Shown here in pieces: positions 1-64,000 of a stretch of 64,000 bases of DNA. The position numbers and the translations under genes are program-made. Each line of letters opens with the position of its first letter. Positions within the stretch are counted from its first letter, which is position 1. The stretch covers positions 310,001 through 374,000 of the forward strand of contig NZ_QBKT01000005.1 in assembly GCF_003054265.1 (NCBI RefSeq), in the 5' to 3' direction. The notes under the pieces were generated by a model. The model had not been told where the DNA came from. It saw nothing but the letters and a program-made list of their open reading frames with translations, and did no database searches. Origin of the DNA: Kordia periserrulae (GTDB lineage Bacteria > Bacteroidota > Bacteroidia > Flavobacteriales > Flavobacteriaceae).

Positions 1-174
1 GTGCCAAAACAAGAAATTATAGACAATGATTGGGATTTATCCATCAATAGATACAAAGAAATTGTATATGAAGAAATACAATATGATGCGCCAGAAGTTT
101 TAATTCAGCAAATAAAAGATTTGGATACACAACGTACGGAAGCTTTGTCGAACCTAGAAAAGATGATTGGATAA
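1..174 (+). CDS. hsdM: Type I restriction-modification methyltransferase subunit HsdM, C-terminal fragment (cut by window edge)
   Basis: An open frame runs from the first base to a TAA at 172-174 and encodes about 57 residues. The sequence includes DWDLSINRYKE and ends in a helical, charged stretch (IQQIKDLDTQRTEALSNLEK), as at the end of HsdM proteins, which methylate adenine in the type I target. The stop codon overlaps the hsdS start (TAATG), so the two genes are translationally coupled. That coupling and the following hsdS and hsdR genes are the main support. The SAM-binding and NPPF-type catalytic parts lie outside the window, so activity cannot be judged. Confidence 0.75.
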   Translation: MPKQEIIDNDWDLSINRYKEIVYEEIQYDAPEVLIQQIKDLDTQRTEALSNLEKMIG

Positions 175-1406
175 TGGAGTTAGTTGAATTAAATAAAATT
201 TGTGATTTAAAAAATGGTTTTGCTTTTAAATCTAAAGATTATGTTGAAAAATCAAATACTTTAAGCTGTAGAATGAGTAGTATTCGACCAGGAGGAAACT
301 TTGATTTAGATCACAACAAAAGATTTTTGCCAGATAATTTTTCTGAAATTTATTCTGATTATTTATTGAAAGATGGAGATATAGTTATAGCAATGACAGA
401 TTTGGCAGGAGATCCAAAAATACTGGGTGTTCCTACAATAGTAAAAACTGAGGGTAAATTTTTACTTCAAAATCAACGAGTAGGTAAATTAATTATAAAA
501 AATGAAGATAGAGTGTTTATTCCTTTTCTGAAATATGCATTAAATAGACCTGAAAATAAAAGCTATTATAAAAAATTTGCTGGTGGAGGATTACAAATAA
601 ATGTTGGAAAGAAAGAAATTTTAAATAATAAAATCCCACTACCAAACTTAGCAACCCAAAAACGCATTGCAAACATATTAGACGAAGCTGACAAACTCTG
701 CCAACTCAACAAAAAAATTATTGAAAAGTATGATACGCTTACACAGAGTTTGTTTTTAGAGATGTTTGGTGATCCCATTGAAAATCAAAAAAACTGGAAA
801 GTAAACAGGTTAAAAGAAATTTCTATAAAAATTTTAAGTGGTAATACACCAAAAGGAGGAAGTAAAGTTTATGTGAAAAATGGAATTACATTTTTTAGAA
901 GCCAGAATATTTGGAGAAATAGAATTGAGCTTGATGATGTTGTTTACATAAGTCAAGATATTCACAATAATATGCAGAAAAGTAGTTTGAAGAATGGAGA
1001 TATCTTGATGACTAAAACAGGTCGAATCAATACGGAAAATAGTAGTTTAGGACGAGCTGCTATGTTCATGGGTAAGGATAATAGTGCAAATATTAATGGA
1101 CACGTATATTTAATAAGACTTAAAGAAAATATCATTAATGAATTTGTTTTATTCATACTTACTACTTATAAGTATAGAGAATATATAAGAAGCGTATGTG
1201 TTGGAGGAATTGACAAAAGACAAATAAATAAAACACATTTAGAAGAGTTTCCTATAATTTCGCCACCACTAAAACTCCAAAACGAATTTGCCAAACGCAT
1301 ACAAATTATAGCACAACAAAAACAACAAGCACAAGAAGCCTTGCAAAAAAGTGAAGACTTATTCAATAGTTTATTGCAAAAAGCATTTAAAGGAGAATTA
1401 GTATAA
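174..1406 (+). CDS. hsdS: Type I restriction-modification specificity subunit HsdS
   Basis: A 410-residue protein with the usual two-half HsdS plan. Target-recognition domain 1 covers about residues 5-165. A central conserved helical region follows (LPNLATQKRIANILDEADKL, about 157-200). Target-recognition domain 2 covers about 212-360, and a second conserved region at the C-terminus contains PPLKLQNEFAKRI and ends in LLQKAFKGELV. HsdS selects the bipartite DNA site and scaffolds two HsdM and two HsdR subunits. Its ATG overlaps the hsdM stop by one base. Length is normal for the family and both halves look intact. No inverted hsdS fragments that would suggest shuffling are visible in the window. 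Confidence 0.93.
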   Translation: MELVELNKICDLKNGFAFKSKDYVEKSNTLSCRMSSIRPGGNFDLDHNKRFLPDNFSEIYSDYLLKDGDIVIAMTDLAGDPKILGVPTIVKTEGKFLLQNQRVGKLIIKNEDRVFIPFLKYALNRPENKSYYKKFAGGGLQINVGKKEILNNKIPLPNLATQKRIANILDEADKLCQLNKKIIEKYDTLTQSLFLEMFGDPIENQKNWKVNRLKEISIKILSGNTPKGGSKVYVKNGITFFRSQNIWRNRIELDDVVYISQDIHNNMQKSSLKNGDILMTKTGRINTENSSLGRAAMFMGKDNSANINGHVYLIRLKENIINEFVLFILTTYKYREYIRSVCVGGIDKRQINKTHLEEFPIISPPLKLQNEFAKRIQIIAQQKQQAQEALQKSEDLFNSLLQKAFKGELV

Positions 1407-1465
1407 ACTAAGAATAGTAAAAGTTTTTTCCTACATTTATAAAGAATTTATCACAAACGAATGAC

Positions 1466-4400
1466 ATGAGTAATTTTACATTCTTACAGCAAGAGTTTCC
1501 AAAACTGTACGAAGCAGCAATGGAGGCAGAAAGCGATACGTTTTCTAAGCCAAAATTTGCTGCCTTGCAATGTAGAATTACCTTAGAATTTGCAATGGCT
1601 TGGTTGTATGACAACGACCCAGAATTGGAACGTCCGTACGACAGAACATTAAGTGGTTTGTTGCATCATTACCAATTCAGGAATACGATAGATGCCATCA
1701 TGTTTCAAGAATTAAACTTGGTACGGCGTATAGGAAACAAAGCTGCACACGGTACAAAAACAACAAAACAAGAAGCACTTATTTGCCTGCGAAGTATTTT
1801 TCGGTTTACGACATTTATCAGTAAATATTACAGTGTTGCCAATCCTGAAATTCCAGCTTTTGAAGAAGCGTTCATTCCAACGGCAACGCAAACGATAAAA
1901 GACAATACAGCAAAAGAACTCAAAAGCATTGCTGAAAAAGCTACAAAACAATTAAAAGAATTACAGCTTCAAAAAGAAAGAGAAGCAGCACTTATTGCAG
2001 AAAATGAACTCTTAAAACGGCAACTAGAACAACAAAAACTAGCGTTTATAACACGCAAGCAACTACGAAAAGAAAGTATCAATGCCGCTGTTGAAATTCC
2101 AACACTAACACCAGAACAGGAAACTCGCAAACTATACATTGATATATTATTACACGAAGCTGGTTGGAAAGGCTTAAAAAAAGGAACAGACCTGGAGTTT
2201 AAAGTAACAGGAATGCCAGTAAGTACCAATCCTTCGGGTAAAGGTGCTGCCGATTATGTACTTTGGGGAAACAATGGATTGCCACTAGCAGTCATAGAAG
2301 CAAAACAAACCTTGGTTGATGCCCGAAAAGGAAAACAACAAGCGGTTTTATATGCGGATTGTTTGGAACAAATGACAGGACAACGTCCAATTATATTCTA
2401 CTCCAATGGTTTTGAAACTTACATTTGGGATGATACGTTTTATACAGAACGTCAAATTCACGGATTCTATACTAAAGAAGAACTAAACTATCGTATAGAG
2501 CAGCGCAATAGTAGAAAAGACATTCGACAATTTCAAGTCAATACAGCGATTGTAGAACGACCGTATCAACTAGAAGCGATCAAACGTGTGGCTGAAACGT
2601 TGGTTGTCACGCACAAAGGAGATATAAAAGGAAAACACAGAGAAGCCTTATTAGTTATGGCAACAGGAAGTGGAAAAACTAGAACTTCCGCAGCCATTGT
2701 AGATATGTTAACAAAATGCAATTGGGCAAAACGAATCTTATTCCTAGCAGACAGAAATGCGTTGGTTACACAAGCTAAAAATGCGTTTAAAGAACACTTA
2801 CCGCACTTAAGCGCGATAGATTTAACCAAAGAAAAAGATGATAACAAATCAAAGTTGGTGTTTTCAACGTATCCAACCATACTAAATAAAATAGATTTAC
2901 TAAACGACACGGACGAGCGTTTTTTTGGTGTTGGTCATTTTGATGTTGTAATCATAGATGAAGCACATCGTTCTGTCTATCAAAAATACGGTGCTATATT
3001 CGATTATTTTGACGCTATTTTAATCGGATTAACTGCAACGCCTAAAAATGATATTGACCACAATACTTATAGCTTATTTGGAATAGAAGATGAAGACCCA
3101 ACATTTGCGTATGAATTAACACAAGCGGTAGATGATGAATATTTGAATCCGCCAAAAGCGATAAAAGTACCTGTTAAGTTTGTCCGAGAAGGTGTCAAAT
3201 ACAAAGAACTATCAGAAGAAGACAAACGAAAATTTGAAGAGAAATTTGGAAACTATGAAGGAAATCCAGACAGCGAAGAAGCAGATATTTCTAAAAGTGA
3301 TATCAATAAATTTCTATTCAATGAAAAAACGGTAGATATCGTCTTAGATTTTTTAATGACCAATGGAATTAAAGTCGATAGCGGAGACAAATTGGGAAAA
3401 ACCATCATCTTTGCTAAAAATCATAATCATGCTATTTTTATAGAAAAACGATTCAATAAAAACTATCCGCAATATGGCGGTCATTTTCTAAGGGTAATTG
3501 ATAACTATGAAAGCAAGGCACAAGCTTTATTAGAAAAATTTTGTGACGACAAAGAAGAATTATTACCACAAATAGCAGTTTCTGTAGACATGATGGATAC
3601 TGGTGTGGACGCGCCAAGAGTTGTAAACTTGGTTTTCTTCAAAGAAGTACGATCGTATGCCAAATATTGGCAAATGATAGGTAGAGGAACACGGTTGCGT
3701 CCAGATTTATTTGGAATAAGAAAAGACAAAAAACACTTCTTAATATTTGATTTCTGTGGAAATTTTGAATTCTTTGATGAATTTCCAGACGGATTAAAAA
3801 CAACAATTTCAAAATCGTTATCACAAAGTGTTTTTGAAACGAAACTGAATATAATTACTGCGATAAGAGACAATGTCAATGCTTCTGCTGAAGAAGATAC
3901 TATTGCCGAAAACTATACAAATCAACTGTATGAAGCTATCAATGAATTAGATGAAACTCGATTTGAAGTTCGAAAAGTATTGCGTTTTGTAAAACAATAC
4001 AAAGTCAAAACCCGATGGGACAATTTAACTGTTGGAGATGTAGCCGATATATGTACAAATCTATCAAATTTACCTGTGTATAAAGATGGCGATTCAGAAT
4101 CTGCAAAACGTTTTGATTTGTTGGTGTTGCGTTTACAATTGGCATTAGTAACAACCGTTAAATCGCCTCAAAGCTATATTCAACAGATATATGATATTGG
4201 AATTACGTTGTATAAAAAGCGAAACATTCCAATGGTGGCTAGTAAATTAGGAATCATACAACAAATCATAGATCAAGATTTTTGGAAAGAAATAAATGTC
4301 ACACAAATAGAACATATTAGAATAGAATTGCGAGAACTGATTTTTTTAATAAAAAAAGAAGGCGTCTTACCAGTATATACAAATATGGAAGACATTCTTT

Positions 4401-4912
4401 TAGAAGATGGCGTAGAAGAAGTTGATATTTTGCCGACATATACAAAACTTCAAAGTTATAAAGACAGAGTAGAATCTTTCATACGAAAAAATAAATCGCA
4501 CTTAGTTATTGATAAATTACACAAAAACATACCAATTACAGATCGAGAACTAGCACTTTTAGAAAGTTTACTCTTTGAAGATGAAATAGGTTCAAAAGAA
4601 CAATACAAAAGAGAGTATGGAGAGGTGTCACTAGGGAATTTTATACGATCTATTGTTGGCTTGGATATTGGAGTTGTGAATACCTTATTTAGCGAATACA
4701 TTCAAAACGAAAATCTACAGCCAAATCAAATTACTTTTATTCAAACATTGATAAATTACTTAAATGTAAATGGAACCTTAGATAAATCATTATTGGTAAA
4801 ACCACCTTTCAACGAAACACATGATGATGGTATTATTGGAATTTTTGATGATGAAAAAGACATACGAGGTATTATTTCTATTATAGATACGATTAATAGA
4901 AATGCAAACTAA
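1466..4912 (+). CDS. hsdR: Type I restriction endonuclease subunit R (HsdR)
   Basis: An 1148-residue motor and nuclease subunit. Residues about 1-140 look like a DUF4145-type N-terminal domain, followed by a coiled-coil stretch rich in K, E and Q (about 145-205). The HSDR_N nuclease domain includes AVIEAKQ near residue 277 (the PD-(D/E)xK lysine region). The SF2 helicase motor has MATGSGKT near 397 (Walker A), DEAH near 497, and a C-terminal RecA lobe with QMIGRGTRLRPD near 735. The tail matches the EcoEI_R-type C-terminal domain. It sits 59 bases after hsdS. All key motifs are present, so the restriction system appears complete apart from the part of hsdM outside the window. Confidence 0.95.
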   Translation: MSNFTFLQQEFPKLYEAAMEAESDTFSKPKFAALQCRITLEFAMAWLYDNDPELERPYDRTLSGLLHHYQFRNTIDAIMFQELNLVRRIGNKAAHGTKTTKQEALICLRSIFRFTTFISKYYSVANPEIPAFEEAFIPTATQTIKDNTAKELKSIAEKATKQLKELQLQKEREAALIAENELLKRQLEQQKLAFITRKQLRKESINAAVEIPTLTPEQETRKLYIDILLHEAGWKGLKKGTDLEFKVTGMPVSTNPSGKGAADYVLWGNNGLPLAVIEAKQTLVDARKGKQQAVLYADCLEQMTGQRPIIFYSNGFETYIWDDTFYTERQIHGFYTKEELNYRIEQRNSRKDIRQFQVNTAIVERPYQLEAIKRVAETLVVTHKGDIKGKHREALLVMATGSGKTRTSAAIVDMLTKCNWAKRILFLADRNALVTQAKNAFKEHLPHLSAIDLTKEKDDNKSKLVFSTYPTILNKIDLLNDTDERFFGVGHFDVVIIDEAHRSVYQKYGAIFDYFDAILIGLTATPKNDIDHNTYSLFGIEDEDPTFAYELTQAVDDEYLNPPKAIKVPVKFVREGVKYKELSEEDKRKFEEKFGNYEGNPDSEEADISKSDINKFLFNEKTVDIVLDFLMTNGIKVDSGDKLGKTIIFAKNHNHAIFIEKRFNKNYPQYGGHFLRVIDNYESKAQALLEKFCDDKEELLPQIAVSVDMMDTGVDAPRVVNLVFFKEVRSYAKYWQMIGRGTRLRPDLFGIRKDKKHFLIFDFCGNFEFFDEFPDGLKTTISKSLSQSVFETKLNIITAIRDNVNASAEEDTIAENYTNQLYEAINELDETRFEVRKVLRFVKQYKVKTRWDNLTVGDVADICTNLSNLPVYKDGDSESAKRFDLLVLRLQLALVTTVKSPQSYIQQIYDIGITLYKKRNIPMVASKLGIIQQIIDQDFWKEINVTQIEHIRIELRELIFLIKKEGVLPVYTNMEDILLEDGVEEVDILPTYTKLQSYKDRVESFIRKNKSHLVIDKLHKNIPITDRELALLESLLFEDEIGSKEQYKREYGEVSLGNFIRSIVGLDIGVVNTLFSEYIQNENLQPNQITFIQTLINYLNVNGTLDKSLLVKPPFNETHDDGIIGIFDDEKDIRGIISIIDTINRNAN

Positions 4913-4934
4913 TTTCATAAAGTTTTATGGGACT

Positions 4935-6314
4935 ATGGAGAAACCAAAAATTAAATCGTTGGAAGAAATACTTTTTACAAGCGAGTTAAATATTCCCAAA
5001 TACCAACGACCTTACAAATGGAGTGCAAAAAACGTAAATCAATTACTAGATGATATTTTAGTACATAGTGATAAAATTGCGTATCGTTTAGGAACTCTAG
5101 TAGTACATCACGATTTGAAAAAAAAAGAACTCAATATAGTAGATGGTCAGCAACGTCTACTAACCTTGTCTTTAATAGCGTATGAATTATTGCAAACTGA
5201 AATTGCACCAAAACTTAAACGGTTTTCAGTTGAAAACTTAAGTATCTCAAATGTAAAGATTGATAATGAAGTTTCTATAAACAACCTCAAAAAAAATCAA
5301 GCAATCATAAAATCGCGCATTAAAGAATTCACAAGAGATACGATACTTTTTTTCTTTGAAAAATGTGAATTTGTGCACATCAAACTGAAGGATATTTCAG
5401 AAGCATTTCAATTTTTTGATTCGCAAAATACAAGAGGAAAAGACTTAGAACCACACGATTTATTAAAAGCCTATCACTTACGAAAAATGGTTGGTAATAC
5501 GGAAGAGGAAAAAATACAATGTGTGACTAAATGGGAAGAAGTTTCAGACGAATTACATACAGTTTTTGTTCACTACTTATACAAAGTCCGTCAATGGTGC
5601 AAAGGGCGATCAGGTTTACACTTTAACAAAAACAAGATAGGAGTTTTTAAAGGAGTTTCTGTTGAAGATACCAATAACTATAATTTTGTACAGCCATACA
5701 GAATTAGTCATTACTTCACAGAAAAGTACAACAATGATATATACAGAAAAATTGATCTTTCGCATCGTGATTATCCGTTTCAAATAGATATGGTCATGTT
5801 AGACGGGAAACGATTTTTTGAATACGTACACTACTATGCCAATCTAATCCACAAAATTCAAAACGCTTATAATGATAAAGTATCGGATGAATCTATCTTA
5901 AGCAATCTAACAGAAGAAGAAAGCACGGCAAAGGAAATTTTTAATCTTTTACGAACCTATCATGGCAGAAACAGAACAGGTGATTTGTATGTAAAAAACA
6001 TCTTTGATTGCTGCATATTATACTATGTAGACAAATTTGGAGACCATAAATTAGAGGAAGCCATTGTGAAATTTTTTCTTTGGTCTTTTACACCAAGGTT
6101 AGAAAAACGGGCTGTTAAAGAAGTGACAGCAGACAATCATGGAAAAGCATACAATGGATTTTTTAGAACGATTCGTGAAGCAGTACACACAAATGACATA
6201 ATACACAAGTCATTAGATTTGGTGAATTATGTAGGAAATGATAAAGCAGTTAAAAACTTAGGAAGCATTGTTAAGATGTTTACCGAGCTTAAAGCGATAC
6301 GAACAAATGGATAG
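4935..6314 (+). CDS. DUF262 domain protein (GmrSD/SspE-like N-terminal module)
   Basis: The N-terminus has the two DUF262 signatures: NIPKYQRPYKWS, then VDGQQRLLTLSL near residue 70. DUF262 is the ParB-like nucleotide-binding domain of GmrS and SspE type IV restriction proteins, where DGQQR is linked to nucleotide hydrolysis and sensing of modified DNA. No DUF1524 EHxxP nuclease motif is visible in the C-terminal half, so this may be a sensor without a nuclease. I prefer the ATG at 4935 because MEKPKIKSLEEIL looks like the family N-terminus; an ATG at 4902, inside the end of hsdR, would add 11 residues. The gene probably belongs to the hsd operon and overlaps the next DUF262 gene by 8 bases. 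Confidence 0.85.
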   Translation: MEKPKIKSLEEILFTSELNIPKYQRPYKWSAKNVNQLLDDILVHSDKIAYRLGTLVVHHDLKKKELNIVDGQQRLLTLSLIAYELLQTEIAPKLKRFSVENLSISNVKIDNEVSINNLKKNQAIIKSRIKEFTRDTILFFFEKCEFVHIKLKDISEAFQFFDSQNTRGKDLEPHDLLKAYHLRKMVGNTEEEKIQCVTKWEEVSDELHTVFVHYLYKVRQWCKGRSGLHFNKNKIGVFKGVSVEDTNNYNFVQPYRISHYFTEKYNNDIYRKIDLSHRDYPFQIDMVMLDGKRFFEYVHYYANLIHKIQNAYNDKVSDESILSNLTEEESTAKEIFNLLRTYHGRNRTGDLYVKNIFDCCILYYVDKFGDHKLEEAIVKFFLWSFTPRLEKRAVKEVTADNHGKAYNGFFRTIREAVHTNDIIHKSLDLVNYVGNDKAVKNLGSIVKMFTELKAIRTNG

Positions 6315-8223
6315 AGAACCTGTAGCATTTAATTTAAAGGGAATTTTTGAAGACAATTATATCATTCCGCTGTATCAAAGAAACTATGCTTGGCAAGAGC
6401 GTGAAGTAGCACAATTAATACAAGATATATGGGATTCGGGAATATCTGAGGAATCTAAAAACTACTACATTGGAACCTTGGTAGTACATAAACGTGAGGT
6501 TCATGGAAAGCCTTTATATGAAGTAATTGATGGGCAGCAACGGTTAACTACTTTAAATATCTTATTAAGCGTATTAAAAAATGAGTTTGAGGAAAATATT
6601 ACTACTAGATTCGAATCAAAATTAAAGTTTGACAGCAGAACTATTTCTTCCAATACTCTAAAAATCTTAGCTGATAATCATGAAAAACCTTCTGAAAAAG
6701 AAAATTCCAAAATGCGTCAAGCGTATTTAGACATGTCAAAGAAAATTGCTGAACTTTATGCAGGAAACAAAGTAGCACTACAAAATTTCAAAGAATATTT
6801 ATTTGATAAAGTACAATTGTTACGAGTTGAAGTTCCAGAAGATACAGATTTGAATCACTATTTTGAAATCATGAACAATCGCGGCGAACAGTTAGAAAAA
6901 CATGAAATCTTAAAAGCAGAATTACTAGAACCTTTACAAAACGATGTAGATGCTACGAATGCTTTTTCAATGATTTGGGATGCTTGCGCCAACATGGAAC
7001 GTTATGTGCAATATGGTTTTGAAAGTGACATAAGAAAAGATGTATTTGGAAAATCGTGGGATAAACTTCCAAAAAATTTTGAGTGCGTCATTGAAGCTAT
7101 AAAAAAAGAACAAAAAGATAAAGAGGATACAAAAAATGAAAACGAATCCTTTTCGTTTTTAGAATTAGCTCAAAAGGATGAGATAACGTATAAGAATGAA
7201 ACTTCCAAGGGAGAAAAAGAAATACGTTTCAACGCTGTGGTAACGTTTCCCAATTTCTTGTTGCACGTACTGCGTGTTTATGTAAACTATCACATAGATG
7301 AAAATGATATTCCATTAGATGACAAACGATTACTAACTACTTTTAAAGCAGTTATAGATAAAGAAAAGGATAAGGAACAATTTGTCAAAGACTTTTCCTT
7401 GTGTTTGTTACAGTGTAAATTTTTGTTTGATAAATATGTGCTAAAAAGAGAATTTAAAGACAATCAAGAACATTGGAGTTTACAAAAAATCAAATTAGAT
7501 TCTCAAAAGAAACCCTATTATAAAAAGACGTTTGATTCAGATCAGCCAATCATGTTATTGTCTATGTTTCATGTGTCATTTCCTCAAATGATCTACAAAC
7601 ATTGGTTAAATGGTGTATTAAATTATTTATACACAAGTTATGATGAAGGTATATATGAAGATGAATATATTGAGTTTTTAGAAGTAATGAGTGATGCTTT
7701 TTACTTTGATCGATTTGGTGAAAATGAGTTGTCATACTTTGATATTATTTACAAAAATTCATGTAAACCTATTCATAGAGTAATCAATGAGAAACATCTA
7801 CATATAGGAACAAAAGTTCAGAATTTTATCTTCAATCGACTTGATTACTTGTTATGGAAATCAGAAGTTATATCAGAAGAAAAATTATATAATATTAAAA
7901 ATATTAATTCTTTTAGTTTCTCTTTCAGAAGTTCTGTTGAACATTTTTATCCTCAAAATCCCAAACCTGGAGCAGATCTAAAGACATTCTCTAAAGACTA
8001 TTTAGATAGATTTGGAAATTTATGTTTGATTAGTAGAAATAAAAATTCAGCGCTCAGTAATTATTCTCCAATTGCTAAAGCAGAACATTATACTAATTCA
8101 TCAATCATTGAAAGTTTAAAGCAGCGTTTAATGATGAATGATAGTAATAACTGGGATGAAACTGCTTTTACTAAGCATGAAAATAAAATGATAAAATTAC
8201 TGAATACAAATACATTTGAGTAA
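6307..8223 (+). CDS. DUF262 and DUF1524 domain protein (GmrSD/SspE-like nuclease)
   Basis: About 638 residues. The N-terminal DUF262 module shows IIPLYQRNYAWQ and VIDGQQRLTTLNIL near residue 75. The C-terminal region carries VEHFYPQNP near 544 followed by FGNLCLISRNKNSALSN near 568, the pattern of the DUF1524 His-Me finger nuclease domain. This is the full architecture of GmrSD and SspE, which cut or nick modified foreign DNA. The ATG at 6307 overlaps the stop of the preceding DUF262 gene and leaves the family N-terminus intact; an upstream ATG at 6268 would add 13 residues with no family character. Co-direction and overlap suggest that the two DUF262 proteins work together downstream of hsdR. 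Confidence 0.87.
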   Translation: MDREPVAFNLKGIFEDNYIIPLYQRNYAWQEREVAQLIQDIWDSGISEESKNYYIGTLVVHKREVHGKPLYEVIDGQQRLTTLNILLSVLKNEFEENITTRFESKLKFDSRTISSNTLKILADNHEKPSEKENSKMRQAYLDMSKKIAELYAGNKVALQNFKEYLFDKVQLLRVEVPEDTDLNHYFEIMNNRGEQLEKHEILKAELLEPLQNDVDATNAFSMIWDACANMERYVQYGFESDIRKDVFGKSWDKLPKNFECVIEAIKKEQKDKEDTKNENESFSFLELAQKDEITYKNETSKGEKEIRFNAVVTFPNFLLHVLRVYVNYHIDENDIPLDDKRLLTTFKAVIDKEKDKEQFVKDFSLCLLQCKFLFDKYVLKREFKDNQEHWSLQKIKLDSQKKPYYKKTFDSDQPIMLLSMFHVSFPQMIYKHWLNGVLNYLYTSYDEGIYEDEYIEFLEVMSDAFYFDRFGENELSYFDIIYKNSCKPIHRVINEKHLHIGTKVQNFIFNRLDYLLWKSEVISEEKLYNIKNINSFSFSFRSSVEHFYPQNPKPGADLKTFSKDYLDRFGNLCLISRNKNSALSNYSPIAKAEHYTNSSIIESLKQRLMMNDSNNWDETAFTKHENKMIKLLNTNTFE

Positions 8224-9140
8224 ATATCTTCGTAATCCTTTTTATTGTGGAATTATTGTAAGTCCATTACTTCCCGACGAGATTATAGAAGGAAAACAAG
8301 AACCACTAGTTTCGAGAGAAGTATTCTTAAAAATCAATAATCTTTTACAATCAAGAAAGGATGTAAGGAAATATAATTCAGAAGATGAAAATCTACCATT
8401 AAAAACGTTTGTACGTTCTTTATCGTGTGATACTCCATATACAGGTTATATTGTAAGATTAAAAGATTTATATTATTACAAGAATAGAAGAAAAGGAAGC
8501 AAAGAAAATAGAAGTGCTAAAAAGATGCATCAGACATTTTTAGAATTTTTAAGGAGCTTTCAATTATCAGATAGTAAATATATTGAACCACTAAAAGAAA
8601 TCATAGAAGAGAAGTTTATAGAACTTAATGCTGAAAAAATAGAAGATGCAAAAAATGCTAAAAATCAATTAAATGCTATTCAGCGAAAAATAGATCGTTT
8701 AGAAGAGCGCTTTGTATTTGAAGAAATATCAAAACCTCAATTTCAAAAGTTTAATGAAAAATTGAAAGTGGAAAAAAAGAGAATTAGAGAAACTTTGTTC
8801 AAAAAACAAATTCAATAGTTCGAACCTTAAAAAAGCGATTGAAAAGGCATTAGAATTTGCGCTTAATCTACCGTCATTATGGGCTTCGGGTACTATTGAA
8901 GTAAAAAGAGCAATTCAATATATGTTATTTCCAGAAGGAATTAGGTATGACTTTAAAAGTCATCAATTTCGAACTTTTCGAATCAATTCTATATTTTCAG
9001 CAATCTCAAGTATATCAAGGGATTTGATGGAAATAAAAAAGAGAATTACCATAATTTTTATGATAATTCTCTCGAAGTGGAGTCGGAGAGAATCGAACTC
9101 TCGTCCAAACAAGCAATTCAAATGCTTTCTACACGCTTAG
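8216..9140 (+). pseudogene. Serine recombinase (site-specific integrase) remnant, 5'-truncated and frameshifted
   Basis: The frame from 8216 begins KYLRNPFYCGIIV and continues LPDEIIEGKQEPLVSREVF, the Recombinase domain of large serine recombinases. A degenerate zinc-ribbon region and a coiled coil follow. It stops at 8816-8818. Removing one A from the run at about 8804-8809 restores a continuous frame through KKAIEKALEFALNLPSLWASG and FPEGIRYDF to FRTFRINSIF, the typical C-terminus of Bacteroidota serine recombinases. The catalytic resolvase domain is absent: upstream is the intact DUF1524 gene, whose end overlaps this fragment. The restored frame finally reads through the 3' end of ssrA in antisense (ESNSRP). 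It is almost certainly inactive. Confidence 0.82.
9035..9072 (-). terminator. Rho-independent terminator of ssrA
   Basis: On the minus strand, AGAGAATTA pairs perfectly with TAATTCTCT, with five further inner pairs (CATAA/TTATG), and is followed by a run of six T. It lies 5 bases beyond the mature 3' end of the tmRNA gene. It also lies inside the C-terminal part of the recombinase remnant on the other strand. Confidence 0.85.
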
Positions 9141-9472
9141 TTTTTGTTTCATTGTCGATTAGCAGCTGACCAAAAACCGCCCACTACTAACTTAGCTTTT
9201 TTAGTTGAAAAACTGTGGCAAAGCTACACAGTTTCGATGTTGATTTTTATGGTATCTCAAAATCGGTCGCCATCAACAAGGGCTACCGGGAGATATTTAG
9301 CTTTTCCGTCTTACGGAAACTAAGGCAAATCTTACTATGATTCAGATTACGCAGCTAAAGCGTAGTTATTCTCGCCATTTAAAAAGTGTGAAATATGAGA
9401 TTTACGAGCTGTATCCCAGCGCTCGACGTGCTTACACTTCAATTCGACTCGCTGTCAAAACCAGTCGACCCC
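9078..9472 (-). ncRNA. ssrA: Transfer-messenger RNA (tmRNA)
   Basis: tmRNA rescues stalled ribosomes. The tRNA-like ends are clear on the minus strand. The 5' GGGGTCG (ending at 9472) pairs with 3' CGACTCC, with discriminator A at 9078. The T-arm GAGAGTTCGATTCTCTC is at about 9087-9103, and the 5' side continues CTGGTTTTGACAGC. The tag frame reads GGCGAGAATAACTACGCTTT and so on, giving GENNYALAA followed by TAA. The length is about 395 nt, normal for the family. The CCA tail is not encoded: bases CTT follow the discriminator. A recombinase remnant abuts the 3' end, the usual target for integrating elements. Confidence 0.96.
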
Positions 9473-9514
9473 AAAATGTTTCAGAACTTTTACGTTTAAT
9501 CGTAAAAAGGATGA

Positions 9515-9522
9515 CAAAAATA
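9515..9522 (-). promoter_or_regulatory. Possible -7 element of the ssrA promoter
   Basis: The minus strand reads TATTTTTG, matching the flavobacterial TAnnTTTG box, 43 bases upstream of the mature tmRNA 5' end. This would imply a short processed leader, which contains a small inverted repeat (TTTTACG/CGTAAAA at 9488-9507). No clear TTG element is seen at the right spacing, so this is tentative. Confidence 0.35.
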
Positions 9523-9640
9523 ACACAAATTTTAATAGTTTTGTGTGTTTTGTTCCAAATACAATACATACTAAGCAAAAAATATACCAAACTAAGCTAT
9601 GTCAGTCCCTAGTACTACTGATGTTTTAAATAAAAATACC

Positions 9641-10846
9641 ATGAAATTTGCCATCATTAAAGAACGTAAAAATCCACCTGATAGACGAGTTGTTTTCTCT
9701 CCTGAAAAGTTAGTTGAAGCAAAAACACAATTTCCAGAAGCGACCTTCAAAGTAGAAAGTTCAGATATTCGTGTGTTTGCTGATAACGCTTACGCGGGAA
9801 AAGGATTTGAAGTCACTGATGATGTGTCTGATTGCGATGTAATGATTGGCGTAAAAGAAGTGCCGATTGACCACTTGATTCCGAATAAAAAGTACTTTTT
9901 CTTTTCGCATACGATTAAAAAACAACCGTACAATCGCAAGTTGTTACAAGCAATATTGGCTAAAAATATTGAAATGTACGACCATGAGGTCATTACCAAA
10001 GCCAATGGTGGTCGCTTGATTGGTTTCGGGCGTTATGCAGGTTTAGTAGGTGCTTACAATGGTTTTCGTGCGCTCGGATTACGCGACGGATTGTTCAAGC
10101 TACCAAAAGTAGAAACGCTTGCCGATTTGGATGCTGTAAAAAAAGAATTAGATAAAATCACCATTCCAAACATCAAAATCGTCCTTTCCGGAACAGGAAA
10201 AGTTGCGTACGGCGCCAAAGAAATTTTAGACCATTTGGGCATCAAAGAAGTCAGTGATGCTGTGTATTTAACTGCGGAGTTTTCAGAACCTGTATATTGT
10301 ATGATAGATGTTATTGAATATAATGTACGAAAAGATGGAAAAGTAGGCGATAAGTTTGCGTTTTACAAAGATCCTTCTGGCTATAAAAGTAACTTTATGG
10401 CGTATGCCAAAGTGTCTGACTTTTTTATTGCAGGACATTTTTACGGCGATGGTGCTCCGTATCTATTCACACGAGAAGATGCCAAACATCCCGATTTTAA
10501 AATCAACTTAGTAGCTGATATTTCTTGCGATATTGATGGTCCTGTGGCAAGTACCATTCGTCCTTCGACTATTGCGGAACCTTTTTATGGATACGACCCA
10601 CAAACAGAAACTGAAGTAGCTTTTGATGCCGAAAATGCCATCACTGTCATGGCGGTTGACAACTTACCTTGCGAATTGCCCAAAGATGCTAGCGAAGGTT
10701 TTGGAGATATGTTTTTAAAATATGTCATTCCAGCATTTTACAATGGTGATAGAGACCGAATTTTGGCGCGCGCAAAAATGACAACTTCAGACGGTAAACT
10801 CACCAAACGCTATGCATATCTGCAAGATTATGTGGATGAAAAATAG
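9641..10846 (+). CDS. NAD(P)-dependent oxidoreductase of the alanine dehydrogenase/saccharopine dehydrogenase (lysine-forming) type
   Basis: A 401-residue protein with an N-terminal AlaDh_PNT-like domain that starts MKFAIIKERKNPPDRRVVFS. A Rossmann segment follows (IKIVLSGTGKVAYGAKEIL, about residues 182-200), with GxGxxA for dinucleotide binding. Members of this superfamily reductively aminate or deaminate small substrates such as alanine, or form lysine from saccharopine; the substrate here cannot be told from sequence. The ATG at 9641 is chosen over an upstream in-frame start at 9599 because the family N-terminus begins MKFAIIKE. It appears to be a single-gene unit. Confidence 0.78.
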   Translation: MKFAIIKERKNPPDRRVVFSPEKLVEAKTQFPEATFKVESSDIRVFADNAYAGKGFEVTDDVSDCDVMIGVKEVPIDHLIPNKKYFFFSHTIKKQPYNRKLLQAILAKNIEMYDHEVITKANGGRLIGFGRYAGLVGAYNGFRALGLRDGLFKLPKVETLADLDAVKKELDKITIPNIKIVLSGTGKVAYGAKEILDHLGIKEVSDAVYLTAEFSEPVYCMIDVIEYNVRKDGKVGDKFAFYKDPSGYKSNFMAYAKVSDFFIAGHFYGDGAPYLFTREDAKHPDFKINLVADISCDIDGPVASTIRPSTIAEPFYGYDPQTETEVAFDAENAITVMAVDNLPCELPKDASEGFGDMFLKYVIPAFYNGDRDRILARAKMTTSDGKLTKRYAYLQDYVDEK

Positions 10847-10941
10847 TCTTTTCTGTTGAAAATCAACATGAGATAAAGAAAGTAATGTAGGGAATTGATT
10901 GGTTAAATTGTTATCTTTATAAACCAACCATTCAAAAACTG

Positions 10942-13900
10942 ATGAAAAAATCATTACAATTCCTATGTTGCTTGCTATTATTGTGTACATTTTCCTGTGA
11001 AAATGATGATAATATCATACCGCAACAAGTTGCTGAAGAAGAACAACCCGTAATTCCAATTAACTTTGAAGAAAACTTTGGAACTTCAGTCACAGCGCGT
11101 TTTTTAGGACGTGTTGTAGATGAAGACAACACTCCAATTGCGGGCGTTACCATTAAAATTGGAACGACCACCACCACAACAGATTTATTTGGAATGTTTT
11201 CTGCATCAAGCTCGGAAGTATTTGAAAAATTTGCCTATCTCACCGCAGAAAAAACTGGATTTATCAAAGGTTCCAGGGCATTAATTCCATCCACAACCGA
11301 TGTCAACCGCGTAGAAATCATGTTACTCAAAGAAGATGTCATTGCCACAATTGCTTCTGGAGAAACTGCCATGGTCAATCTCAGCAATGGTACAGAAGTG
11401 TCTTTTAGTGGAAATTACATGCGAGAAGATGGCTCTACTTACAATGGATCAGTAGAAGTTGTCCTAAAACATTTAAGTCCAGAAAACGATAATATGGAAG
11501 CCATGATGCCAGGAATGCTCTTTGCGCAAGATGAAAGTGGCGGCGCAGTAACTTTAGAAACCTACGGTATGATTGCTGTAGAATTGATGGGAAGTACAGG
11601 CGAAAAATTACAACTATCTGACGGAAGTACATCACAAATCACCATGCCAATTCCAGCCAATACAGTAAATCCACCAGCAACCATTCCTTTATGGCATTTT
11701 GATGAAACCTTAGGATATTGGGTGGAAGAAGGCGAAGCAACACTGCAAGGAAACATGTATGTGGGCGAAGTAAGTCACTTTTCTTTTTGGAATTACGACT
11801 ATCCGTATCCGTCTGTTTTGTTATGTATCAAATTAATTGACGAACTCGGAAGACCTTTAGCTTACTCACCGCTAGATTTATATTCTTCTTTACTAAATAG
11901 TACAGGAACCTACGGATTTACCAATGCCAACGGTGAAGAATGTGGTTTAGTGCCAGCAGGAGAAGAACTAACAGTTACCGTTCCAAATCCGTTGTGTCCA
12001 GGCGAACCATTTACAACGACAATCGGACCTTTTACAACAGATACAGACATTACACTCACAGTACCAGCAGGTCAAAATACCTCAACCATTCAAGGAACAT
12101 TTGTCAACTGTAGTGGTGAAAATGTGACGGATGGATACATTCAGTTATTCATCAATGGAAACTCTGAAATCATTCCGGTAACGGATGGAACAATTAATTA
12201 TACAATTACGTATTGTGACGATATTGACTATTCCTTAAAAGGTGTAGATATTATCAATAATCAAATTACAGATATTATTACTGGAACGTTAGATGGCACT
12301 GAAATCATTGACTTGGGTGCACTAAGTTCATGTACAGGATTTGAAGATACGGACGGCGACGGTGTTTTTGATACGTTTGAAGATGTAAACGGCGATAACA
12401 ATCTCGACAACGATGATACAGATGATGATGGCATCCCAAATTATCAAGATGCAGACGATGACGGCGATGGTGTCAATACTGCTGATGAAGATTACGACGG
12501 AGATAACGACCCAACAAATGAAGACAGTGATGGCGACGGAACTCCTGATTATTTAGATGCAGAAGATGTATTGGTGTTTTCAACAGAAGCACAAGGAGTA
12601 GGCTGTGATCCTATCGAGTTTAACTTAGATGAAATAGCAGCGACTGACGGAAATGATTTACATACCTACGCTTTTTACCTTACCGAAGCTGATGCTGCGG
12701 CAGAATCAAGTCCGTTAAGTTCTCCTTTCGGAGTATCTATAGCAGACTTAACAAGCAACACACAGCAAATATTTGTAGTTGCTACTAACATAACTTCAGG
12801 GCAAACCGCTATTGGCGAAGTTTATTTATATTGGAGTTATGAAGATGCTGATGGTGACGGATTGACCGATTGTGAAGAAATCACAGGAATTGACAATCCA
12901 AGCACGAATTTAGTACCAAACGGTACCAGTGATCCAAACGACCCGAACGATCCAAATCCGCAACCTGTAGCTACGTTGAGTATTACAAGTATAACGGTAA
13001 ATGAAGATGTTGGAACTGCTACAGTTCCTGTAACTTTAGACGTTCCAAGCGATGTAGATACGGTGGTAGGAGTTTCCACTTCTGGCGGAACAGCCACACA
13101 AAATTTAGATTATACAACAACGGTACAAACACTAACCATTCCTGCAGGACAAGTTTCAGCATCATTTACAGTGCCTATCATTGACGATACAGATGTGGAA
13201 CAAGCAGAAAGCGTTATTGTTACCGGAGTTATTACGGCAGGAAATCTTTTAAACCAGCCAGGCGATCCGCTAACGGCAACGATCACTATTGCAGATAACG
13301 AAGTTGGTGTTACATTTTCACTGCAAAGTACCAGTGTAGCAGAAGATAATGGCGTTGCAGTAGTTCCTGTCACATTAGGGAATCCGTCAAATGTAGACAC
13401 TGTCATTAGTATTGCCACTTCTGGTGGAACAGCTTCAGAGAATTTGGATTACACAGCAACCGTACAAACACTCACCATTCCTGCGGGACAAGTTTCAGGA
13501 AGTATCACCATACCAATTATTGACGATTCGGAAAGCGAAGGCGACGAAACAATTATTGTTATTGGAAATGCAGCATCCACAAACGTAACCAATCAGCAAT
13601 CGCAAGCAACAGTTATCATTGTAGATGATGATATTTCAAACTACCCAACATCTGGGACTATAAGCGGATGTGATGATGGCACTGGTTTTAATACGTTTGA
13701 TGTAACGTCAATGGATGTTTACTTTTTAAATGGCAATACGAATGCTACCATAAGTTATCATGCAACGACAGCAGATGCACAAAATGATTCAAATCCTCTT
13801 CCTATGCTGTATCAAGCTCAAAATGGAGATATCATCTATGTGCGAATTTCAGAAACTTCTGGATTCTTTCAAATATCCACATTGCAATGTATAGTGAACC

Positions 13901-14196
13901 CAACACCAATAGCAGTAGGGAATTTAGCCATAATTGAATGTGATGGAAATGCAGATGGTTTTGCTACGTTTAGTCCTGCTCAGCTCGAGCCAGATATTAT
14001 TCAAGCACAGGCTGGACTTACAGTAACGTATTATGAAACTCAAGCAGATGCTGACAGTGCAGTAAATGCGATACCTGCAAACAGTTATACAAATATTGTT
14101 GTAAGTTTTCAAACCATTTTCTATCGCATAGAAGACCCTACAACAGGATGCTATTCAACAGGAACTATTGATTTGATTGTAGATTCTGGTTGTTAA
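10942..14196 (+). CDS. Large secreted lipoprotein with carboxypeptidase-regulatory-like, TSP3 and Calx-beta domains (paralogue 1)
   Basis: 1084 residues. A lipoprotein signal ends at Cys19 (LCTFSC), followed by acidic ENDD, which in Bacteroidota can favour surface export. Residues about 50-130 look like a carboxypeptidase-regulatory-like beta sandwich (ITIKIG-type repeats and TARFLGRVVDEDNTPIAGV). A conserved region follows to about 290. Thrombospondin type 3 calcium-binding repeats (DTDGDGVFDTFED, DDDGIPNYQDADDDGDG) lie at about 467-545. Two Calx-beta domains lie at about 675-770 and 785-900, each with NEDVG/AEDNG and TIPAGQVS. A C-terminal Cys-containing region ends VDSGC. No type IX sorting domain is seen. 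The next gene is a paralogue with the same N-terminal plan. Exact role is unknown; adhesion or calcium-dependent surface binding is inferred. Confidence 0.83.
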   Translation: MKKSLQFLCCLLLLCTFSCENDDNIIPQQVAEEEQPVIPINFEENFGTSVTARFLGRVVDEDNTPIAGVTIKIGTTTTTTDLFGMFSASSSEVFEKFAYLTAEKTGFIKGSRALIPSTTDVNRVEIMLLKEDVIATIASGETAMVNLSNGTEVSFSGNYMREDGSTYNGSVEVVLKHLSPENDNMEAMMPGMLFAQDESGGAVTLETYGMIAVELMGSTGEKLQLSDGSTSQITMPIPANTVNPPATIPLWHFDETLGYWVEEGEATLQGNMYVGEVSHFSFWNYDYPYPSVLLCIKLIDELGRPLAYSPLDLYSSLLNSTGTYGFTNANGEECGLVPAGEELTVTVPNPLCPGEPFTTTIGPFTTDTDITLTVPAGQNTSTIQGTFVNCSGENVTDGYIQLFINGNSEIIPVTDGTINYTITYCDDIDYSLKGVDIINNQITDIITGTLDGTEIIDLGALSSCTGFEDTDGDGVFDTFEDVNGDNNLDNDDTDDDGIPNYQDADDDGDGVNTADEDYDGDNDPTNEDSDGDGTPDYLDAEDVLVFSTEAQGVGCDPIEFNLDEIAATDGNDLHTYAFYLTEADAAAESSPLSSPFGVSIADLTSNTQQIFVVATNITSGQTAIGEVYLYWSYEDADGDGLTDCEEITGIDNPSTNLVPNGTSDPNDPNDPNPQPVATLSITSITVNEDVGTATVPVTLDVPSDVDTVVGVSTSGGTATQNLDYTTTVQTLTIPAGQVSASFTVPIIDDTDVEQAESVIVTGVITAGNLLNQPGDPLTATITIADNEVGVTFSLQSTSVAEDNGVAVVPVTLGNPSNVDTVISIATSGGTASENLDYTATVQTLTIPAGQVSGSITIPIIDDSESEGDETIIVIGNAASTNVTNQQSQATVIIVDDDISNYPTSGTISGCDDGTGFNTFDVTSMDVYFLNGNTNATISYHATTADAQNDSNPLPMLYQAQNGDIIYVRISETSGFFQISTLQCIVNPTPIAVGNLAIIECDGNADGFATFSPAQLEPDIIQAQAGLTVTYYETQADADSAVNAIPANSYTNIVVSFQTIFYRIEDPTTGCYSTGTIDLIVDSGC

Positions 14197-14280
14197 TTAA
14201 TTGAAAGTAAAAAACACACCTTTCTATGTCAGTTAGATGTTTTTTTATATATTCCCAAAAATGTATTGTAAAATAACCCT

Positions 14281-17200
14281 ATGAAAAGAACAACAATATG
14301 CTTAATGTGTTTGCTTTTCTTAAATATTTTTTCATGTAAAAATGATGAAACAATAGAAGAACCAATCGCAACTGAAGAACCAGTACCAGAGCCAGTAATT
14401 CCAGTAAACTTTGAAGAAAATTTTGGAAACGCTATCACGGCACGTTTTTTTGGACGTGTTGTAGACGAAGAAAATATGCCAGTACAAGGTGCTTCTGTTA
14501 TTATCGGAAACACCATTACAACTACAGATATTTTTGGTGTTTTCTCAGGAAACGATACTACTGCTTTTGAAAAATTCGCCTATGTAACTGTTACAAAAGA
14601 AGGCTATATTAATGGTTCACGTACAGTAACTCCATCTGATACTGAAGTAAATTATATAGAAATCACATTACTCCGAGAAGATATTGTCACAACAATTAAT
14701 TCTGGCGAAGAAAGTTTGGTAAGTTTACCTAACGGAGCAGAAGTCACCTTTGATGGAGATTTTATCAGAGAAAGTGGCTCACCGTACAACGGAGAAGTAT
14801 CTGTTATATTGAAACATCTCAATCCTGACGATGAAAATATGGAAACCATGATGCCAGGAATGTTATTTGCGCAATCAGCAAGTGGAGAAGCAGTAGTTTT
14901 AGAAACTTACGGAATGCTTGCTGTAGAGCTTAGGAGTAGTTCTGGAGAAGAATTACAACTAGCAGAAGGAAGCAGTTCGCAAATCTCAATGCCAATTTCT
15001 ATCAATACAAACAATCCGCCAACCATCATTCCATTATGGTATTTTGATGAGGAAGAAGGATACTGGAAGGAAGAAGGGCAAGCAACACTCATAGGAAATA
15101 AATATGTAGGAGACGTAACACACTTTTCATTCTGGAATTATGATTATCCATATCCAGCTATCAATTTATGCATCACATTAGTTGACGAAGACGGAAACCT
15201 ATTACCCAATACAAACTTAGACATCTATTCACAGCTTCTAAACTCAACAGGAACCTATGGTTATACAAATAATTTAGGAGTAGAATGCGGTTTAGTACCC
15301 AAAGGAGAGCAACTTATAGTAAATGTAACAACGCTAAATTGCGAAAGCGGTCCACATATTATTGGTCCGTTTATTTCAGATGCAGATATTACCTTAACAG
15401 CATCTTCCTTAAATAATAACACAATTAGTATTACAGGAACTTTTGTAAACTGTGATGGAGAAAATGTTACCAATGGTTATATACAATTATTCATTGACGG
15501 AAATTCAGAAATAATTCCTGTTACCAATGGAACCATCAGTTATACAATGCCTTATTGTGGTGACTCTATGGAGTATTCTCTAAAAGGTGTAAATATTACA
15601 AACGCACAAGTAACTGAAGTTATCTCAGGAACATTTAATGGTAGTGACACATTAAACTTAAATACCCTAAGTTCATGTGCCAATTTTTCAGATTCTGATG
15701 GCGATGGAATTGTGGATACGTTTGAAGATATCAACGGAGATAACGATTTGACAAATGATGATACTGACGAAGACGGCATCCCAAATTACTTAGATGCAGA
15801 TGATGATGGTGATGGCACAAATACAGCAGATGAAAATTATGATGGAGACAATGACCCAACTAATGATGACACTGACGGTGATGGAATACCTGATTATTTA
15901 GATGCGGTAGATGTAACTATATTTGATTCAGAAATTATTTCTACAGGTTGTGATCCAATCATCTTTAATATTGATGAAATAGCTTCACAATACGATAACC
16001 CAAATATGACGTATGCTTTTTATGAAACTGAAGCTGATGCCAATGCTGAAACCAACGTGTTGACTTCAACGTATGAAGTTCCATTCCTAGATTTTACTGA
16101 AGGTGATAATATTTATGTAAAAGTAACAAACACAATTAGTAATGCCAGCGCAATAGCTTCTGTGTATCTGTTTTTTGTCTATACTACAGATAGTGATAAT
16201 GATGGGTTAACTGATTGTGAGGAAATCACTGGAGTTGACAATCCTGATACTATTGTAGTAGCAACAGGAACAAGTGACCCGAATGATATGAATGATCCTA
16301 TTGATTTTACAGATACAGATGGTGATGGACTCACAGATTTGGAAGAAACTACAGGAATTGACAATCCGCTTACAGACATAGCACCCAATGGTACAAGCGA
16401 TCCAAATAATTCGTGTGACCCAATTGGACTTGACCTAACTGACACAGATGAAGATGGATTAACCGATTGTGAAGAAACTACGGGAATTGATGATCCAAAT
16501 ACGCAATTATCACCGCCAGATGATGCAGATGGTCCAACAAGTGATCCCAACGATTCATGTGATCCAATAGAAATTAGCCCTTTAGTTGATAGCGATAATG
16601 ATGGACTGACCGATTGTGAAGAAACTACAGGAAATGATAATCCAAATACAGTTTCTGTTGCCACAGGTGTAAGTAATCCGAATGATATAAATGATCCTGT
16701 AGATTTTACAGATACTGATGGAGATGGACTTACGGATATAGAAGAAACTACTGGAGTCGATAATCCAGTGACACCAGCAACACCCTCTGGAACAAGTGAC
16801 CCAAATGATTCTTGTGATCCAATAGTATACAGCCCTTTAATTGATAGTGATAATGATGGATTGACAGATTGTGAGGAAACCACAGGGAACGACAATCCAA
16901 ATACAGTTTTTATACCTCCTAGTATAAGTAATCCTAATGATGCTAACGATCCATATCCACAATCAGCTCCGGTGGTTTCTGTTACTTATTCACCAACAGT
17001 AAATGAAGATGTTGGGACTACAAGCGTACAGATATCTTTAAGTTCTCCTAGTACTAGTCCAAAATATTTTGAAATTTATCATACTTATCAGTTTGCTGAC
17101 CCTTATGCTAGTTATGAATTAGATTATTTTATATATGCGGGCTCTATCACAATTCCTCCAGGACAAACACAAGCAGTAATTGCGGATGTAATAATAGTGA

Positions 17201-17895
17201 ATGATACATGGGCGGAATCGAATGAACCCATAGAGATGCAACTTTTTGAAAAAATTCCAAATATTGATGGAGGCCTCACCTCAATATTTATCCAAGATAC
17301 ATCAATTACCATAATAGATGATGACAGCTTAGATGATTTACCTATGGGCGCCGGAACTATTTGTTATAATGGAGAGTTTAGTCTGTTTGATCTGTCAGAT
17401 ATGGACGCTTACTTTTTAAATGGAAATTCGGGAACGGTTACATATCATTCCACGGTTTTAGATGCAGTAAATAACATAAATCCTATAGGACCGCTTTATC
17501 AGTCTCACATTGAAGTGTCTGTTAGAATTGCATATGCAGATGGTTCAGTAGAAATATCACAAATATGGTTTACAGTTGCTTTTCCTCCTACATATTCAGG
17601 AAATGGAACCATTAGTTCCTGTGATAGTCTTTCAGGAAGCTCCAATGATGGAGTCTCTACATTCGATCTCACAAATGTAGAAACTGATATAACAATTAAT
17701 AACATGTCTAATTTACAGATAATGTATTATGAAAGTCAAGCAGATGCAGATAATGAAACAAATCCAATAGCAACCCCTACTAGTTATACAAATACTGTTT
17801 CTGGAACACAAACTATTTATGCAAGAGCAACTAATATAGAAAATGGATGTACAAATGTCTTTAGCTTTACTATTTCGGTAGATGCTGGCTGTTAG
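14281..17895 (+). CDS. Large secreted lipoprotein with an expanded TSP3 array (paralogue 2)
   Basis: 1204 residues. A lipoprotein signal ends at Cys19 (LNIFSC), followed by KNDE. The N-terminal 290 residues closely follow the preceding gene (FGRVVDEENMPVQGA, MMPGMLFAQ, VTHFSFWNYDYPYP). Classic TSP3 repeats lie at about 470-545. Six more calcium-binding units of the type DSDNDGLTDCEETTG, each 40-48 residues apart, cover about 635-880. One Calx-beta-like domain (NEDVGTTSVQISL) lies near 905-1020, and the C-terminus ends VDAGC as in paralogue 1. It sits 84 bases after paralogue 1, so tandem duplication followed by growth of the TSP3 array is likely. No type IX sorting domain is visible. Function is unknown beyond a probable calcium-binding surface protein. 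Confidence 0.83.
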   Translation: MKRTTICLMCLLFLNIFSCKNDETIEEPIATEEPVPEPVIPVNFEENFGNAITARFFGRVVDEENMPVQGASVIIGNTITTTDIFGVFSGNDTTAFEKFAYVTVTKEGYINGSRTVTPSDTEVNYIEITLLREDIVTTINSGEESLVSLPNGAEVTFDGDFIRESGSPYNGEVSVILKHLNPDDENMETMMPGMLFAQSASGEAVVLETYGMLAVELRSSSGEELQLAEGSSSQISMPISINTNNPPTIIPLWYFDEEEGYWKEEGQATLIGNKYVGDVTHFSFWNYDYPYPAINLCITLVDEDGNLLPNTNLDIYSQLLNSTGTYGYTNNLGVECGLVPKGEQLIVNVTTLNCESGPHIIGPFISDADITLTASSLNNNTISITGTFVNCDGENVTNGYIQLFIDGNSEIIPVTNGTISYTMPYCGDSMEYSLKGVNITNAQVTEVISGTFNGSDTLNLNTLSSCANFSDSDGDGIVDTFEDINGDNDLTNDDTDEDGIPNYLDADDDGDGTNTADENYDGDNDPTNDDTDGDGIPDYLDAVDVTIFDSEIISTGCDPIIFNIDEIASQYDNPNMTYAFYETEADANAETNVLTSTYEVPFLDFTEGDNIYVKVTNTISNASAIASVYLFFVYTTDSDNDGLTDCEEITGVDNPDTIVVATGTSDPNDMNDPIDFTDTDGDGLTDLEETTGIDNPLTDIAPNGTSDPNNSCDPIGLDLTDTDEDGLTDCEETTGIDDPNTQLSPPDDADGPTSDPNDSCDPIEISPLVDSDNDGLTDCEETTGNDNPNTVSVATGVSNPNDINDPVDFTDTDGDGLTDIEETTGVDNPVTPATPSGTSDPNDSCDPIVYSPLIDSDNDGLTDCEETTGNDNPNTVFIPPSISNPNDANDPYPQSAPVVSVTYSPTVNEDVGTTSVQISLSSPSTSPKYFEIYHTYQFADPYASYELDYFIYAGSITIPPGQTQAVIADVIIVNDTWAESNEPIEMQLFEKIPNIDGGLTSIFIQDTSITIIDDDSLDDLPMGAGTICYNGEFSLFDLSDMDAYFLNGNSGTVTYHSTVLDAVNNINPIGPLYQSHIEVSVRIAYADGSVEISQIWFTVAFPPTYSGNGTISSCDSLSGSSNDGVSTFDLTNVETDITINNMSNLQIMYYESQADADNETNPIATPTSYTNTVSGTQTIYARATNIENGCTNVFSFTISVDAGC
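16190..16905 (+). repeat. Six coding TSP3-type repeats
   Basis: Six copies of a unit encoding D-x-D-x-DGLTD-x-EE begin near 16193, 16312, 16440, 16585, 16704 and 16847. Spacing is about 120-145 bases, with Asp/Asn-rich linkers (SDPND). Copies 4 and 6 are almost identical in sequence, which suggests recent internal duplication. Confidence 0.8.
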
Positions 17896-17911
17896 CTTAT
17901 GTTTAATAAAA

Positions 17912-17949
17912 AATAGAAAAGCATCTCACTAACGAGATGCTTTTCTATT
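17912..17949. terminator. Bidirectional terminator
   Basis: A perfect 16-bp inverted repeat (AATAGAAAAGCATCTC with a six-base loop) is flanked by A-rich sequence before it and T-rich sequence after it. It follows the second lipoprotein gene by 17 bases. It could also catch transcripts leaving creD on the other strand, although creD ends about 180 bases away. Confidence 0.85.
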
Positions 17950-18125
17950 TTAATTTAAATTTGAAAAAATATTTAAAAAATCAAGTAATATGATGAAAAC
18001 GAAACCCGAACTTTTCAGCCCTCCAATCTTAAAAAGCCAGGAATCGTTTTCTCACCAAACTAACTGTTTTTTTTAGTTTATAGGTTTATAAGTTTATATG
18101 GGTTTATGTTGGTTTTCGACTTAAT

Positions 18126-19508
18126 CTATGCGGTAGCTAAAGGTTTTTTAGTTTCCGAATACCAATCAATTTTTCGCGAAACGTACATGACAATTCCTAA
18201 AATGACAAACAATCCAATACTTCCTGCTAACAGTGCGTAACTTTCCAATTGAATAATCACATAAATAAAACTGTACAATGCGGTCAACGAAGTGCCAATA
18301 AATACAGGGAATTTCCAGTTTTTTAAAATGGATTTAGAATAGAGCGTAATCATGACGACGACCGCACTTCCTGCAATTACATAGGCTTTTACAAAACTAC
18401 TGTGTTCTGAAATGGAGATGAGTAAGGTGTAAAACATCACCAACGCGAGTCCAATCATTAAATATTGAAACGGATGAATGGAAATTTTACTCAAAGTTTG
18501 AATGAGGAAAAACACCAAAAACGTCAATCCGATGACTAAAAAGCCGTATTTAGCAGCGCGTTCACTTTGATGATATTCGTCTAGCGGAATGATAAAATCG
18601 GTTCCAAACGCATAATGTGTCAAACTAGGCAATATCACAAAATACTGTTGTGAAAATGGACGATTGGTGTGCAATAATTTCCATTGCGCTTCAAATCCAC
18701 CATTGTCAAGTTCGCGTTTATGTTGCGTAATAAAACTTCCCGAATGTTTCGGATGTTGCCAATCGGATGTCATTTGTACATTGGTCACTTTCCCAATCGG
18801 AACAAATTGCACGCTTCTGCTACCATTATACGAGAGCTTAAAATCAAAACTGCGAACAGCTTCTGACGGCACATCATCCAATGCAATAAATGAACTTTCA
18901 AGTGTGTCAATATGTGACTGATCTGAAGGCAAAGTTTCAAAATTATAGGCATTTCCATTCAAATTTAGCTTCACTTCACTTTTCAAGCCTTTTAAATTGG
19001 TGGTTTTAATAAGCAACGTCGCTTTATCCCAAACAATATCATCAGTAGCGACTGACTTTTCAGAGAAATTAGGAGTTTCAAAACTTCCCGAAGTCACAAT
19101 ATCAGCGCTAAAAACCGTAGTTTCAAAATTGTTTCGTTTTTTAGGAATTGTTTGTACGTCTGAATTAATGTCTAAGTCCTTCGGAAAAAAGTAAGCATAG
19201 TGTATTTGTGTTGTTCGTTGTTTCTCGTTTTTCTTAGTGATTTCGTTATATTGTATCGTTTCTGTATGTTTTTTGTACGGAACTTTTAAAATAGGACCAT
19301 ACAGTAAAATTTCATCTCCCCATTTTTCATTCAATTCACTTACGACGCCTTTTTGCCGTTCTTCTCGTTCTGTAATCAAATCTTGAATCAGCGAAAGCGG
19401 AATCATGAGTAATAAAGTCAACACGCCTGTAATGATAAATTTCGCGGTGATAGAGGTGGTAAACCAATGCCATACTTTTTTGTTTTTGTTTGTTTGATGT
19501 ATTTCCAT
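18126..19508 (-). CDS. creD: CreD-like inner membrane protein
   Basis: About 460 residues with the CreD plan. There is an N-terminal membrane segment (AKFIITGVLTLLLMIPLSLI), then a large periplasmic domain (about 50-290) with EEERQKGVVSELNEKWG-like sequence and FVPIGKVT, followed by six closely spaced hydrophobic helices at the C-terminus. CreD proteins are linked to envelope integrity, but their mechanism is not known. The start at 19508 (MEIHQTNKN) is preferred over 19541 because the longer version would overlap a palindrome that looks like an operator. The nearby divergent-looking pair of a winged-helix regulator and a membrane protein is a common flavobacterial partner set. Confidence 0.88.
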   Translation of the reverse strand: MEIHQTNKNKKVWHWFTTSITAKFIITGVLTLLLMIPLSLIQDLITEREERQKGVVSELNEKWGDEILLYGPILKVPYKKHTETIQYNEITKKNEKQRTTQIHYAYFFPKDLDINSDVQTIPKKRNNFETTVFSADIVTSGSFETPNFSEKSVATDDIVWDKATLLIKTTNLKGLKSEVKLNLNGNAYNFETLPSDQSHIDTLESSFIALDDVPSEAVRSFDFKLSYNGSRSVQFVPIGKVTNVQMTSDWQHPKHSGSFITQHKRELDNGGFEAQWKLLHTNRPFSQQYFVILPSLTHYAFGTDFIIPLDEYHQSERAAKYGFLVIGLTFLVFFLIQTLSKISIHPFQYLMIGLALVMFYTLLISISEHSSFVKAYVIAGSAVVVMITLYSKSILKNWKFPVFIGTSLTALYSFIYVIIQLESYALLAGSIGLFVILGIVMYVSRKIDWYSETKKPLATA

Positions 19509-19521
19509 TTTTAATAGATTT

Positions 19522-19547
19522 AAAAGTACTTTGAATTTCAAAGTAAA
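19522..19547. promoter_or_regulatory. Palindromic operator candidate upstream of creD
   Basis: The core TACTTTGAATTTCAAAGTA is a perfect palindrome with 9-base arms and one central base, 16-34 bases upstream of the chosen creD start. A near-identical site precedes the regulator operon at 20551-20572. The likely binder is the winged-helix protein encoded between them. Confidence 0.65.
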
Positions 19548-19607
19548 TAGATAAAAAAATAATTTGATGATATTAGGAGCAACCCCTAACGGTTTTTCTT
19601 TGATAGA

Positions 19608-19904
19608 TTATTCACTTTTTTTAATCAACTTTTCAAGTGCTTCAATATGTTTTTTAAACTCCGCTTTTCCGAGTACTGTCGCGCTGTATCGTGTATTTGG
19701 CTTTCGCCCGATGAATTGTTTTTCCACCTTGATATATGCTACTTTTTCTAAGGCTTTGGTGTGACTTGCCAAGTTGCCATCAGTTACCGAGAGTAGATCT
19801 TTCAGCATTTTAAAATCTGCGTACTCATTCACCATCAAAATAGACATAATTCCTAGTCGAATTCGATGATCAAAAGCTTTATTTATGTTATTTATAATAC
19901 TCAC
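19608..19904 (-). CDS. Winged-helix transcriptional regulator (HTH_34/MarR-like)
   Basis: A 98-residue protein made almost entirely of one winged-helix domain (FDHRIRLGIMSILMVNEYADF, LLSVTDGNLASHTKALEK, YIKVEKQFIGRKPNTRYS). This matches the small DNA-binding family often placed next to creD in flavobacteria. The start is a GTG at 19904, two bases after the stop of the upstream membrane gene, so the two genes are translationally linked. A longer open frame to 19985 would overlap that gene and adds non-family sequence. It probably autoregulates its operon and creD through the shared palindrome. Confidence 0.85.
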   Translation of the reverse strand: MSIINNINKAFDHRIRLGIMSILMVNEYADFKMLKDLLSVTDGNLASHTKALEKVAYIKVEKQFIGRKPNTRYSATVLGKAEFKKHIEALEKLIKKSE

Positions 19905-19906
19905 AA

Positions 19907-20545
19907 TTACGCTGCTCTTCGTTCTAAAAGGACATACATCAATCCGCCATAAATGATGTGAAACACTCCAAAACCGATTGCCCAAAAATACAAACCATAT
20001 CCGATATACTGTGTAGCAATCAACCCAAGAATGATATTGGCATAGCCTAAATACTTTACATGTCCAAACGTATATTTACTGGCATTGACACATGCCAGAC
20101 CGTAAAAAACAAGCGTGGTTGGCGCTACGAGTCCCACAATTCCTTGCTGTAATAAAATCAATGTGAAAATTCCGCCAGTTGCCAGAGGAATTAAAAAATT
20201 GATAAGCAAGTTGATAGCAGTTTTATCAAAAATTCGTTCTCCGTTTTTGCGCGCTTTTCGTTGAGTTAACATAATTCCTGTTACAACGGCCAATATCAAA
20301 ACTATTGCAGCAATCGTCATCAATTTAAACGTAATTGTTTCTGTCAATACAGATGTATCTCCAGTGTAAGAAGCGTTACGAGTTTCATAAGCGATGCTCA
20401 ATTCTCTTCGGGCAAACCATGCGCCAACTAAGGCATACATTCCTGCCATGATGCCCGAAAGTCCACTCAATGAAATAAATCGGGAGGATTTGTTCATGAG
20501 ATGCTTAATCTCTTTAATGTCTTTTAGATAGTCTGATGATGTCAT
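19907..20545 (-). CDS. Multi-pass membrane protein, first gene of the regulator operon
   Basis: 212 residues with a short cytoplasmic start (MTSSDYLKDIKEIKHLMNKS) and about six hydrophobic segments. No enzymatic motif is seen. The start at 20545 is preferred because the palindrome shared with creD lies just upstream of it; the longer frame to 20596 would run through that site. The gene ends two bases before the GTG of the winged-helix regulator. A role in sensing, or in controlling the regulator at the membrane, is inferred from this pairing only. Confidence 0.75.
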   Translation of the reverse strand: MTSSDYLKDIKEIKHLMNKSSRFISLSGLSGIMAGMYALVGAWFARRELSIAYETRNASYTGDTSVLTETITFKLMTIAAIVLILAVVTGIMLTQRKARKNGERIFDKTAINLLINFLIPLATGGIFTLILLQQGIVGLVAPTTLVFYGLACVNASKYTFGHVKYLGYANIILGLIATQYIGYGLYFWAIGFGVFHIIYGGLMYVLLERRAA

Positions 20546-20550
20546 ATTAA

Positions 20551-20572
20551 AAGTACTTTGAAATGCAAAGTA
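20551..20572. promoter_or_regulatory. Palindromic operator candidate upstream of the regulator operon
   Basis: TACTTTGAAATGCAAAGTA matches the creD-proximal palindrome at 17 of 19 positions and keeps the same flanking AAAG and AAA. It lies 7 bases upstream of the chosen start at 20545. Confidence 0.62.
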
Positions 20573-20794
20573 AAATAAAAAAGTTGAATTGTACAACTAA
20601 AAAATTACATCAAAATGAAAAAAAGAAAAGTAGTGCTGGTCATTTGGAATGTAAATCAGAGAAAAATTCAGATTTTTTCTGATACATAAACAACGTTTTT
20701 TCTTAAATAAAAATGCAATGCGTATTTAATTTTCTCAAAATGAGCACTATTTCAAATCATTTCCATAAATTTAGAATCTTAACCTAAAATTGAT

Positions 20795-22093
20795 TTGTTG
20801 AAAAGAGTTTTAAAATATCTCAAAGATATTGGGCGACTTGAACGTTTTGAAATAAATAACAGTAGCATCACTTTTTTACTTGCAGGACCGAGTACCTACA
20901 TTTATGTAATGTTTATGTTACACTACAACCCCGATTTAATTATTCCGTATCGTGGCGAAATTGTATTTTCGTTATGGTTTGTTTTTGTTGGAATTCTTCC
21001 GTATTTTAAAAATACCTTTCTCGATGAAATTTACGGCTGGATTAGCTTTGCTAGTCTAATGATTTTTCAATATTATCTTACGTATACTACAGCGTTGAAC
21101 GACTTTTCACTGGATTATCTTCTCGTAACGTATGTGTTTATTTTTGGAGCTGTGTTATTGTTGAGCAATCGTTTGTTGGTCGTTATTTTTAGTGCATTTC
21201 AGTTGATTCATTTGGCGTATCGTGTATATTATTCTGATTTGGATAGCATGTCCGAAAGTGCCATTTTAGTCTCCATGAGTACCATTTTTATCTTTTCTTT
21301 TTTGGTGATGAATGGATTGATTCGCTATCGAAAAAATTTAGAAGCGATTAATGTAGAATTGGAAAAGCGCATTCAGCAACGTACGGAAGATTTACAAACT
21401 CGTGCAAAAGAATTACTCCGAAAAAATAAAGATTTAGAAGAGTTTGCCTATGTAGTTTCACACGATTTAAAACGTCCGTTGCGCAATATTTATACCTTAA
21501 CAGAATGGCTCACAGACGATACGGAGTACCAATTTAACCAAGAAACCAATCAAAGTTTGCAATTGATAAAAGAACAAGTAACGCAAATGGATTTATTGGT
21601 TGAAGGTATTTTGAATTATTCGCTGCAAATGGACAAAGAACGCAATGTGACTACTATTGACTCTCAAGAGTTGGTGAACAGAATTGCTACGGTAAACGCC
21701 AGCGATATGGTAAAAATTCACGTAGATGATACATTGCCAAAAGTGGTTTTTAACGAATCGCAACTGCTACAAGTATTTCAAAACCTGATACAAAATGCCA
21801 TCAAACACAACGACAAAGAATTGGCGGAAATTCATGTGAACTATCAGCAAACAGCTGCTGGACATCAGTTTTCTATTCAAGACAATGGTCCGGGAATTGC
21901 AAAAAAATATCACAAGAAAATCTTTGAACTGTTCCAAAAACTAGAAGTCAAATCGGAAGTTGATTCTATCGGAATTGGATTGGCATTGGTGAAAAAAATC
22001 ATAGAACGGAATGGAGGAAGTATTGCTGTAGAAAGTGAATTAGGCGTTGGAACTTCTTTTATATTTACCATTCCAACGGAAGTCAAATCCTGA
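20795..22093 (+). CDS. Membrane sensor histidine kinase (paralogue 1)
   Basis: About 432 residues. The first 180 residues contain about six hydrophobic segments with no known ligand-binding signature. A short coiled coil (about 180-210) follows, then the HisKA H-box FAYVVSHDLKRPLRNIYTL with the phospho-accepting His near residue 222. The HATPase domain has NLIQNAIKHN, DNGPGIA and GIGLALVKKI. There is no receiver domain and no response regulator next to it. The start is a TTG at 20795 or 20798: alignment with the next gene puts the N-terminus here and no ATG is available nearby. It is 27 bases upstream of a close paralogue. Confidence 0.88.
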   Translation: MLKRVLKYLKDIGRLERFEINNSSITFLLAGPSTYIYVMFMLHYNPDLIIPYRGEIVFSLWFVFVGILPYFKNTFLDEIYGWISFASLMIFQYYLTYTTALNDFSLDYLLVTYVFIFGAVLLLSNRLLVVIFSAFQLIHLAYRVYYSDLDSMSESAILVSMSTIFIFSFLVMNGLIRYRKNLEAINVELEKRIQQRTEDLQTRAKELLRKNKDLEEFAYVVSHDLKRPLRNIYTLTEWLTDDTEYQFNQETNQSLQLIKEQVTQMDLLVEGILNYSLQMDKERNVTTIDSQELVNRIATVNASDMVKIHVDDTLPKVVFNESQLLQVFQNLIQNAIKHNDKELAEIHVNYQQTAAGHQFSIQDNGPGIAKKYHKKIFELFQKLEVKSEVDSIGIGLALVKKIIERNGGSIAVESELGVGTSFIFTIPTEVKS

Positions 22094-22120
22094 TTTTTAC
22101 CAGTAGCGGCATTCATAATC

Positions 22121-23401
22121 ATGACAAAAAATGTACTCCAAAATATAGGTTCTTTAAAACCGTTTGAAATACGCAATAGCTACATTACGCTAATTTTGGG
22201 CGCGCCGAGTACATACATCTATCTGGAAATCATAAAACATTACAATCCAGATATCATACTGCCTTTTTATGGAAATATTGTATTTGCCTTGATTTTCTTG
22301 CTTATCGGAATTTCAGCAAACTTTCGGGTGAAATTTATTTTGCAAAATTATGGTTGGCTGGTATTTGGTTCTACAATGGCTTTTCAGCATTACCTCACGT
22401 ATGCTACGCATTTGAATAATTTTTCGTTAGATATTTTATTGGTGAATTATGTATTTGTTTTTGGCTCGGTATTGTTGTTGAGTAATCGAATTTTAGTATT
22501 GATTTACAGTTTTACAGAAGCCATTCACTTAGCGTACGTAGTATATATTTCTGATTTAGATGCCATGAGAGAAAGCGCCATATTGCTCTCTACGATGGCA
22601 ATTTTTATCTGTGCTTTTTGGATGATGAACGGATTTATTCGCTATCAACGGAAAATGGAATTGCTGAATTCAACGCTGGAAGATACTGTACAACAACATA
22701 CGTTAGATTTGGAGATTCGCGCCAAAGAACTGCTAGAAAAGAACAAAGACTTGGAAGAGTTTGCCTATGTCGTTTCTCACGATTTAAAACGTCCGTTGCG
22801 AAATATTTACACCTTAACCGATTGGCTTTCCGAAGATGACGACGAGCAAATAAACGCAGAAGCCATCAAAAGTTTGCAACAAATAAAGGGACAAGTCGCA
22901 CAAATGGATTTGCTGGTAGAAGGTATCTTAAATTATTCATTACAAGCAGAACCTGAGCAATCGGTAAAGGAAGTCAATTTACACACTACCGTAAAGCGCA
23001 TTGTAGATAGCTTGGCTGGCGAAAATGTCTCAGTTTCATTAGAAAAAAAGTTACCACGCGTTTTGTACAACGAATCGCAAATACAGCAAATATTTTTCAA
23101 CTTACTGCAAAATGCCATCAAACATAACGATAAAGAACACATAGAAATTTCAATCGATTATGAAGTCAATAAACTTCAATACAAATTCTTTATCAAAGAC
23201 AACGGTCCTGGAATTGCAGAAAAATATCATGGAAAAATATTTGAGCTTTTTCAAAAATTACAAACAGACGTACAAGAAGAAGCTATCGGAATTGGATTGG
23301 CGTTGGTAAAAAAAATTGTAGAACGCAACGACGGGAAAATTTATGTAAAAAGCACCGAAGGAAATGGCGCTACTTTTATATTTACGATTCCGAAAAAATA
23401 A
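22121..23401 (+). CDS. Membrane sensor histidine kinase (paralogue 2)
   Basis: 426 residues with the same layout as the preceding gene: a multi-helix N-terminal membrane sensor (GAPSTYIYLEI, VFVFGSVLLLSNR), a coiled coil, the H-box EFAYVVSHDLKRPLRNIYTL near residue 219, then NLLQNAIKHN, DNGPGIAEKYHGKIFELFQK and GIGLALVKKIVERN. The kinase halves are nearly identical in DNA and protein, whereas the membrane halves differ more. This is a tandem duplication whose input domains have diverged. No response regulator gene is in the window, so output must act on a distant partner. Confidence 0.9.
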   Translation: MTKNVLQNIGSLKPFEIRNSYITLILGAPSTYIYLEIIKHYNPDIILPFYGNIVFALIFLLIGISANFRVKFILQNYGWLVFGSTMAFQHYLTYATHLNNFSLDILLVNYVFVFGSVLLLSNRILVLIYSFTEAIHLAYVVYISDLDAMRESAILLSTMAIFICAFWMMNGFIRYQRKMELLNSTLEDTVQQHTLDLEIRAKELLEKNKDLEEFAYVVSHDLKRPLRNIYTLTDWLSEDDDEQINAEAIKSLQQIKGQVAQMDLLVEGILNYSLQAEPEQSVKEVNLHTTVKRIVDSLAGENVSVSLEKKLPRVLYNESQIQQIFFNLLQNAIKHNDKEHIEISIDYEVNKLQYKFFIKDNGPGIAEKYHGKIFELFQKLQTDVQEEAIGIGLALVKKIVERNDGKIYVKSTEGNGATFIFTIPKK

Positions 23402-23468
23402 ATTGTATCAACCGTATGTATCGCAGAATTAATTGTGATAAAGTAATGTCGTTATGACATAAAATTCA

Positions 23469-23476
23469 TACTTTTG
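23469..23476 (+). promoter_or_regulatory. -7 promoter element before TPR-AraC gene 1
   Basis: TACTTTTG matches the flavobacterial TAnnTTTG box, 35 bases before the ATG at 23511. A weak TTA replaces the expected TTG upstream. Confidence 0.4.
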
Positions 23477-23510
23477 AGTATTCCCTGTAATTCCTATCAC
23501 AAAAAAAAAA

Positions 23511-25280
23511 ATGAGCTTACTATTTCGTTTCAAACATTGGAGTATTCTTACAATTTGCATGCTTTTCTATTTTTTTATAAGCAGTGCTGTTGCTCAAAAT
23601 CAAACTTCAAAAGTTGATGAAATTACTGCTTTTAAAACGGCATTGCAACAACTTTCTTTTAACGATGTGGTAGAAGAATATTACAAGTACAGAGTTGTAG
23701 ATTCTACAAAAGCAGCAACCGTTATAGCGTATTTACGAACGAATTTTATCAATTCTGATGATGAAAACGAAGTCGCAGAAACCTATATCACCATGGCAAG
23801 CTGGCAGAAGAAAAATGATAGTTTGCAATCATCACTCACAAGCTTAAACATCGCAATTGAGAAGTTACAATCGTTGGATAACAAACCTTTATTATTTGAA
23901 GCACACAACAAAAAAGGAGTCTATTTATTCGAAAATGGCGAGAACGAAGTAGCACTAGAAAATTTCTTAACCGCATTTCAAATTGCCAGAGAAACAAACA
24001 ATATCAAAGATGAACTGAGTGCGTCCAACAATATCATTCTTATTAAAATTCAAGCGTATGATAATTTGGGAGCCATCGATTTATATCTTGAAAATTTAAA
24101 GCGTATCAAAGCTTCAGGCGATGTAGCTTTGGAAAATAAAAAATTCCCCATATATCTCGGATTGACCAAAGCGTATATCAATTTGGAAAAATACCAAGAA
24201 GCCAGTCAATACGCGCATGAAGGTTTTGAGTTGAGCAAGCAAAAAAATATAGTGGCATATCAAGCGTATTTCACAACATTTTTAGGGGAAATAGCTTCTA
24301 ATAATGGAAACTATACTGAAGCCAGTGCGTCGTTTAAAAGGGCAAAAGAATTGATAGATGAAGCGGGCGGAGACAAAGTGTTGGACATTTTTTTGAAATT
24401 GTACTTAGGAAAAAATTTTGCAGCACAAAACAAACACCAAGAAGCTATAAAAGTATTTTTGGAAGGAGAACAATTACTACAAAAAAATGAAGTCGATTTT
24501 CTAAGCATTCAAGAGTTGTATGTGGGTTTGGCTAAATCGTATTTAGCATTAGAAAACATTGAGCAAAGTTCAAAATACTTTGAAAAAGCATACGAAATTG
24601 ACGTAAAAAATGACAAAACACGCGCGGTCATCAATTCGAGGATTATGCAAGATGAACTCGGTAAGTTGAAGGAGCAAATTACAGATTTAAGAACACGGTC
24701 GCAACAAACAAAATATTATTACGCTTTCGGCATCGGATTGCTTATTTTGGTGATTATTGGCTTGATAATGTATTACAAAAAACAACAACGCAACAACAAA
24801 AAGTTGTTTCAAAAGCTAATGTTAGCTTTGGAAGACAAACGTTTGCAGGAAAAAAATGCTGTGAACACAACTATAGAAGACATAGCAAAAAGTTCTGTTG
24901 GTGATGCATCAAAAGCTCCTGAAATAGACGAAACTACTGCTGAAATTCTTCAAAAGTTAGAAGAATTTGAAGCCAATGAAATGTTTTTAAGCAATGAAAG
25001 CACGTTGGTAGAAGTGGCGAAAAAATTACAAACCAACACCACCTACCTTTCCAAGGTCATCAATACGTACAAAGAAAAATCGTTCACAGCATATCTAACC
25101 GATTTACGGGTTGATTATGCCATTGAGCGTTTATCGAAAGATCGAAAATTTCGTTCATATACCATTGGTGCTATCGCACAAGAAATTGGTTTCAAACGCT
25201 CGGAATCTTTCTCTAAAGCCTTTAAAATAAAGACAGGTTTGTATCCGTCATACTTTATAAAAGAGCTTGAAAAACAATAG
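23511..25280 (+). CDS. TPR sensor with one membrane segment and C-terminal AraC-type DNA-binding domain (copy 1)
   Basis: 589 residues. An N-terminal hydrophobic signal segment ends in AVAQNQ. TPR-like helical repeats fill about residues 60-390 (ASFKRAKELIDEAGG, SSKYFEKAYEID). A single membrane helix lies near 403-424 (FGIGLLILVIIGLIMYY). A coiled cytoplasmic linker leads to an AraC HTH at about 485-589 (FLSNESTLVEVAKKLQTNTT, then FRSYTIGAIAQEIGFKRSES). The TPR part would lie outside the inner membrane and the HTH inside, giving a one-protein signal path from periplasm to DNA. A Cys-rich peptide gene follows 112 bases later, and the whole unit is repeated next door. Confidence 0.87.
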   Translation: MSLLFRFKHWSILTICMLFYFFISSAVAQNQTSKVDEITAFKTALQQLSFNDVVEEYYKYRVVDSTKAATVIAYLRTNFINSDDENEVAETYITMASWQKKNDSLQSSLTSLNIAIEKLQSLDNKPLLFEAHNKKGVYLFENGENEVALENFLTAFQIARETNNIKDELSASNNIILIKIQAYDNLGAIDLYLENLKRIKASGDVALENKKFPIYLGLTKAYINLEKYQEASQYAHEGFELSKQKNIVAYQAYFTTFLGEIASNNGNYTEASASFKRAKELIDEAGGDKVLDIFLKLYLGKNFAAQNKHQEAIKVFLEGEQLLQKNEVDFLSIQELYVGLAKSYLALENIEQSSKYFEKAYEIDVKNDKTRAVINSRIMQDELGKLKEQITDLRTRSQQTKYYYAFGIGLLILVIIGLIMYYKKQQRNNKKLFQKLMLALEDKRLQEKNAVNTTIEDIAKSSVGDASKAPEIDETTAEILQKLEEFEANEMFLSNESTLVEVAKKLQTNTTYLSKVINTYKEKSFTAYLTDLRVDYAIERLSKDRKFRSYTIGAIAQEIGFKRSESFSKAFKIKTGLYPSYFIKELEKQ

Positions 25281-25392
25281 GTTATGATGTGTATTGCTCG
25301 CTTTTTATAAATTACGACTAGTATTATGAAAGGTAGCGCTCATTTTCTCGTTATCTTACAAACGACTACAATTTCGAAATACTACAAACGAT

Positions 25393-25596
25393 ATGAAAAA
25401 AGAAAGAAAATTACAGTTAACCTTAAAAAAGGTAAGCATCTCAAAATTACAAACTGTTATTGGAAAAGGTCTCGTTACGTCTATTGATCTTCCTTGTGCT
25501 GTATCTGAAAACTGTATTGTCAGTGTAATTTGTTCAGATCCAAATGCGGATTGTAAAACTTTTTTAACAGTATCAGACAGTCAAGAACGATGTTAA
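25393..25596 (+). CDS. Small Cys-rich peptide with RiPP/lanthipeptide-like leader (copy 1)
   Basis: 67 residues. The N-terminal half is basic and amphipathic (KLQLTLKKVSISKLQ), like leaders of the class I lanthipeptide precursors annotated in related Bacteroidota. Conserved GKxLV and a hydrophobic I-x-P segment follow, shared with the second peptide. The core region contains Cys at 35, 41, 47, 54 and 67 plus many Ser and Thr, and ends in ERC. No double-Gly cut site is evident, unlike the peptides at 53.4-54.4 kb. No modification or export enzyme is near. It follows a TPR-AraC regulator and is closed by a strong terminator. Whether it is modified, secreted or a signal is unknown. Confidence 0.75.
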   Translation: MKKERKLQLTLKKVSISKLQTVIGKGLVTSIDLPCAVSENCIVSVICSDPNADCKTFLTVSDSQERC

Positions 25597-25649
25597 TTTA
25601 AGCGGATGCACAAAATTTGAAGAAAACGAATTGAATTCCTTAAAAACGA

Positions 25650-25681
25650 AAACTCCTAAGAACATTCTTAGGAGTTTTTTT
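25650..25681 (+). terminator. Terminator after peptide gene 1
   Basis: AACTCCTAAGAA and TTCTTAGGAGTT form a 12-bp perfect stem with a two-base loop and a run of T. It closes the first regulator-peptide unit. Confidence 0.88.
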
Positions 25682-25839
25682 AGTGTAAAGAATTTTGTGA
25701 TTTTTTTAGTGTACTAGTGAATTCTTATTCAATTCATTCTTAGCTTTTTCCAATGCAACAGGCATATCGCTATGGCAATTGCGAATGTAGTTTTACCAAA
25801 ATTGCGCTAAAAAACATACATAAATTACGGGAAAACCGT

Positions 25840-25847
25840 TATTTTTG
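25840..25847 (+). promoter_or_regulatory. -7 promoter element before TPR-AraC gene 2
   Basis: TATTTTTG fits TAnnTTTG. Transcription would start near 25853, which supports the ATG at 25887 over a TTG at 25845. No clear TTG box is seen upstream. Confidence 0.42.
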
Positions 25848-25886
25848 AACAATTACCTACCGCAACATATAAAACTGTATTCCTGT

Positions 25887-27692
25887 ATGCCTCAAACAAA
25901 ACGTATTACGCTTTTATTAGTATTATTTTGTGCAATACTAGGACACAAATCTTTTTCCAGAACAATAATTCAAGATAGTATTGCGCAATTTGATAAAGTT
26001 GCATTTCAGGATTCTTTGCGTGTGTTGGCGCCAAAGGAGTTTGTGAGATTGTTTACAATACAATATATAGAGGATAAAAATAAAGCTAGTGCAAGTCTAG
26101 AATACGTTATGAATGATATGCTCAATTCTAACGAACTTGAAATGCAGTTTTGGGGATATATTTCGTTAGCTAAATGGGAAAATTACAACACAAACTTCAA
26201 CGAGTCTTTGGATTATGTTTTAAAAGCAACTCAAACAGCAAAGAGCATAAACTCTTTAGATTTGTTATTACGAACACATATTTATCAAGGGGATTTCTAC
26301 TATGATGCTGGAAAATACAAGAAATCAATGGAAGCCTATTTAAAGGCAATGAGATATGCAAAAGAAACAAATCATGTAGGTCGGCAATTGGCTATTTCAA
26401 AAAATATAGCCTTATTGAAACTAGAAGTAGGCGATGCAAAAGGATCTGCAGATTTATTAGAAGGAACTCTTAAAATTCTAGAAGCGCAAAATTCACCAAA
26501 ACTAAATAGATTAGAGGTAAGTATTTATATTGCGTTAACAAAATCCTATTTGCGATTGGGAGATTATGAGAAGTCTAAATACTACGGTACAAAGGGCTTG
26601 CAACTCAGCAATAAATATGGAGACGAAGATGCTAAAGCATATTTGTATAATTTTTTAGGAGAAACGAATATAGCTGTTGAGAAACTTCAAGAAGCGATGT
26701 TGTACTTAGACAAAGCACTAAACTATGCGAAAGAGATAGAAACTTCTAAATCTCAAATTCCTTTTATAAACCTAAATAGGGCAAAAGCTTTTTTTTACAA
26801 AAAAGACTATACAACGGCTATCCAAATTTTAGAAGCTATAGAAACGCATCAAAAACGTAAAAAAATAAGTTTTTTTAGTTTAGAAGATATGTATGAGTTT
26901 TTAGGAAAATCATATAAAGCCCTTGGGAATACTGAGAAAAGCCTTTTTTATTTTGAAAAAACAAATGAAGTATATACTGAAAATGATAAAAAGCAAAATG
27001 AAATAGGTCTTGAAATTATTAAAAAGTATGATTTACAGTCGTTGAAAGAAGAACTAAATCAGGCAGAACAAAAAACAGTAAAAACTAGAATCGTTTTATA
27101 TGTTAGTATTTTTTTAGCGATTTTGGTTGTGATTGGTTTGGTATTATTCTATAAAAATCGCGAAAAGCGTAATCAACAAAAATTTGAATCCCTTTTACAT
27201 TCGTTGGAAATAGAAAAAGAAAAAGCACTCTTGGCTAAAGAAGCAGCAATAAAGAAAGCTACAGAAGAAAAAATAATGATTGAAAAAGTTGTTCCTGATG
27301 AAACAACGGATAAAGAAGTTGAAATCATTGACGAAACAAAAGCCAAACTTTTAAAGAAACTCCAAAACTTTGAAGATAAAGAACTGTATTTAAGCAAAAA
27401 CAGCAGCTTAAACGATGTAGCCAAAAAGTTAAAAACCAATACTTCGTATTTATCAAAATTGGTCAATGCGCATAAGGGGAAGTCCTTTACAGCATACATT
27501 ACCGATTTACGGGTTAATTATGCCATTAGACGTTTAAAAGAAGATAAAAAATTCCGTTCCTATACCATAGATTCCATTGCCAGAGACATCGGTTTCAATC
27601 GTTCAGAATCGTTTTCGAGAGCCTTTAAAAATAAAACAGGACTATATCCTTCATATTATATAAAAAGACTTGATAGTCAGAACATTGAGTAG
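25887..27692 (+). CDS. TPR sensor with one membrane segment and C-terminal AraC-type DNA-binding domain (copy 2)
   Basis: About 601 residues. The signal segment is ITLLLVLFCAILGHKSFS. TPR-like repeats follow (YDAGKYKKSMEAYLKAMRYA, LRLGDYEKSKYYGTKGLQL). A membrane helix lies near 402-420 (VSIFLAILVVIGLVLFY), then a Lys/Glu-rich coiled linker and an AraC HTH with SLNDVAKKLKTNTSYLSKL and FRSYTIDSIARDIGFNRSES. The HTH half is very similar to copy 1, including at DNA level, while the TPR part has diverged. The ATG at 25887 is preferred on promoter position. A second Cys-rich peptide gene follows 100 bases later, so regulator and peptide duplicated together. Confidence 0.86.
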   Translation: MPQTKRITLLLVLFCAILGHKSFSRTIIQDSIAQFDKVAFQDSLRVLAPKEFVRLFTIQYIEDKNKASASLEYVMNDMLNSNELEMQFWGYISLAKWENYNTNFNESLDYVLKATQTAKSINSLDLLLRTHIYQGDFYYDAGKYKKSMEAYLKAMRYAKETNHVGRQLAISKNIALLKLEVGDAKGSADLLEGTLKILEAQNSPKLNRLEVSIYIALTKSYLRLGDYEKSKYYGTKGLQLSNKYGDEDAKAYLYNFLGETNIAVEKLQEAMLYLDKALNYAKEIETSKSQIPFINLNRAKAFFYKKDYTTAIQILEAIETHQKRKKISFFSLEDMYEFLGKSYKALGNTEKSLFYFEKTNEVYTENDKKQNEIGLEIIKKYDLQSLKEELNQAEQKTVKTRIVLYVSIFLAILVVIGLVLFYKNREKRNQQKFESLLHSLEIEKEKALLAKEAAIKKATEEKIMIEKVVPDETTDKEVEIIDETKAKLLKKLQNFEDKELYLSKNSSLNDVAKKLKTNTSYLSKLVNAHKGKSFTAYITDLRVNYAIRRLKEDKKFRSYTIDSIARDIGFNRSESFSRAFKNKTGLYPSYYIKRLDSQNIE

Positions 27693-27757
27693 TGTTTTTT
27701 ATACTCGTGATTTATGAATTTCTAGATGTATTTTTTAAAAAAACTATGCTTCGCATT

Positions 27758-27765
27758 TATATTTG
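27758..27765 (+). promoter_or_regulatory. -7 promoter element before peptide gene 2
   Basis: TATATTTG fits TAnnTTTG and lies 28 bases before the peptide start, so the peptide probably has its own promoter, separate from the regulator gene. Confidence 0.42.
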
Positions 27766-27792
27766 AGCATAACTTATGAAACCAAATGATTT

Positions 27793-28086
27793 ATGAAGAA
27801 AAAACAGATTCTCTCTAAACTCCAATTGCAAAAAACGACTATTGTATCCTTTAAAGCCATGAAAACTATTATGGGAAAATCACTTGTAAATGTAGATACG
27901 ATTCCAATTTCAGTTGATGGCGTTACCTGTGTAACTTTAACGGATTGCCGAACACAAGATGGTCAGTATACCTGTATGTCTTGTACGGGTGATGAATGTA
28001 CACGCCCAACGACCAGAACTGGTGATTCTCATGATTGTGGAGCAAATGATACCAAAGAAAACTGTCTAGATACTAGACGCTGTTAA
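27793..28086 (+). CDS. Small Cys-rich peptide with RiPP/lanthipeptide-like leader (copy 2)
   Basis: 97 residues. The leader (ILSKLQLQKTTIVSFKAMKT) keeps the LxLxK pattern and the downstream GKxLV and I-x-P of copy 1. The C-terminal half is much longer and has eight Cys (46, 52, 61, 64, 69, 82, 91, 97), many Thr and Asp, a CxxC, and ends in RRC. Copy 1 ends in ERC, so a terminal Cys is conserved. It may be a lanthipeptide-like or disulfide-rich secreted product. No LanB, LanC, radical-SAM or peptide exporter gene is in the window. A terminator follows 30 bases later. Confidence 0.75.
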   Translation: MKKKQILSKLQLQKTTIVSFKAMKTIMGKSLVNVDTIPISVDGVTCVTLTDCRTQDGQYTCMSCTGDECTRPTTRTGDSHDCGANDTKENCLDTRRC

Positions 28087-28115
28087 CATTTGAAGAAAAC
28101 GATGTTAATTTGAGA

Positions 28116-28147
28116 AAGAGTTTACCTTGTGTAAGCTCTTTTTTTTT
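28116..28147 (+). terminator. Terminator after peptide gene 2
   Basis: AGAGTTTAC pairs with GTAAGCTCT (one G-U) around a short loop and is followed by a run of T. Confidence 0.78.
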
Positions 28148-28184
28148 GTGGAAAAAAATAAAATATGTTTTATCTTAGGAGTTC

Positions 28185-28532
28185 ATGAATCCCGCAGAAA
28201 ACTACATTCTACAACAACCAGAACCGTACAAATCTATTTTGCTCGAATTGCAAGTAATGATAGAACATTTGCTACCAACCGCAGAACTGAAGTATAAATA
28301 CAAAATTCCTTTTTACTATTACAAAGGCAAACCCTTTTGTTACTTCAACGCAAGTCATAAAAAGAAATTCGTAGATGTAGGTTTGGTCAAAGGTGGCGAA
28401 ATTACGGTGCATACATCACACTTAGTGACTAAAAACCGCAAGCAAATGGCATCACTGCGTTACAAAGATGTTAAACACATCAATCAGAAAATTTTCTTCG
28501 ATGTCATAAAAGAAGCCGCTAGTTTGTACTAA
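28185..28532 (+). CDS. DUF1801 (YdhG-like) protein
   Basis: 115 residues matching the small DUF1801 fold: LLPTAELKYKYKIPFYYYKG, then CYFNASHKKKFVDVGLVKGG. Proteins of this family are found alone in many bacteria. Some are linked to iron or frataxin-like roles, but no activity is firmly assigned. The length is normal. It stands alone after the peptide 2 terminator. Confidence 0.82.
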   Translation: MNPAENYILQQPEPYKSILLELQVMIEHLLPTAELKYKYKIPFYYYKGKPFCYFNASHKKKFVDVGLVKGGEITVHTSHLVTKNRKQMASLRYKDVKHINQKIFFDVIKEAASLY

Positions 28533-28662
28533 CGGCTGTATATGATAAGGTCTACATTTCGACTGCGCTCCATGTGACACGATTTTGTTGTCTAAAACGT
28601 CTAAAACGTCGAAAAATCTATAAATCTAACAAGTCTAAAGAGCGAAGCGAATCTAAGAAAGT

Positions 28663-29481
28663 CTATAGCGCTTTAATCGTCTTACGAATCTTTACCAAAT
28701 TGCTCAATAATTTTTCCAAATGGTCTAAATGAAGCATGTTTGCGCCATCGCTTTTGGCATTTGCAGGATCAAAATGTGTTTCAATAAATAATCCGTCTAC
28801 GTTGTTCACAACGCCTGCACGCGCAATGGTTTCAATCATATCAGGTCTTCCGCCTGTAACACCGCTAGATTGATTTGGTTGTTGAAGCGAATGCGTTACA
28901 TCTAAAACCGTTGGAGCAAACTGTTTCATGGTTGGAATGCCACGAAAATCAACAATCATATCTTGGTAACCAAACATCGTCCCACGATCGGTAATCCAAG
29001 CATTTTCATTGCCTGAATCGTGCACTTTTTTAACCGCGTGTTTCATGCTTTCAGGACTCATAAATTGCCCTTTTTTCAAGTTGACAACTTTTCCTGTTTT
29101 TGCCGCAGCTACCACCAAATCCGTTTGACGAACTAAAAATGCTGGAATTTGCAACACATCTACATATTGCGCCGCTTTGTCAGCATCAGTAACTTCGTGA
29201 ATGTCTGTAATTGTTGGGATGTCAAAGGTCTCAGAAACCTTTTTAAGAATCGCTAACGCCTTTTCATCTCCAATACCAGTAAAACTATCAATACGACTAC
29301 GATTCGCCTTCTTAAAGCTTCCTTTAAACACATACGGAATTTCAAGTTTGTCCGTAATTGTGACTACTTTTTCCGCAATGCGCAACGCCATATCTTCACT
29401 TTCAATAGCGCACGGACCTGCGAGTAAAAAGAAATTATCGGCGGTAGTATGTTTAATCTTAGGAATAGAACTGAGTTGCAT
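28663..29481 (-). CDS. kdsA: 3-deoxy-8-phosphooctulonate synthase (KDO-8-phosphate synthase)
   Basis: 272 residues. It condenses phosphoenolpyruvate with arabinose-5-phosphate to make KDO-8-phosphate for the lipopolysaccharide core. Signature segments are visible: LLAGPCAIES near residue 20, FKGSFKKANRSRIDSF near 52-67, TDIHEV near 95, and GTMFGYQDMIVDFRGIP near 165. Length is standard. It is the last gene of a minus-strand operon, 27 bases after an ABC permease. Confidence 0.96.
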   Translation of the reverse strand: MQLSSIPKIKHTTADNFFLLAGPCAIESEDMALRIAEKVVTITDKLEIPYVFKGSFKKANRSRIDSFTGIGDEKALAILKKVSETFDIPTITDIHEVTDADKAAQYVDVLQIPAFLVRQTDLVVAAAKTGKVVNLKKGQFMSPESMKHAVKKVHDSGNENAWITDRGTMFGYQDMIVDFRGIPTMKQFAPTVLDVTHSLQQPNQSSGVTGGRPDMIETIARAGVVNNVDGLFIETHFDPANAKSDGANMLHLDHLEKLLSNLVKIRKTIKAL

Positions 29482-29508
29482 AAATTGTAAATTTTTTGCA
29501 AAGATACA

Positions 29509-30702
29509 CTAAATTTCAGTAGTAAGTAAGCTTGTATTTACGGCCGTCATCTGCTTGATTTTTTTATGCGTGTGTTTGGTGTAATATATGGCAAGAATGA
29601 CAAATAAAACAATCGCAGCAATGCCCACGTAGACTAACGAAAATGCACTTGTTTGTACGCCTAAATTGTCAAAAAAGGGCACAAAAGCGAATTTACAAAT
29701 CACAGTGAGTATAAGTGCAATCGCAATAGAAACCGCTAAAATTTTATACGAAATAGCTAAATATACATTGGCAATTTGCTTGCGCGAAAAGCCTAAAAAG
29801 TGTAATTGGCAAATGGTTTGTTTGTTCTTTAAAATAAGTAGATTGATATTGGTAACAACTAGCGTAATGGATAAAATGGTGATTAAAATTCCAATACCTA
29901 ACACAATAGACAATACCAATTGCAAAAAGTAACTAATGCGCGAACTTAAAAGCTCACTTTGAAAGTATTGATACTTGTTTTTGGCTAAAAAATCCAACAA
30001 TTTAGGGTCTGACGGATTCACCACTTCCATAATGACACGCGATATGCGTACTTCTTTGTCTGGACTCAACAGTTGATTGGTATAGTTTAAAAAAGTTTCA
30101 GGCACCAAAATCGTGTTGATTTTCTCGGAAGTTGCCAAAATATACGCATCGTACACTTCTCTTTTAGAGGTTCCTGTCAAATTGAGCTCAATAGGAATTT
30201 TACGAATTAAATCCTGATTAATTTGCGGCAAACCTGCGCCAGGCGCAAAGCCGTAATTGTATAAATCAATATAATTTTTTGGAATGATAATCGGGACTTC
30301 TCTTGATGAAGGCGACCAATTCCAGTCTTCGTTATCCACATCAATAAAACGATCGGAAACAGCTTCTAGAAACATATCGGTTGAAATACCGCCCATTCCC
30401 ATGATAGAAACACTTCCTTGCACTCGGTACGTTCCGTTGGTAAAACCGCCCACTTTTTTGACGAATTCTTGTTGTTTGAGTGTTGCTATTTCTTCTGGCG
30501 TAAACGCATTGTCACGACCTAATTGTTTGGAAATAATCACGGTTTGATTGCTCAACAAATCACTCGACGAACCAAAAAGTGACTGCGTATCCACAAAAAG
30601 CTGGAAAACCACTAACAAAATTCCCAATCCCAAACTGGAAGTCAACGCAAAAAAGAGCAGTTGCGAAAAATGGATTTGTTTATGGAGTAACTCTTTAATC
30701 AC
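29509..30702 (-). CDS. ABC transporter permease, FtsX-like
   Basis: 397 residues with one N-terminal membrane helix, a periplasmic domain of about 200 residues, then three helices in the C-terminal FtsX core (SIVLGIGILITILSITLVVT and following). This is the MacB/LolC-type type VII permease layout used for lipoprotein transfer or mechanotransmission, not solute import. The start overlaps the ATPase gene by four bases. The gene upstream in the operon encodes a lipoprotein, so a role in envelope lipoprotein handling is possible but unproven. Confidence 0.83.
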   Translation of the reverse strand: MIKELLHKQIHFSQLLFFALTSSLGLGILLVVFQLFVDTQSLFGSSSDLLSNQTVIISKQLGRDNAFTPEEIATLKQQEFVKKVGGFTNGTYRVQGSVSIMGMGGISTDMFLEAVSDRFIDVDNEDWNWSPSSREVPIIIPKNYIDLYNYGFAPGAGLPQINQDLIRKIPIELNLTGTSKREVYDAYILATSEKINTILVPETFLNYTNQLLSPDKEVRISRVIMEVVNPSDPKLLDFLAKNKYQYFQSELLSSRISYFLQLVLSIVLGIGILITILSITLVVTNINLLILKNKQTICQLHFLGFSRKQIANVYLAISYKILAVSIAIALILTVICKFAFVPFFDNLGVQTSAFSLVYVGIAAIVLFVILAIYYTKHTHKKIKQMTAVNTSLLTTEI

Positions 30703-31331
30703 AGCAGCAAGGTTTTTGAGTAGTCAATATTATAGGAATTCCCCAAACTTGCAATCACTAAAGTTGCGTTTCGAGCCGTTACTTCTTCTAAAATAAGTTG
30801 GGTTGCGTTGTCAATTTGCACATCATCAATATGGCTAAAAGGCTCATCTAATAGTAACAATTCAAAAGGTTGACAAAGCGCTCTTACAATAGCAACGCGC
30901 TGTTGTTGTCCGTACGACAGCGTTTCTGCTTTCTTATCTGCCAAATGTGCCACGTCTAAACGCTCCAAATAGCTTCTAATTTCAGCTTCCGTTTTATGGT
31001 TTGTCAATTGATTTTTTAGCTGAATATTCTCTATTGCGGTCAATTCAGGAAACAATCGCAATCCTTGAAAAACAATAGAGATTTTATGACGGCGAAATTG
31101 CGTCCATTCTGTTTCAGAAAAGCTAGCAATATCTTTTTCATCAAACAAAATACTGCCCGTAAACTTATTATTTAAACCGTATAAAAAATTGAAAAAGGAA
31201 CTTTTTCCACTACCAGATGCCGCTTTTACCAAGTAGCTTTTGCCCGCTTCCAAATAAAAAACTTTACTCCAAACTTCGGAAGAAGCAGGAGTAAAGTATG
31301 TTGGGTGTATTTCTTGTATGTGTATAGTCAC
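30699..31331 (-). CDS. ABC transporter ATP-binding protein
   Basis: 210 residues with Walker A (AASGSGKSS near 38-46), the signature LSYGQQQRVAIVRAL near 138, and Walker B LLLLDEPFSHID near 160. The signature begins LSYGQ rather than LSGGQ. It pairs with the FtsX-like permease (overlap of four bases) and follows the lipoprotein gene by 24 bases. Confidence 0.92.
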   Translation of the reverse strand: MTIHIQEIHPTYFTPASSEVWSKVFYLEAGKSYLVKAASGSGKSSFFNFLYGLNNKFTGSILFDEKDIASFSETEWTQFRRHKISIVFQGLRLFPELTAIENIQLKNQLTNHKTEAEIRSYLERLDVAHLADKKAETLSYGQQQRVAIVRALCQPFELLLLDEPFSHIDDVQIDNATQLILEEVTARNATLVIASLGNSYNIDYSKTLLL

Positions 31332-31355
31332 GCTACGTAAACTTGGAAGGCTATA

Positions 31356-33014
31356 TTAGTAACGAGACATCATTTTCATTGTTTCTTCTAAGGCAGCATC
31401 CATATAGTCAATTGTACGCTCAAGCGAGTTGCCATCACCTTTTGTGTAGGTAAAAGTTTCCATGCCATCCGCATTCATGATAAAATGTGTGTCTCCAAAA
31501 AATTCACCGTACTTTTCATACGTCGTACTCATAGTATCATTATTTCCATACATGGAAGCATACGGATTCATGCTATTTGCCATATCAGAAAACATTTTAT
31601 AAGCGTTTTCAGACATGTACATGTAAATTGAATTGTCTAATTTAGACTTGTGTTCGAAACTAGATAAGTTCGCAGCTAATTTTCCATTGTTGTACACTTC
31701 ATCAGCTTTGCTTTCGTCATTTGTGATGAACAATACATTGTCTTTCAACATCACAAACACATTGTCATCCAATTCATAGTAATTTTTTCCTTTCGTGTTT
31801 TCTGGTCTTTTCATCTCCATTGCTTTGTTGACAAGCGTTTCAAACTTGTCCATGTCTTTAATAGCAACGGCACCGTACATGTAAGGTATTTTTGTTTCAA
31901 ATACTTGGTATTCTTCATCATCACTGTAATAATCACGAATACTATCTTTTTTAGTAATTCCTTCAGTTACAGCTAGCATCATAGAGCCATCAAAAAGACC
32001 TGTAATGTCTTCCATGGTCATTCCTATTTCGCGTTTCATTTCCTTATTTGTTCTTTGCAGGTTCGTTTTTAATCCTGTTCTAAACATTTCTGGAATAAGT
32101 TCATTGTCTTGCAAACTCTCAAAATGCTTATACAACGCAGTAGGATCTAAGGAAACTTTAAATACCATAGCAGGATTGCTTGGTAATACATTCAATAAGT
32201 CAGACTCATATCCTTTCGCTGCCCATGACTCATATCCTGTTAACGACTTAATATCTTTGTTCAACTTTAATGTTGCTTTTGTTAAGATGCGGTCATCTTC
32301 AAAGTTTCCATAATATGCAAAATTATTATCTCCGAGTTCTATGCTATTTTTTCCTGTGAACATAGATGCCATTGCATCGCCCATTTCCTTTAATGGAGTA
32401 GAAGAAACGTGCATTCCCATGTCCATGCTAGTGTCAAAAAAGCTTTTGTAGTAGTTAGTTGCGTAGATGTTTTCGGAAGCTTCCATCTTTGTTAAATCAA
32501 TCAAATCTTGATCAGGATATCTTGAACCTGCAACAATCAAAGCAGTTTCATTATTCCATCCAATCGCCATATCTCTGCTAGAATATACAGTGAAGGCATC
32601 ATTTTTACCAACATTTTCTTGCTTTTCAGCGCGTGGTAAATCCTGTAGCATCGGCATTATCATTTTTTCAAAAGAAGCGGCGTCTTTGATAGGAATAATC
32701 AATCCTCCATAACCTGCTCTTCCTTCTGCGACCATAAAACCTAATAAAAATTCTTTACGGAAAGCAGCGTTGATATTTTCTGCGGTCATTTGCTCTTCTA
32801 AAAATGCTTTCATTTTACGAGGCGCAGACTGCTCAATCATTTTACTGATGTGTAAGTCTTTAAAATCAACATTTTGACTTTTCGCTGCTAACGATCCCAA
32901 GTTTACATACATTACTCCGGCAGCATCTTTAGGGATGTAAGATGATTCAGAATTTTTCTTTCCACAACTAATGACCAATAAGGCGATTGTGAATAGGAAT
33001 ACGATTTTTTTCAT
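31356..33014 (-). CDS. Lipoprotein, probably DUF4836-like
   Basis: 552 residues with a lipoprotein signal ending at Cys17 (ALLVISC). The mature part begins IPKDAAGVMYVNLGSLAAKS, typical of Bacteroidota DUF4836-type proteins that resemble host-associated secreted lipoproteins, and contains repeated beta-rich segments (FVMLKDNVLFITND). No catalytic motif is seen. It is the first gene of the operon with the ABC pair and kdsA. The family assignment rests on the N-terminal motif and overall length. Confidence 0.6.
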   Translation of the reverse strand: MKKIVFLFTIALLVISCGKKNSESSYIPKDAAGVMYVNLGSLAAKSQNVDFKDLHISKMIEQSAPRKMKAFLEEQMTAENINAAFRKEFLLGFMVAEGRAGYGGLIIPIKDAASFEKMIMPMLQDLPRAEKQENVGKNDAFTVYSSRDMAIGWNNETALIVAGSRYPDQDLIDLTKMEASENIYATNYYKSFFDTSMDMGMHVSSTPLKEMGDAMASMFTGKNSIELGDNNFAYYGNFEDDRILTKATLKLNKDIKSLTGYESWAAKGYESDLLNVLPSNPAMVFKVSLDPTALYKHFESLQDNELIPEMFRTGLKTNLQRTNKEMKREIGMTMEDITGLFDGSMMLAVTEGITKKDSIRDYYSDDEEYQVFETKIPYMYGAVAIKDMDKFETLVNKAMEMKRPENTKGKNYYELDDNVFVMLKDNVLFITNDESKADEVYNNGKLAANLSSFEHKSKLDNSIYMYMSENAYKMFSDMANSMNPYASMYGNNDTMSTTYEKYGEFFGDTHFIMNADGMETFTYTKGDGNSLERTIDYMDAALEETMKMMSRY

Positions 33015-33341
33015 ACTAAATGAAGTCTTTAAGGTTTACAATATTTATTATTAATCTGTGGAGGAATGCAAATTTAACAATATCTATAGGTTTTAAAATA
33101 AAAACACGATAAAATTGTACAAATTTACGTTGGTTACCATAAGGAAAGACGACTGTGTAGCGAAAATGTTACAAGAATGCGCATAATCACTCAAAAAAAA
33201 CAATAAAATTCACAAAACAAAACGTTCTAAAATAGTAGCTTAAATTATTAATTAACAGTAATTTAACCTAAAAAGGAAATAAAATTCTTTTGTCTAGTAA
33301 ATAAACGCTACTTTTGCACGCTTAAAAATAGAGGCAAAGAA
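33015..33341. other. Intergenic region between the lipoprotein operon and typA
   Basis: 327 bases of AT-rich sequence between diverging transcription units. Apart from the typA promoter (33290-33316), nothing structured or coding is seen. Confidence 0.6.
33290..33316 (+). promoter_or_regulatory. Flavobacterial promoter of typA
   Basis: TTG at 33290-33292 and TACTTTTG at 33309-33316 with a 16-base spacer match the Bacteroidota sigma consensus (TTG / TAnnTTTG). The ATG of typA follows 26 bases later. Confidence 0.72.
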
Positions 33342-35141
33342 ATGACTTCAATAAAAAATATTGCAATAATTGCGCACGTTGACCACGGAAAAACGACGTT
33401 GGTTGATAAAATCATGTATCACTGTCAACTTTTTCGTGAAAATGAAAATACGGGAGATTTAATCTTGGATAACAATGATTTGGAGCGTGAGCGCGGAATT
33501 ACGATTACTTCAAAAAACGTTTCGGTTACGTATAAAGGAACGAAAATTAATATCATTGACACGCCTGGTCACGCCGATTTTGGTGGAGAAGTAGAACGTG
33601 TACTCAACATGGCAGATGGTGTATTGCTTTTAGTAGATGCCTTTGAAGGACCAATGCCGCAAACGCGATTTGTACTGCAAAAAGCGATTGACTTAGGATT
33701 AAAACCTTGCGTAGTTGTCAATAAAGTGGATAAGGAAAACTGTACGCCAGATGAAGTATACGAAAAAGTATTTGACTTAATGTTTGAATTGGGCGCGGAA
33801 GAATGGCAGTTAGATTTCCCTGTAGTGTATGGTTCTGCAAAGCAAAACTGGATGTCAGACGATTGGCAAAAGCCAACAAATTCTATCGAGCCATTGTTAG
33901 ATATGGTAATGGAACACATTCCGTCGCCAGAATTTGAAGAAGGCAGCACACAAATGCTAATTACCTCTTTAGACTACTCATCATTTACTGGACGAATTGC
34001 CATTGGACGTTTGCAACGTGGAACTTTGAAAGAAGGCATGCAAGTATCGTTGGTAAAGCGTGATAAAACAACCATCAAATCAAGAATCAAAGAATTGCAT
34101 ACGTTTGAAGGCTTAGGTCGTAAAAAAGTATCTGAAATTCAAGTAGGAGATATTTGCGCGATTGTCGGTTTGGAAGGTTTTGAAATTGGTGACACAATTG
34201 CCGATTTAGAAAATCCAGAAGGATTAAAAACCATCGCCATTGACGAGCCAACGATGAGTATGTTATTCACGATTAACGATTCACCTTTCTTTGGAAAAGA
34301 TGGAAAATTTGTAACATCACGTCACATCAAAGACCGTTTAACAAAAGAATTGGAGAAAAACTTAGCATTACGTGTTCAGGAAACTGACAGTGCGGATAAA
34401 TTCTTAGTATATGGTCGTGGCGTATTGCACTTATCAGTCTTAATTGAAACGATGCGTAGAGAAGGTTACGAATTACAAATTGGACAACCACAAGTAATCA
34501 TCAAAGAAATTGACGGTGTAAAATGTGAGCCAATAGAAGAATTAACTATTGATTTACCAGAAAACGTTTCTGGAAAAGCGGTAGAAATGGTAACCCTTCG
34601 TAAAGGAGATTTACTAAGCATGGAAGCCAAAGGCGATCGTATGATTTGTGAATTTATGATTCCATCAAGAGGAATTATTGGTTTGCGTAATCAATTGTTA
34701 ACGGCAACTGCTGGTGAAGCGATTATGGCACACCGATTTAAGGAATATCAGCCAGTTCGTGGTGGAATTCCTGAGCGTCAAAACGGTTCGTTGGTATCTA
34801 TGGAAAAAGGAACAGCCATTCCATATTCTATTGACAAATTGCAAGATCGTGGAAAGTTCTTTGTCGATCCAGGAGAAGAAATCTATGAAGGTCAGGTAAT
34901 TGGTGAAAACTCTCGCGGCGACGATATGACGGTCAACGTAACAAAAACCAAAAAACTTTCCAATGTACGTTCTGCTGGAGCAGATGACAAAGCAAAGATT
35001 GTTCCTGCAATTAAATTTTCATTAGAAGAAGCATTAGAATACATTCAAAAAGATGAATACGTAGAAGTAACACCAAATCATCTACGACTGCGAAAAATCT
35101 ATCTCACGGAAGTGGAAAGAAAGCGCAACAAAACCATCTAA
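33342..35141 (+). CDS. typA: Translational GTPase TypA/BipA
   Basis: 599 residues, standard length. GTPase motifs: AHVDHGKTT near residue 10, DTPGHADFGGE near 73, VNKVD near 126 and GSAKQ near 165. EF-G-like domains II, III and V follow, then the TypA-specific C-terminal domain (GEEIYEGQVIGENSR, LRKIYLTEVERKRNK). TypA is a ribosome-associated GTPase active in stress and cold. It has its own consensus promoter and a terminator, so it is a single-gene unit. Confidence 0.97.
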   Translation: MTSIKNIAIIAHVDHGKTTLVDKIMYHCQLFRENENTGDLILDNNDLERERGITITSKNVSVTYKGTKINIIDTPGHADFGGEVERVLNMADGVLLLVDAFEGPMPQTRFVLQKAIDLGLKPCVVVNKVDKENCTPDEVYEKVFDLMFELGAEEWQLDFPVVYGSAKQNWMSDDWQKPTNSIEPLLDMVMEHIPSPEFEEGSTQMLITSLDYSSFTGRIAIGRLQRGTLKEGMQVSLVKRDKTTIKSRIKELHTFEGLGRKKVSEIQVGDICAIVGLEGFEIGDTIADLENPEGLKTIAIDEPTMSMLFTINDSPFFGKDGKFVTSRHIKDRLTKELEKNLALRVQETDSADKFLVYGRGVLHLSVLIETMRREGYELQIGQPQVIIKEIDGVKCEPIEELTIDLPENVSGKAVEMVTLRKGDLLSMEAKGDRMICEFMIPSRGIIGLRNQLLTATAGEAIMAHRFKEYQPVRGGIPERQNGSLVSMEKGTAIPYSIDKLQDRGKFFVDPGEEIYEGQVIGENSRGDDMTVNVTKTKKLSNVRSAGADDKAKIVPAIKFSLEEALEYIQKDEYVEVTPNHLRLRKIYLTEVERKRNKTI

Positions 35142-35165
35142 CAGTATTGAAAATAACTAACAAAA

Positions 35166-35197
35166 GGTTCCATTGCGCAAGTAGTGGAACTTTTTTT
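35166..35197 (+). terminator. Terminator after typA
   Basis: GTTCCA and TGGAAC flank an inner TTGCGCAA palindrome and are followed by seven T, 25 bases after the stop codon. Confidence 0.78.
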
Positions 35198-35240
35198 GTC
35201 TAGTTATGAGATGTTGGTATTGAGAATTGAGAAGTTTCAG

Positions 35241-35344
35241 ATGACATTCCTGCGTGCAGGAATCCACTTAATAATAAAGAGGTATTAGTGAAATGAAAAA
35301 ACTAGTAAAACTAAGTAGATTCCGCATCGAGTGCGGAATGACAG
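35241..35344. repeat. Pair of oppositely oriented REP-like palindromes
   Basis: Copy A (35241-35268) reads ATGACATTCCTGC, GTGCAGGAATCCACTT. Copy B (35316-35344) is a related copy in the opposite orientation (GATTCCGC ... GCGGAATGACA). Shared parts are TGnCATTCC, GGAATCyACTTA and a hairpin core. Such pairs resemble BIME/REP elements. Confidence 0.65.
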
Positions 35345-35409
35345 TAGCGAAAATCAACAAATCAACACATTGACGAATCAACAAAAAACGAATAACAAAC
35401 AAAAAACAA

Positions 35410-35649
35410 ATGGACATCTTCGGCATCACAGGAACAGAACTTATAGGCTATTTAGCGTCATTGGCAGTACTAATTTCATTCACAATGAAAGATTTAAAAA
35501 ACTTGCGTATGATTAACGGAATTGGTTGTTTACTTTTCGTTTTATACGGTTGTTTAATACCAACCTTGCGCGTTGGATTGCCAATCATCATTACCAATTT
35601 AGCGATTTTTGGCATCAATATTTATCACTTAACACGTTCCAAAGCGTAG
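35410..35649 (+). CDS. Small membrane protein, YgjV-like
   Basis: 79 residues with three hydrophobic segments (GYLASLAVLISFTMKDLKN, RMINGIGCLLFVLYGCLI, VGLPIIITNLAIFGINIYHL). The pattern of SFxxKDxxxLRxxN followed by NxxGxxLFxxYG resembles the YgjV/PQ-loop-like small inner-membrane family, whose function is unknown. It is placed ahead of another small membrane gene and the polysaccharide region. Confidence 0.72.
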   Translation: MDIFGITGTELIGYLASLAVLISFTMKDLKNLRMINGIGCLLFVLYGCLIPTLRVGLPIIITNLAIFGINIYHLTRSKA

Positions 35650-35717
35650 CGACTGAAATAATGTTAGCGAATTGTTGGTAAAATGTAAATTTTTCTATCT
35701 TTACCAAAAATCAAACT

Positions 35718-35927
35718 ATGCAGTTTCTTTATTTCGATGCAGGAATCGGCGCAATGATTGCGCAGGCAGCAGTAGCGGTTGCTGCGGGAGTTTTGTTGTT
35801 TTATAAAAGTATCAAATACAAAATTAGAACTTTGCTTGGTTTGCAAAAAGACACTTCCGAAGAAGTTTTTGATGACATTGATATAGACGATTCTACGCTC
35901 GAAAACGCATCGAAAGATGACAAATAA
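35718..35927 (+). CDS. Small membrane protein of unknown function
   Basis: 69 residues. One N-terminal membrane segment (GAMIAQAAVAVAAGVLLFY) is followed by a basic stretch and a very acidic tail (DDIDIDDSTLENASKDDK). Its last 11 bases overlap the start of the methyltransferase gene, so the two are probably coupled. No known family is recognised. Confidence 0.7.
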   Translation: MQFLYFDAGIGAMIAQAAVAVAAGVLLFYKSIKYKIRTLLGLQKDTSEEVFDDIDIDDSTLENASKDDK

Positions 35928-37296
35928 TTCTCGACACGCTTCTTCCTATCGCGACCCGAGTGGTCATATTTTTGTAGACAAAGGCATTGTAAAACGTGTC
36001 ATATTTCCAAGTTATTTTTCCCAATACGAAGCCTTACAAAGTTCCGGATTCTTTCAAAAAGCATTTCAACACAAGCTATTAATTCCGCACAAAGAACTCG
36101 AAAAAGCGGAAACGCATATGTACATTCAGCCTGAACAAATTCCGTTTTTTACCTATCCGTACGAATGGAGTTTTCAGCAATACAAAGAAGCCGCATTGCA
36201 CACGCTAAAATTGCAGAAATACGCGTTGCAACATAACTTTTCGCTGAAAGATGCCACGGCGTATAACATAGCTTTTCACAACGGAAGTGCCATTTTTATA
36301 GATACGCTTTCGCTCGATTTTTACACAGAAAACACACCTTGGCGTGCGTACAAACAATTCGTGATGCACTTTTTAGGACCGTTGGTCATTGCCAAATATC
36401 ACGGTGCAGAATTCTTGAAAACGATGTCGAATTTCATTGACGGAATTCCGCTCAAACTCATCACGTCATTATTGCCTGGAAAAACCAAACTGAATCCGTT
36501 TTTGTATACCAACATTCACTTGTTGGCGAAATATGAAAATAAGCATCAAGAAGAAAACGTGCAGGAACGCAAACAAGCTTCGCTTTCCAAAAAAGGATTG
36601 TTCAACATTATTGATAGTTTGTACAATTACATCAAAAAATTACAGCTCAAAGAGCAATCAGAATGGGGAAATTATTACCAAAAAACGAACTATTCTGATA
36701 CGGCTTTTCAGCAAAAATCACACATCATTAACAATTGGATAAGCGAAATAAAAGCCAAAACCGTCATTGATGTCGGCGGAAATGACGGAACGTTTGTGCG
36801 ACAAATTCCTAGCGAACTCGAATTGGCGTTGGTTGGTGACATTGATAATAATGCAGTAGACCACAATCACTATTTGGTCAAAAAAAACAAAGAAAAAAAC
36901 ATGTTGCCGTTTGTAATTGATTTGCTCAATCCGTCCGCAGCGATTGGTTTTCAAAACACCGAGCGTTCTTCTTTTGTAGAGCGTGTACAGGCGTTGCAAC
37001 CCGATGTGACGTTAGCATTGGCGCTGATTCATCATTTATCCTTAACGGGAAATGTGCCTTTTGAAAACTCAGCAGCGTTTTTTGCATCGTTCTCTAAAAA
37101 CCTCATCATCGAATTTCCAAAACGAGCGGATTCGTATGCCACGCGATTGCTCAATGCAAAAGCAGAATTCAAAGATCAGTTTGGACATTACAATCTAGAA
37201 AACTTTGAAAAAATATATTTGGAACAGTTTCAATTAATCTCCAAAAAGGAAATTCCCGATTCCGAACGTGTGTTGTTCCTATTCAAGAAAAAATAA
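35917..37296 (+). CDS. Class I SAM-dependent methyltransferase (NoeA-like)
   Basis: 459 residues. The N-terminal half (about 1-240) resembles nodulation-protein NoeA-type sequences (RDPSGHIFVDKGIVKRVIFP, DATAYNIAFHNGSAIFIDTL). The C-terminal half holds a SAM-binding fold with motif I VIDVGGNDGTFVRQI near 286-300 and DNNAVDHNH soon after. The probable role is methylation of a cell-surface glycan or related substrate; the actual substrate is unknown. It overlaps the small upstream gene and is immediately followed by the sulfatase-like gene. Confidence 0.82.
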   Translation: MTNNSRHASSYRDPSGHIFVDKGIVKRVIFPSYFSQYEALQSSGFFQKAFQHKLLIPHKELEKAETHMYIQPEQIPFFTYPYEWSFQQYKEAALHTLKLQKYALQHNFSLKDATAYNIAFHNGSAIFIDTLSLDFYTENTPWRAYKQFVMHFLGPLVIAKYHGAEFLKTMSNFIDGIPLKLITSLLPGKTKLNPFLYTNIHLLAKYENKHQEENVQERKQASLSKKGLFNIIDSLYNYIKKLQLKEQSEWGNYYQKTNYSDTAFQQKSHIINNWISEIKAKTVIDVGGNDGTFVRQIPSELELALVGDIDNNAVDHNHYLVKKNKEKNMLPFVIDLLNPSAAIGFQNTERSSFVERVQALQPDVTLALALIHHLSLTGNVPFENSAAFFASFSKNLIIEFPKRADSYATRLLNAKAEFKDQFGHYNLENFEKIYLEQFQLISKKEIPDSERVLFLFKKK

Positions 37297-38772
37297 GTGC
37301 CGAAAGTCAGAAAAAACATAGAAAAATTTGTCGCAAGCACAAAAGAATATCCAATCACATTCGCGATTGCGGCAGGTTTATATTCGTTCATTTATGTGTT
37401 TGCGTCTAACTTTATGTTGGTCAATTCGTGGTTTCAATTCTTCGTCATTTCTGTAGTATATTTGGCAATTCCGGTCATTATTTTTACACTTTCGTGGGAA
37501 TTGACAAAGCGACTTTCGTTTCTGCAAAAGTTCAAACCGTTCGTCTTACCTATCTTAAACGCGATGTTTTTTGGATTTTATTTTGTGGGAAGAATGTATG
37601 GTTTTCAGCATAAAAAAATCATTCTCGGAGCCGTCATCATCTGCGCATTACTAGCGGTTTTGCTCAGAAAACACTACAAAAAAATCATCGTGTTGCAATT
37701 CATTATGGCATTTGTGGCGTTTACAACCTTGTTGCCAACGCTGTACGGAGCGTTATTCGACAGCGACGAATGGCGAGAATTTCCAGAAGAAGTCGTGCAA
37801 ACCAACTTCAAAAAATTTCCGAACATTTACGTCATTCAACCCGATGGCTACGCGAATTTTACCGAATTAGCAACCGAACCGTACAACTTTCAAAACGACG
37901 AATTTGAATCGTATTTGCAAGACAGTGGATTCAAATTGTATACAAATTTCCGAAGCAATTACACGTCAACGGTATTGTCTAACAGTTCCATGTTTGCGAT
38001 GAAACATCATTACAAAGGCAGGCAATTGGCAGGTGCGAGAGAAGTGATTCTGGGCGATAACCCTGTGATTCAAACCTTAAGAAACAACGAGTACGAGACG
38101 TTTCTCTTTATGGAAAATCCGTATTTACTGTTGAATCGTCCAGCCATCAAGTACGACTATTGCAATATTGACATGAGCGAAGTTCCTTGGTTTGGTATTG
38201 GCGCGTTTGACAATCCAAAAGAATTGCTGCAACCGCTAACGGAAACCATCAAAAAACAGCAAGGAAAGCGTAGTTTTTACTTTATTGAAAAAATTCTTCC
38301 AGGACACATTTCAACGTTCAAAAGTGGTACAAAAGGCAAAGAAACGGAACGCGAAAACTATCTCACGCAAGTGAAATTAGCGAACGAATGGTTGAAAGAA
38401 ATCACACAAATCATCACAAAAACCGATCCCAACAGTTTAATCATCATTGCGGCGGATCACGGTGGCTACGTAGGATTTGAATACACCAAACAACTCTTTC
38501 AAAAACAAACCGATAAAAAGCTCGTCTATTCAGCATTTACGGCGGCGTTGGCAATCAAATGGCCCAACAATACTATTCCGAGTTATGATACCAAACTCAA
38601 GTCATCCGTAAATCTTTTTCGAACCGTTTTTGCCTACTTGGGAGAAAATGAAACGTTGCTAGAAAACTTCCAAGAAGACGCCAGTTATTCTCGAATTTCC
38701 GAAGGAATTTTGGGTGAAGTCTACAAGTATATTAATGCTGATGGAAATGTGGTTTTTGAGAAGGTGGAGTAA
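37297..38772 (+). CDS. Membrane-anchored sulfatase-like (alkaline phosphatase superfamily) protein
   Basis: 491 residues. About four or five N-terminal membrane helices (to about residue 150) precede a catalytic domain starting NIYVIQPDGYANF. The pattern SNYTSTVLSNSSMFAM carries a possible nucleophile Ser/Thr, and IIAADHGGY near 385 is the metal-binding DHG signature. This matches phosphoglycerol-transferase or sulfatase-like proteins that modify surface glycans. It starts at GTG directly after the methyltransferase stop (TAAGTG), so the two are coupled. Confidence 0.82.
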   Translation: MPKVRKNIEKFVASTKEYPITFAIAAGLYSFIYVFASNFMLVNSWFQFFVISVVYLAIPVIIFTLSWELTKRLSFLQKFKPFVLPILNAMFFGFYFVGRMYGFQHKKIILGAVIICALLAVLLRKHYKKIIVLQFIMAFVAFTTLLPTLYGALFDSDEWREFPEEVVQTNFKKFPNIYVIQPDGYANFTELATEPYNFQNDEFESYLQDSGFKLYTNFRSNYTSTVLSNSSMFAMKHHYKGRQLAGAREVILGDNPVIQTLRNNEYETFLFMENPYLLLNRPAIKYDYCNIDMSEVPWFGIGAFDNPKELLQPLTETIKKQQGKRSFYFIEKILPGHISTFKSGTKGKETERENYLTQVKLANEWLKEITQIITKTDPNSLIIIAADHGGYVGFEYTKQLFQKQTDKKLVYSAFTAALAIKWPNNTIPSYDTKLKSSVNLFRTVFAYLGENETLLENFQEDASYSRISEGILGEVYKYINADGNVVFEKVE

Positions 38773-38816
38773 ATCTCCAGACATTTTTCATGGATTCTTT
38801 GTTGATTTGTATAAAA

Positions 38817-38831
38817 TACCAATTATTGGTA
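38817..38831. promoter_or_regulatory. Palindromic operator candidate of parDE
   Basis: TACCAATTATTGGTA is a perfect palindrome with 7-base arms, 22 bases before the parD start. The following TACTTTTA resembles a -7 box, so an antitoxin bound here would block transcription. Confidence 0.55.
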
Positions 38832-38853
38832 CTTTTATAAAAAAGTCAACTCT

Positions 38854-39102
38854 ATGAGTAAAAACACGTCCATATTATTAGGGAATTATTTTGATGAATT
38901 TGTGAAAGCACAAGTTTCTGAAGGGAGATACAAAAATGTGAGTGAAGTCATTCGTGCGGGACTTCGACTGTTGGAAAATGAAGAAAATAAAGTGGCTGCG
39001 TTGCGAAACGCGATTCACGAAGGTATGAACAGTGCCGTAGTTGAAAATTTTGATTTTGATTCACATCTAGCAAAGCTAAAATCGACAAGAAATAATGACT
39101 AA
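38854..39102 (+). CDS. parD: Type II antitoxin, ParD family
   Basis: 82 residues. The ribbon-helix-helix DNA-binding domain is followed by a toxin-wrapping tail: NYFDEFVKAQVSEGRYKNVS, then EVIRAGLRLLENEENKVAAL and AIHEGMNSA. It represses its own operon with ParE and neutralises the toxin. It overlaps parE by 8 bases. Confidence 0.93.
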   Translation: MSKNTSILLGNYFDEFVKAQVSEGRYKNVSEVIRAGLRLLENEENKVAALRNAIHEGMNSAVVENFDFDSHLAKLKSTRNND

Positions 39103-39394
39103 CATTATTTTTAGACAGAAAGCTGTTGATGATTTATCGGAAATTTGGAATTATACATTGCTAAATTGGTCTGAAAATCAAGCAGATCAATATTACAAAT
39201 TGATTCAGGCGGCTTGTGTAGAAATTTCAAAAAATCCTTCTATCGGTAAGAGTTATGAAAACATTCATAACAAATTATTAGGATTCAAAACAGGAAAGCA
39301 TATCATTTTTTATCGCCAATCTTCTAAAAATAGTATAGAAATTGTTAGGATTCTACACGAACGAATGGATTTAGAAAACAGAATTCAAGAATAA
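39095..39394 (+). CDS. parE: Type II toxin, ParE family
   Basis: 99 residues of the RelE/ParE fold: FRQKAVDDLSEIWNYTL at the start, NPSIGKSYENI near 48, KTGKHIIFYRQ near 70 and VRILHERMDLENRI at the end. ParE toxins poison DNA gyrase. Full length and all family segments look intact. The start lies inside the parD reading frame end. Confidence 0.93.
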   Translation: MTNIIFRQKAVDDLSEIWNYTLLNWSENQADQYYKLIQAACVEISKNPSIGKSYENIHNKLLGFKTGKHIIFYRQSSKNSIEIVRILHERMDLENRIQE

Positions 39395-39480
39395 ATGGCA
39401 ATTCCTCATTGAATTCACATACGAATATTCCTTAAAGTACGTTAAAATTAGTAAATTCACTTTTTCTAAACCAAACCCTC

Positions 39481-40452
39481 ATTTATACACTAACCACATA
39501 CACGGATGCCTCCAAATCGCTTTGGGACGACTTTGTCTCAAACGCAAAAAATAGTACGTTTTTGTTCTATCGCGATTTTATGGACTATCATAAAGACCGT
39601 TTCAAAGATCATTCGTTGCTGCTTTACAAAAAAGAGAAATTAGTAGCACTATTTCCTGCAAATCAACGTGATAATCGTGTGTATTCACATTTGGGTTTGA
39701 CCTATGGCGGATTGCTTTTTGACGAAAATCTAAAGCTTCGCGATGTTGCTGAATGTTTGAAATTAGTGCTGGAATATTTGGAAGAAAACAATATCGAAAA
39801 GTTGCATATCAAATTGTTGCCGTCGATGTACAGTCCGTTTCCAACAGATGAATTGCAGTATTTGTTGTTTATTTTAGAAGCGAAGTTATCACGAAGAGAT
39901 GCACTTTCGGTGGTAAATATGAAACATCGCCCAAAAATATCGAAAGACAGAATCGCGGGAAATAAACGCGCACTCAAACACGGTTTGGTTACTAAAGAAG
40001 AACAGACATTTGAAGCCTTTTGGAATCAAATTTTAATTCCGAACTTACGCCAAAAACACGAAGCAACACCTGTGCATACATTGGCGGAAATTCAATTGTT
40101 AAAACAACATTTTCCAAAAAATATCCGACAATTCAATGTGTATAAAAATGATGAAATCGTCGCAGGAACGACCATTTTTGAAACCGAACATGTAGCGCAT
40201 TCGCAATACATTTCAGGAAACGAAGACAAAAACAGTTTGGGAAGTCTGGACTTTTTACATTTGCATTTGCTGAACGATGTTTTTCAAGATAAAATGTACT
40301 TTGATTTTGGTATTTCAAACGAAAATCAAGGAAAGAACATCAACGAAGGATTGCACTATTGGAAAGAAGGTTTTGGCGCACGAACCATCACGCAAGATTT
40401 TTACGAAATTGACGTGCAAAAGCATCACAAACTTGACACGATTTTTATATGA
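39481..40452 (+). CDS. FemAB/GNAT-like acyltransferase of the polysaccharide region
   Basis: About 323 residues in the FemAB/BioF2-like GNAT family that moves aminoacyl or acyl groups onto surface sugars. The conserved N-terminus [20 protein letters not shown] begins well upstream of the first conventional start (TTG at 39562) and includes a Trp at 39523-39525. In frame upstream of it, the only plausible start is ATT at 39481, giving [11 protein letters not shown]. The C-terminus contains [13 protein letters not shown] and [20 protein letters not shown]. The stop overlaps the FdtB start (ATGA), giving coupled translation. The exact acyl donor is unknown. Confidence 0.72.
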
Positions 40453-41561
40453 TACCATTTTTGGACTTACAGAAACTCAATGCGCGATATGAAACGGAAT
40501 TTCAAGCTGCTTTCAAACAGTTTTTAAATTCTGGATATTATGTGTTGGGCGAAAATGTACGTCAGTTTGAAGAAGCTTTTGCCAACTATTGCGGAACGAA
40601 GTACTGCATTGGTGTCAGCAACGGATTAGATGCGCTGACGTTGATATTGGAAGCGTATAAAATCATGGGGAAACTGCAAGAAGGTGACGAAATCATCGTT
40701 CCTGCAAACACCTATATTGCCACGATTTTAGGAATCACCAAAGCGGGATTGAAACCTGTGTTGGTGGAACCGAATCCAGAAACATTTAATATAGCTATTT
40801 CCGAAATCGAAGCGGCTATTTCATGGAAAACGCGTGCTATTTTAGTGGTGCATTTATATGGACAGTTGACGGAAATGGAGGAAATTCATGCCATTGCTAA
40901 AAAACAGAATTTACTCGTGATGGAAGATGCCGCACAAGCACATGGCGCGGTAAATGTTGAAGGTAAGAAAGCTGGAAATTTAAGTGATGCGGCGGGATTT
41001 AGTTTCTATCCAACAAAAAATTTAGGTGCGCTGGGAGAAGCAGGAGCAGTAACGACGAATGATTCAGAATTAGCGGAAATCATTAGTAAGTTGCGCAATT
41101 ATGGAAGTTCATCAAAATATGTAAATCAGTATAAAGGAGGAAATTATCGTTTGGATGAAATTCAGGCAGCGTTTCTTCGTATAAAATTACCACATGTAGA
41201 TGCGGATAATGAAGTTAGAAGACGCATTGCAAAACGATATCTAAGCGAAATAACAAATCTAGAAATCATCTTGCCAACGTATCAAAATGAGGCTTCGCAT
41301 GTGTTTCATCAGTTTGTCATTCGCACAAAAAATAGAAACAAACTTCAAAAGTATTTAAAAGAAAACGGTATTGGCACGTTGATTCATTACGAAATTCCAC
41401 CACACAAGCAAGAAGCGTACAAAGAATGGAATCATTTGCACTTTCCTATCACGGAGAAAATTCATGATGAATGTTTGAGTTTGCCTATCAATCCTGTATT
41501 GGAACCTGCTGAAGTGGATACGATTATTTCTGTGCTCAATTCATACACCAACCAAACATAA
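40449..41561 (+). CDS. fdtB: dTDP-sugar aminotransferase, DegT/DnrJ/EryC1 family (FdtB-like)
   Basis: 370 residues. A PLP enzyme that puts an amino group on C3 of a dTDP-keto-deoxysugar. Motifs: [13 protein letters not shown] near 59, VPANTYIAT near 84, [10 protein letters not shown] near 158, and [16 protein letters not shown] with the PLP lysine near residue 191. A C-terminal [15 protein letters not shown] is present. The family member FdtB makes dTDP-Fuc3N; an FdtA-type ketoisomerase is at 50069. It is coupled to the genes on both sides. Confidence 0.88.
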
Positions 41562-41575
41562 CTTCCATAAGTTTT

Positions 41576-43063
41576 ATGGCGAACAACCCACAATTTTCAT
41601 ACACGCATATTTTAAAAGCCACGTCGTTATTTGGCGGCGTTCAAGTTTTTAAGATATTGATATCCATCATTCGTGTTAAAATTGTAGCGATTTTACTCGG
41701 TGGTGTCGGAATGGGAATTATTGGCTTGTTTAATAGTACAATTCAAGTGGTAAGCGAAATTGCGAAACTTGGCTTGGACACAAGTGCTGTCAAAGAATTG
41801 GCACATGTACACGCTTCCGAAGATGAAAAAGCCATTCAGCAAACCGTCAGCATTCTGCAAAAATTCATCATGATTACGGCAAGTATCGGAGCTGTTTTTA
41901 CGATTGTATTTTCAGCGTTGTTGAGCAAACTCACTTTCGGAAATACAGACTATACGTTTGAATTTATTTGGCTGGCGTTGGCAATTTTCTTTATGCAATT
42001 GACTAATGGAAAAATCGCGATTCTACAAGGAACACAAGCCTTGAAAAAGTTAGCTGTCGCCAATGTGTTGGGAAGTACAGTTGGATTGCTTGTTTCGATT
42101 CCGCTATACTACATGTACGGTTTGGAAGCAATTGTGCCAACAATTATCATTACGGCGGTTGTGATTTTTGGTTTCTTCTGGTATTTTGAAAACACACTAA
42201 AAATTCAACGAATTTCGTTGGGAATCAAACAAGCGTATGTAGAAGGAAAAAGTATGCTACGCTTAGGTTTGGTGTTGAGCATCACAGGAATTGTCACATT
42301 AATTGCAACCTATCTATTACAAATATTTATTCGCCATGTGGGCGGATTGGATCAAGTTGGCTATTACACTGCGGGATTTTTAATCATCAACGCATATGTA
42401 GGCATGATTTTCAACGCGATGGGAACGGATTATTTTCCACGATTGTCTGCGATTCACACCGAAAATGCCAAAGTGCAGCTTGCAGTACGGAATCAGGCAA
42501 CCATTGCTATTTTATTACTTACGCCAATCATTACTACTTTTTTTGTGGCAGCGCCGTTAGTCGTGAATATTTTATACTCAAAAGAATTTTTAGTGATTTT
42601 GGGATTGATTTCTTGGGGCGTTTTAGGCATGGCATTTAAAGCAGTTTCTTGGTCGGTTGGCTATGTAATTTTAGCAAAAGGCGATTCCAGAATCTTTGTA
42701 AAAACTTCCATTGGTTTTTCAATATTGATGTTGACAATGAATTGTGTTGGCTATTATTTCGGCGGATTGACAGGTTTGGGAATTAGCGTGTTAGCGTATT
42801 ATATTATACATTTTGTAAGTCTGTTGATTATTACGAAAATAGCGTATGGATTGTGGTTTCAATCCGCATTTTTCAAGCTATTTTTACTGTGCGTATTGTT
42901 GAGCGGACTCGGATTTGCGTGTACTTATTTAGACAATATATATTTGAAATACGGCGGAATGATTGCGATAATGCTTCTTTCTTATATCTTTACATATTCG
43001 CAATTGCAAAAAAAGATGAACATTAAACAATTGATAAAAAATAAGCTTTTCAAACGCTCATGA
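41576..43063 (+). CDS. wzx: O-antigen/polysaccharide flippase (Wzx-like)
   Basis: 495 residues with about 12-14 membrane helices in the MATE/polysaccharide-transport layout. It has conserved early segments (TSLFGGVQVFKILISIIRVK, LLGGVGMGIIGLFNST). It would move undecaprenyl-linked glycan units across the inner membrane. The ATG follows the aminotransferase stop by 14 bases, and its stop overlaps the next start (ATGA). Confidence 0.9.
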   Translation: MANNPQFSYTHILKATSLFGGVQVFKILISIIRVKIVAILLGGVGMGIIGLFNSTIQVVSEIAKLGLDTSAVKELAHVHASEDEKAIQQTVSILQKFIMITASIGAVFTIVFSALLSKLTFGNTDYTFEFIWLALAIFFMQLTNGKIAILQGTQALKKLAVANVLGSTVGLLVSIPLYYMYGLEAIVPTIIITAVVIFGFFWYFENTLKIQRISLGIKQAYVEGKSMLRLGLVLSITGIVTLIATYLLQIFIRHVGGLDQVGYYTAGFLIINAYVGMIFNAMGTDYFPRLSAIHTENAKVQLAVRNQATIAILLLTPIITTFFVAAPLVVNILYSKEFLVILGLISWGVLGMAFKAVSWSVGYVILAKGDSRIFVKTSIGFSILMLTMNCVGYYFGGLTGLGISVLAYYIIHFVSLLIITKIAYGLWFQSAFFKLFLLCVLLSGLGFACTYLDNIYLKYGGMIAIMLLSYIFTYSQLQKKMNIKQLIKNKLFKRS

Positions 43064-43800
43064 GACGAATTTTCAATAAAATACGACGTGTTTGGAAGTT
43101 TTATACTGCCGTAAACTGGATGAAAACCATCTATTTTAATTATAAAAAGTTTCCGTTTCGCATTGCGAGAAAGCTACCAGTAATGTTTTACGGTTCGGTA
43201 AAATTTTCTGATATCAGTGGTGAAATTATCTTGGATGTTCCCGAAGTGAAACGCGGCATGATTGGTTTTGGACAAAAGTTTGAATTGCCGACGCGCTCCA
43301 AAAGAATTGCAGAATTGTCTGTGATGGGAAAATTGGTTTTTAAAGGTCACGCACACATCGGAATTGATTGTTTTGTACATGTGGGAGAAGGCGCGTACTG
43401 CGAATTTGGGTATATGTCGTGTTTGGGTTCTAACGTAAAATTGATATGCAAAGAAGAAGTTATTTTAAGCGACTGGGTTGGCATTGGTTACGAATCACAA
43501 TTGACCGATTCTAATTTTCATCCGATGATGAATACCGAAACAGGGGAACTGTATCCAATGACAAGTCCTGTGCATTTGGCAAAATACAATGCGTTTTCCA
43601 ACAGAATTTCCATCATGCCAGGCACCAAAACTCCTGAAAATTGTGTTATTGCGTCCAATTCGGTGGTCAATAAAGATTACAGAGATTGGGGAAGCAATAT
43701 TTTAATCGGCGGCGTTCCCGCAAAACTCATCAAACAAAACTACAACCGCGATTGGGAAGGCGAGAAGGAGATGTTGAAAAAGTTTAAGATTATTTGGTGA
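43060..43800 (+). CDS. Left-handed beta-helix (hexapeptide) acyltransferase
   Basis: 246 residues. A basic N-terminus is followed by hexapeptide turns (VFKGHAHIGIDCFVHVGEGA, YMSCLGSNVKLICK). The C-terminal half has NCVIASNSVVNKDY and LIGGVPAKLIKQNYN, typical of acetyl/acyl-CoA O- or N-acyltransferases. In this operon it is a candidate to acylate the 3-amino sugar. The start overlaps the flippase stop. Confidence 0.82.
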   Translation: MRRIFNKIRRVWKFYTAVNWMKTIYFNYKKFPFRIARKLPVMFYGSVKFSDISGEIILDVPEVKRGMIGFGQKFELPTRSKRIAELSVMGKLVFKGHAHIGIDCFVHVGEGAYCEFGYMSCLGSNVKLICKEEVILSDWVGIGYESQLTDSNFHPMMNTETGELYPMTSPVHLAKYNAFSNRISIMPGTKTPENCVIASNSVVNKDYRDWGSNILIGGVPAKLIKQNYNRDWEGEKEMLKKFKIIW

Positions 43801-43922
43801 TTTTTTTAATGTGTCAATGTTTTGTTGTTTGAAGTTTAAAGGTTTAAAAGTTTAGATGTTTAGGTCTAGAGAATAATTCAATATTCAACATCCAACATTC
43901 AAAATCCATAAAGTTTCAAAGT

Positions 43923-43967
43923 ACTTCTCGATACTAAATTTTTTCGAAATTTCACTCGAAGTGACAG
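43923..43967 (+). repeat. Dispersed palindromic repeat, copy 1
   Basis: ACTTCTCGATAC, a variable self-complementary core (AAATTT ... AAATTT), then CACTCGAAGTGACAG. The 5' ACTTC pairs with 3' GAAGT. Confidence 0.7.
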
Positions 43968-44058
43968 ATTGGTTTTTAGTTTGGGAGTTTAGTATTTTAA
44001 GAGCTTTGTGTGTACTTTTACGTTTAAAATTTATCATTTTACATATAGAGTTTCCAAG

Positions 44059-44114
44059 CGTCAGTTCGAGTGGCGAACGCACGTTCGTTGTATCGAGAAC
44101 AGCTGAGAATTTCT
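44059..44114 (-). repeat. Dispersed palindromic repeat, copy 2
   Basis: On the minus strand: AGCTGTTCTCGATAC, core CGAACG-TG-CGTTCG, then CACTCGAACTGACGC. The stem carries GTTC/GAAC where copies 1 and 4 carry CTTC/GAAG. Confidence 0.72.
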
Positions 44115-44161
44115 AAAGTTTACAATAATTTAGCATCCAACATTTAACATTCAAACAAAAC

Positions 44162-44650
44162 CTATTTTTTCCGTTGAAACGTAGCAGGATTTCCAAACCA
44201 GACTTCATTTTCAGGAATATCTTTGTTCGCGAAGGACAATGCGCCAATGACACTATTTTTCCCAATCGTGATTCCGTGATGCAAAATACAATTCGTTCCA
44301 ATAAAAACATTTTCACCAATATGTGCGCCTCCGATTTGCTGTTTTGCTGTATTGAGATTGTTGGTCATTAATTTTGGAGAAATATACACATTGTCTTCAA
44401 CGACCAAACCGCGCGCTAGGATAGAATCGTATCGAATCGTAACATTATTCTTAATCACACAATTTCCAGAAGACGTGACACGCGAATCGATATAGCAATT
44501 TTCGCCAATTACGGTTCCTTTTCGGAGTTCTACATAATTTCGTATTACCGTATTATCTCCTATTACAACATCTTCTTCAATAATGCAAAACTTGCCAATC
44601 GTTACATTTTTACCGATAGTCGCTTTTTCAGAAATACAATTAAACTCCAT
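44162..44650 (-). CDS. Hexapeptide-repeat acyltransferase (FdtC/WbbJ-like)
   Basis: 162 residues, almost entirely hexapeptide repeats: ATIGKNVTIGKFCIIEEDVV, then VIGDNTVIRNYVELRKGTVI and FIGTNCILHHGITIGKNSVI. A late segment ENEVWFGNPATFQRKK is typical of sugar N-acetyltransferases such as FdtC. It is alone on the minus strand, convergent with the flippase operon. It is a second candidate for acylating a 3-amino sugar. Confidence 0.8.
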   Translation of the reverse strand: MEFNCISEKATIGKNVTIGKFCIIEEDVVIGDNTVIRNYVELRKGTVIGENCYIDSRVTSSGNCVIKNNVTIRYDSILARGLVVEDNVYISPKLMTNNLNTAKQQIGGAHIGENVFIGTNCILHHGITIGKNSVIGALSFANKDIPENEVWFGNPATFQRKK

Positions 44651-44778
44651 ACAATACTGGGAAAATGATGGTTATACAATGAAAAACGAAAATAGAAAAA
44701 TAAAACTAAAAACATACCACATAATTAAAATATCACAATTGCTTTACGTGGTGTCAGAATTTTGTGTACACATAAAAA

Positions 44779-44803
44779 AACCATCTCAAAACTTGAGATG
44801 GTT
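44779..44803 (-). terminator. Terminator of the secreted-protein gene at 44843
   Basis: AACCATCTCAA and TTGAGATGGTT form an 11-bp stem with a three-base loop; on the minus strand it is followed by a run of T. It lies 40 bases past the stop codon. Confidence 0.85.
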
Positions 44804-44842
44804 CTTTACATAGCGTAGGCTATTTCAGGTAATTAGGTTGTA

Positions 44843-45367
44843 TTACTTCATGTCAATCACTTCAATTTCATATACATTATTATTCGACATGATAATATTA
44901 TACATTCCTTTTGTTGTTAACATACTTACCTTTTTCTTTTTATTATCGGATTCAATTCTATGAATTTCTTTCACTTTCATTCCATTTTCTGTGCACCATA
45001 CATTCAATCCACTTCTTGTCAACATAAAGTCATAATTGAAATTTTCTGGTTTTACATATTTAATGGTAATCTCTCTTTCATAATTAGAATCTCTATCCAT
45101 GTCCAATTTAAAAGTAGTCTCTAAAGCGGGCGCTACAATCAAACGTTTTTGGTTCAAATCGTACTTATCATCATTTTCAAAGGCTACTGGATATACTGCT
45201 TTGGTATCTTCGTAAATTCTCACTTCAGAGTTTACAGCTTTTTCTACAATTTCATATTCAGTTACGTTTGTACGTACAATTTCTGAATCTTTTAAATTGT
45301 TCTGTGCAAATGAAATTGAGGTTGATAATATAATTGCGGGGACTAATAATTTTATATAATTTTTCAT
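44843..45367 (-). CDS. Secreted protein of unknown function
   Basis: 174 residues with a clear signal peptide (YIKLLVPAIILSTSISFAQ). The mature part is rich in charged beta-like segments (EVRIYEDTKAVYPVAFENDD, DRDSNYEREITIKYVKPENF). No known family is recognised. The start at 45367 is chosen because it gives the signal peptide at the N-terminus; a longer frame reaches 45427. A strong terminator follows. Confidence 0.75.
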   Translation of the reverse strand: MKNYIKLLVPAIILSTSISFAQNNLKDSEIVRTNVTEYEIVEKAVNSEVRIYEDTKAVYPVAFENDDKYDLNQKRLIVAPALETTFKLDMDRDSNYEREITIKYVKPENFNYDFMLTRSGLNVWCTENGMKVKEIHRIESDNKKKKVSMLTTKGMYNIIMSNNNVYEIEVIDMK

Positions 45368-45485
45368 AATAATCTTTAATTTTTTGTTATTTATGACGTC
45401 ATACTTTAAATAGTACTGCGATGACATCTTCGACAGCTTTTCGATTTACTGTGTATAAATCTTTATTTGATTGATATTGAAATTC

Positions 45486-45989
45486 TTAGGCTTTTACCAT
45501 AGAATTATTCAATTGTGCAGAAGTTTTTTTGGTCCAAGCATTCAACATCCAACTAGATTTTTCTAATTCTCTAATGTATGCGCCAATTAAGTCAATGGTA
45601 CCTTCATCTCCTGCGTTGTTAGCATGATCGATTACCACTTTCATTTGTGATAAAATCAATTTGTGGTCATTGATTAAAATTTCAATCATTTCTGAATCGG
45701 TCAATAATGGACTTGATTCTTTTACGGCAGAAATTTCTAAGTAATCACTCATTTTGCTAATTGGGTGATACTTTAAGGTCAACACACGTTCTGCAATTTC
45801 ATCAATCTTTGTTTGTGCGTTGGTATATAATTCTTCAAATTTTTCGTGTAAGTCAAAAAAGTTTTTTCCTAAAATATTCCAGTGAAAACTTCTTAATTTT
45901 TGATAGTATACGTGATAATTAGCCAATAGCGTATTCAATTCTACTACTACTGGGACTAATTTTTCATCGCTCATATTTAGATAATTCAT
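45486..45989 (-). CDS. dps: Dps-like ferritin-family protein
   Basis: 167 residues. It matches Dps/ferritin-like proteins that store iron and protect DNA under stress. LLANYHVYYQKLRSFHWNIL near 17-36 and FFDLHEKFEELYTNAQTKID near 39-58 hold the ferroxidase-centre His and Asp/Glu positions, followed by EIAERVLTLKYHPI. Start at 45989 (MNYLNMSDEK) is chosen; the longer frame to 46100 has no family sequence and begins in AT-rich DNA. It is a single-gene unit. Confidence 0.9.
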   Translation of the reverse strand: MNYLNMSDEKLVPVVVELNTLLANYHVYYQKLRSFHWNILGKNFFDLHEKFEELYTNAQTKIDEIAERVLTLKYHPISKMSDYLEISAVKESSPLLTDSEMIEILINDHKLILSQMKVVIDHANNAGDEGTIDLIGAYIRELEKSSWMLNAWTKKTSAQLNNSMVKA

Positions 45990-46100
45990 AATATATTTTA
46001 ATGTTTTTTGGATTAATAATTGATTTTTAAAAAGAAACACTTGGCTTGAACTTTGGAGAACCCAAAATGAAATATCAAGAAGTAATTTTTTGTGCTTCAA

Positions 46101-46483
46101 TTGCGATTTGTAATAATCACACTTTCAATATAAGGTATGAGAAAAAAATGTCAAGTGATTTAACAAAACTTAACTTGTAGCAATAAAAATTAACGTAAAA
46201 TATGTTAATAAAATTCATAATTTGTTAAAATTTTAACATTTGTTTTCTGTTGAAAAATGATTGAATTTTGAATAAAAATTAAAAATAAAATGAAAAATTG
46301 TTTTTTTTTGATGATTCTTCAATGAAAATATAAAAAATCAAATAATTATTCAAAAACTAAAAATCTAGTTTAAAATGAGTTTTTGTGTGATGTTGAGTTT
46401 CAAATTTTAACAAATTAAATCTACAATTTTCAGACATCATTTTACAGCTTTTTTAAATCTTTGTATCTTTAAGAAAAAAAGGA
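46101..46483. other. AT-rich intergenic region
   Basis: About 380 bases of very AT-rich DNA between divergent Dps and CIA30 genes. It would hold both promoters. A TATCTTTA (46465-46472) near the CIA30 start is a possible -7 box. No gene or strong hairpin is seen. Confidence 0.55.
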
Positions 46484-47032
46484 ATGAATACATTTTACAC
46501 GCTATGTTTTTTACTAGTATCCCAACTCTTTTATGCACAACAATCTGACATCGATTTTGGAAAATACAAAGATGGTGAACGTTGGCAAATCACCAATGAT
46601 GGCGTGATGGGCGGACTTTCCCAAGGCGATGTTCGATTTACAGATAATGGTGTCGTTTTTAGTGGTATGATTTCCTTAGAAAATAATGGCGGATTTTCCT
46701 CTTACAGAAGCCAATATGCAAAACGAGACCTATCTTCCTATAAAAAAATAATCATTCGGTATCGTTCCAAAAATTATGCAATGGGCTTTACGCTAGAAAT
46801 GGACAAACGTTGGTATGTACCGTATTACAAAGCCGATTTACCAACAACCGATTGGAAATGGGAAGAAAAAGAAATTAAGTTTTCAGACTTTGTTCGCTAC
46901 AACATCGGTCGCAAACGATCTGGAAAACCGACGCAAGAAGAATTGGCAAATATTCTTCGTATCGGATTCATCTCCAACGAAAAAAAAGCGGGACCTTTTA
47001 AAATTGAAATCGATTATATAAAGTTTGAATAA
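46484..47032 (+). CDS. CIA30 family protein
   Basis: 182 residues with a short signal-like N-terminus (TLCFLLVSQLFYAQQ). The body matches the CIA30 galactose-binding-like fold: WQITNDGVMGGLSQGDVRF, then GGFSSYRSQYAKRDLSSYK and LANILRIGFISNEKKAGPFK. In mitochondria the family helps complex I assembly; the bacterial role is unclear. The signal peptide suggests an extracytoplasmic location. Confidence 0.85.
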   Translation: MNTFYTLCFLLVSQLFYAQQSDIDFGKYKDGERWQITNDGVMGGLSQGDVRFTDNGVVFSGMISLENNGGFSSYRSQYAKRDLSSYKKIIIRYRSKNYAMGFTLEMDKRWYVPYYKADLPTTDWKWEEKEIKFSDFVRYNIGRKRSGKPTQEELANILRIGFISNEKKAGPFKIEIDYIKFE

Positions 47033-47089
47033 AAAAGAAACATTTCTAAAATACTTTTCTTTATATTATATTTTAGTAAAAAATAATAC

Positions 47090-47257
47090 ATGAGTCATAT
47101 TTATAGAGGTTTTGTTTTGTTAGTGGCAATACTATGTGCCGTTGGCTGCGCTTATTTTGGAAGTATATATGCTACAGGTGGAGCTATTGGAATGGGATTA
47201 CTCAGTGGTATGTGTTTTATTTCTATTGCTATTTCATTTATTGGTACAGAAGAATAA
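47090..47257 (+). CDS. Small membrane protein, 55 residues
   Basis: A short frame from ATG 47090 to TAA 47257. It encodes MSHIYRGFVLLVAILCAVGC and then a Gly-rich hydrophobic stretch (TGGAIGMGLLSGMCFISI) ending FIGTEE. It has two membrane helices and no known family. It lies 11 bases upstream of trmL in the same direction, so it may be cotranscribed. The frame is supported by the clean hydrophobic pattern and the spacing. Confidence 0.6.
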   Translation: MSHIYRGFVLLVAILCAVGCAYFGSIYATGGAIGMGLLSGMCFISIAISFIGTEE

Positions 47258-47268
47258 AATATTTAGAA

Positions 47269-47724
47269 ATGCCATACAACATTGTCCTCGTAGAACCCGA
47301 AATTCACACAAACACAGGAAATATCGGACGTTTAAGTTTGGCTTCAGGTTCTAACTTGCATTTGGTAAAACCTTTTGGATTTGAAATCACAGATGCGCGA
47401 CTCAAGCGTGCGGGACTTGATTATTGGCAACATTTAGATGTACACATTTACGAAAGCATCGAAGAATTCTACACAAAAAATGCAGACAAAAAAATGGTCT
47501 ATCTCACGAGTAAAAGTCAAAAATCATATACAGAAATTCCGTTTGAAGACGAGTTGTTTTTGGTATTTGGGAAAGAATCTGTGGGTTTGTCAAATGAAAT
47601 CACGGAAGCAAATAGTGAAGTTTTATACACCATTCCAATGTTCAGTGAACATATACGAAGCTTAAATTTAGCCAATGCCGTAAGTATTGTGGTGTATGAA
47701 GGTATTCGGCAATTGAATTCTTAG
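47269..47724 (+). CDS. trmL: tRNA (cytidine(34)-2'-O)-methyltransferase
   Basis: 151 residues, a SPOUT methyltransferase that modifies the wobble base of leucine tRNAs. It begins MPYNIVLVEPEIHTNTGNIG and contains LFLVFGKESVGLS near 98 and IPM...RSLNLANAVSIVVYE at the C-terminus, forming the SAM-binding knot. The ATG at 47269 starts the family sequence; an upstream frame to 47134 overlaps the small membrane gene and is not supported. Confidence 0.95.
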   Translation: MPYNIVLVEPEIHTNTGNIGRLSLASGSNLHLVKPFGFEITDARLKRAGLDYWQHLDVHIYESIEEFYTKNADKKMVYLTSKSQKSYTEIPFEDELFLVFGKESVGLSNEITEANSEVLYTIPMFSEHIRSLNLANAVSIVVYEGIRQLNS

Positions 47725-47744
47725 AAATGTAAGACTACGAAGTT

Positions 47745-47773
47745 CAAATTGTCAGTTTGAGCGCAGTCGAAAA
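47745..47773. repeat. Short repeat related to the dispersed palindromic family
   Basis: GTCAGTTTGAGCGCAGTCG followed by AAAACAGC. It shares the GTCAGTTnGAG and GAAAACAGC ends of the family with a shorter, degenerate core. It lies between convergent genes. Confidence 0.5.
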
Positions 47774-47801
47774 CAGCTAAAATCAGTGAGTCCAGAAAAA
47801 T

Positions 47802-48941
47802 CTACGACTCATTCCAAAGAGAAACATACTGCTGCGCAACTGTTTCATATTGGTGAAATTCTTCCACAAATGCACGTGCACGCTTTCCAATAGCCATCAT
47901 TTCTTCAGGATTTTCAATCAGCTCACTCAGTTTTTCAACCAAATCATCAACGTTTGGAGTCGCGTTCATCAATACAGGTTGTTCAATTTGATAATAGGCT
48001 AAAAAATCCTTTTCCGCTCCCGAAAACACTACTTTTCCTTTTGACATCGCTTCAAGCGCATTATAACCTTGATCGTAACCGTACAACTGATCCATAATAA
48101 TATGCGCTTCGTTATAGGTTTGAATATATTCCGAATACGGTAAATTCTCCGCCGTTTTAATCTCAACCTGATTGGGATATTTTTTCGCAACAAGTTGCAA
48201 GGCTTTCTCAATCAAATTGTTTCCTTTTTTTAAATAATTGACCTTATTGACGCCATGAAAAATAATCACTTTTCCGTTGTATTCTAACGGTTGAAATTTG
48301 AGTACATCTATATTGATTGGAAACGGAATCAGTGGTAATACTTTTGGATGATTTCGATACGCCATTTCATAATCAAAATTTGCAGGAATAATTCCGTTTA
48401 TATTTTTCATCACAAAATGATGCAACTTTTCATGCGATTTTGACAAATATTGAAGCGAATACTGAAACCACTTTTTAGTACTTTTATCTTTTTGATAAGC
48501 TGTTAACATGTGATAAGGCAAATCAGCATTCAAAATAAAATTCACATAATGAAAATCATCGCCACATGACGACAAAAAGACTTTTTTATTATGTTTAAAG
48601 AGATATTTCAACAATTTCCGCTCAACAAAAGGCGTCGTAGCAAACGGAAACTCGTTAATCAATTGCACCACATCGTAGTTGCGAAACGACTTTCGGTGTT
48701 TGTAAAAACGATAGGTAATCTCCAAAAATGCAATATCAATCTTGAAAATCTTAAAAAACAACTGCCGAAACGCATTGGGAATTTTTTTATGAAAAAAAGT
48801 AGCTTCAAGCGAAACATCGATTGGATAATTTTTAAAGTTGTCAGCGCGACCGATGAGTGTCACATCGTGCTGTAACTTTTGTAGACCTTCTTTGAGTGAA
48901 TTGTGAAATCTACTGTATTCTCCAACCAATAATATGCGCAT
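47802..48941 (-). CDS. Glycosyltransferase (GT4-like, GT-B fold)
   Basis: 379 residues. The N-terminus MRILLVGEYSRFHNSLKEGL starts a Rossmann domain. The C-terminal half has VIIFHGVNKVNYLKKGNNLI near 223 and DQLYGYDQGYNALEAMSKGK near 294, the nucleotide-sugar-binding ExxxxxK-like region of GT4-type enzymes. A conserved tail AIGKRARAFVEEFH follows. It is divergent from the next glycosyltransferase, with 38 bases between starts. Confidence 0.82.
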   Translation of the reverse strand: MRILLVGEYSRFHNSLKEGLQKLQHDVTLIGRADNFKNYPIDVSLEATFFHKKIPNAFRQLFFKIFKIDIAFLEITYRFYKHRKSFRNYDVVQLINEFPFATTPFVERKLLKYLFKHNKKVFLSSCGDDFHYVNFILNADLPYHMLTAYQKDKSTKKWFQYSLQYLSKSHEKLHHFVMKNINGIIPANFDYEMAYRNHPKVLPLIPFPINIDVLKFQPLEYNGKVIIFHGVNKVNYLKKGNNLIEKALQLVAKKYPNQVEIKTAENLPYSEYIQTYNEAHIIMDQLYGYDQGYNALEAMSKGKVVFSGAEKDFLAYYQIEQPVLMNATPNVDDLVEKLSELIENPEEMMAIGKRARAFVEEFHQYETVAQQYVSLWNES

Positions 48942-48979
48942 AAACAGTATATTTGTGTGAAAGATAGTAGGAAAACTTT

Positions 48980-50065
48980 ATGCGGCAAAATTCTAAAAAG
49001 AAAATCTGTTTAATTGTAGAATGTCTCAGCGGCGGCGGCGCGGAAAAGCAAGCAGCCAACTTTTCAAAATCGCTTCACAAATACGGTTTTGAAGTATCCA
49101 TTATTTCGGTAAAAGACCAGATTTCGTACGATTTTGCAGGAACCTTGTACAATCTTGGAAAGGGTGAATCTTCTGTGAAAATCATCAAACAAATTCAGAA
49201 GTTTTTTGCGTTTAAAAAAGCCTACAAGCAATGCAATGCCGATATGTATATTGACTTTCGCTCGCGAAGTCGCTTTGTGATGGAATGGCTGTTGCACAAA
49301 TGCATCTTTCAAGCCGAAAAAATGATCATGATGGTGCACAGCTATCATATTGAGTGGCATATCCCGAAAGGAAAACTATTTCGAGAAATTTATAATAAAA
49401 CGCATGCTGTAGTGGCGGTTTCTGATGAAATTCAGTGGAAATTGGGCGAGTTGTACGATTTTGAGAACTTGTTGTGTATTCCCAATTATATCACTGCCGT
49501 AGAATCGTCTCAGAGTGAACCAAATGCGGCAAAAGAAAACTACATCATTGCGGTTGGACGTTTGCAAAACGACATCAAACAGTTTGATAAATTGATAGAA
49601 ACCTATCACGCATCACAATTAGCAAAACAAGATATTAAGCTGTATATTTGTGGTGAAGGAGACGACCGAGCATCGCTGGAGCAATTGATTTCAACACTGC
49701 AATTACAAGCGCACGTACAACTCTTGGGATTTGTAGAAAACGTGACAGCATACATCAGAAACGCAAAATATTTAGTGTTATCGAGTAGGGTAGAAGGCTT
49801 TCCGATGGTTTTATTAGAAGCATTGCAGCAAAAAACACCTGTCATTTCTTTTGATTGTAAATCGGGACCGAGTGAAATAATTCAACACAAAACCAACGGT
49901 TTGCTCGTTGAAGATCAAAACTTTGCGGCGTTGAAAGATGCAATGATACTTTTAATCGAAAATATGGAATTGTATATGAATTGTAAAGAAAATGCTGTAT
50001 CTTCCATACAAAAATTCACTGAAAAACCCGTAATCCAAGAATGGATTCAACTCATAAATGCCTAA
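48980..50065 (+). CDS. Glycosyltransferase family 4
   Basis: 361 residues. It starts KKICLIVECLSGGGAEKQAA, the GGAE motif of family 4 glycosyltransferases. The donor domain has IIAVGRLQNDIKQFDKLIET near 190, LYICGEGDDRASLEQLI near 217 and LVLSSRVEGFPMVLLEALQQ near 261-280, containing the E-x7-E retaining motif. It is followed three bases later by the FdtA-type gene. Confidence 0.93.
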   Translation: MRQNSKKKICLIVECLSGGGAEKQAANFSKSLHKYGFEVSIISVKDQISYDFAGTLYNLGKGESSVKIIKQIQKFFAFKKAYKQCNADMYIDFRSRSRFVMEWLLHKCIFQAEKMIMMVHSYHIEWHIPKGKLFREIYNKTHAVVAVSDEIQWKLGELYDFENLLCIPNYITAVESSQSEPNAAKENYIIAVGRLQNDIKQFDKLIETYHASQLAKQDIKLYICGEGDDRASLEQLISTLQLQAHVQLLGFVENVTAYIRNAKYLVLSSRVEGFPMVLLEALQQKTPVISFDCKSGPSEIIQHKTNGLLVEDQNFAALKDAMILLIENMELYMNCKENAVSSIQKFTEKPVIQEWIQLINA

Positions 50066-50068
50066 AAT

Positions 50069-50494
50069 ATGTCTACAACTGTTGCTGATATTCAATTGAT
50101 ATCCATCCCCAAAATCGAAGACTTTAGAGGAAATATTTCTGTCGTTGAAGGTGATACAATTCCTTTTAAATGCAAACGTGTGTATTATTTGTACGACATT
50201 CCTAGTGGCGCAAAAAGAGGTGGACACGCACATGTAGAACAGCAAGAAGTACTAATTGCATTGAGTGGAAGTTTTGAAGTAATTTTTAAAGATGGCACAT
50301 CCAAAAGGCGCATTTTACTCAACAAACCCAACCAAGGTTGCTTGATTCCGCAAGGAATTTGGCGCGAATTGGAAAATTTCTCTTCCGGAGCGGTTTGTCT
50401 TGTCCTAGCTTCCGACGAATTTGACGAATCCGATTACATTCGCGATTATCAAGATTATGTCATTACCAAAGAAGATGTGAAGTTGTCTAAGTAA
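50069..50494 (+). CDS. fdtA: dTDP-keto-sugar 3,4-ketoisomerase (FdtA/WxcM-like cupin)
   Basis: 141 residues of the RmlC-like cupin fold: VVEGDTIPFKCKRVYYLYDI, then SGAKRGGHAHVEQQEVLIAL with the catalytic His pair near 53-55, and GIWRELENFSSGAVCLVLAS. FdtA converts dTDP-4-keto-6-deoxyglucose to the 3-keto isomer used by FdtB. The matching aminotransferase lies 9.6 kb upstream at 40449. It starts just after the GT4 gene and ends the cluster's plus-strand run. Confidence 0.87.
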   Translation: MSTTVADIQLISIPKIEDFRGNISVVEGDTIPFKCKRVYYLYDIPSGAKRGGHAHVEQQEVLIALSGSFEVIFKDGTSKRRILLNKPNQGCLIPQGIWRELENFSSGAVCLVLASDEFDESDYIRDYQDYVITKEDVKLSK

Positions 50495-50536
50495 ATTTCG
50501 GCTTCGCTCAATTTACAGTTATGAGATACGAGTAGT

Positions 50537-50564
50537 GAGTTATGAGTTATGAGTTATGAGTGAC
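50537..50564. repeat. Short tandem repeat (GAGTTAT)
   Basis: Three perfect copies of GAGTTAT and a partial fourth in the gap between fdtA and the GT2 gene. Slippage could change copy number, but no gene is affected. Confidence 0.6.
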
Positions 50565-50663
50565 GAATCGACAAATAACGAACAACAAAAAACAAAAATC
50601 AGCAAACCAAAAGCAAAGCGACCTAAAACCCAACGCCCAACACCTAAATTGAGCGTAGCGAAA

Positions 50664-51605
50664 CTAAAAAGAAGTCACCCTAACATTCCGTTTCAGTAAA
50701 TAATTTTTCAACTTTTTTAGCCACACTAACACAAATCGTGGACTTTTGATAAGAATTCGTTGCTTGATAGTTAAATTATTATAATTGATATTTTGAAGTA
50801 TATAATTTCGTTGCAACTTGGCATTTTCCAACGTATATAAAGAAGCGAAAATATAGCGATACAAATCCAAATACTTTTTTAGGGAAGGATTGTTCTTAGC
50901 AGCTTTTTCGTAACTATGTAAATGCGGAATAAACTTTGATGAAATAGTGTCTTTGCTCATTTGGTTGGGAACTTCTAGGCGAATTTCTGCCAACGGTTCG
51001 TAATGATAGGCAACACGGTATTTTGAACAAAATCGGATATAAAAATCGATGTCTTCCGCAAACGTAATTTTTGAGTCAAAAACTTCCACATCTTGGCAAA
51101 TTTCCTTTTTAAAAGCAACGCTACTTTGACAAAAAATCGGCTGAAACATGCTCGCTTTAAAAAAATCATCCAACAAAAAAGACGTTCCTTGTAAAGAAGC
51201 ATCCATATTCTTTTTCGGAACTAAGTTTTCATGCGAGGCATACACTTCCATATAATCTGTTCCATACAAAGACGCTTCAGGAAATGTAGTGTGTAATTTG
51301 TGAATGGTTTCTAAAAAATTGGGCAACCAAACATCGTCTGCATCCAACAAGGCGATAATTTCACCAGAAGCTTTAAAAATTCCGTGATTCCGCGTAGTGG
51401 AAAGTCCCAAATTCTCAGGATTTTCTATCAGTTGAATTCTATCGTCTGAAATTTGTGAAACGATAGAAACACTTTTGTCCGTGCTCGCGTCATTGACAAT
51501 CAGCAATTCAAAATCCGTAAAGGTTTGTTGCAACACACTTTCAACAGTTTGCTGAATGTATGTTTCTTTGTTATACAATGGAATAATTACGGAAAAAAGT
51601 GGCAT
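50664..51605 (-). CDS. Glycosyltransferase family 2
   Basis: 313 residues. The GT-A fold N-terminus SVIIPLYNKETYIQQTVESV starts the nucleotide-binding domain. FELLIVNDASTDKSV near 32 and IIALLDADDVWLPNFLETIH near 87 include the DxD-type metal site. A C-terminal helical tail follows. The start overlaps the stop of the adjacent GT2 by one base in the minus-strand operon. Confidence 0.9.
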   Translation of the reverse strand: MPLFSVIIPLYNKETYIQQTVESVLQQTFTDFELLIVNDASTDKSVSIVSQISDDRIQLIENPENLGLSTTRNHGIFKASGEIIALLDADDVWLPNFLETIHKLHTTFPEASLYGTDYMEVYASHENLVPKKNMDASLQGTSFLLDDFFKASMFQPIFCQSSVAFKKEICQDVEVFDSKITFAEDIDFYIRFCSKYRVAYHYEPLAEIRLEVPNQMSKDTISSKFIPHLHSYEKAAKNNPSLKKYLDLYRYIFASLYTLENAKLQRNYILQNINYNNLTIKQRILIKSPRFVLVWLKKLKNYLLKRNVRVTSF

Positions 51606-52501
51606 TATTGACGCTTATCTAAGTAGCAAAGATACGTTAATCTGTATAAGTCAAAAATAAACATGGACGGATTGTTGGAAAGTAAATTTTTCTCAAAACG
51701 GTTTCCAAACCAACGATATAGTAAGGATAAAACATGGTTAATGCCAAAATTTTTGACACGTTTGAACATTTTTGTAATTAAAATATCATTGTGTTCAATC
51801 AATCCGTTTTTTAAAAATAAAATCAGCACTTCTACCGATTCCATCGATTTTCGAATAAATTCTTTACTCGTGTCCAATCCCAAATGATACACAGGATTGT
51901 GAATGTGTGTCATGTGAACTTCCGCGTGTTTCAAATCGTTGGCAAACAGCGTATCTTCATGGCGCGCATTGGGAATATCTTCGTTAAATTTTACTTTTTG
52001 AAACACGTCTTTTTTAATCAAAAAACTCAAGGTTAAAAAGCGCAAATACGACGCTTCTTCACGTTCTTTAACGCTCAACGCTTCACGTTCTTTTCCGTAA
52101 ACCCAACGCAATACATTTTCTTGTTTGGGTTTCTCTTCTTGATATAAAATTCCACCGTAAATCACTTCTTTTTCGTCTGAAATAGCGGCAATATATTTAG
52201 AAATAAAATCTGCTTTAACGGGAATCACATCAGCATCTAAAAACAACAGCCAATTAAAATTCGCCTTTTGTGCCAGCAAGTTCCGAATTCGGCTGCGACC
52301 GATATTTTCAGGTAAAACAGCATATGAAGCATTGGAAAGCAAGTTGATAGGCTCATTTTTTTTGATGCTTTCCTGTTCGTCAGAACAATCATCCAAGCAT
52401 ACAATTTCAAACGTAATTCCAGTTGCTACAGCTTGCGAATGTATCGTTTCTACCAACGTAGAAATGTCGTAATTGTATGTAGGAATCAAAATTGAAAGCA
52501 T
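51605..52501 (-). CDS. Glycosyltransferase family 2
   Basis: 298 residues. It starts LSILIPTYNYDISTLVETIH, has EIVCLDDCSDEQESI near 33 and WLLFLDADVIPVKADFISKY near 83, with a GT-A metal motif DxD. The C-terminus (FGINHVLSLLYRWFGNRFEK) is hydrophobic and may tether it to the membrane. It is upstream of the other GT2 in the same operon. Confidence 0.9.
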   Translation of the reverse strand: MLSILIPTYNYDISTLVETIHSQAVATGITFEIVCLDDCSDEQESIKKNEPINLLSNASYAVLPENIGRSRIRNLLAQKANFNWLLFLDADVIPVKADFISKYIAAISDEKEVIYGGILYQEEKPKQENVLRWVYGKEREALSVKEREEASYLRFLTLSFLIKKDVFQKVKFNEDIPNARHEDTLFANDLKHAEVHMTHIHNPVYHLGLDTSKEFIRKSMESVEVLILFLKNGLIEHNDILITKMFKRVKNFGINHVLSLLYRWFGNRFEKNLLSNNPSMFIFDLYRLTYLCYLDKRQ

Positions 52502-52602
52502 GCGTACGAACTAGATACAGTTTAGACTGCCAAAGTAAGCTTAATTTTTTAAATTCTCAGCAGTGAATTGCTAAAATAACAGGTGCTAAAAAGCGGAAAT
52601 GT

Positions 52603-53283
52603 TTACGCGCCTTTCTGAACGACTTCAAAGACTTTCCCTTCATCGCATTTTAGCGTTTTGGAAGGATATTTTAAAATCAAAGCGTAATCGTGGGTTGCCA
52701 TTAAAATGGTACGTCCGTTTTTGTTGATTTCTTGCAGTACTTCCATGACTTCCACACTGGTTTGCGGGTCTAAATTTCCTGTAGGCTCATCGGCAATAAT
52801 CAGTTCAGGATCGTTTAGCAAAGCACGTGCAATGGCAATACGTTGTTGCTCGCCACCAGAAAGTTCGTAGGGAAACTTGAAGTTTTTCGTTTTCATCCCA
52901 ACTTTATCCAACACCTCATCAATTTTCGCTTTCATTTTGTCTTTATCTTTCCAGCCAGTAGCTTTAAGCACGAATGCTAAATTATCAGCAACCGTTCTGT
53001 CTTGCAACAATTGAAAATCTTGAAAAACAATGCCTAATTTTCTACGTAAAAACGGAATATCTTTTTCTTTTAACGTTTTTAGATTGAAATCGACCACCGT
53101 TCCTTCGCCATCTGTCAAAGGCAAATCGCCGTACAATGTTTTCATAAAACTACTCTTTCCCGAGCCTGTTTTTCCAATCAAATACACAAAATCACCTTTG
53201 TGGATGGTGAGATTGACATCGGAAAGAATCAAGTTTTCACGTTGAAAAATAGAAACGTTTCTAAGGCTGAGAATTTGTTCCAT
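52603..53283 (-). CDS. ftsE: Cell-division ABC transporter ATP-binding protein FtsE
   Basis: 226 residues. Walker A is LIGKTGSGKSSFMK near 35-48, the signature is YELSGGEQQRIAIARAL near 139, and Walker B is LIIADEPTGNLDP near 160. The pattern LRRKLGIVFQDFQLL near 80 is typical of FtsE and MacB-type ATPases. No ftsX partner is adjacent, so the ATPase may pair with a permease elsewhere, as often in Bacteroidota. Confidence 0.87.
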   Translation of the reverse strand: MEQILSLRNVSIFQRENLILSDVNLTIHKGDFVYLIGKTGSGKSSFMKTLYGDLPLTDGEGTVVDFNLKTLKEKDIPFLRRKLGIVFQDFQLLQDRTVADNLAFVLKATGWKDKDKMKAKIDEVLDKVGMKTKNFKFPYELSGGEQQRIAIARALLNDPELIIADEPTGNLDPQTSVEVMEVLQEINKNGRTILMATHDYALILKYPSKTLKCDEGKVFEVVQKGA

Positions 53284-53371
53284 GAATGCTAAGGGATTTT
53301 AAAAGATAACACAAAGTAAACAATTAAACCGCAATACAGAAAACTTATTGTGGTAAATGCTGTTTCTACAC

Positions 53372-53398
53372 AAAAAAAAGCGAACCGAAGTTCGCTTT
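53372..53398 (-). terminator. Terminator of peptide gene at 53444
   Basis: AAAGCGAAC and GTTCGCTTT form a 9-bp stem with a CGAA tetraloop; a T-run follows on the minus strand. The same hairpin is found after the next peptide gene. Confidence 0.85.
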
Positions 53399-53443
53399 GT
53401 TCGTAGCTTTTTAATGTTTCTTACGTGTACATTTTTGATGCTT

Positions 53444-53638
53444 CTATCCGCAGAATAATTCAGTTTGACAATCTTCTGTAACCATTGGTGGATCACACGG
53501 ACCTGTTAATTGAAAACAACAAAGTAGCAAAACGCCATCAGTAATAAATGTCAATCTTGGATCGCCTCCAGCAACATTTTCAAAATTTGAAATTGACTTT
53601 TTGTTCAATTTTAATGATTTTAAATTCTTTTTTTTCAT
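53444..53638 (-). CDS. RiPP precursor peptide, class I lanthipeptide-like leader (A)
   Basis: 64 residues. The leader NLKSLKLNKKSISNFENVAG ends in GG at 24-25 and is nearly the same as in the third peptide. The core has Cys at 40, 41, 48, 57 and 63 with several Thr. GG is a typical cut site for leader removal by C39-type exporters. No lanthionine synthetase or exporter is adjacent. The gene has its own terminator. Confidence 0.78.
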   Translation of the reverse strand: MKKKNLKSLKLNKKSISNFENVAGGDPRLTFITDGVLLLCCFQLTGPCDPPMVTEDCQTELFCG

Positions 53639-53787
53639 GATTTAAAGTTTTAATTTTTGGTTTCACTAAGATAAGTATCGTGATTGCTACAAACAAGACA
53701 TTTTTTACGTTGAAAATAGATAGATTTTTGAATCGGTTCCTTCTTTTAATTTTGTTCTTTTCAACCAAGAATCATGCTGTTTTGGCA

Positions 53788-53812
53788 TAAAAAAAGCGAA
53801 CCGAAGTTCGCT
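53788..53812 (-). terminator. Terminator of peptide gene at 53824
   Basis: AGCGAAC and GTTCGCT form a 7-bp stem with a CGAA loop, then a T-run on the minus strand. The sequence is the same as the hairpin after the neighbouring peptide gene. Confidence 0.82.
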
Positions 53813-53823
53813 AGAAGTTTGTG

Positions 53824-53973
53824 TTACTGTTCTTCTTGTTTTGTTGGACAATGTCCGTACGATGGACAATGACAAATAGAAAGTGGTTTGGAATCGGTGC
53901 CACCTTTCAATTTAGCAATGGTAGAAATGGTTTCTTTTTTAAGATTGAACGAGTTGATTTCCTTCTTTTTCAT
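53824..53973 (-). CDS. RiPP precursor peptide, class I lanthipeptide-like leader (B)
   Basis: 49 residues. The leader EINSFNLKKETISTIAKLKG ends in GG at 24-25; the core has Cys at 34, 36 and 42 with Ser and Thr, and ends in an acidic EEQ. The start at 53973 is chosen because MKKKEIN gives the shared leader; a longer frame to 54042 adds hydrophobic non-family sequence. It is the shortest of the three. Confidence 0.75.
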   Translation of the reverse strand: MKKKEINSFNLKKETISTIAKLKGGTDSKPLSICHCPSYGHCPTKQEEQ

Positions 53974-54147
53974 GATTAAATGATTTAAAATTAATAATTT
54001 AAAAAGATACAAAACATGTGCGTGAAAAATAAGTATTCCCAACGATTTTGAACCGAATTATGGAATTTTCATAAAAAAGGACTTATATAATAGAATACTA
54101 TAATTTTTAGAAAAGAAATGCCTCGTGAATAGCAAATAGTGAATAGA

Positions 54148-54173
54148 AAAGGTCAGAAGCAATTCTGACCTTT
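54148..54173 (-). terminator. Terminator of peptide gene at 54197
   Basis: AAAGGTCAGAA and TTCTGACCTTT form an 11-bp stem with a GCAA loop, followed by TCT-rich sequence on the minus strand. Confidence 0.78.
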
Positions 54174-54196
54174 AGTTTTTTTGGATTTTTTGCGAC

Positions 54197-54388
54197 TTAA
54201 CAATTGATGGAAGTACAAGGACCAATAGTGTATATACAGGCATTAGGACAATAATCAATAGTAGTATCGTTCACACAATCTGGTGCTGCTGTTCTTGGGT
54301 CATTTTGTCCACCATTCAATTTAAAGTCGTTTAATTTTGAAATGGACTTTTTGTTTAGCTTTAATGATTTTAAACTTTTTCTTTTCAT
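54197..54388 (-). CDS. RiPP precursor peptide, class I lanthipeptide-like leader (C)
   Basis: 63 residues. The leader SLKSLKLNKKSISKLNDFKL ends in GG at 26-27 and almost matches peptide A over KSLKLNKKSIS. The core has Cys at 38, 47, 51, 58 and 63, with the last residue Cys, plus several Thr. Three such genes in a row, each with its own terminator, suggest a set of related products with variable cores. No processing enzyme is in the window. Confidence 0.78.
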   Translation of the reverse strand: MKRKSLKSLKLNKKSISKLNDFKLNGGQNDPRTAAPDCVNDTTIDYCPNACIYTIGPCTSINC

Positions 54389-54770
54389 AACATTTTACTA
54401 TTTAAGGTTATACGATTTTAATATACTAAAAATCTTATTAAAAAAGAAAGATTTTACCTTTAATTATTCATAAATACGACTCTTTTAATAATGCATTTAG
54501 ATGCATAAGCGTCTTTACAAAGGCAAAGATTTTGAAATTACTTTTCCTCAAGAAAAGCAGTCAAATTGTTAAGAAATTCCTAAATACCACACTAAAATTG
54601 CTTTTTGTGAATAAATGATATAATTATACCCAAAAAGCGACGTTATTTAGATAATAATACTGAATTTTTGAACCGTTCAAAATTGGCGAATCCTATTTAT
54701 TTATGGTAAGTTTGTAAGGAACAGAAATTCAATCGCAATTCATTGCCAATCTCATAAAAACACAAGATTC
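54389..54770. other. Intergenic region between peptide C and the TPR gene
   Basis: About 380 AT-rich bases. It must hold divergent promoters. TAAGTTTG near 54708-54715 fits a -7 box for the TPR gene. No gene is seen. Confidence 0.5.
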
Positions 54771-57700
54771 ATGAGTAAAAAAAATCTTCAATTCATTCTA
54801 TGCTTAGTGTTCCTTTGTTTTCAACTTTCCTTTGCACAAAAAACAAAAGTGTACACGCACGATTTAAAAGAATACAACGAAGCCTTACACTTGTACAATA
54901 GCAAGCAATACCAAGCTTCGCAAACACTTTTTGACAAAGTGAAAAGAACCACTGACGATTACGAAACAGAAGCCAATTGTGCTTATTATATTGCCAATTG
55001 TGCCGTGCGATTGAATCAGTTGGGCGCGGATAATATGATGGAAGATTTCGTAAAAAGATATCCAACAAGCACCAAAAGAAATTCAGCCTATATTGATGTT
55101 GCCGATTATTATTTTGAGAATGGAAAATACGCGCGCGCTCTCAAGTGGTATGACATGTCGGGAGACAAAGGATTGACCAATTCGCAACGAGAAGAATACA
55201 ACTTTAAAAAAGGCTATGCGTATTTCACGTCAAAAAAATACGACCAAGCAAAAACCTACTTTCAAAAACTATTAGATTCTCCAAAATACGGTTCGCAAGC
55301 TAAATATTATACAGGGTATATTGCGTATCAAGAAGATAATTATAAAGAAGCAAGCGAGTATTTTGACGGTGTTTCCCAAGATGAAGAATACAATGAAAAA
55401 CTGTCGTATTTCAAAGCAGACATGAATTTTAAATTGGGGAATTTTCAAAAAGCCATTGATTTATCGAAAAAAGAATTGCCAAATGCAGACCGCAAAGAAA
55501 TTTCGGAACTCAATAAAATCATTGGAGAAAGTCATTTCAACCTCAAAGAATACGAAGAAGCAATTCCGTATTTAAAAGCCTATAAAGGTAAAAAAGGACG
55601 TTGGAACAACACCGATTTCTATCAATTAGGTTACGCGTACTACCAACAAAAAGATTATGAAAACGCCATCAAGCAATTCAATAAAATTGTAGATGGAAAT
55701 AATTTCGTAGCACAAAACGCCTATTACCATTTAGGAGAATGTTATCTAAATACCGACAAAAAACAACAAGCGCTGAATGCTTTCCGCAACGCATCGCAAA
55801 TGAATTTTGATGTAAAAATTCAAGAAGATGCAGGATTGAATTATGCGCGATTGAGCTACGAAATCGGAAATCCGTACGAAAGTGTGCCTTCTGTCTTGAC
55901 TTCCTACTTAAAAAAATATCCTGAAACCGAACATCAAGCGGAATTGGAAGAATTATTGGTAAGCTCATATATCACTTCAAAAGATTACGAAGCGGCGTTG
56001 AATTTATTAGAATCCAGCAAAAAATACAGCGACAAATCTACCTATCAAAAAGTGGCGTTTTACCGTGCGATTGAATTGTTTAACGATAGCAAATATCAAG
56101 AAGCGTTGACCTTCTTTGACAAATCGCTCAAAGAAAACGAATCGCCAGAATACACTGCAAGAGCAACCTTTTGGAAAGCAGAAACCAACTATTTATTAGA
56201 CAATTATGATTTGGCGTTGCAAGGGTTTCAATCGTTTGCCAATGCAAATATCACAGATACGGAAGAAGCGCAAACCATCAATTACAACTTGGCGTACACG
56301 TATTTCAAACAAAAAGAGTACACCAACGCGATTTCAAACTTTGAAAAATTCATCGCAAACAATGCTGACGATTCGGCACGCGTAAATGACAGTTATTTGC
56401 GTTTGGGTGATAGTCACTTTGTAACAAGCGATTACGCAAATGCCATCAAAGCGTACGATAAAGCAATTGCGATGAACGGAATTGACGAAGATTATGCGTA
56501 TTTCCAAAAAGCGATTAGCTACGGTTTTACAGGAAAAACCAATACAAAAATCAGCGAGTTGGACAAGTTCATCAAAAAATATAAAAAATCGTCCTTGCGT
56601 GATGATGCCTTATACGAATTAGGAAACACGTACATCAACAACGACGAAACCACAAAAGGACTGAATACTTACGAGCAAATGGTGGAAGAATACCCAAGAA
56701 GCTCGTATGTGTCGAAAGCAATGTTAAAGCAAGGATTGATTAACTACAATACAGGGAAAAATCAAGTAGCATTGACAAAATTCCGTTCGGTAGTTTCCAA
56801 ATTTCCAAACACGGAAGAAGCAATTCAAGCAGTAGCAACGGCGAAACTAATTTATATCGAATTGGGACAAGTAGAAACCTATGCAAATTGGGTGAAAAAT
56901 CTTGATTTTGTTGATGTAACGGATGCCGAATTGGACAAAGCAACTTATGAAGCGGCTGAAAAGCAATTCATCCAAAACAATACCGACAAAGCCATTGAAG
57001 GTTTTGAAAAATATGTACAGCAATTTCCAAACGGACTCAACGCGGTAAAAGCGAATTTCTACTTGGCACAATCGTATTTTAGCAAAGGAGAAACGCAAAA
57101 AACCATTCCGCATTACGAATACGTATTGCAAAGTGAGCGCAACGAATACACAGAACAAGCCTTAGCACGATTGGCGCAAGTATTATTAGAAAAAGACAAT
57201 TATGCAAAAGCGATTCCTGTACTTCTACGTTTGGAAGAAAGTGCCGATTTCCCTCAGAATGTAACCTATGCGCAATCCAATCTGATGAAAATCTACTACG
57301 AACAAGATAACTACGCAAAAACGGTAGCATACGCTGAAAAAGTGCTAGCAATCGACAAAATTGACGATCGTATCAAAAGTGATGCGCACATATTCATAGC
57401 GCGTTCTGCCATTGCAACCAATGACGAAGACAAAGCAAAAACGGCGTATCAAGAAGTGCAAAAAATCGCCACAGGAAAACTAGCGGCAGAAGCGTTGTAT
57501 TACGAAGCGTATTTCAAAAACAAAGAAAAAGACTATGAAGGTTCGAATGCAGTCATTCAAACATTGGTCAAAAACTACTCCAGCTACAAACAATTTGGAG
57601 CCAAAGGATTGATTTTAATGGCGAAAAACTCCTATGCGTTAGAAGATTCGTTCCAAGCAACCTATATTTTAGAAAGTGTCATTAAAAACTTCCAAAAATA

Positions 57701-57809
57701 CCCTGAAGAAGTAGCAGAAGCAGAAGCTGAATTAGCTAAAATCAAAGCAGCGGAAGCCAAACGGAATTCGTCGGTTACGCCACCAAAAGATGAAGACGAC
57801 GGAAACTAA
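54771..57809 (+). CDS. Large TPR-repeat exported protein
   Basis: 1012 residues. It has a signal peptide (LQFILCLVFLCFQLSFAQ) and then tandem TPR-like repeats for almost the whole length (YYIANCAVRLNQLG, GRWNNTDFYQLGYAYYQQKD, ALTKFRSVVSKFPNTEEA), ending in a short Lys/Glu tail. TPR arrays bind partner proteins. A beta-barrel gene begins about 50 bases later, so the two probably form one envelope complex. Its specific role is not known. Confidence 0.82.
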   Translation: MSKKNLQFILCLVFLCFQLSFAQKTKVYTHDLKEYNEALHLYNSKQYQASQTLFDKVKRTTDDYETEANCAYYIANCAVRLNQLGADNMMEDFVKRYPTSTKRNSAYIDVADYYFENGKYARALKWYDMSGDKGLTNSQREEYNFKKGYAYFTSKKYDQAKTYFQKLLDSPKYGSQAKYYTGYIAYQEDNYKEASEYFDGVSQDEEYNEKLSYFKADMNFKLGNFQKAIDLSKKELPNADRKEISELNKIIGESHFNLKEYEEAIPYLKAYKGKKGRWNNTDFYQLGYAYYQQKDYENAIKQFNKIVDGNNFVAQNAYYHLGECYLNTDKKQQALNAFRNASQMNFDVKIQEDAGLNYARLSYEIGNPYESVPSVLTSYLKKYPETEHQAELEELLVSSYITSKDYEAALNLLESSKKYSDKSTYQKVAFYRAIELFNDSKYQEALTFFDKSLKENESPEYTARATFWKAETNYLLDNYDLALQGFQSFANANITDTEEAQTINYNLAYTYFKQKEYTNAISNFEKFIANNADDSARVNDSYLRLGDSHFVTSDYANAIKAYDKAIAMNGIDEDYAYFQKAISYGFTGKTNTKISELDKFIKKYKKSSLRDDALYELGNTYINNDETTKGLNTYEQMVEEYPRSSYVSKAMLKQGLINYNTGKNQVALTKFRSVVSKFPNTEEAIQAVATAKLIYIELGQVETYANWVKNLDFVDVTDAELDKATYEAAEKQFIQNNTDKAIEGFEKYVQQFPNGLNAVKANFYLAQSYFSKGETQKTIPHYEYVLQSERNEYTEQALARLAQVLLEKDNYAKAIPVLLRLEESADFPQNVTYAQSNLMKIYYEQDNYAKTVAYAEKVLAIDKIDDRIKSDAHIFIARSAIATNDEDKAKTAYQEVQKIATGKLAAEALYYEAYFKNKEKDYEGSNAVIQTLVKNYSSYKQFGAKGLILMAKNSYALEDSFQATYILESVIKNFQKYPEEVAEAEAELAKIKAAEAKRNSSVTPPKDEDDGN

Positions 57810-57857
57810 AAAGCGAACGATTTGAAATCAAACACAAACTTACAAAGCAAGCACAAC

Positions 57858-59609
57858 ATGCGAAATCACATCATAAAATCAACTTGTCTATTAGTGGTAC
57901 TATTCATAGCAAATTTTGCGACTGCACAAGAAAAAGAAAAAGACAAGGATAAAGACAAAAAAAACATCGGGACGGAAGTGGTAAATGTGGTAAAACCATA
58001 CACGCCATCAGTTTCGGACGCGTTCAAAATAAAGCAAACTCCGTCACTAAACGATAAAGAAACGGCAAAAAAGAAGGAAATCAAATACTCCATTTTCTCG
58101 TTTCCTGTGGCATCAACATTTACGCCAGCCAAAGGTCGTGCGGCAAACTTAAAGAAAGCCGAAAAAGAACAAATTTACAATACCTACGTGTCGCTTGGTT
58201 TAGGAAACTACAATACAGCAGCACTCGATTTTTACACAAGTAGAGCCATTAGCCGTGACGAAACCTTTGACATTGCGTTGCGTCATCACTCGTCGCAAGG
58301 TGATATTGATGGTGTGGTGTTGAATAATAATTTCTTTGATACAAAGTTGGATTTGGCATATATCAATCGCAGTCGCGACTTATCTTGGAAAGGAAAAGCG
58401 GGTTATCAGCATCAAATCTTTAATTGGTACGGTTTGCCAGATGTTGGATTAACGGCAGCGCAAATTGGAACAATTGACGAACAACAAACCTATCACAATG
58501 TCTATTTGGGTGCGGATGTAGACATGGAAGATTCATTCTTTAATGGCGGAAACATCTTGTACAGAAGAATGTTTGACGCAACGAGTTCAGGCGAAAACCG
58601 ATTGATTTTGCAACCAGAATTTGAAGTGGAAATCGCGGGCGAATTGATTAAAACCTTAGTAGATATTGACTATGTCGGCGGAACGTTTGAAAACAATTAT
58701 GCAGGTTCAGGAAGTATTGATTACAGCACGCTAAAAGCAGGAATCTCGCCAAGTTTGGTCATTTTACGTGATGATTTAACCGTAAACTTTGGCGCAGGAA
58801 TCTATGTCGCAATGGACTTAGAAAACAGCGAAACGGATATCTTTATCTATCCAAGAGTCACAGCGCAATATCGTTTGAGTGGTGATGATATTATCGCGTA
58901 TGCGGGAGTAGAAGGTGACTTGCGTCAAAACTCGTATTACGACTTTGTACAAGAAAACTTTTTTGTGTCGCCAACACTCGGAATCGCACCAACAGATCAA
59001 CAATACAACGGATATTTAGGAATCAAAGGAAAGCTTACTTCTAACGTAAGTTACAATGCCAAAGCGTCGTACATGTCTGAAAAAGGAAAAGCGTTGTTTA
59101 GCGTGAATCCATTCAATCCGCAACCAGACAATGGTTACACCTACGGAAACTCGTTCAATGTATTATACGATGATGTCAACACGCTTTCGGTAGCTGGAGA
59201 AATCAATGTAGATATTACAAGTAACTTTAAATTTGGCGCGAAGGCGGAATATTTCAATTACAACACGGATACGCAACAAGAAGCATGGAACTTGCCAAAC
59301 TTGGAAGCATCTATTTTTGCGGACTATCAAATTACGGAAAACTGGTTTGCTGGCGCGAATATCTTCTTTATCGGTGAACGAAAAGACAACGTAACCTTTG
59401 CTCCAGGAACTATCATGGCAATGAACCAAATTGTAACGTTAGATAGTTTTATTGATGTCAATGCACATGTAGGATATCGCTTTAACGACCGTTTGTCTGT
59501 TTTTGCGAAAGCGAATAATATTGCCAATCAAGACTATCAGCGTTGGGTAAACTTTCCAGTACAGCAATTCCAAATCATGGGCGGTGCCACCTATAAATTC
59601 GATTTTTAG
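57858..59609 (+). CDS. Outer-membrane beta-barrel protein paired with the TPR protein
   Basis: About 583 residues. A signal peptide (STCLLVVLFIANFATAQ) is followed by a charged EKEKDKDKDKK linker and a short segment (VVNVVKPYTPSVSDAFKIKQ). A barrel of many beta strands follows (ALDFYTSRAISRDETFDIAL, YNAKASYMSEKGKALFSVNP), ending in a Phe-rich C-terminus (MGGATYKFDF). It resembles TonB-dependent receptor barrels without an obvious plug. The ATG at 57858 begins the signal peptide; a TTG at 57822 would add 12 residues. Coupled to the TPR gene. Confidence 0.8.
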   Translation: MRNHIIKSTCLLVVLFIANFATAQEKEKDKDKDKKNIGTEVVNVVKPYTPSVSDAFKIKQTPSLNDKETAKKKEIKYSIFSFPVASTFTPAKGRAANLKKAEKEQIYNTYVSLGLGNYNTAALDFYTSRAISRDETFDIALRHHSSQGDIDGVVLNNNFFDTKLDLAYINRSRDLSWKGKAGYQHQIFNWYGLPDVGLTAAQIGTIDEQQTYHNVYLGADVDMEDSFFNGGNILYRRMFDATSSGENRLILQPEFEVEIAGELIKTLVDIDYVGGTFENNYAGSGSIDYSTLKAGISPSLVILRDDLTVNFGAGIYVAMDLENSETDIFIYPRVTAQYRLSGDDIIAYAGVEGDLRQNSYYDFVQENFFVSPTLGIAPTDQQYNGYLGIKGKLTSNVSYNAKASYMSEKGKALFSVNPFNPQPDNGYTYGNSFNVLYDDVNTLSVAGEINVDITSNFKFGAKAEYFNYNTDTQQEAWNLPNLEASIFADYQITENWFAGANIFFIGERKDNVTFAPGTIMAMNQIVTLDSFIDVNAHVGYRFNDRLSVFAKANNIANQDYQRWVNFPVQQFQIMGGATYKFDF

Positions 59610-59635
59610 AAATAAAAAAATAATGTAACTTTTCT

Positions 59636-59667
59636 AAAAGCGTTTCATCACTTGAAGCGCTTTTTTT
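59636..59667 (+). terminator. Terminator after the beta-barrel gene
   Basis: AAAGCGTTTCA and TGAAGCGCTTT pair (one G-U) around a short loop, with a run of T, 27 bases after the stop. Confidence 0.8.
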
Positions 59668-59773
59668 GTGAATTTTTGTGTGATGGAATCGCATACCAAA
59701 GAAACCATTTTAAAAAGTTGTATTTTTAGGCTTGAAAATTATAATAAGTTACTTTTCAATATTAGTAAATTAC

Positions 59774-59830
59774 AGAAATTCATAGCTGTTCTCGATACAA
59801 CGAATCTAAGATTCGTCACTCGAACTGACG
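59774..59830 (+). repeat. Dispersed palindromic repeat, copy 3
   Basis: AGCTGTTCTCGATAC, core CGAATCT-A-AGATTCG, then CACTCGAACTGACG. The flanks match copy 2, but the core differs and still pairs with itself. Confidence 0.72.
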
Positions 59831-59877
59831 GTATGCGAAATAGAAATTGAAGTCGAACTCGAAACTGAAAACGAATC

Positions 59878-59941
59878 GTCACTTCGAGTGTTTTTCCGCA
59901 CATTGAGCTTGTCGAAATGAAGGGAAAATGTATCGAGAAGT
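59878..59941 (-). repeat. Dispersed palindromic repeat, copy 4
   Basis: On the minus strand: ACTTCTCGATAC, core TTTTCC ... GGAAAA with an internal CATT/AATG arm, then CACTCGAAGTGAC. Ends match copy 1. Confidence 0.68.
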
Positions 59942-59972
59942 AATTTGAAGTTTCAAATTAAACAACCAAAAA

Positions 59973-61598
59973 ATGACCAAAAAACTCCTCATTCTATCAC
60001 TCCTAATCGTTTGTTTCTCTTGTACTCAAAAAGAAACCGTAGACAGCATCGTCTTCAATGCAAAAATCTACACGGTTGATGAAAACTTCTCCAATGCAGA
60101 AGCCTTTGCTGTAAAAGACGGAAAGTTTGTTGCGGTAGGAAATACGAGTGATATTTTAGCCAGTTACGAAGCCGAAAACAAAATTGATGTAGCAGGAAAA
60201 ACTATTTTTCCAGGGTTTATTGATGCACATTGTCACTTTTACAGATTAGGAACCAACAAACAAAGCGTTGATTTAATCGGAACACAAAGTTTTGAAGAAG
60301 TCATTCAGCGTATTTTTGATTTTCAAGAAGAAAAAAATGTGCCTTTCATTACAGGTCGTGGTTGGGATCAAAACGATTGGGAAGTTAAGGAATTTCCAAC
60401 AAAAGACCGTTTAGACAAACTATTTCCAAATACACCAATCGCGCTAACGCGTGTAGACGGACATGCGTATTTGGTGAATCAGAAAGCGTTGGACATGGCA
60501 GGAATTACGCCAGAAACCAAAGTGCCAGGTGGCGAAGTGCAACTCAAAGACGGAAAACTTACAGGAATTTTGGTAGACAATCCAATGGATATGATTGATA
60601 AAATCATTCCGCAACCCAATCGCGCTCAGCAAATTCAAGCTTTGCAAGACGCACAAGGCGAATGCTTTTCCTATGGTTTAACAACCGTTAATGATGCAGG
60701 TTTGGATAAAAATGTCATCAATCTCATTGATAGTTTACAAAAAGCAGAAACGCTGAAAATTCGTGTCTATGCAATGATTAGCAATACGCCAGAAAACGTA
60801 GCCTATTATATTGACAAAGAACCGTACAAAACCGATTATTTGAATGTGTGTTCGTTCAAAGTATATGGCGATGGTGCTTTGGGTTCGCGTGGTGCAGCGT
60901 TAAAAGAACCGTATAGCGACCACGACAATCATTTTGGCGCCATGGTGACGAGTCCTGCAGAACTCTCAAAATTGGCGGCGCGCATTGCAAAAACTAAGTA
61001 TCAAATGAACACGCATGCTATTGGTGATTCTGCCAATTATCAAGTCTTAAAAACCTATGCAAAAGTATTGGAAGGACAAACCAATCGTCGTTGGAAAATA
61101 GAGCATGCACAAGTCATTGACGAACCTGATTTTGACATTTTCAAAAACGAAAATATCATTCCGTCTGTACAACCAACACATGCAACGAGCGATATGTACT
61201 GGGCTGGCGAGCGTTTGGGAGCAGAACGAGAAAAAGGAGCGTATGCCTACAAACGATTGCTAGACTTATCAGGGAAACTTGCGTTGGGAACTGATTTTCC
61301 TGTAGAATATGTGAGTCCGTTCAAAACATTCTATGCCGCTGTGGCGCGAAAAGACTCAGAACATTATCCAGAAGGTGGCTATCAAAAAGAAAACGCTTTA
61401 TCGCGTGAAGAAACCTTAAAAGGAATGACCATTTGGGCAGCATACAGTAACTTCGAAGAAAACGAAAAAGGAAGCATTGAAACAGGGAAATTTGCCGATT
61501 TCATTATCTTGGATAAAAACCTCATGGAAATTCCTGAAAAAGACATTCTAGATGCAAAAGTGTTGGAAACCTATGTTGCTGGGAAAAAGGTGAAATAG
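59973..61598 (+). CDS. Amidohydrolase lipoprotein (YtcJ-like, amidohydrolase family 3)
   Basis: 541 residues. The lipoprotein signal ends at Cys17 (LLILSLLIVCFSC). Metal-dependent hydrolase motifs: TIFPGFIDAHCHFYRLG near 75, MNTHAIGDSANYQVLK near 350 and LALGTDFPVEYVSP near 435, with a conserved C-terminal ENEKGSIETGKFADFIILD. YtcJ-type enzymes hydrolyse exocyclic amide bonds with unknown natural substrates. It is a single-gene unit. Confidence 0.87.
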   Translation: MTKKLLILSLLIVCFSCTQKETVDSIVFNAKIYTVDENFSNAEAFAVKDGKFVAVGNTSDILASYEAENKIDVAGKTIFPGFIDAHCHFYRLGTNKQSVDLIGTQSFEEVIQRIFDFQEEKNVPFITGRGWDQNDWEVKEFPTKDRLDKLFPNTPIALTRVDGHAYLVNQKALDMAGITPETKVPGGEVQLKDGKLTGILVDNPMDMIDKIIPQPNRAQQIQALQDAQGECFSYGLTTVNDAGLDKNVINLIDSLQKAETLKIRVYAMISNTPENVAYYIDKEPYKTDYLNVCSFKVYGDGALGSRGAALKEPYSDHDNHFGAMVTSPAELSKLAARIAKTKYQMNTHAIGDSANYQVLKTYAKVLEGQTNRRWKIEHAQVIDEPDFDIFKNENIIPSVQPTHATSDMYWAGERLGAEREKGAYAYKRLLDLSGKLALGTDFPVEYVSPFKTFYAAVARKDSEHYPEGGYQKENALSREETLKGMTIWAAYSNFEENEKGSIETGKFADFIILDKNLMEIPEKDILDAKVLETYVAGKKVK

Positions 61599-61716
61599 AT
61601 TTTTTAGTTAGACTTTTTAGAAGGTTAGAGTGTTAGAAACGCTTCGCTTTTAGATTGTTTGGCTTTTTATAAAAGACATTGGTACATTTTCAAGTTATCA
61701 AATTGATACATTAACA

Positions 61717-61769
61717 AAAGCGTCATTTCGAGTGAAATCTCTACGAGATTTCACTCGAAATGACGCTTT
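61717..61769. repeat. Perfect 25-bp inverted repeat related to the dispersed family
   Basis: The left arm AAAGCGTCATTTCGAGTGAA plus ATCTC is perfectly complementary to the right arm, with a TAC loop. The GTCATTTCGAGTG part relates it to the dispersed repeat ends. Confidence 0.85.
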
Positions 61770-62000
61770 GTATACTTAGCTAAAAAAAAGTAATAGTTAT
61801 ATGATGAATAGTCAAGAGTTATAGAAAATATCAAAAAAACAAACAATGCTTCGACAGGCTCAGCATCAACAGAAAAAAAACAATAAAATTGAGCGAAGCG
61901 AACCTAGAAAATTCTCAATACCAAATCGCGACAAGCGATTTCCCAAAAAAACCTTGAATCCTTGAATTTTTAAATCTTTGAATCGAGCAAAGCGACTAAA

Positions 62001-62036
62001 AACAAAAACTCAGAAACCGTACGATTTCTGAGTTTT
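62001..62036 (-). terminator. Terminator of the DUF2911 gene
   Basis: AAAACTCAGAAA and TTTCTGAGTTTT form a 12-bp perfect stem; the minus strand continues with a T-rich tail. It lies 35 bases past the stop. Confidence 0.88.
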
Positions 62037-62070
62037 CAAATAACCAATAATAACAATAAATAAAGAATAA

Positions 62071-62610
62071 TTAAAAACTAAACGGTATCGCGGCACTAAT
62101 ATTGTCCCATGCTAGTACCATGCGAGCACCATCAGTTTCTTTTGTGAACGCGATGGAGAAATATTCCAACGCATCAATTTTTTTTACAGGAACGTCGAGG
62201 CGAGCTACATCTTTATCCTTATCGTAGTAATAAGAACCCCAAACGTCTGTATCAGAATTTATAATAATTGTCCAAGTATCTTTATTCGGAATCGTAAATA
62301 AACTGTACGTTCCTGCTTTAATCTCTTGCTCTCCTAATTTTACATCTTTAAAAAAAGTAATCTCGGTAGCTTCATTGGCACCAGTTCGCCAAACTTTTCC
62401 ATAAGGAACTAAGTTTCCAAAAATGGTACGTCCTTTCTTTTGCGGTCTTCCATACACTACTTTAATAACAGGAGGCGCATTTCGTGCTGGTTTAAAATAA
62501 CTAATATCGTGCGGACTCTTATCAACATCGCTAAATTTCTGAGCAGAAACGTCAATGCTGAAAAGCATCGTTAATAAAAGAATTCCAGTAACTAAAAAAT
62601 GCTTTCTCAT
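62071..62610 (-). CDS. DUF2911 secreted protein
   Basis: 179 residues. A signal peptide (FLVTGILLLTMLFSIDVSAQ) is followed by the DUF2911 core: VIKVVYGRPQKKGRTIFG, LVPYGKVWRTGANEATEITF, then IKAGTYSLFTIPNKDTWTII. This family is common in Bacteroidota and has no established activity. It is alone, with a strong terminator. Confidence 0.92.
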   Translation of the reverse strand: MRKHFLVTGILLLTMLFSIDVSAQKFSDVDKSPHDISYFKPARNAPPVIKVVYGRPQKKGRTIFGNLVPYGKVWRTGANEATEITFFKDVKLGEQEIKAGTYSLFTIPNKDTWTIIINSDTDVWGSYYYDKDKDVARLDVPVKKIDALEYFSIAFTKETDGARMVLAWDNISAAIPFSF

Positions 62611-62764
62611 AGTGCTTAATTTTCAGGTTAAAAGTACTAAAAGTTCTTCTTAGCATTATGTTAAACTTTTAGTTAAGATGTTAAAGTTAGAGTGCAAACG
62701 AGCGGTTCACAAGCAAATATGTATAGGGAAGTTGTATTTCTTTAATAAAAATCAACATATACTA

Positions 62765-62795
62765 AAGCGGGAAATCCGTTAAGAAAATCCCGCTT
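62765..62795 (-). terminator. Probable terminator of the gene at 62826
   Basis: AAGCGGGA and TCCCGCTT form an 8-bp stem with a 15-base loop. The T-run on the minus strand is weak. Confidence 0.5.
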
Positions 62796-62825
62796 GTAAA
62801 GTGTTAATCGGTAGCTAATACTATT

Positions 62826-63839
62826 TTAAATTAGCTTATCAAGCATTTCTTCAACATACTTTTCAGCACGTTTATCGCCGCTAAGTGCTTTATTGATATT
62901 TTTAACTAAAGTTTTAAGGTCTAATTCTTTCTCTGTCAATCGTTTTCTTTTCATTACTAAATTTAGAGCAGTTATAGCGCTTTTTTCATCTACAACATAT
63001 TTGCCATCTTTTACAGAATATTCAAACCTTACAGGTGTAGTGCCCAACATAAAACCAGTACTTCTTTTAGGGCTATTAGCGCCTTTAAACAAATTATCAC
63101 TTAATGTACTCAAAGATGTTGTAGAAGTAGTTGAAGCTAAGGATCGCATACCTGTAATTAGGGCATTGCTTGTTAGTAAGTTTTGAAACGGATCATTATA
63201 AGGTGCATGTGTATTAATCACTTGCAATGCCTTTCCATTGGCTGTATTTAGGCTGTACGACAATTGATCAAAATCTAAATTAATTTGTGTTCCAGCATAA
63301 CTTGGGTCAAACTGTGAATCTAAAAAGGTGCCTCTGTGCTCAGCAGAAACCAACACACGAGCCGTTTCTGGATCTGAAAATGTTAATGGACTAAAAGAAT
63401 CTACGTTAGAACTTAGGATTAACTCCGTGTATCCTCTAATTGCTAAATCAGCAGGAGGAGAAGCAAATAAGTTTGCCAAATTAGGTAAAATAGCCACCGA
63501 TGCAGTCTGACCAGCAGGAATAAAAAGACATGGTACATAATGTCCTAATTGTTTACCCACAATCTGTTCACCAGCACTTGTCATTGTAGTGCTAAACACA
63601 TTGTCTGCGGTAATGTCATAAACCACCGAATTGTTGGTGTTTGTAAACTCAGTGTTTGGACTATCTGCAGGGTCTCTAACCGAAGTTCGAGTTCTTAATA
63701 TGAGCTTAATATCTCTATTTTCAAGATTAGAGATTTCTAAAAAATAACCTTGTACAACAGTTCTGCCAACCTCTGAGGCAGGTCCAGTTACTGGTGCTAT
63801 AGGTTTGTAAAGTAATTCAAAGTTACTGATAATTGCCAT
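62826..63839 (-). CDS. Protein of unknown function (no signal peptide)
   Basis: 337 residues. The first 200 residues are beta-rich (VVQGYFLEISNLENRDIKLI, RVLVSAEHRGTFLDSQFDPS). A Thr/Ser-rich linker (about 235-250) leads to a basic helical C-terminus (MKRKRLTEKELDLKTLVKNI, AEKYVEEMLDKLI). No signal peptide or known domain is recognised. It stands alone; the 160 bases beyond it to the window edge hold only a short palindrome. Confidence 0.7.
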   Translation of the reverse strand: MAIISNFELLYKPIAPVTGPASEVGRTVVQGYFLEISNLENRDIKLILRTRTSVRDPADSPNTEFTNTNNSVVYDITADNVFSTTMTSAGEQIVGKQLGHYVPCLFIPAGQTASVAILPNLANLFASPPADLAIRGYTELILSSNVDSFSPLTFSDPETARVLVSAEHRGTFLDSQFDPSYAGTQINLDFDQLSYSLNTANGKALQVINTHAPYNDPFQNLLTSNALITGMRSLASTTSTTSLSTLSDNLFKGANSPKRSTGFMLGTTPVRFEYSVKDGKYVVDEKSAITALNLVMKRKRLTEKELDLKTLVKNINKALSGDKRAEKYVEEMLDKLI

Positions 63840-64000
63840 GTGTAAAATGTATTAAATTAATATATGTTTTGAAGTTTTTCACAGTCAAATGGAATAGCTA
63901 TTCTTTTTTTTTAATTGATGAGACCGTGTAAAATTTATAAGTCAAAACTATATTATGAATGGCTCGGTTTAAAGTGGCAATCTATAAAGTGTATTCTTCA

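Follow-up and report, generated by a model that had tools for sequence, protein, structure and literature searches.

Autoinduction of nisin runs through NisRK, a histidine kinase and response regulator. In the RRNPP systems of Firmicutes (Rap-Phr, PlcR-PapR, NprR-NprX), the gene next after that of a TPR receptor encodes a small propeptide. Reference gaps from receptor to propeptide run from -50 to 191 bp, as given in an account that describes TPR-receptor peptide pheromone systems from Gram-positive bacteria (PMC10075063). The class I lanthipeptide systems of Bacteroidetes (e.g., pinensin) are described as combining an LxLxKx5L leader, a split LanB, LanC, an ABC transporter with HlyD, and cores rich in Ser, Thr, and Cys, and in the prochlorosins many precursors lie far from one synthetase, LanM (PMC7268733). 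TrRiPP mining returned up to 176 precursors per genome in Bacteroidota, with Kordia as an example of the RiPP-rich Flavobacteriaceae (PMC11118758); the words AraC, tetratricopeptide, TPR, and regulator have no occurrence in the main text of that paper. Precursor abundance in Kordia is already published; in the open-access literature searched, we found no description of the pairing of regulator and peptide and no TPR-receptor peptide pheromone system for Bacteroidota.

The window analyzed here is a stretch of 64,000 nucleotides from Kordia periserrulae (contig NZ_QBKT01000005.1, positions 310,001 to 374,000). It contains two adjacent regulator-peptide units whose four ORFs are all laid out as first described in the initial annotation, with regulator-to-peptide gaps of 112 nt (unit 1) and 100 nt (unit 2). 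Positions are those of the window:

23511..25280, + strand, regulator 1: 589 aa, with PF13424 (TPR_12), PF12833 (HTH_18), and a hydrophobic stretch from residue 404
25304..25321, + strand, candidate operator TTTATAAATTACGACTAG in gap 1: pattern TTTATRAATN{2,5}CTAG
25393..25596, + strand, peptide 1: 67 aa, leader LTLKKVSISKL, 5 Cys, C-terminal Cys
25887..27692, + strand, regulator 2: 601 aa from the ATG at 25887 (615 aa from an alternative TTG start at 25845), architecture as in regulator 1
27711..27725, + strand, candidate operator TTTATGAATTTCTAG in gap 2: same pattern as in gap 1
27758..27765, + strand, candidate box TATATTTG, which we take to be promoter -7-like: begins 35 nt 5' of the peptide 2 ATG
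27793..28086, + strand, peptide 2: 97 aa, leader LQLQKTTIVSF, 8 Cys, C-terminal Cys

Pfam places TPRs and an AraC-type HTH_18 domain in both regulators, and the PF12833 matches (E = 2.5e-12 and 4.4e-16) are above the gathering score, identifying an AraC/XylS domain in each. The strongest hydrophobic stretch between the TPRs and the HTH begins at residue 404 in regulator 1 and at residue 402 in regulator 2, and the structural model of regulator 2 (mean pLDDT 84) comprises an N-terminal helix, a TPR array, a single long helix, and an HTH. Domains, hydrophobic stretch, and model agree with the order of TPRs, membrane helix, and AraC HTH that had been read from the ORFs. The N terminus appears signal-peptide-like by eye, and from this we infer that the TPR part is periplasmic.

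Both peptides open with an LxLxKx5[L/F] leader, as in class I lanthipeptide precursors of Bacteroidetes, in keeping with their initial description as RiPP-like. The LxLxKx5L motif is complete in peptide 1 and has F for its last L in peptide 2, and the orthologues are alike. By eye, the leader is a K-rich LxLxK segment with neither a hydrophobic core nor a Sec signal. Scores against NF038153 were 12.8 bits for peptide 1 and 19.9 bits (E = 6e-4) for peptide 2, both under the curated cutoff of 22; the peptides therefore have a lanthipeptide-type leader and are not formal members of NF038153. A TraF-like identity of peptide 2 was considered and rejected (20.5 bits against a cutoff of 294). The C-terminal Cys common to both peptides, and their different lengths (67 and 97 aa) and Cys counts (5 and 8), were as first noted. 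Two further shared features did not hold up: the "I-x-P" segment is not literal (I-D-L-P in peptide 1, I-P in peptide 2), and "GKxLV" is not a feature of the family, as GG stands there in 8 of 11 peptide 2 orthologues and GK or GR in 3. At this putative cleavage site of peptide 2, K. periserrulae has GK and two relatives have GR, which is not a canonical C39 site. Each of the 11 genus genomes has both peptides in the corresponding position, with pN < pS in 55 of 55 genome pairs for each peptide, indicating purifying selection. A lack of coding conservation had been named beforehand as an outcome that would count against the peptides; conservation was present, and spurious ORFs are ruled out.

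The paired units are wider spread than first noted. The K. periserrulae genome encodes at least 130 distinct leader peptides dispersed over many contigs. NF038153 had 99 matches, 15 of them above the cutoff; of the 99, 5 were dropped because they lay inside long frames or matched the profile at the C terminus, and 2 peptides were added. A leader peptide lies downstream of 14 of the 17 full-length TPR-TM-AraC regulators in the genome (from 28 places, after merging two pairs of pieces into two genes and omitting nine that were short or non-TPR AraC frames or, in one case, TPR only) and of 39 of 40 regulators sampled at random in ten relatives; the majority of peptide-less regulators that the initial annotation had named as evidence against pairing was absent. 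Some of these peptides were accepted by motif and place, several being weak on the leader HMM (E = 0.02 to 0.5) and the first peptide of locus L133 having no match to it. In a set of 40 peptides called by regex, 2 seem miscalled on visual inspection (those after the third L317 regulator and the first L347 regulator). For L156, a third tandem regulator in genome G008, no peptide was found by the motif rule. As a generous control, loci retrieved around a leader, a regulator, or LanB had a strict leader ORF downstream of 57/62 regulator ORFs and 44/325 other ORFs. Orthologues of regulator 1 were present in 11/11 genus genomes.

With leader peptides strewn over so many contigs, adjacency could have arisen from the expansion and dispersal of two families and from tandem duplications, without any functional link between the neighbors. 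We consider this very improbable. The chance of adjacency is ~0.3% per regulator, and random placement is refuted by the 14 of 17 regulators with a peptide (binomial P ~7e-33). Furthermore, order, strand, and gap are fixed (65 to 208 nt in 76 genus gaps), the pairing is kept across 11 genomes and beyond the genus, and the candidate gap operator is common to both units.

The pattern TTTATRAATN{2,5}CTAG occurs just three times across the 4.73-Mb genome, including once in each of the window's two gaps, and it was matched in 7/11 gap-1 orthologues and 11/11 gap-2 orthologues (the window's included); because it was derived from those gaps, its presence there is circular, and the informative points are solely that it is rare elsewhere and that it is conserved. 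The gap-1 alignment left out L159 and L164. The pattern was not found within up to 300 nt upstream of regulators at 76 loci, and the four listed ORFs of at least 60 aa around the third site (C2:44826, L294) include no leader peptide. TATATTTG was present in 11/11 orthologous gap-2 sequences, and TAnnTTTG occurred in 33/76 genus gaps compared to a mean of 6.7 in shuffles. The candidate operator and promoter box would support local control of the peptide gene.

According to the initial annotation, no modification enzyme is nearby. This is true locally, where contig C5, which carries the window, has neither a LanB nor a LanC match at E ≤ 1, but the genome's only LanB, together with a LanC, adjoins two paralogous TPR-TM-AraC and peptide units and an exporter. 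The genome has one LanB (PF04738) and four PF05147 matches above the cutoff and so encodes both LanB and LanC; the split LanB consists of PF04738 and PF14028/TIGR03891, the ABC transporter is accompanied by HlyD, and a C39 domain was seen in a relative (L222). All 11 genus genomes have one LanB each, with LanB, LanC, and a regulator-peptide unit adjacent. Outside the genus, a regulator was near LanB in 9/16 LanB loci, and a peptide was present in 9/9 of those. Across 199 genomes of the family, scoring the best six candidates per genome, a regulator was found in 17/18 genomes with LanB and 20/181 without (Fisher 1.5e-13). Among assessed non-genus genomes, a peptide followed the best regulator in 10/13 with LanB and 1/14 without (p = 3e-4), leaving out G187 (broken regulator frame) and G020 and G028 (no regulator locus fetched).

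The same loci bear on the possibility of signaling without lanthionine, in which the role of the leader would be confined to C39/PCAT export, or a different RiPP enzyme would act, and the ligand would be linear or otherwise modified. In some non-genus genomes with LanB, regulator-linked peptides lack Cys (L234, L236, L252), and a BLAST search with the Kordia LanC as query did not find LanC in the stretch read for 7/9 non-genus LanB-regulator loci, making ring formation doubtful there. Both rSAM-modified peptides and lanthipeptides have been assigned to Kordia by a predictor (PMC11118758). However, the tracking of LanB by downstream peptides genome by genome, the adjacency of LanB, LanC, and unit throughout the genus, and a leader motif that is the one described for class I LanA of Bacteroidetes (PMC7268733) make this explanation unlikely.

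Whether each unit is a receptor-propeptide pair with an autoinducing or peptide-gated loop is, in our judgment, evenly poised. In its favor are the pairing, the link to LanB, the candidate operator and promoter box, and the purifying selection on the peptides. In this preferred reading, a periplasmic TPR-AraC receptor would switch on its own lanthipeptide gene, with autoinduction as the probable mode. The regulator would be a one-component transmembrane transcription factor, with a periplasmic TPR solenoid as sensor, a transmembrane and coiled linker, and a cytoplasmic AraC HTH, which would bind the operator just 5' of the peptide gene and turn the gene on. The single split LanB would, along with a LanC, recognize the LxLxKx5L leader of the precursor in trans; the precursor would then be cut, usually at a GG site, and be exported through PCAT/HlyD. 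Once mature, the peptide would bind, whether in the periplasm or outside, to the TPR groove of the regulator paired with it and so close the loop. The logic would be that of the Rap-Phr and PlcR-PapR pheromone pairs and of nisin autoinduction, built into a one-component protein of a Gram-negative bacterium.

Structural comparison and sequence divergence bear on this receptor-propeptide reading in both directions. The TPR part has profile matches to RapF, RapH, and NprR. A Foldseek search with the regulator 2 model gave 232 matches at E ≤ 0.001; among the 50 matches listed, the top query-normalized TM-scores were those of Rap-pheromone complexes (0.44) and NprR (0.42), and the predicted fold had target-normalized TM-scores of 0.68 to 0.70 to Rap Phi3T-pheromone complexes and 0.68 to NprR. 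Among the same matches, the E-values of eukaryotic LGN were below those of Rap, and the highest target-normalized TM-score (0.75) belonged to a fragment of LGN; TPR folds are common, and this counts against the reading. So do the NF038153 scores under the cutoff, the GK or GR at the peptide 2 site, the Cys-less peptides and the LanB-regulator loci with no LanC match outside the genus, and the regulator tree (51 rows), in which the regulators with a peptide are not gathered into a single clade (6 label changes versus 15.5 in shuffles). As first noted, the TPR parts have diverged more than the HTH parts, with 27% identity between the two window regulators (109/398 aligned positions) compared to 67% (80/120). 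As a sign that each sensor matches its own peptide, however, this divergence is unspecific, since two peptide-less control regulators also have fast-diverging TPRs. The window sensors outpaced control TPR divergence in 11 and 13 of 15 and in 18 and 19 of 28 genome pairs, an excess that is only modest. The proposed check for co-evolution of sensor and peptide gave a weak signal for pair 1 (partial Mantel r = 0.32, permutation p = 0.028) and none for pair 2 (r = 0.11, p = 0.17), which also counts against the reading. Of the earlier interpretation, the conserved, repeated module and its RiPP-like peptides are supported, but the binding of each sensor to its own peptide gains little from these tests.

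An alternative hypothesis is that the TPR-AraC protein senses some other periplasmic cue, such as envelope stress, a molecule from a competitor, or a nutrient, and turns on the neighboring lanthipeptide, which would serve as an antimicrobial or have another function instead of being the ligand. Peptide-less regulator C7:234487 is followed at +99 to 105 nt by a conserved, secreted-looking protein of 273 to 296 aa in 8/8 loci, suggesting that the gene after such regulators may simply be their target, which counts against a ligand; downstream of peptide-less regulator C12:127440 is a protein that looks subtilase-like by eye. The operator and promoter evidence fits this alternative equally, as do the cores of regulator-linked peptides, which resemble the cores of other precursors in being varied and rich in Cys. 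In 5/9 non-genus LanB-regulator loci (L267, L269, L271, L273, and L274), no leader-like ORF other than the regulator-linked peptide was detected in the sequence read, so that this peptide would itself be the product. In contrast, the presence of a distinct peptide after nearly all of many regulators (15 to 47 TPR-AraC matches per genus genome at E ≤ 1e-20) is better explained by private ligands than by common cues, and the RRNPP-like fold of the regulator 2 model points the same way. Regulator-linked leaders also differ in composition from other leaders, a descriptive comparison only, in which the linked set comprises orthologues from 11 genomes and the unlinked set contains duplicates and serves for composition alone. 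We regard a product role as a serious, if rather doubtful, contender.

Extending the receptor-propeptide reading, Kordia and related Flavobacteriaceae may possess a multi-channel network of private receptor-lanthipeptide pairs that share LanB/LanC and the exporter and have their own TPR-AraC receptors; we advance this tentatively, at somewhat less than an even chance. If true, it would represent an RRNPP-like signaling class of Gram-negative bacteria with posttranslationally modified pheromones, and it suggests how a genome with so many precursors and one LanB might control single precursors. Sequence alone reveals a large, conserved set of putative receptor-propeptide pairs, two of which have a candidate operator, making cognate recognition testable pair by pair. 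A finding rule also follows: precursors with scores under the cutoff of the standard leader model can be sought after TPR-TM-AraC genes in genomes with LanB.

Like nisin, the lanthipeptide is proposed to induce its own gene, but through a one-component TPR-AraC protein instead of a histidine kinase and response regulator, and in many parallel pairs. Prochlorosins likewise have many precursors remote from one enzyme, whereas Kordia uses class I LanB/LanC, and a subset of its precursors is paired with regulators. The parts of the Bacteroidetes class I systems recur in Kordia, with the difference that one LanB stands against its many dispersed precursors, a subset of them tied to TPR-AraC regulators. 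The RRNPP systems share the gene order, a TPR fold that the model likens to Rap and NprR, and propeptides that are direct neighbors of 10 to 100 aa (PMC10075063), here 67 and 97 aa. The criteria for RRNPP receptors call for intracellular proteins of 250 to 500 aa, whereas those of Kordia, a Gram-negative member of Bacteroidota, have 589 and 601 aa, are predicted to be transmembrane, and combine an AraC HTH with a putatively periplasmic TPR part. RRNPP propeptides are secreted through Sec (or PptAB). The Kordia propeptide, for its part, shows no Sec signal by eye, has a lanthipeptide-type leader and tracks LanB, and would act as the ligand.

The two adjacent units of a regulator and a small peptide gene proposed in the initial annotation exist as claimed, in their ORFs, Pfam domains and spacing:

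23511-25280: regulator 1, TPRs and AraC-type HTH
25393-25596, same strand as regulator 1 and 112 nt after it: peptide 1
25887-27692 (from ATG): regulator 2, TPRs and AraC-type HTH
27793-28086, same strand as regulator 2 and 100 nt after it: peptide 2
27874-27879, within peptide 2: GK replacing the GG cleavage site

The TPR parts are indeed more diverged than the HTH parts (27% and 67% identity between the regulators, respectively). Immediately 5' of regulator 1 lie tandem paralogous ORFs, histidine-kinase-like by eye (20795-22093 and 22121-23401); a 426-aa ORF likewise precedes the orthologous unit in loci L158, L160 and L162.

Both peptides resemble lanthipeptide precursors. The NCBIfam model of class I lanthipeptide leaders, NF038153, scored 19.9 bits on peptide 2 (residues 1-19) and a weak 12.8 bits on peptide 1, both below the cut-off of 22. 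In Bacteroidetes, class I LanA peptides have a motif LxLxKx5L described by Walker et al. (PMC7268733); it is complete in peptide 1, and its last L is F in peptide 2. Orthologues of both occupy the same place in all 11 Kordia genomes, and the ORFs are conserved as coding sequence, with pN < pS in 55/55 pairs for each peptide and dN/dS of about 0.34 and 0.25 for the closest orthologue pairs. The peptide 2 cleavage position is GG in 8 of the 11 orthologues, GK in the window's genome and GR in two relatives (L150, L153).

Such leaders are numerous in the window's genome (4.73 Mb), which was compared with the ten others of the genus. NF038153 gave 99 matches, 15 over cut-off; subtracting five and adding two peptides yielded a set of 96, nearly all reading MKK..LxLxKx5L..GG with a Ser/Thr/Cys-rich core. 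An HMM built from these leaders recovered 34 more in fetched neighbourhoods (E < 0.005), for at least 130 in the genome. Three further GG-leader lanthipeptide-type ORFs lie in the window (53444-53638, 53824-53973 and 54197-54388, minus strand); none adjoins any TPR-AraC regulator found in this genome.

Profile searches of the same genome found a single LanB (PF04738), and four LanC-like domains exceeded the cut-off. The suggestion that no modification enzyme is nearby holds for the window, which lacks LanB, but the only LanB adjoins two like units on contig C7 (locus L133), so that the unit in the window is of the type found twice there:

L133, up to LanB-C: ECF sigma factor, TPR/anti-sigma-like protein, LanC, LanB-N, LanB-C
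L133, after LanB-C: TPR-AraC and peptide, TPR-AraC and peptide, GG-leader peptide
L133, end, opposite strand: HlyD and ABC exporter

The C39 domain of the exporter is visible in the full-length orthologue in L222, the window genome's own gene being cut by the end of the locus. The ECF sigma factor and TPR/anti-sigma-like gene (L133:5032-6395) lie directly 5' of lanC in 11/11 genus genomes.

Regulators of this type mostly come with a peptide. In the window's genome, a leader peptide lies directly downstream, on the same strand, of 14/17 full-length TPR-TM-AraC genes (P of about 7e-33 by random placement), several with weak leader-HMM scores being counted by motif and place; the exceptions are C12:127440, C7:234487 and C6:33871. 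Regulator 2 has 298 matches in the genus (11 genomes, E <= 1e-20); 40 were drawn at random from the 113 unfetched regulators in the listed part of these, and in 39 of them (all but L200) inspection by eye placed a leader peptide +65 to +131 nt downstream. Among 79 loci whose peptide carries the motif, 76 had a gap of 65-208 nt. A strict leader ORF followed 57/62 regulator ORFs compared to 44/325 other ORFs in the loci retrieved for a leader, a regulator or LanB. C7:234487 (L118) and its orthologues (L286-L293) are TPR-AraC regulators without a leader peptide. In 8/8 loci of this type, the position +99-105 nt holds a conserved secreted-looking protein (273-296 aa), which favours the plainer rule that the regulator controls the next gene.

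The gaps themselves carry putative control elements. TAnnTTTG, the -7 box of Bacteroidetes promoters, occurred in 33 of 76 gaps, which include non-independent orthologous ones, whereas mononucleotide shuffles gave 6.7 on average and 14 at most; 21/35 occurrences start 32-38 nt 5' of ATG. Identity is 71% in gap 2 (11 genomes) and 64% in gap 1 (9/11 aligned), above that of peptide synonymous sites (about 35%; pS 0.64-0.65). A pattern common to the two gaps of the window, TTTATRAATN{2,5}CTAG, occurs twice in the window (expected, 0.04) and three times in the genome, where its reversal has no match; it is kept in 11/11 gap-2 and 7/11 gap-1 orthologues and was absent from the stretches of up to 300 nt preceding the regulators of the 76-locus set. 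Since the pattern was derived from these same gaps, the evidence for a candidate operator is its rarity and conservation, not its presence. Each regulator thus likely targets the promoter of the peptide gene paired with it.

The module is also tied to LanB. Each of the 11 Kordia genomes has exactly one LanB, adjoined by at least one regulator and peptide unit. Among 199 family genomes, two from Kordia, LanB occurred in 18 and a regulator (E <= 1e-25) in 37, the latter in 17/18 LanB-positive and 20/181 LanB-negative genomes (Fisher 1.5e-13). Taking the best regulator per non-Kordia genome with a fetched, readable locus, a leader peptide followed in 10/13 LanB-positive versus 1/14 LanB-negative genomes. 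In one LanB-negative genome (G120, L255), a GG-leader-like peptide yet follows a TPR-AraC regulator, which may reflect LanB loss or an unrelated peptide. Outside Kordia, a regulator was near LanB in 9/16 loci, with a peptide in 9/9 of those; the regulator-linked peptide was the sole leader-like ORF detected in five, L264 and L272 have one extra weak candidate each, and L262 and L266 have LanA-like peptides. BLAST with Kordia LanC found no LanC in 7/9. Four (L264, L271, L272 and L274) read LanB-N, LanB-C, TPR-AraC, peptide and subtilisin-like (S8) protease, with no LanC by BLAST, and may represent a minimal or dehydratase-only peptide system. In 80 named LanB loci, overlapping in part with the family and genus genomes, 31 had a regulator (Kordia, Aquimarina, Dokdonia, Croceivirga and other Flavobacteriaceae or Bacteroidia), and a regular expression found leader ORFs for 40 of their 46 regulators, two doubtful.

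The regulator 2 model (mean pLDDT 84, 38 sequences) comprises an N-terminal helix (2-25, a signal peptide by eye), TPR-part helices (37-345), a long helix (349-461) within which the hydrophobic segment begins at residue 402, and the HTH domain (482-597). The TPR proteins matched in a sequence profile search included the receptors Rap and NprR (RapF, E 8e-17), which ranked below LGN and designed TPRs; Foldseek E-values were likewise lower for eukaryotic LGN. Among the 50 Foldseek matches listed, Rap-pheromone complexes had the best query-normalised TM-scores (0.44; target-normalised 0.68-0.70) and one LGN fragment the top target-normalised score (0.75); NprR reached 0.42 and 0.68, respectively. 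Because TPR arrays are common, this modelled likeness means only that the sensor could bind a peptide in its groove. Between orthologues, TPR parts (0.51-0.57) and peptide cores (0.61) diverge fast, and HTH parts (0.12-0.15) and LanB (0.095) slowly; sensors of two peptide-less regulators in the same genomes are also fast (0.43-0.47). Partial Mantel tests against LanB gave r = 0.32 (p = 0.028) for pair 1, 0.07 (p = 0.25) for core 1 with the non-partner sensor and 0.11 (p = 0.17) for pair 2, values compatible with ligand matching that do not prove it.

We conclude firmly that the regulator-peptide module is conserved, that its peptides are lanthipeptide-type precursors and that it is linked to LanB. 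That the mature peptide is the ligand of its regulator is probable to about an even degree. The covered part of the open-access literature yielded no description of the paired layout. High RiPP counts are reported in Bacteroidota, with Kordia named (PMC11118758), Bacteroidetes have published examples of class I leaders and of split LanB (PMC7268733), and some Bacteroidales RiPP clusters are noted to contain TPR-domain genes and an HTH gene (PMC10352776).
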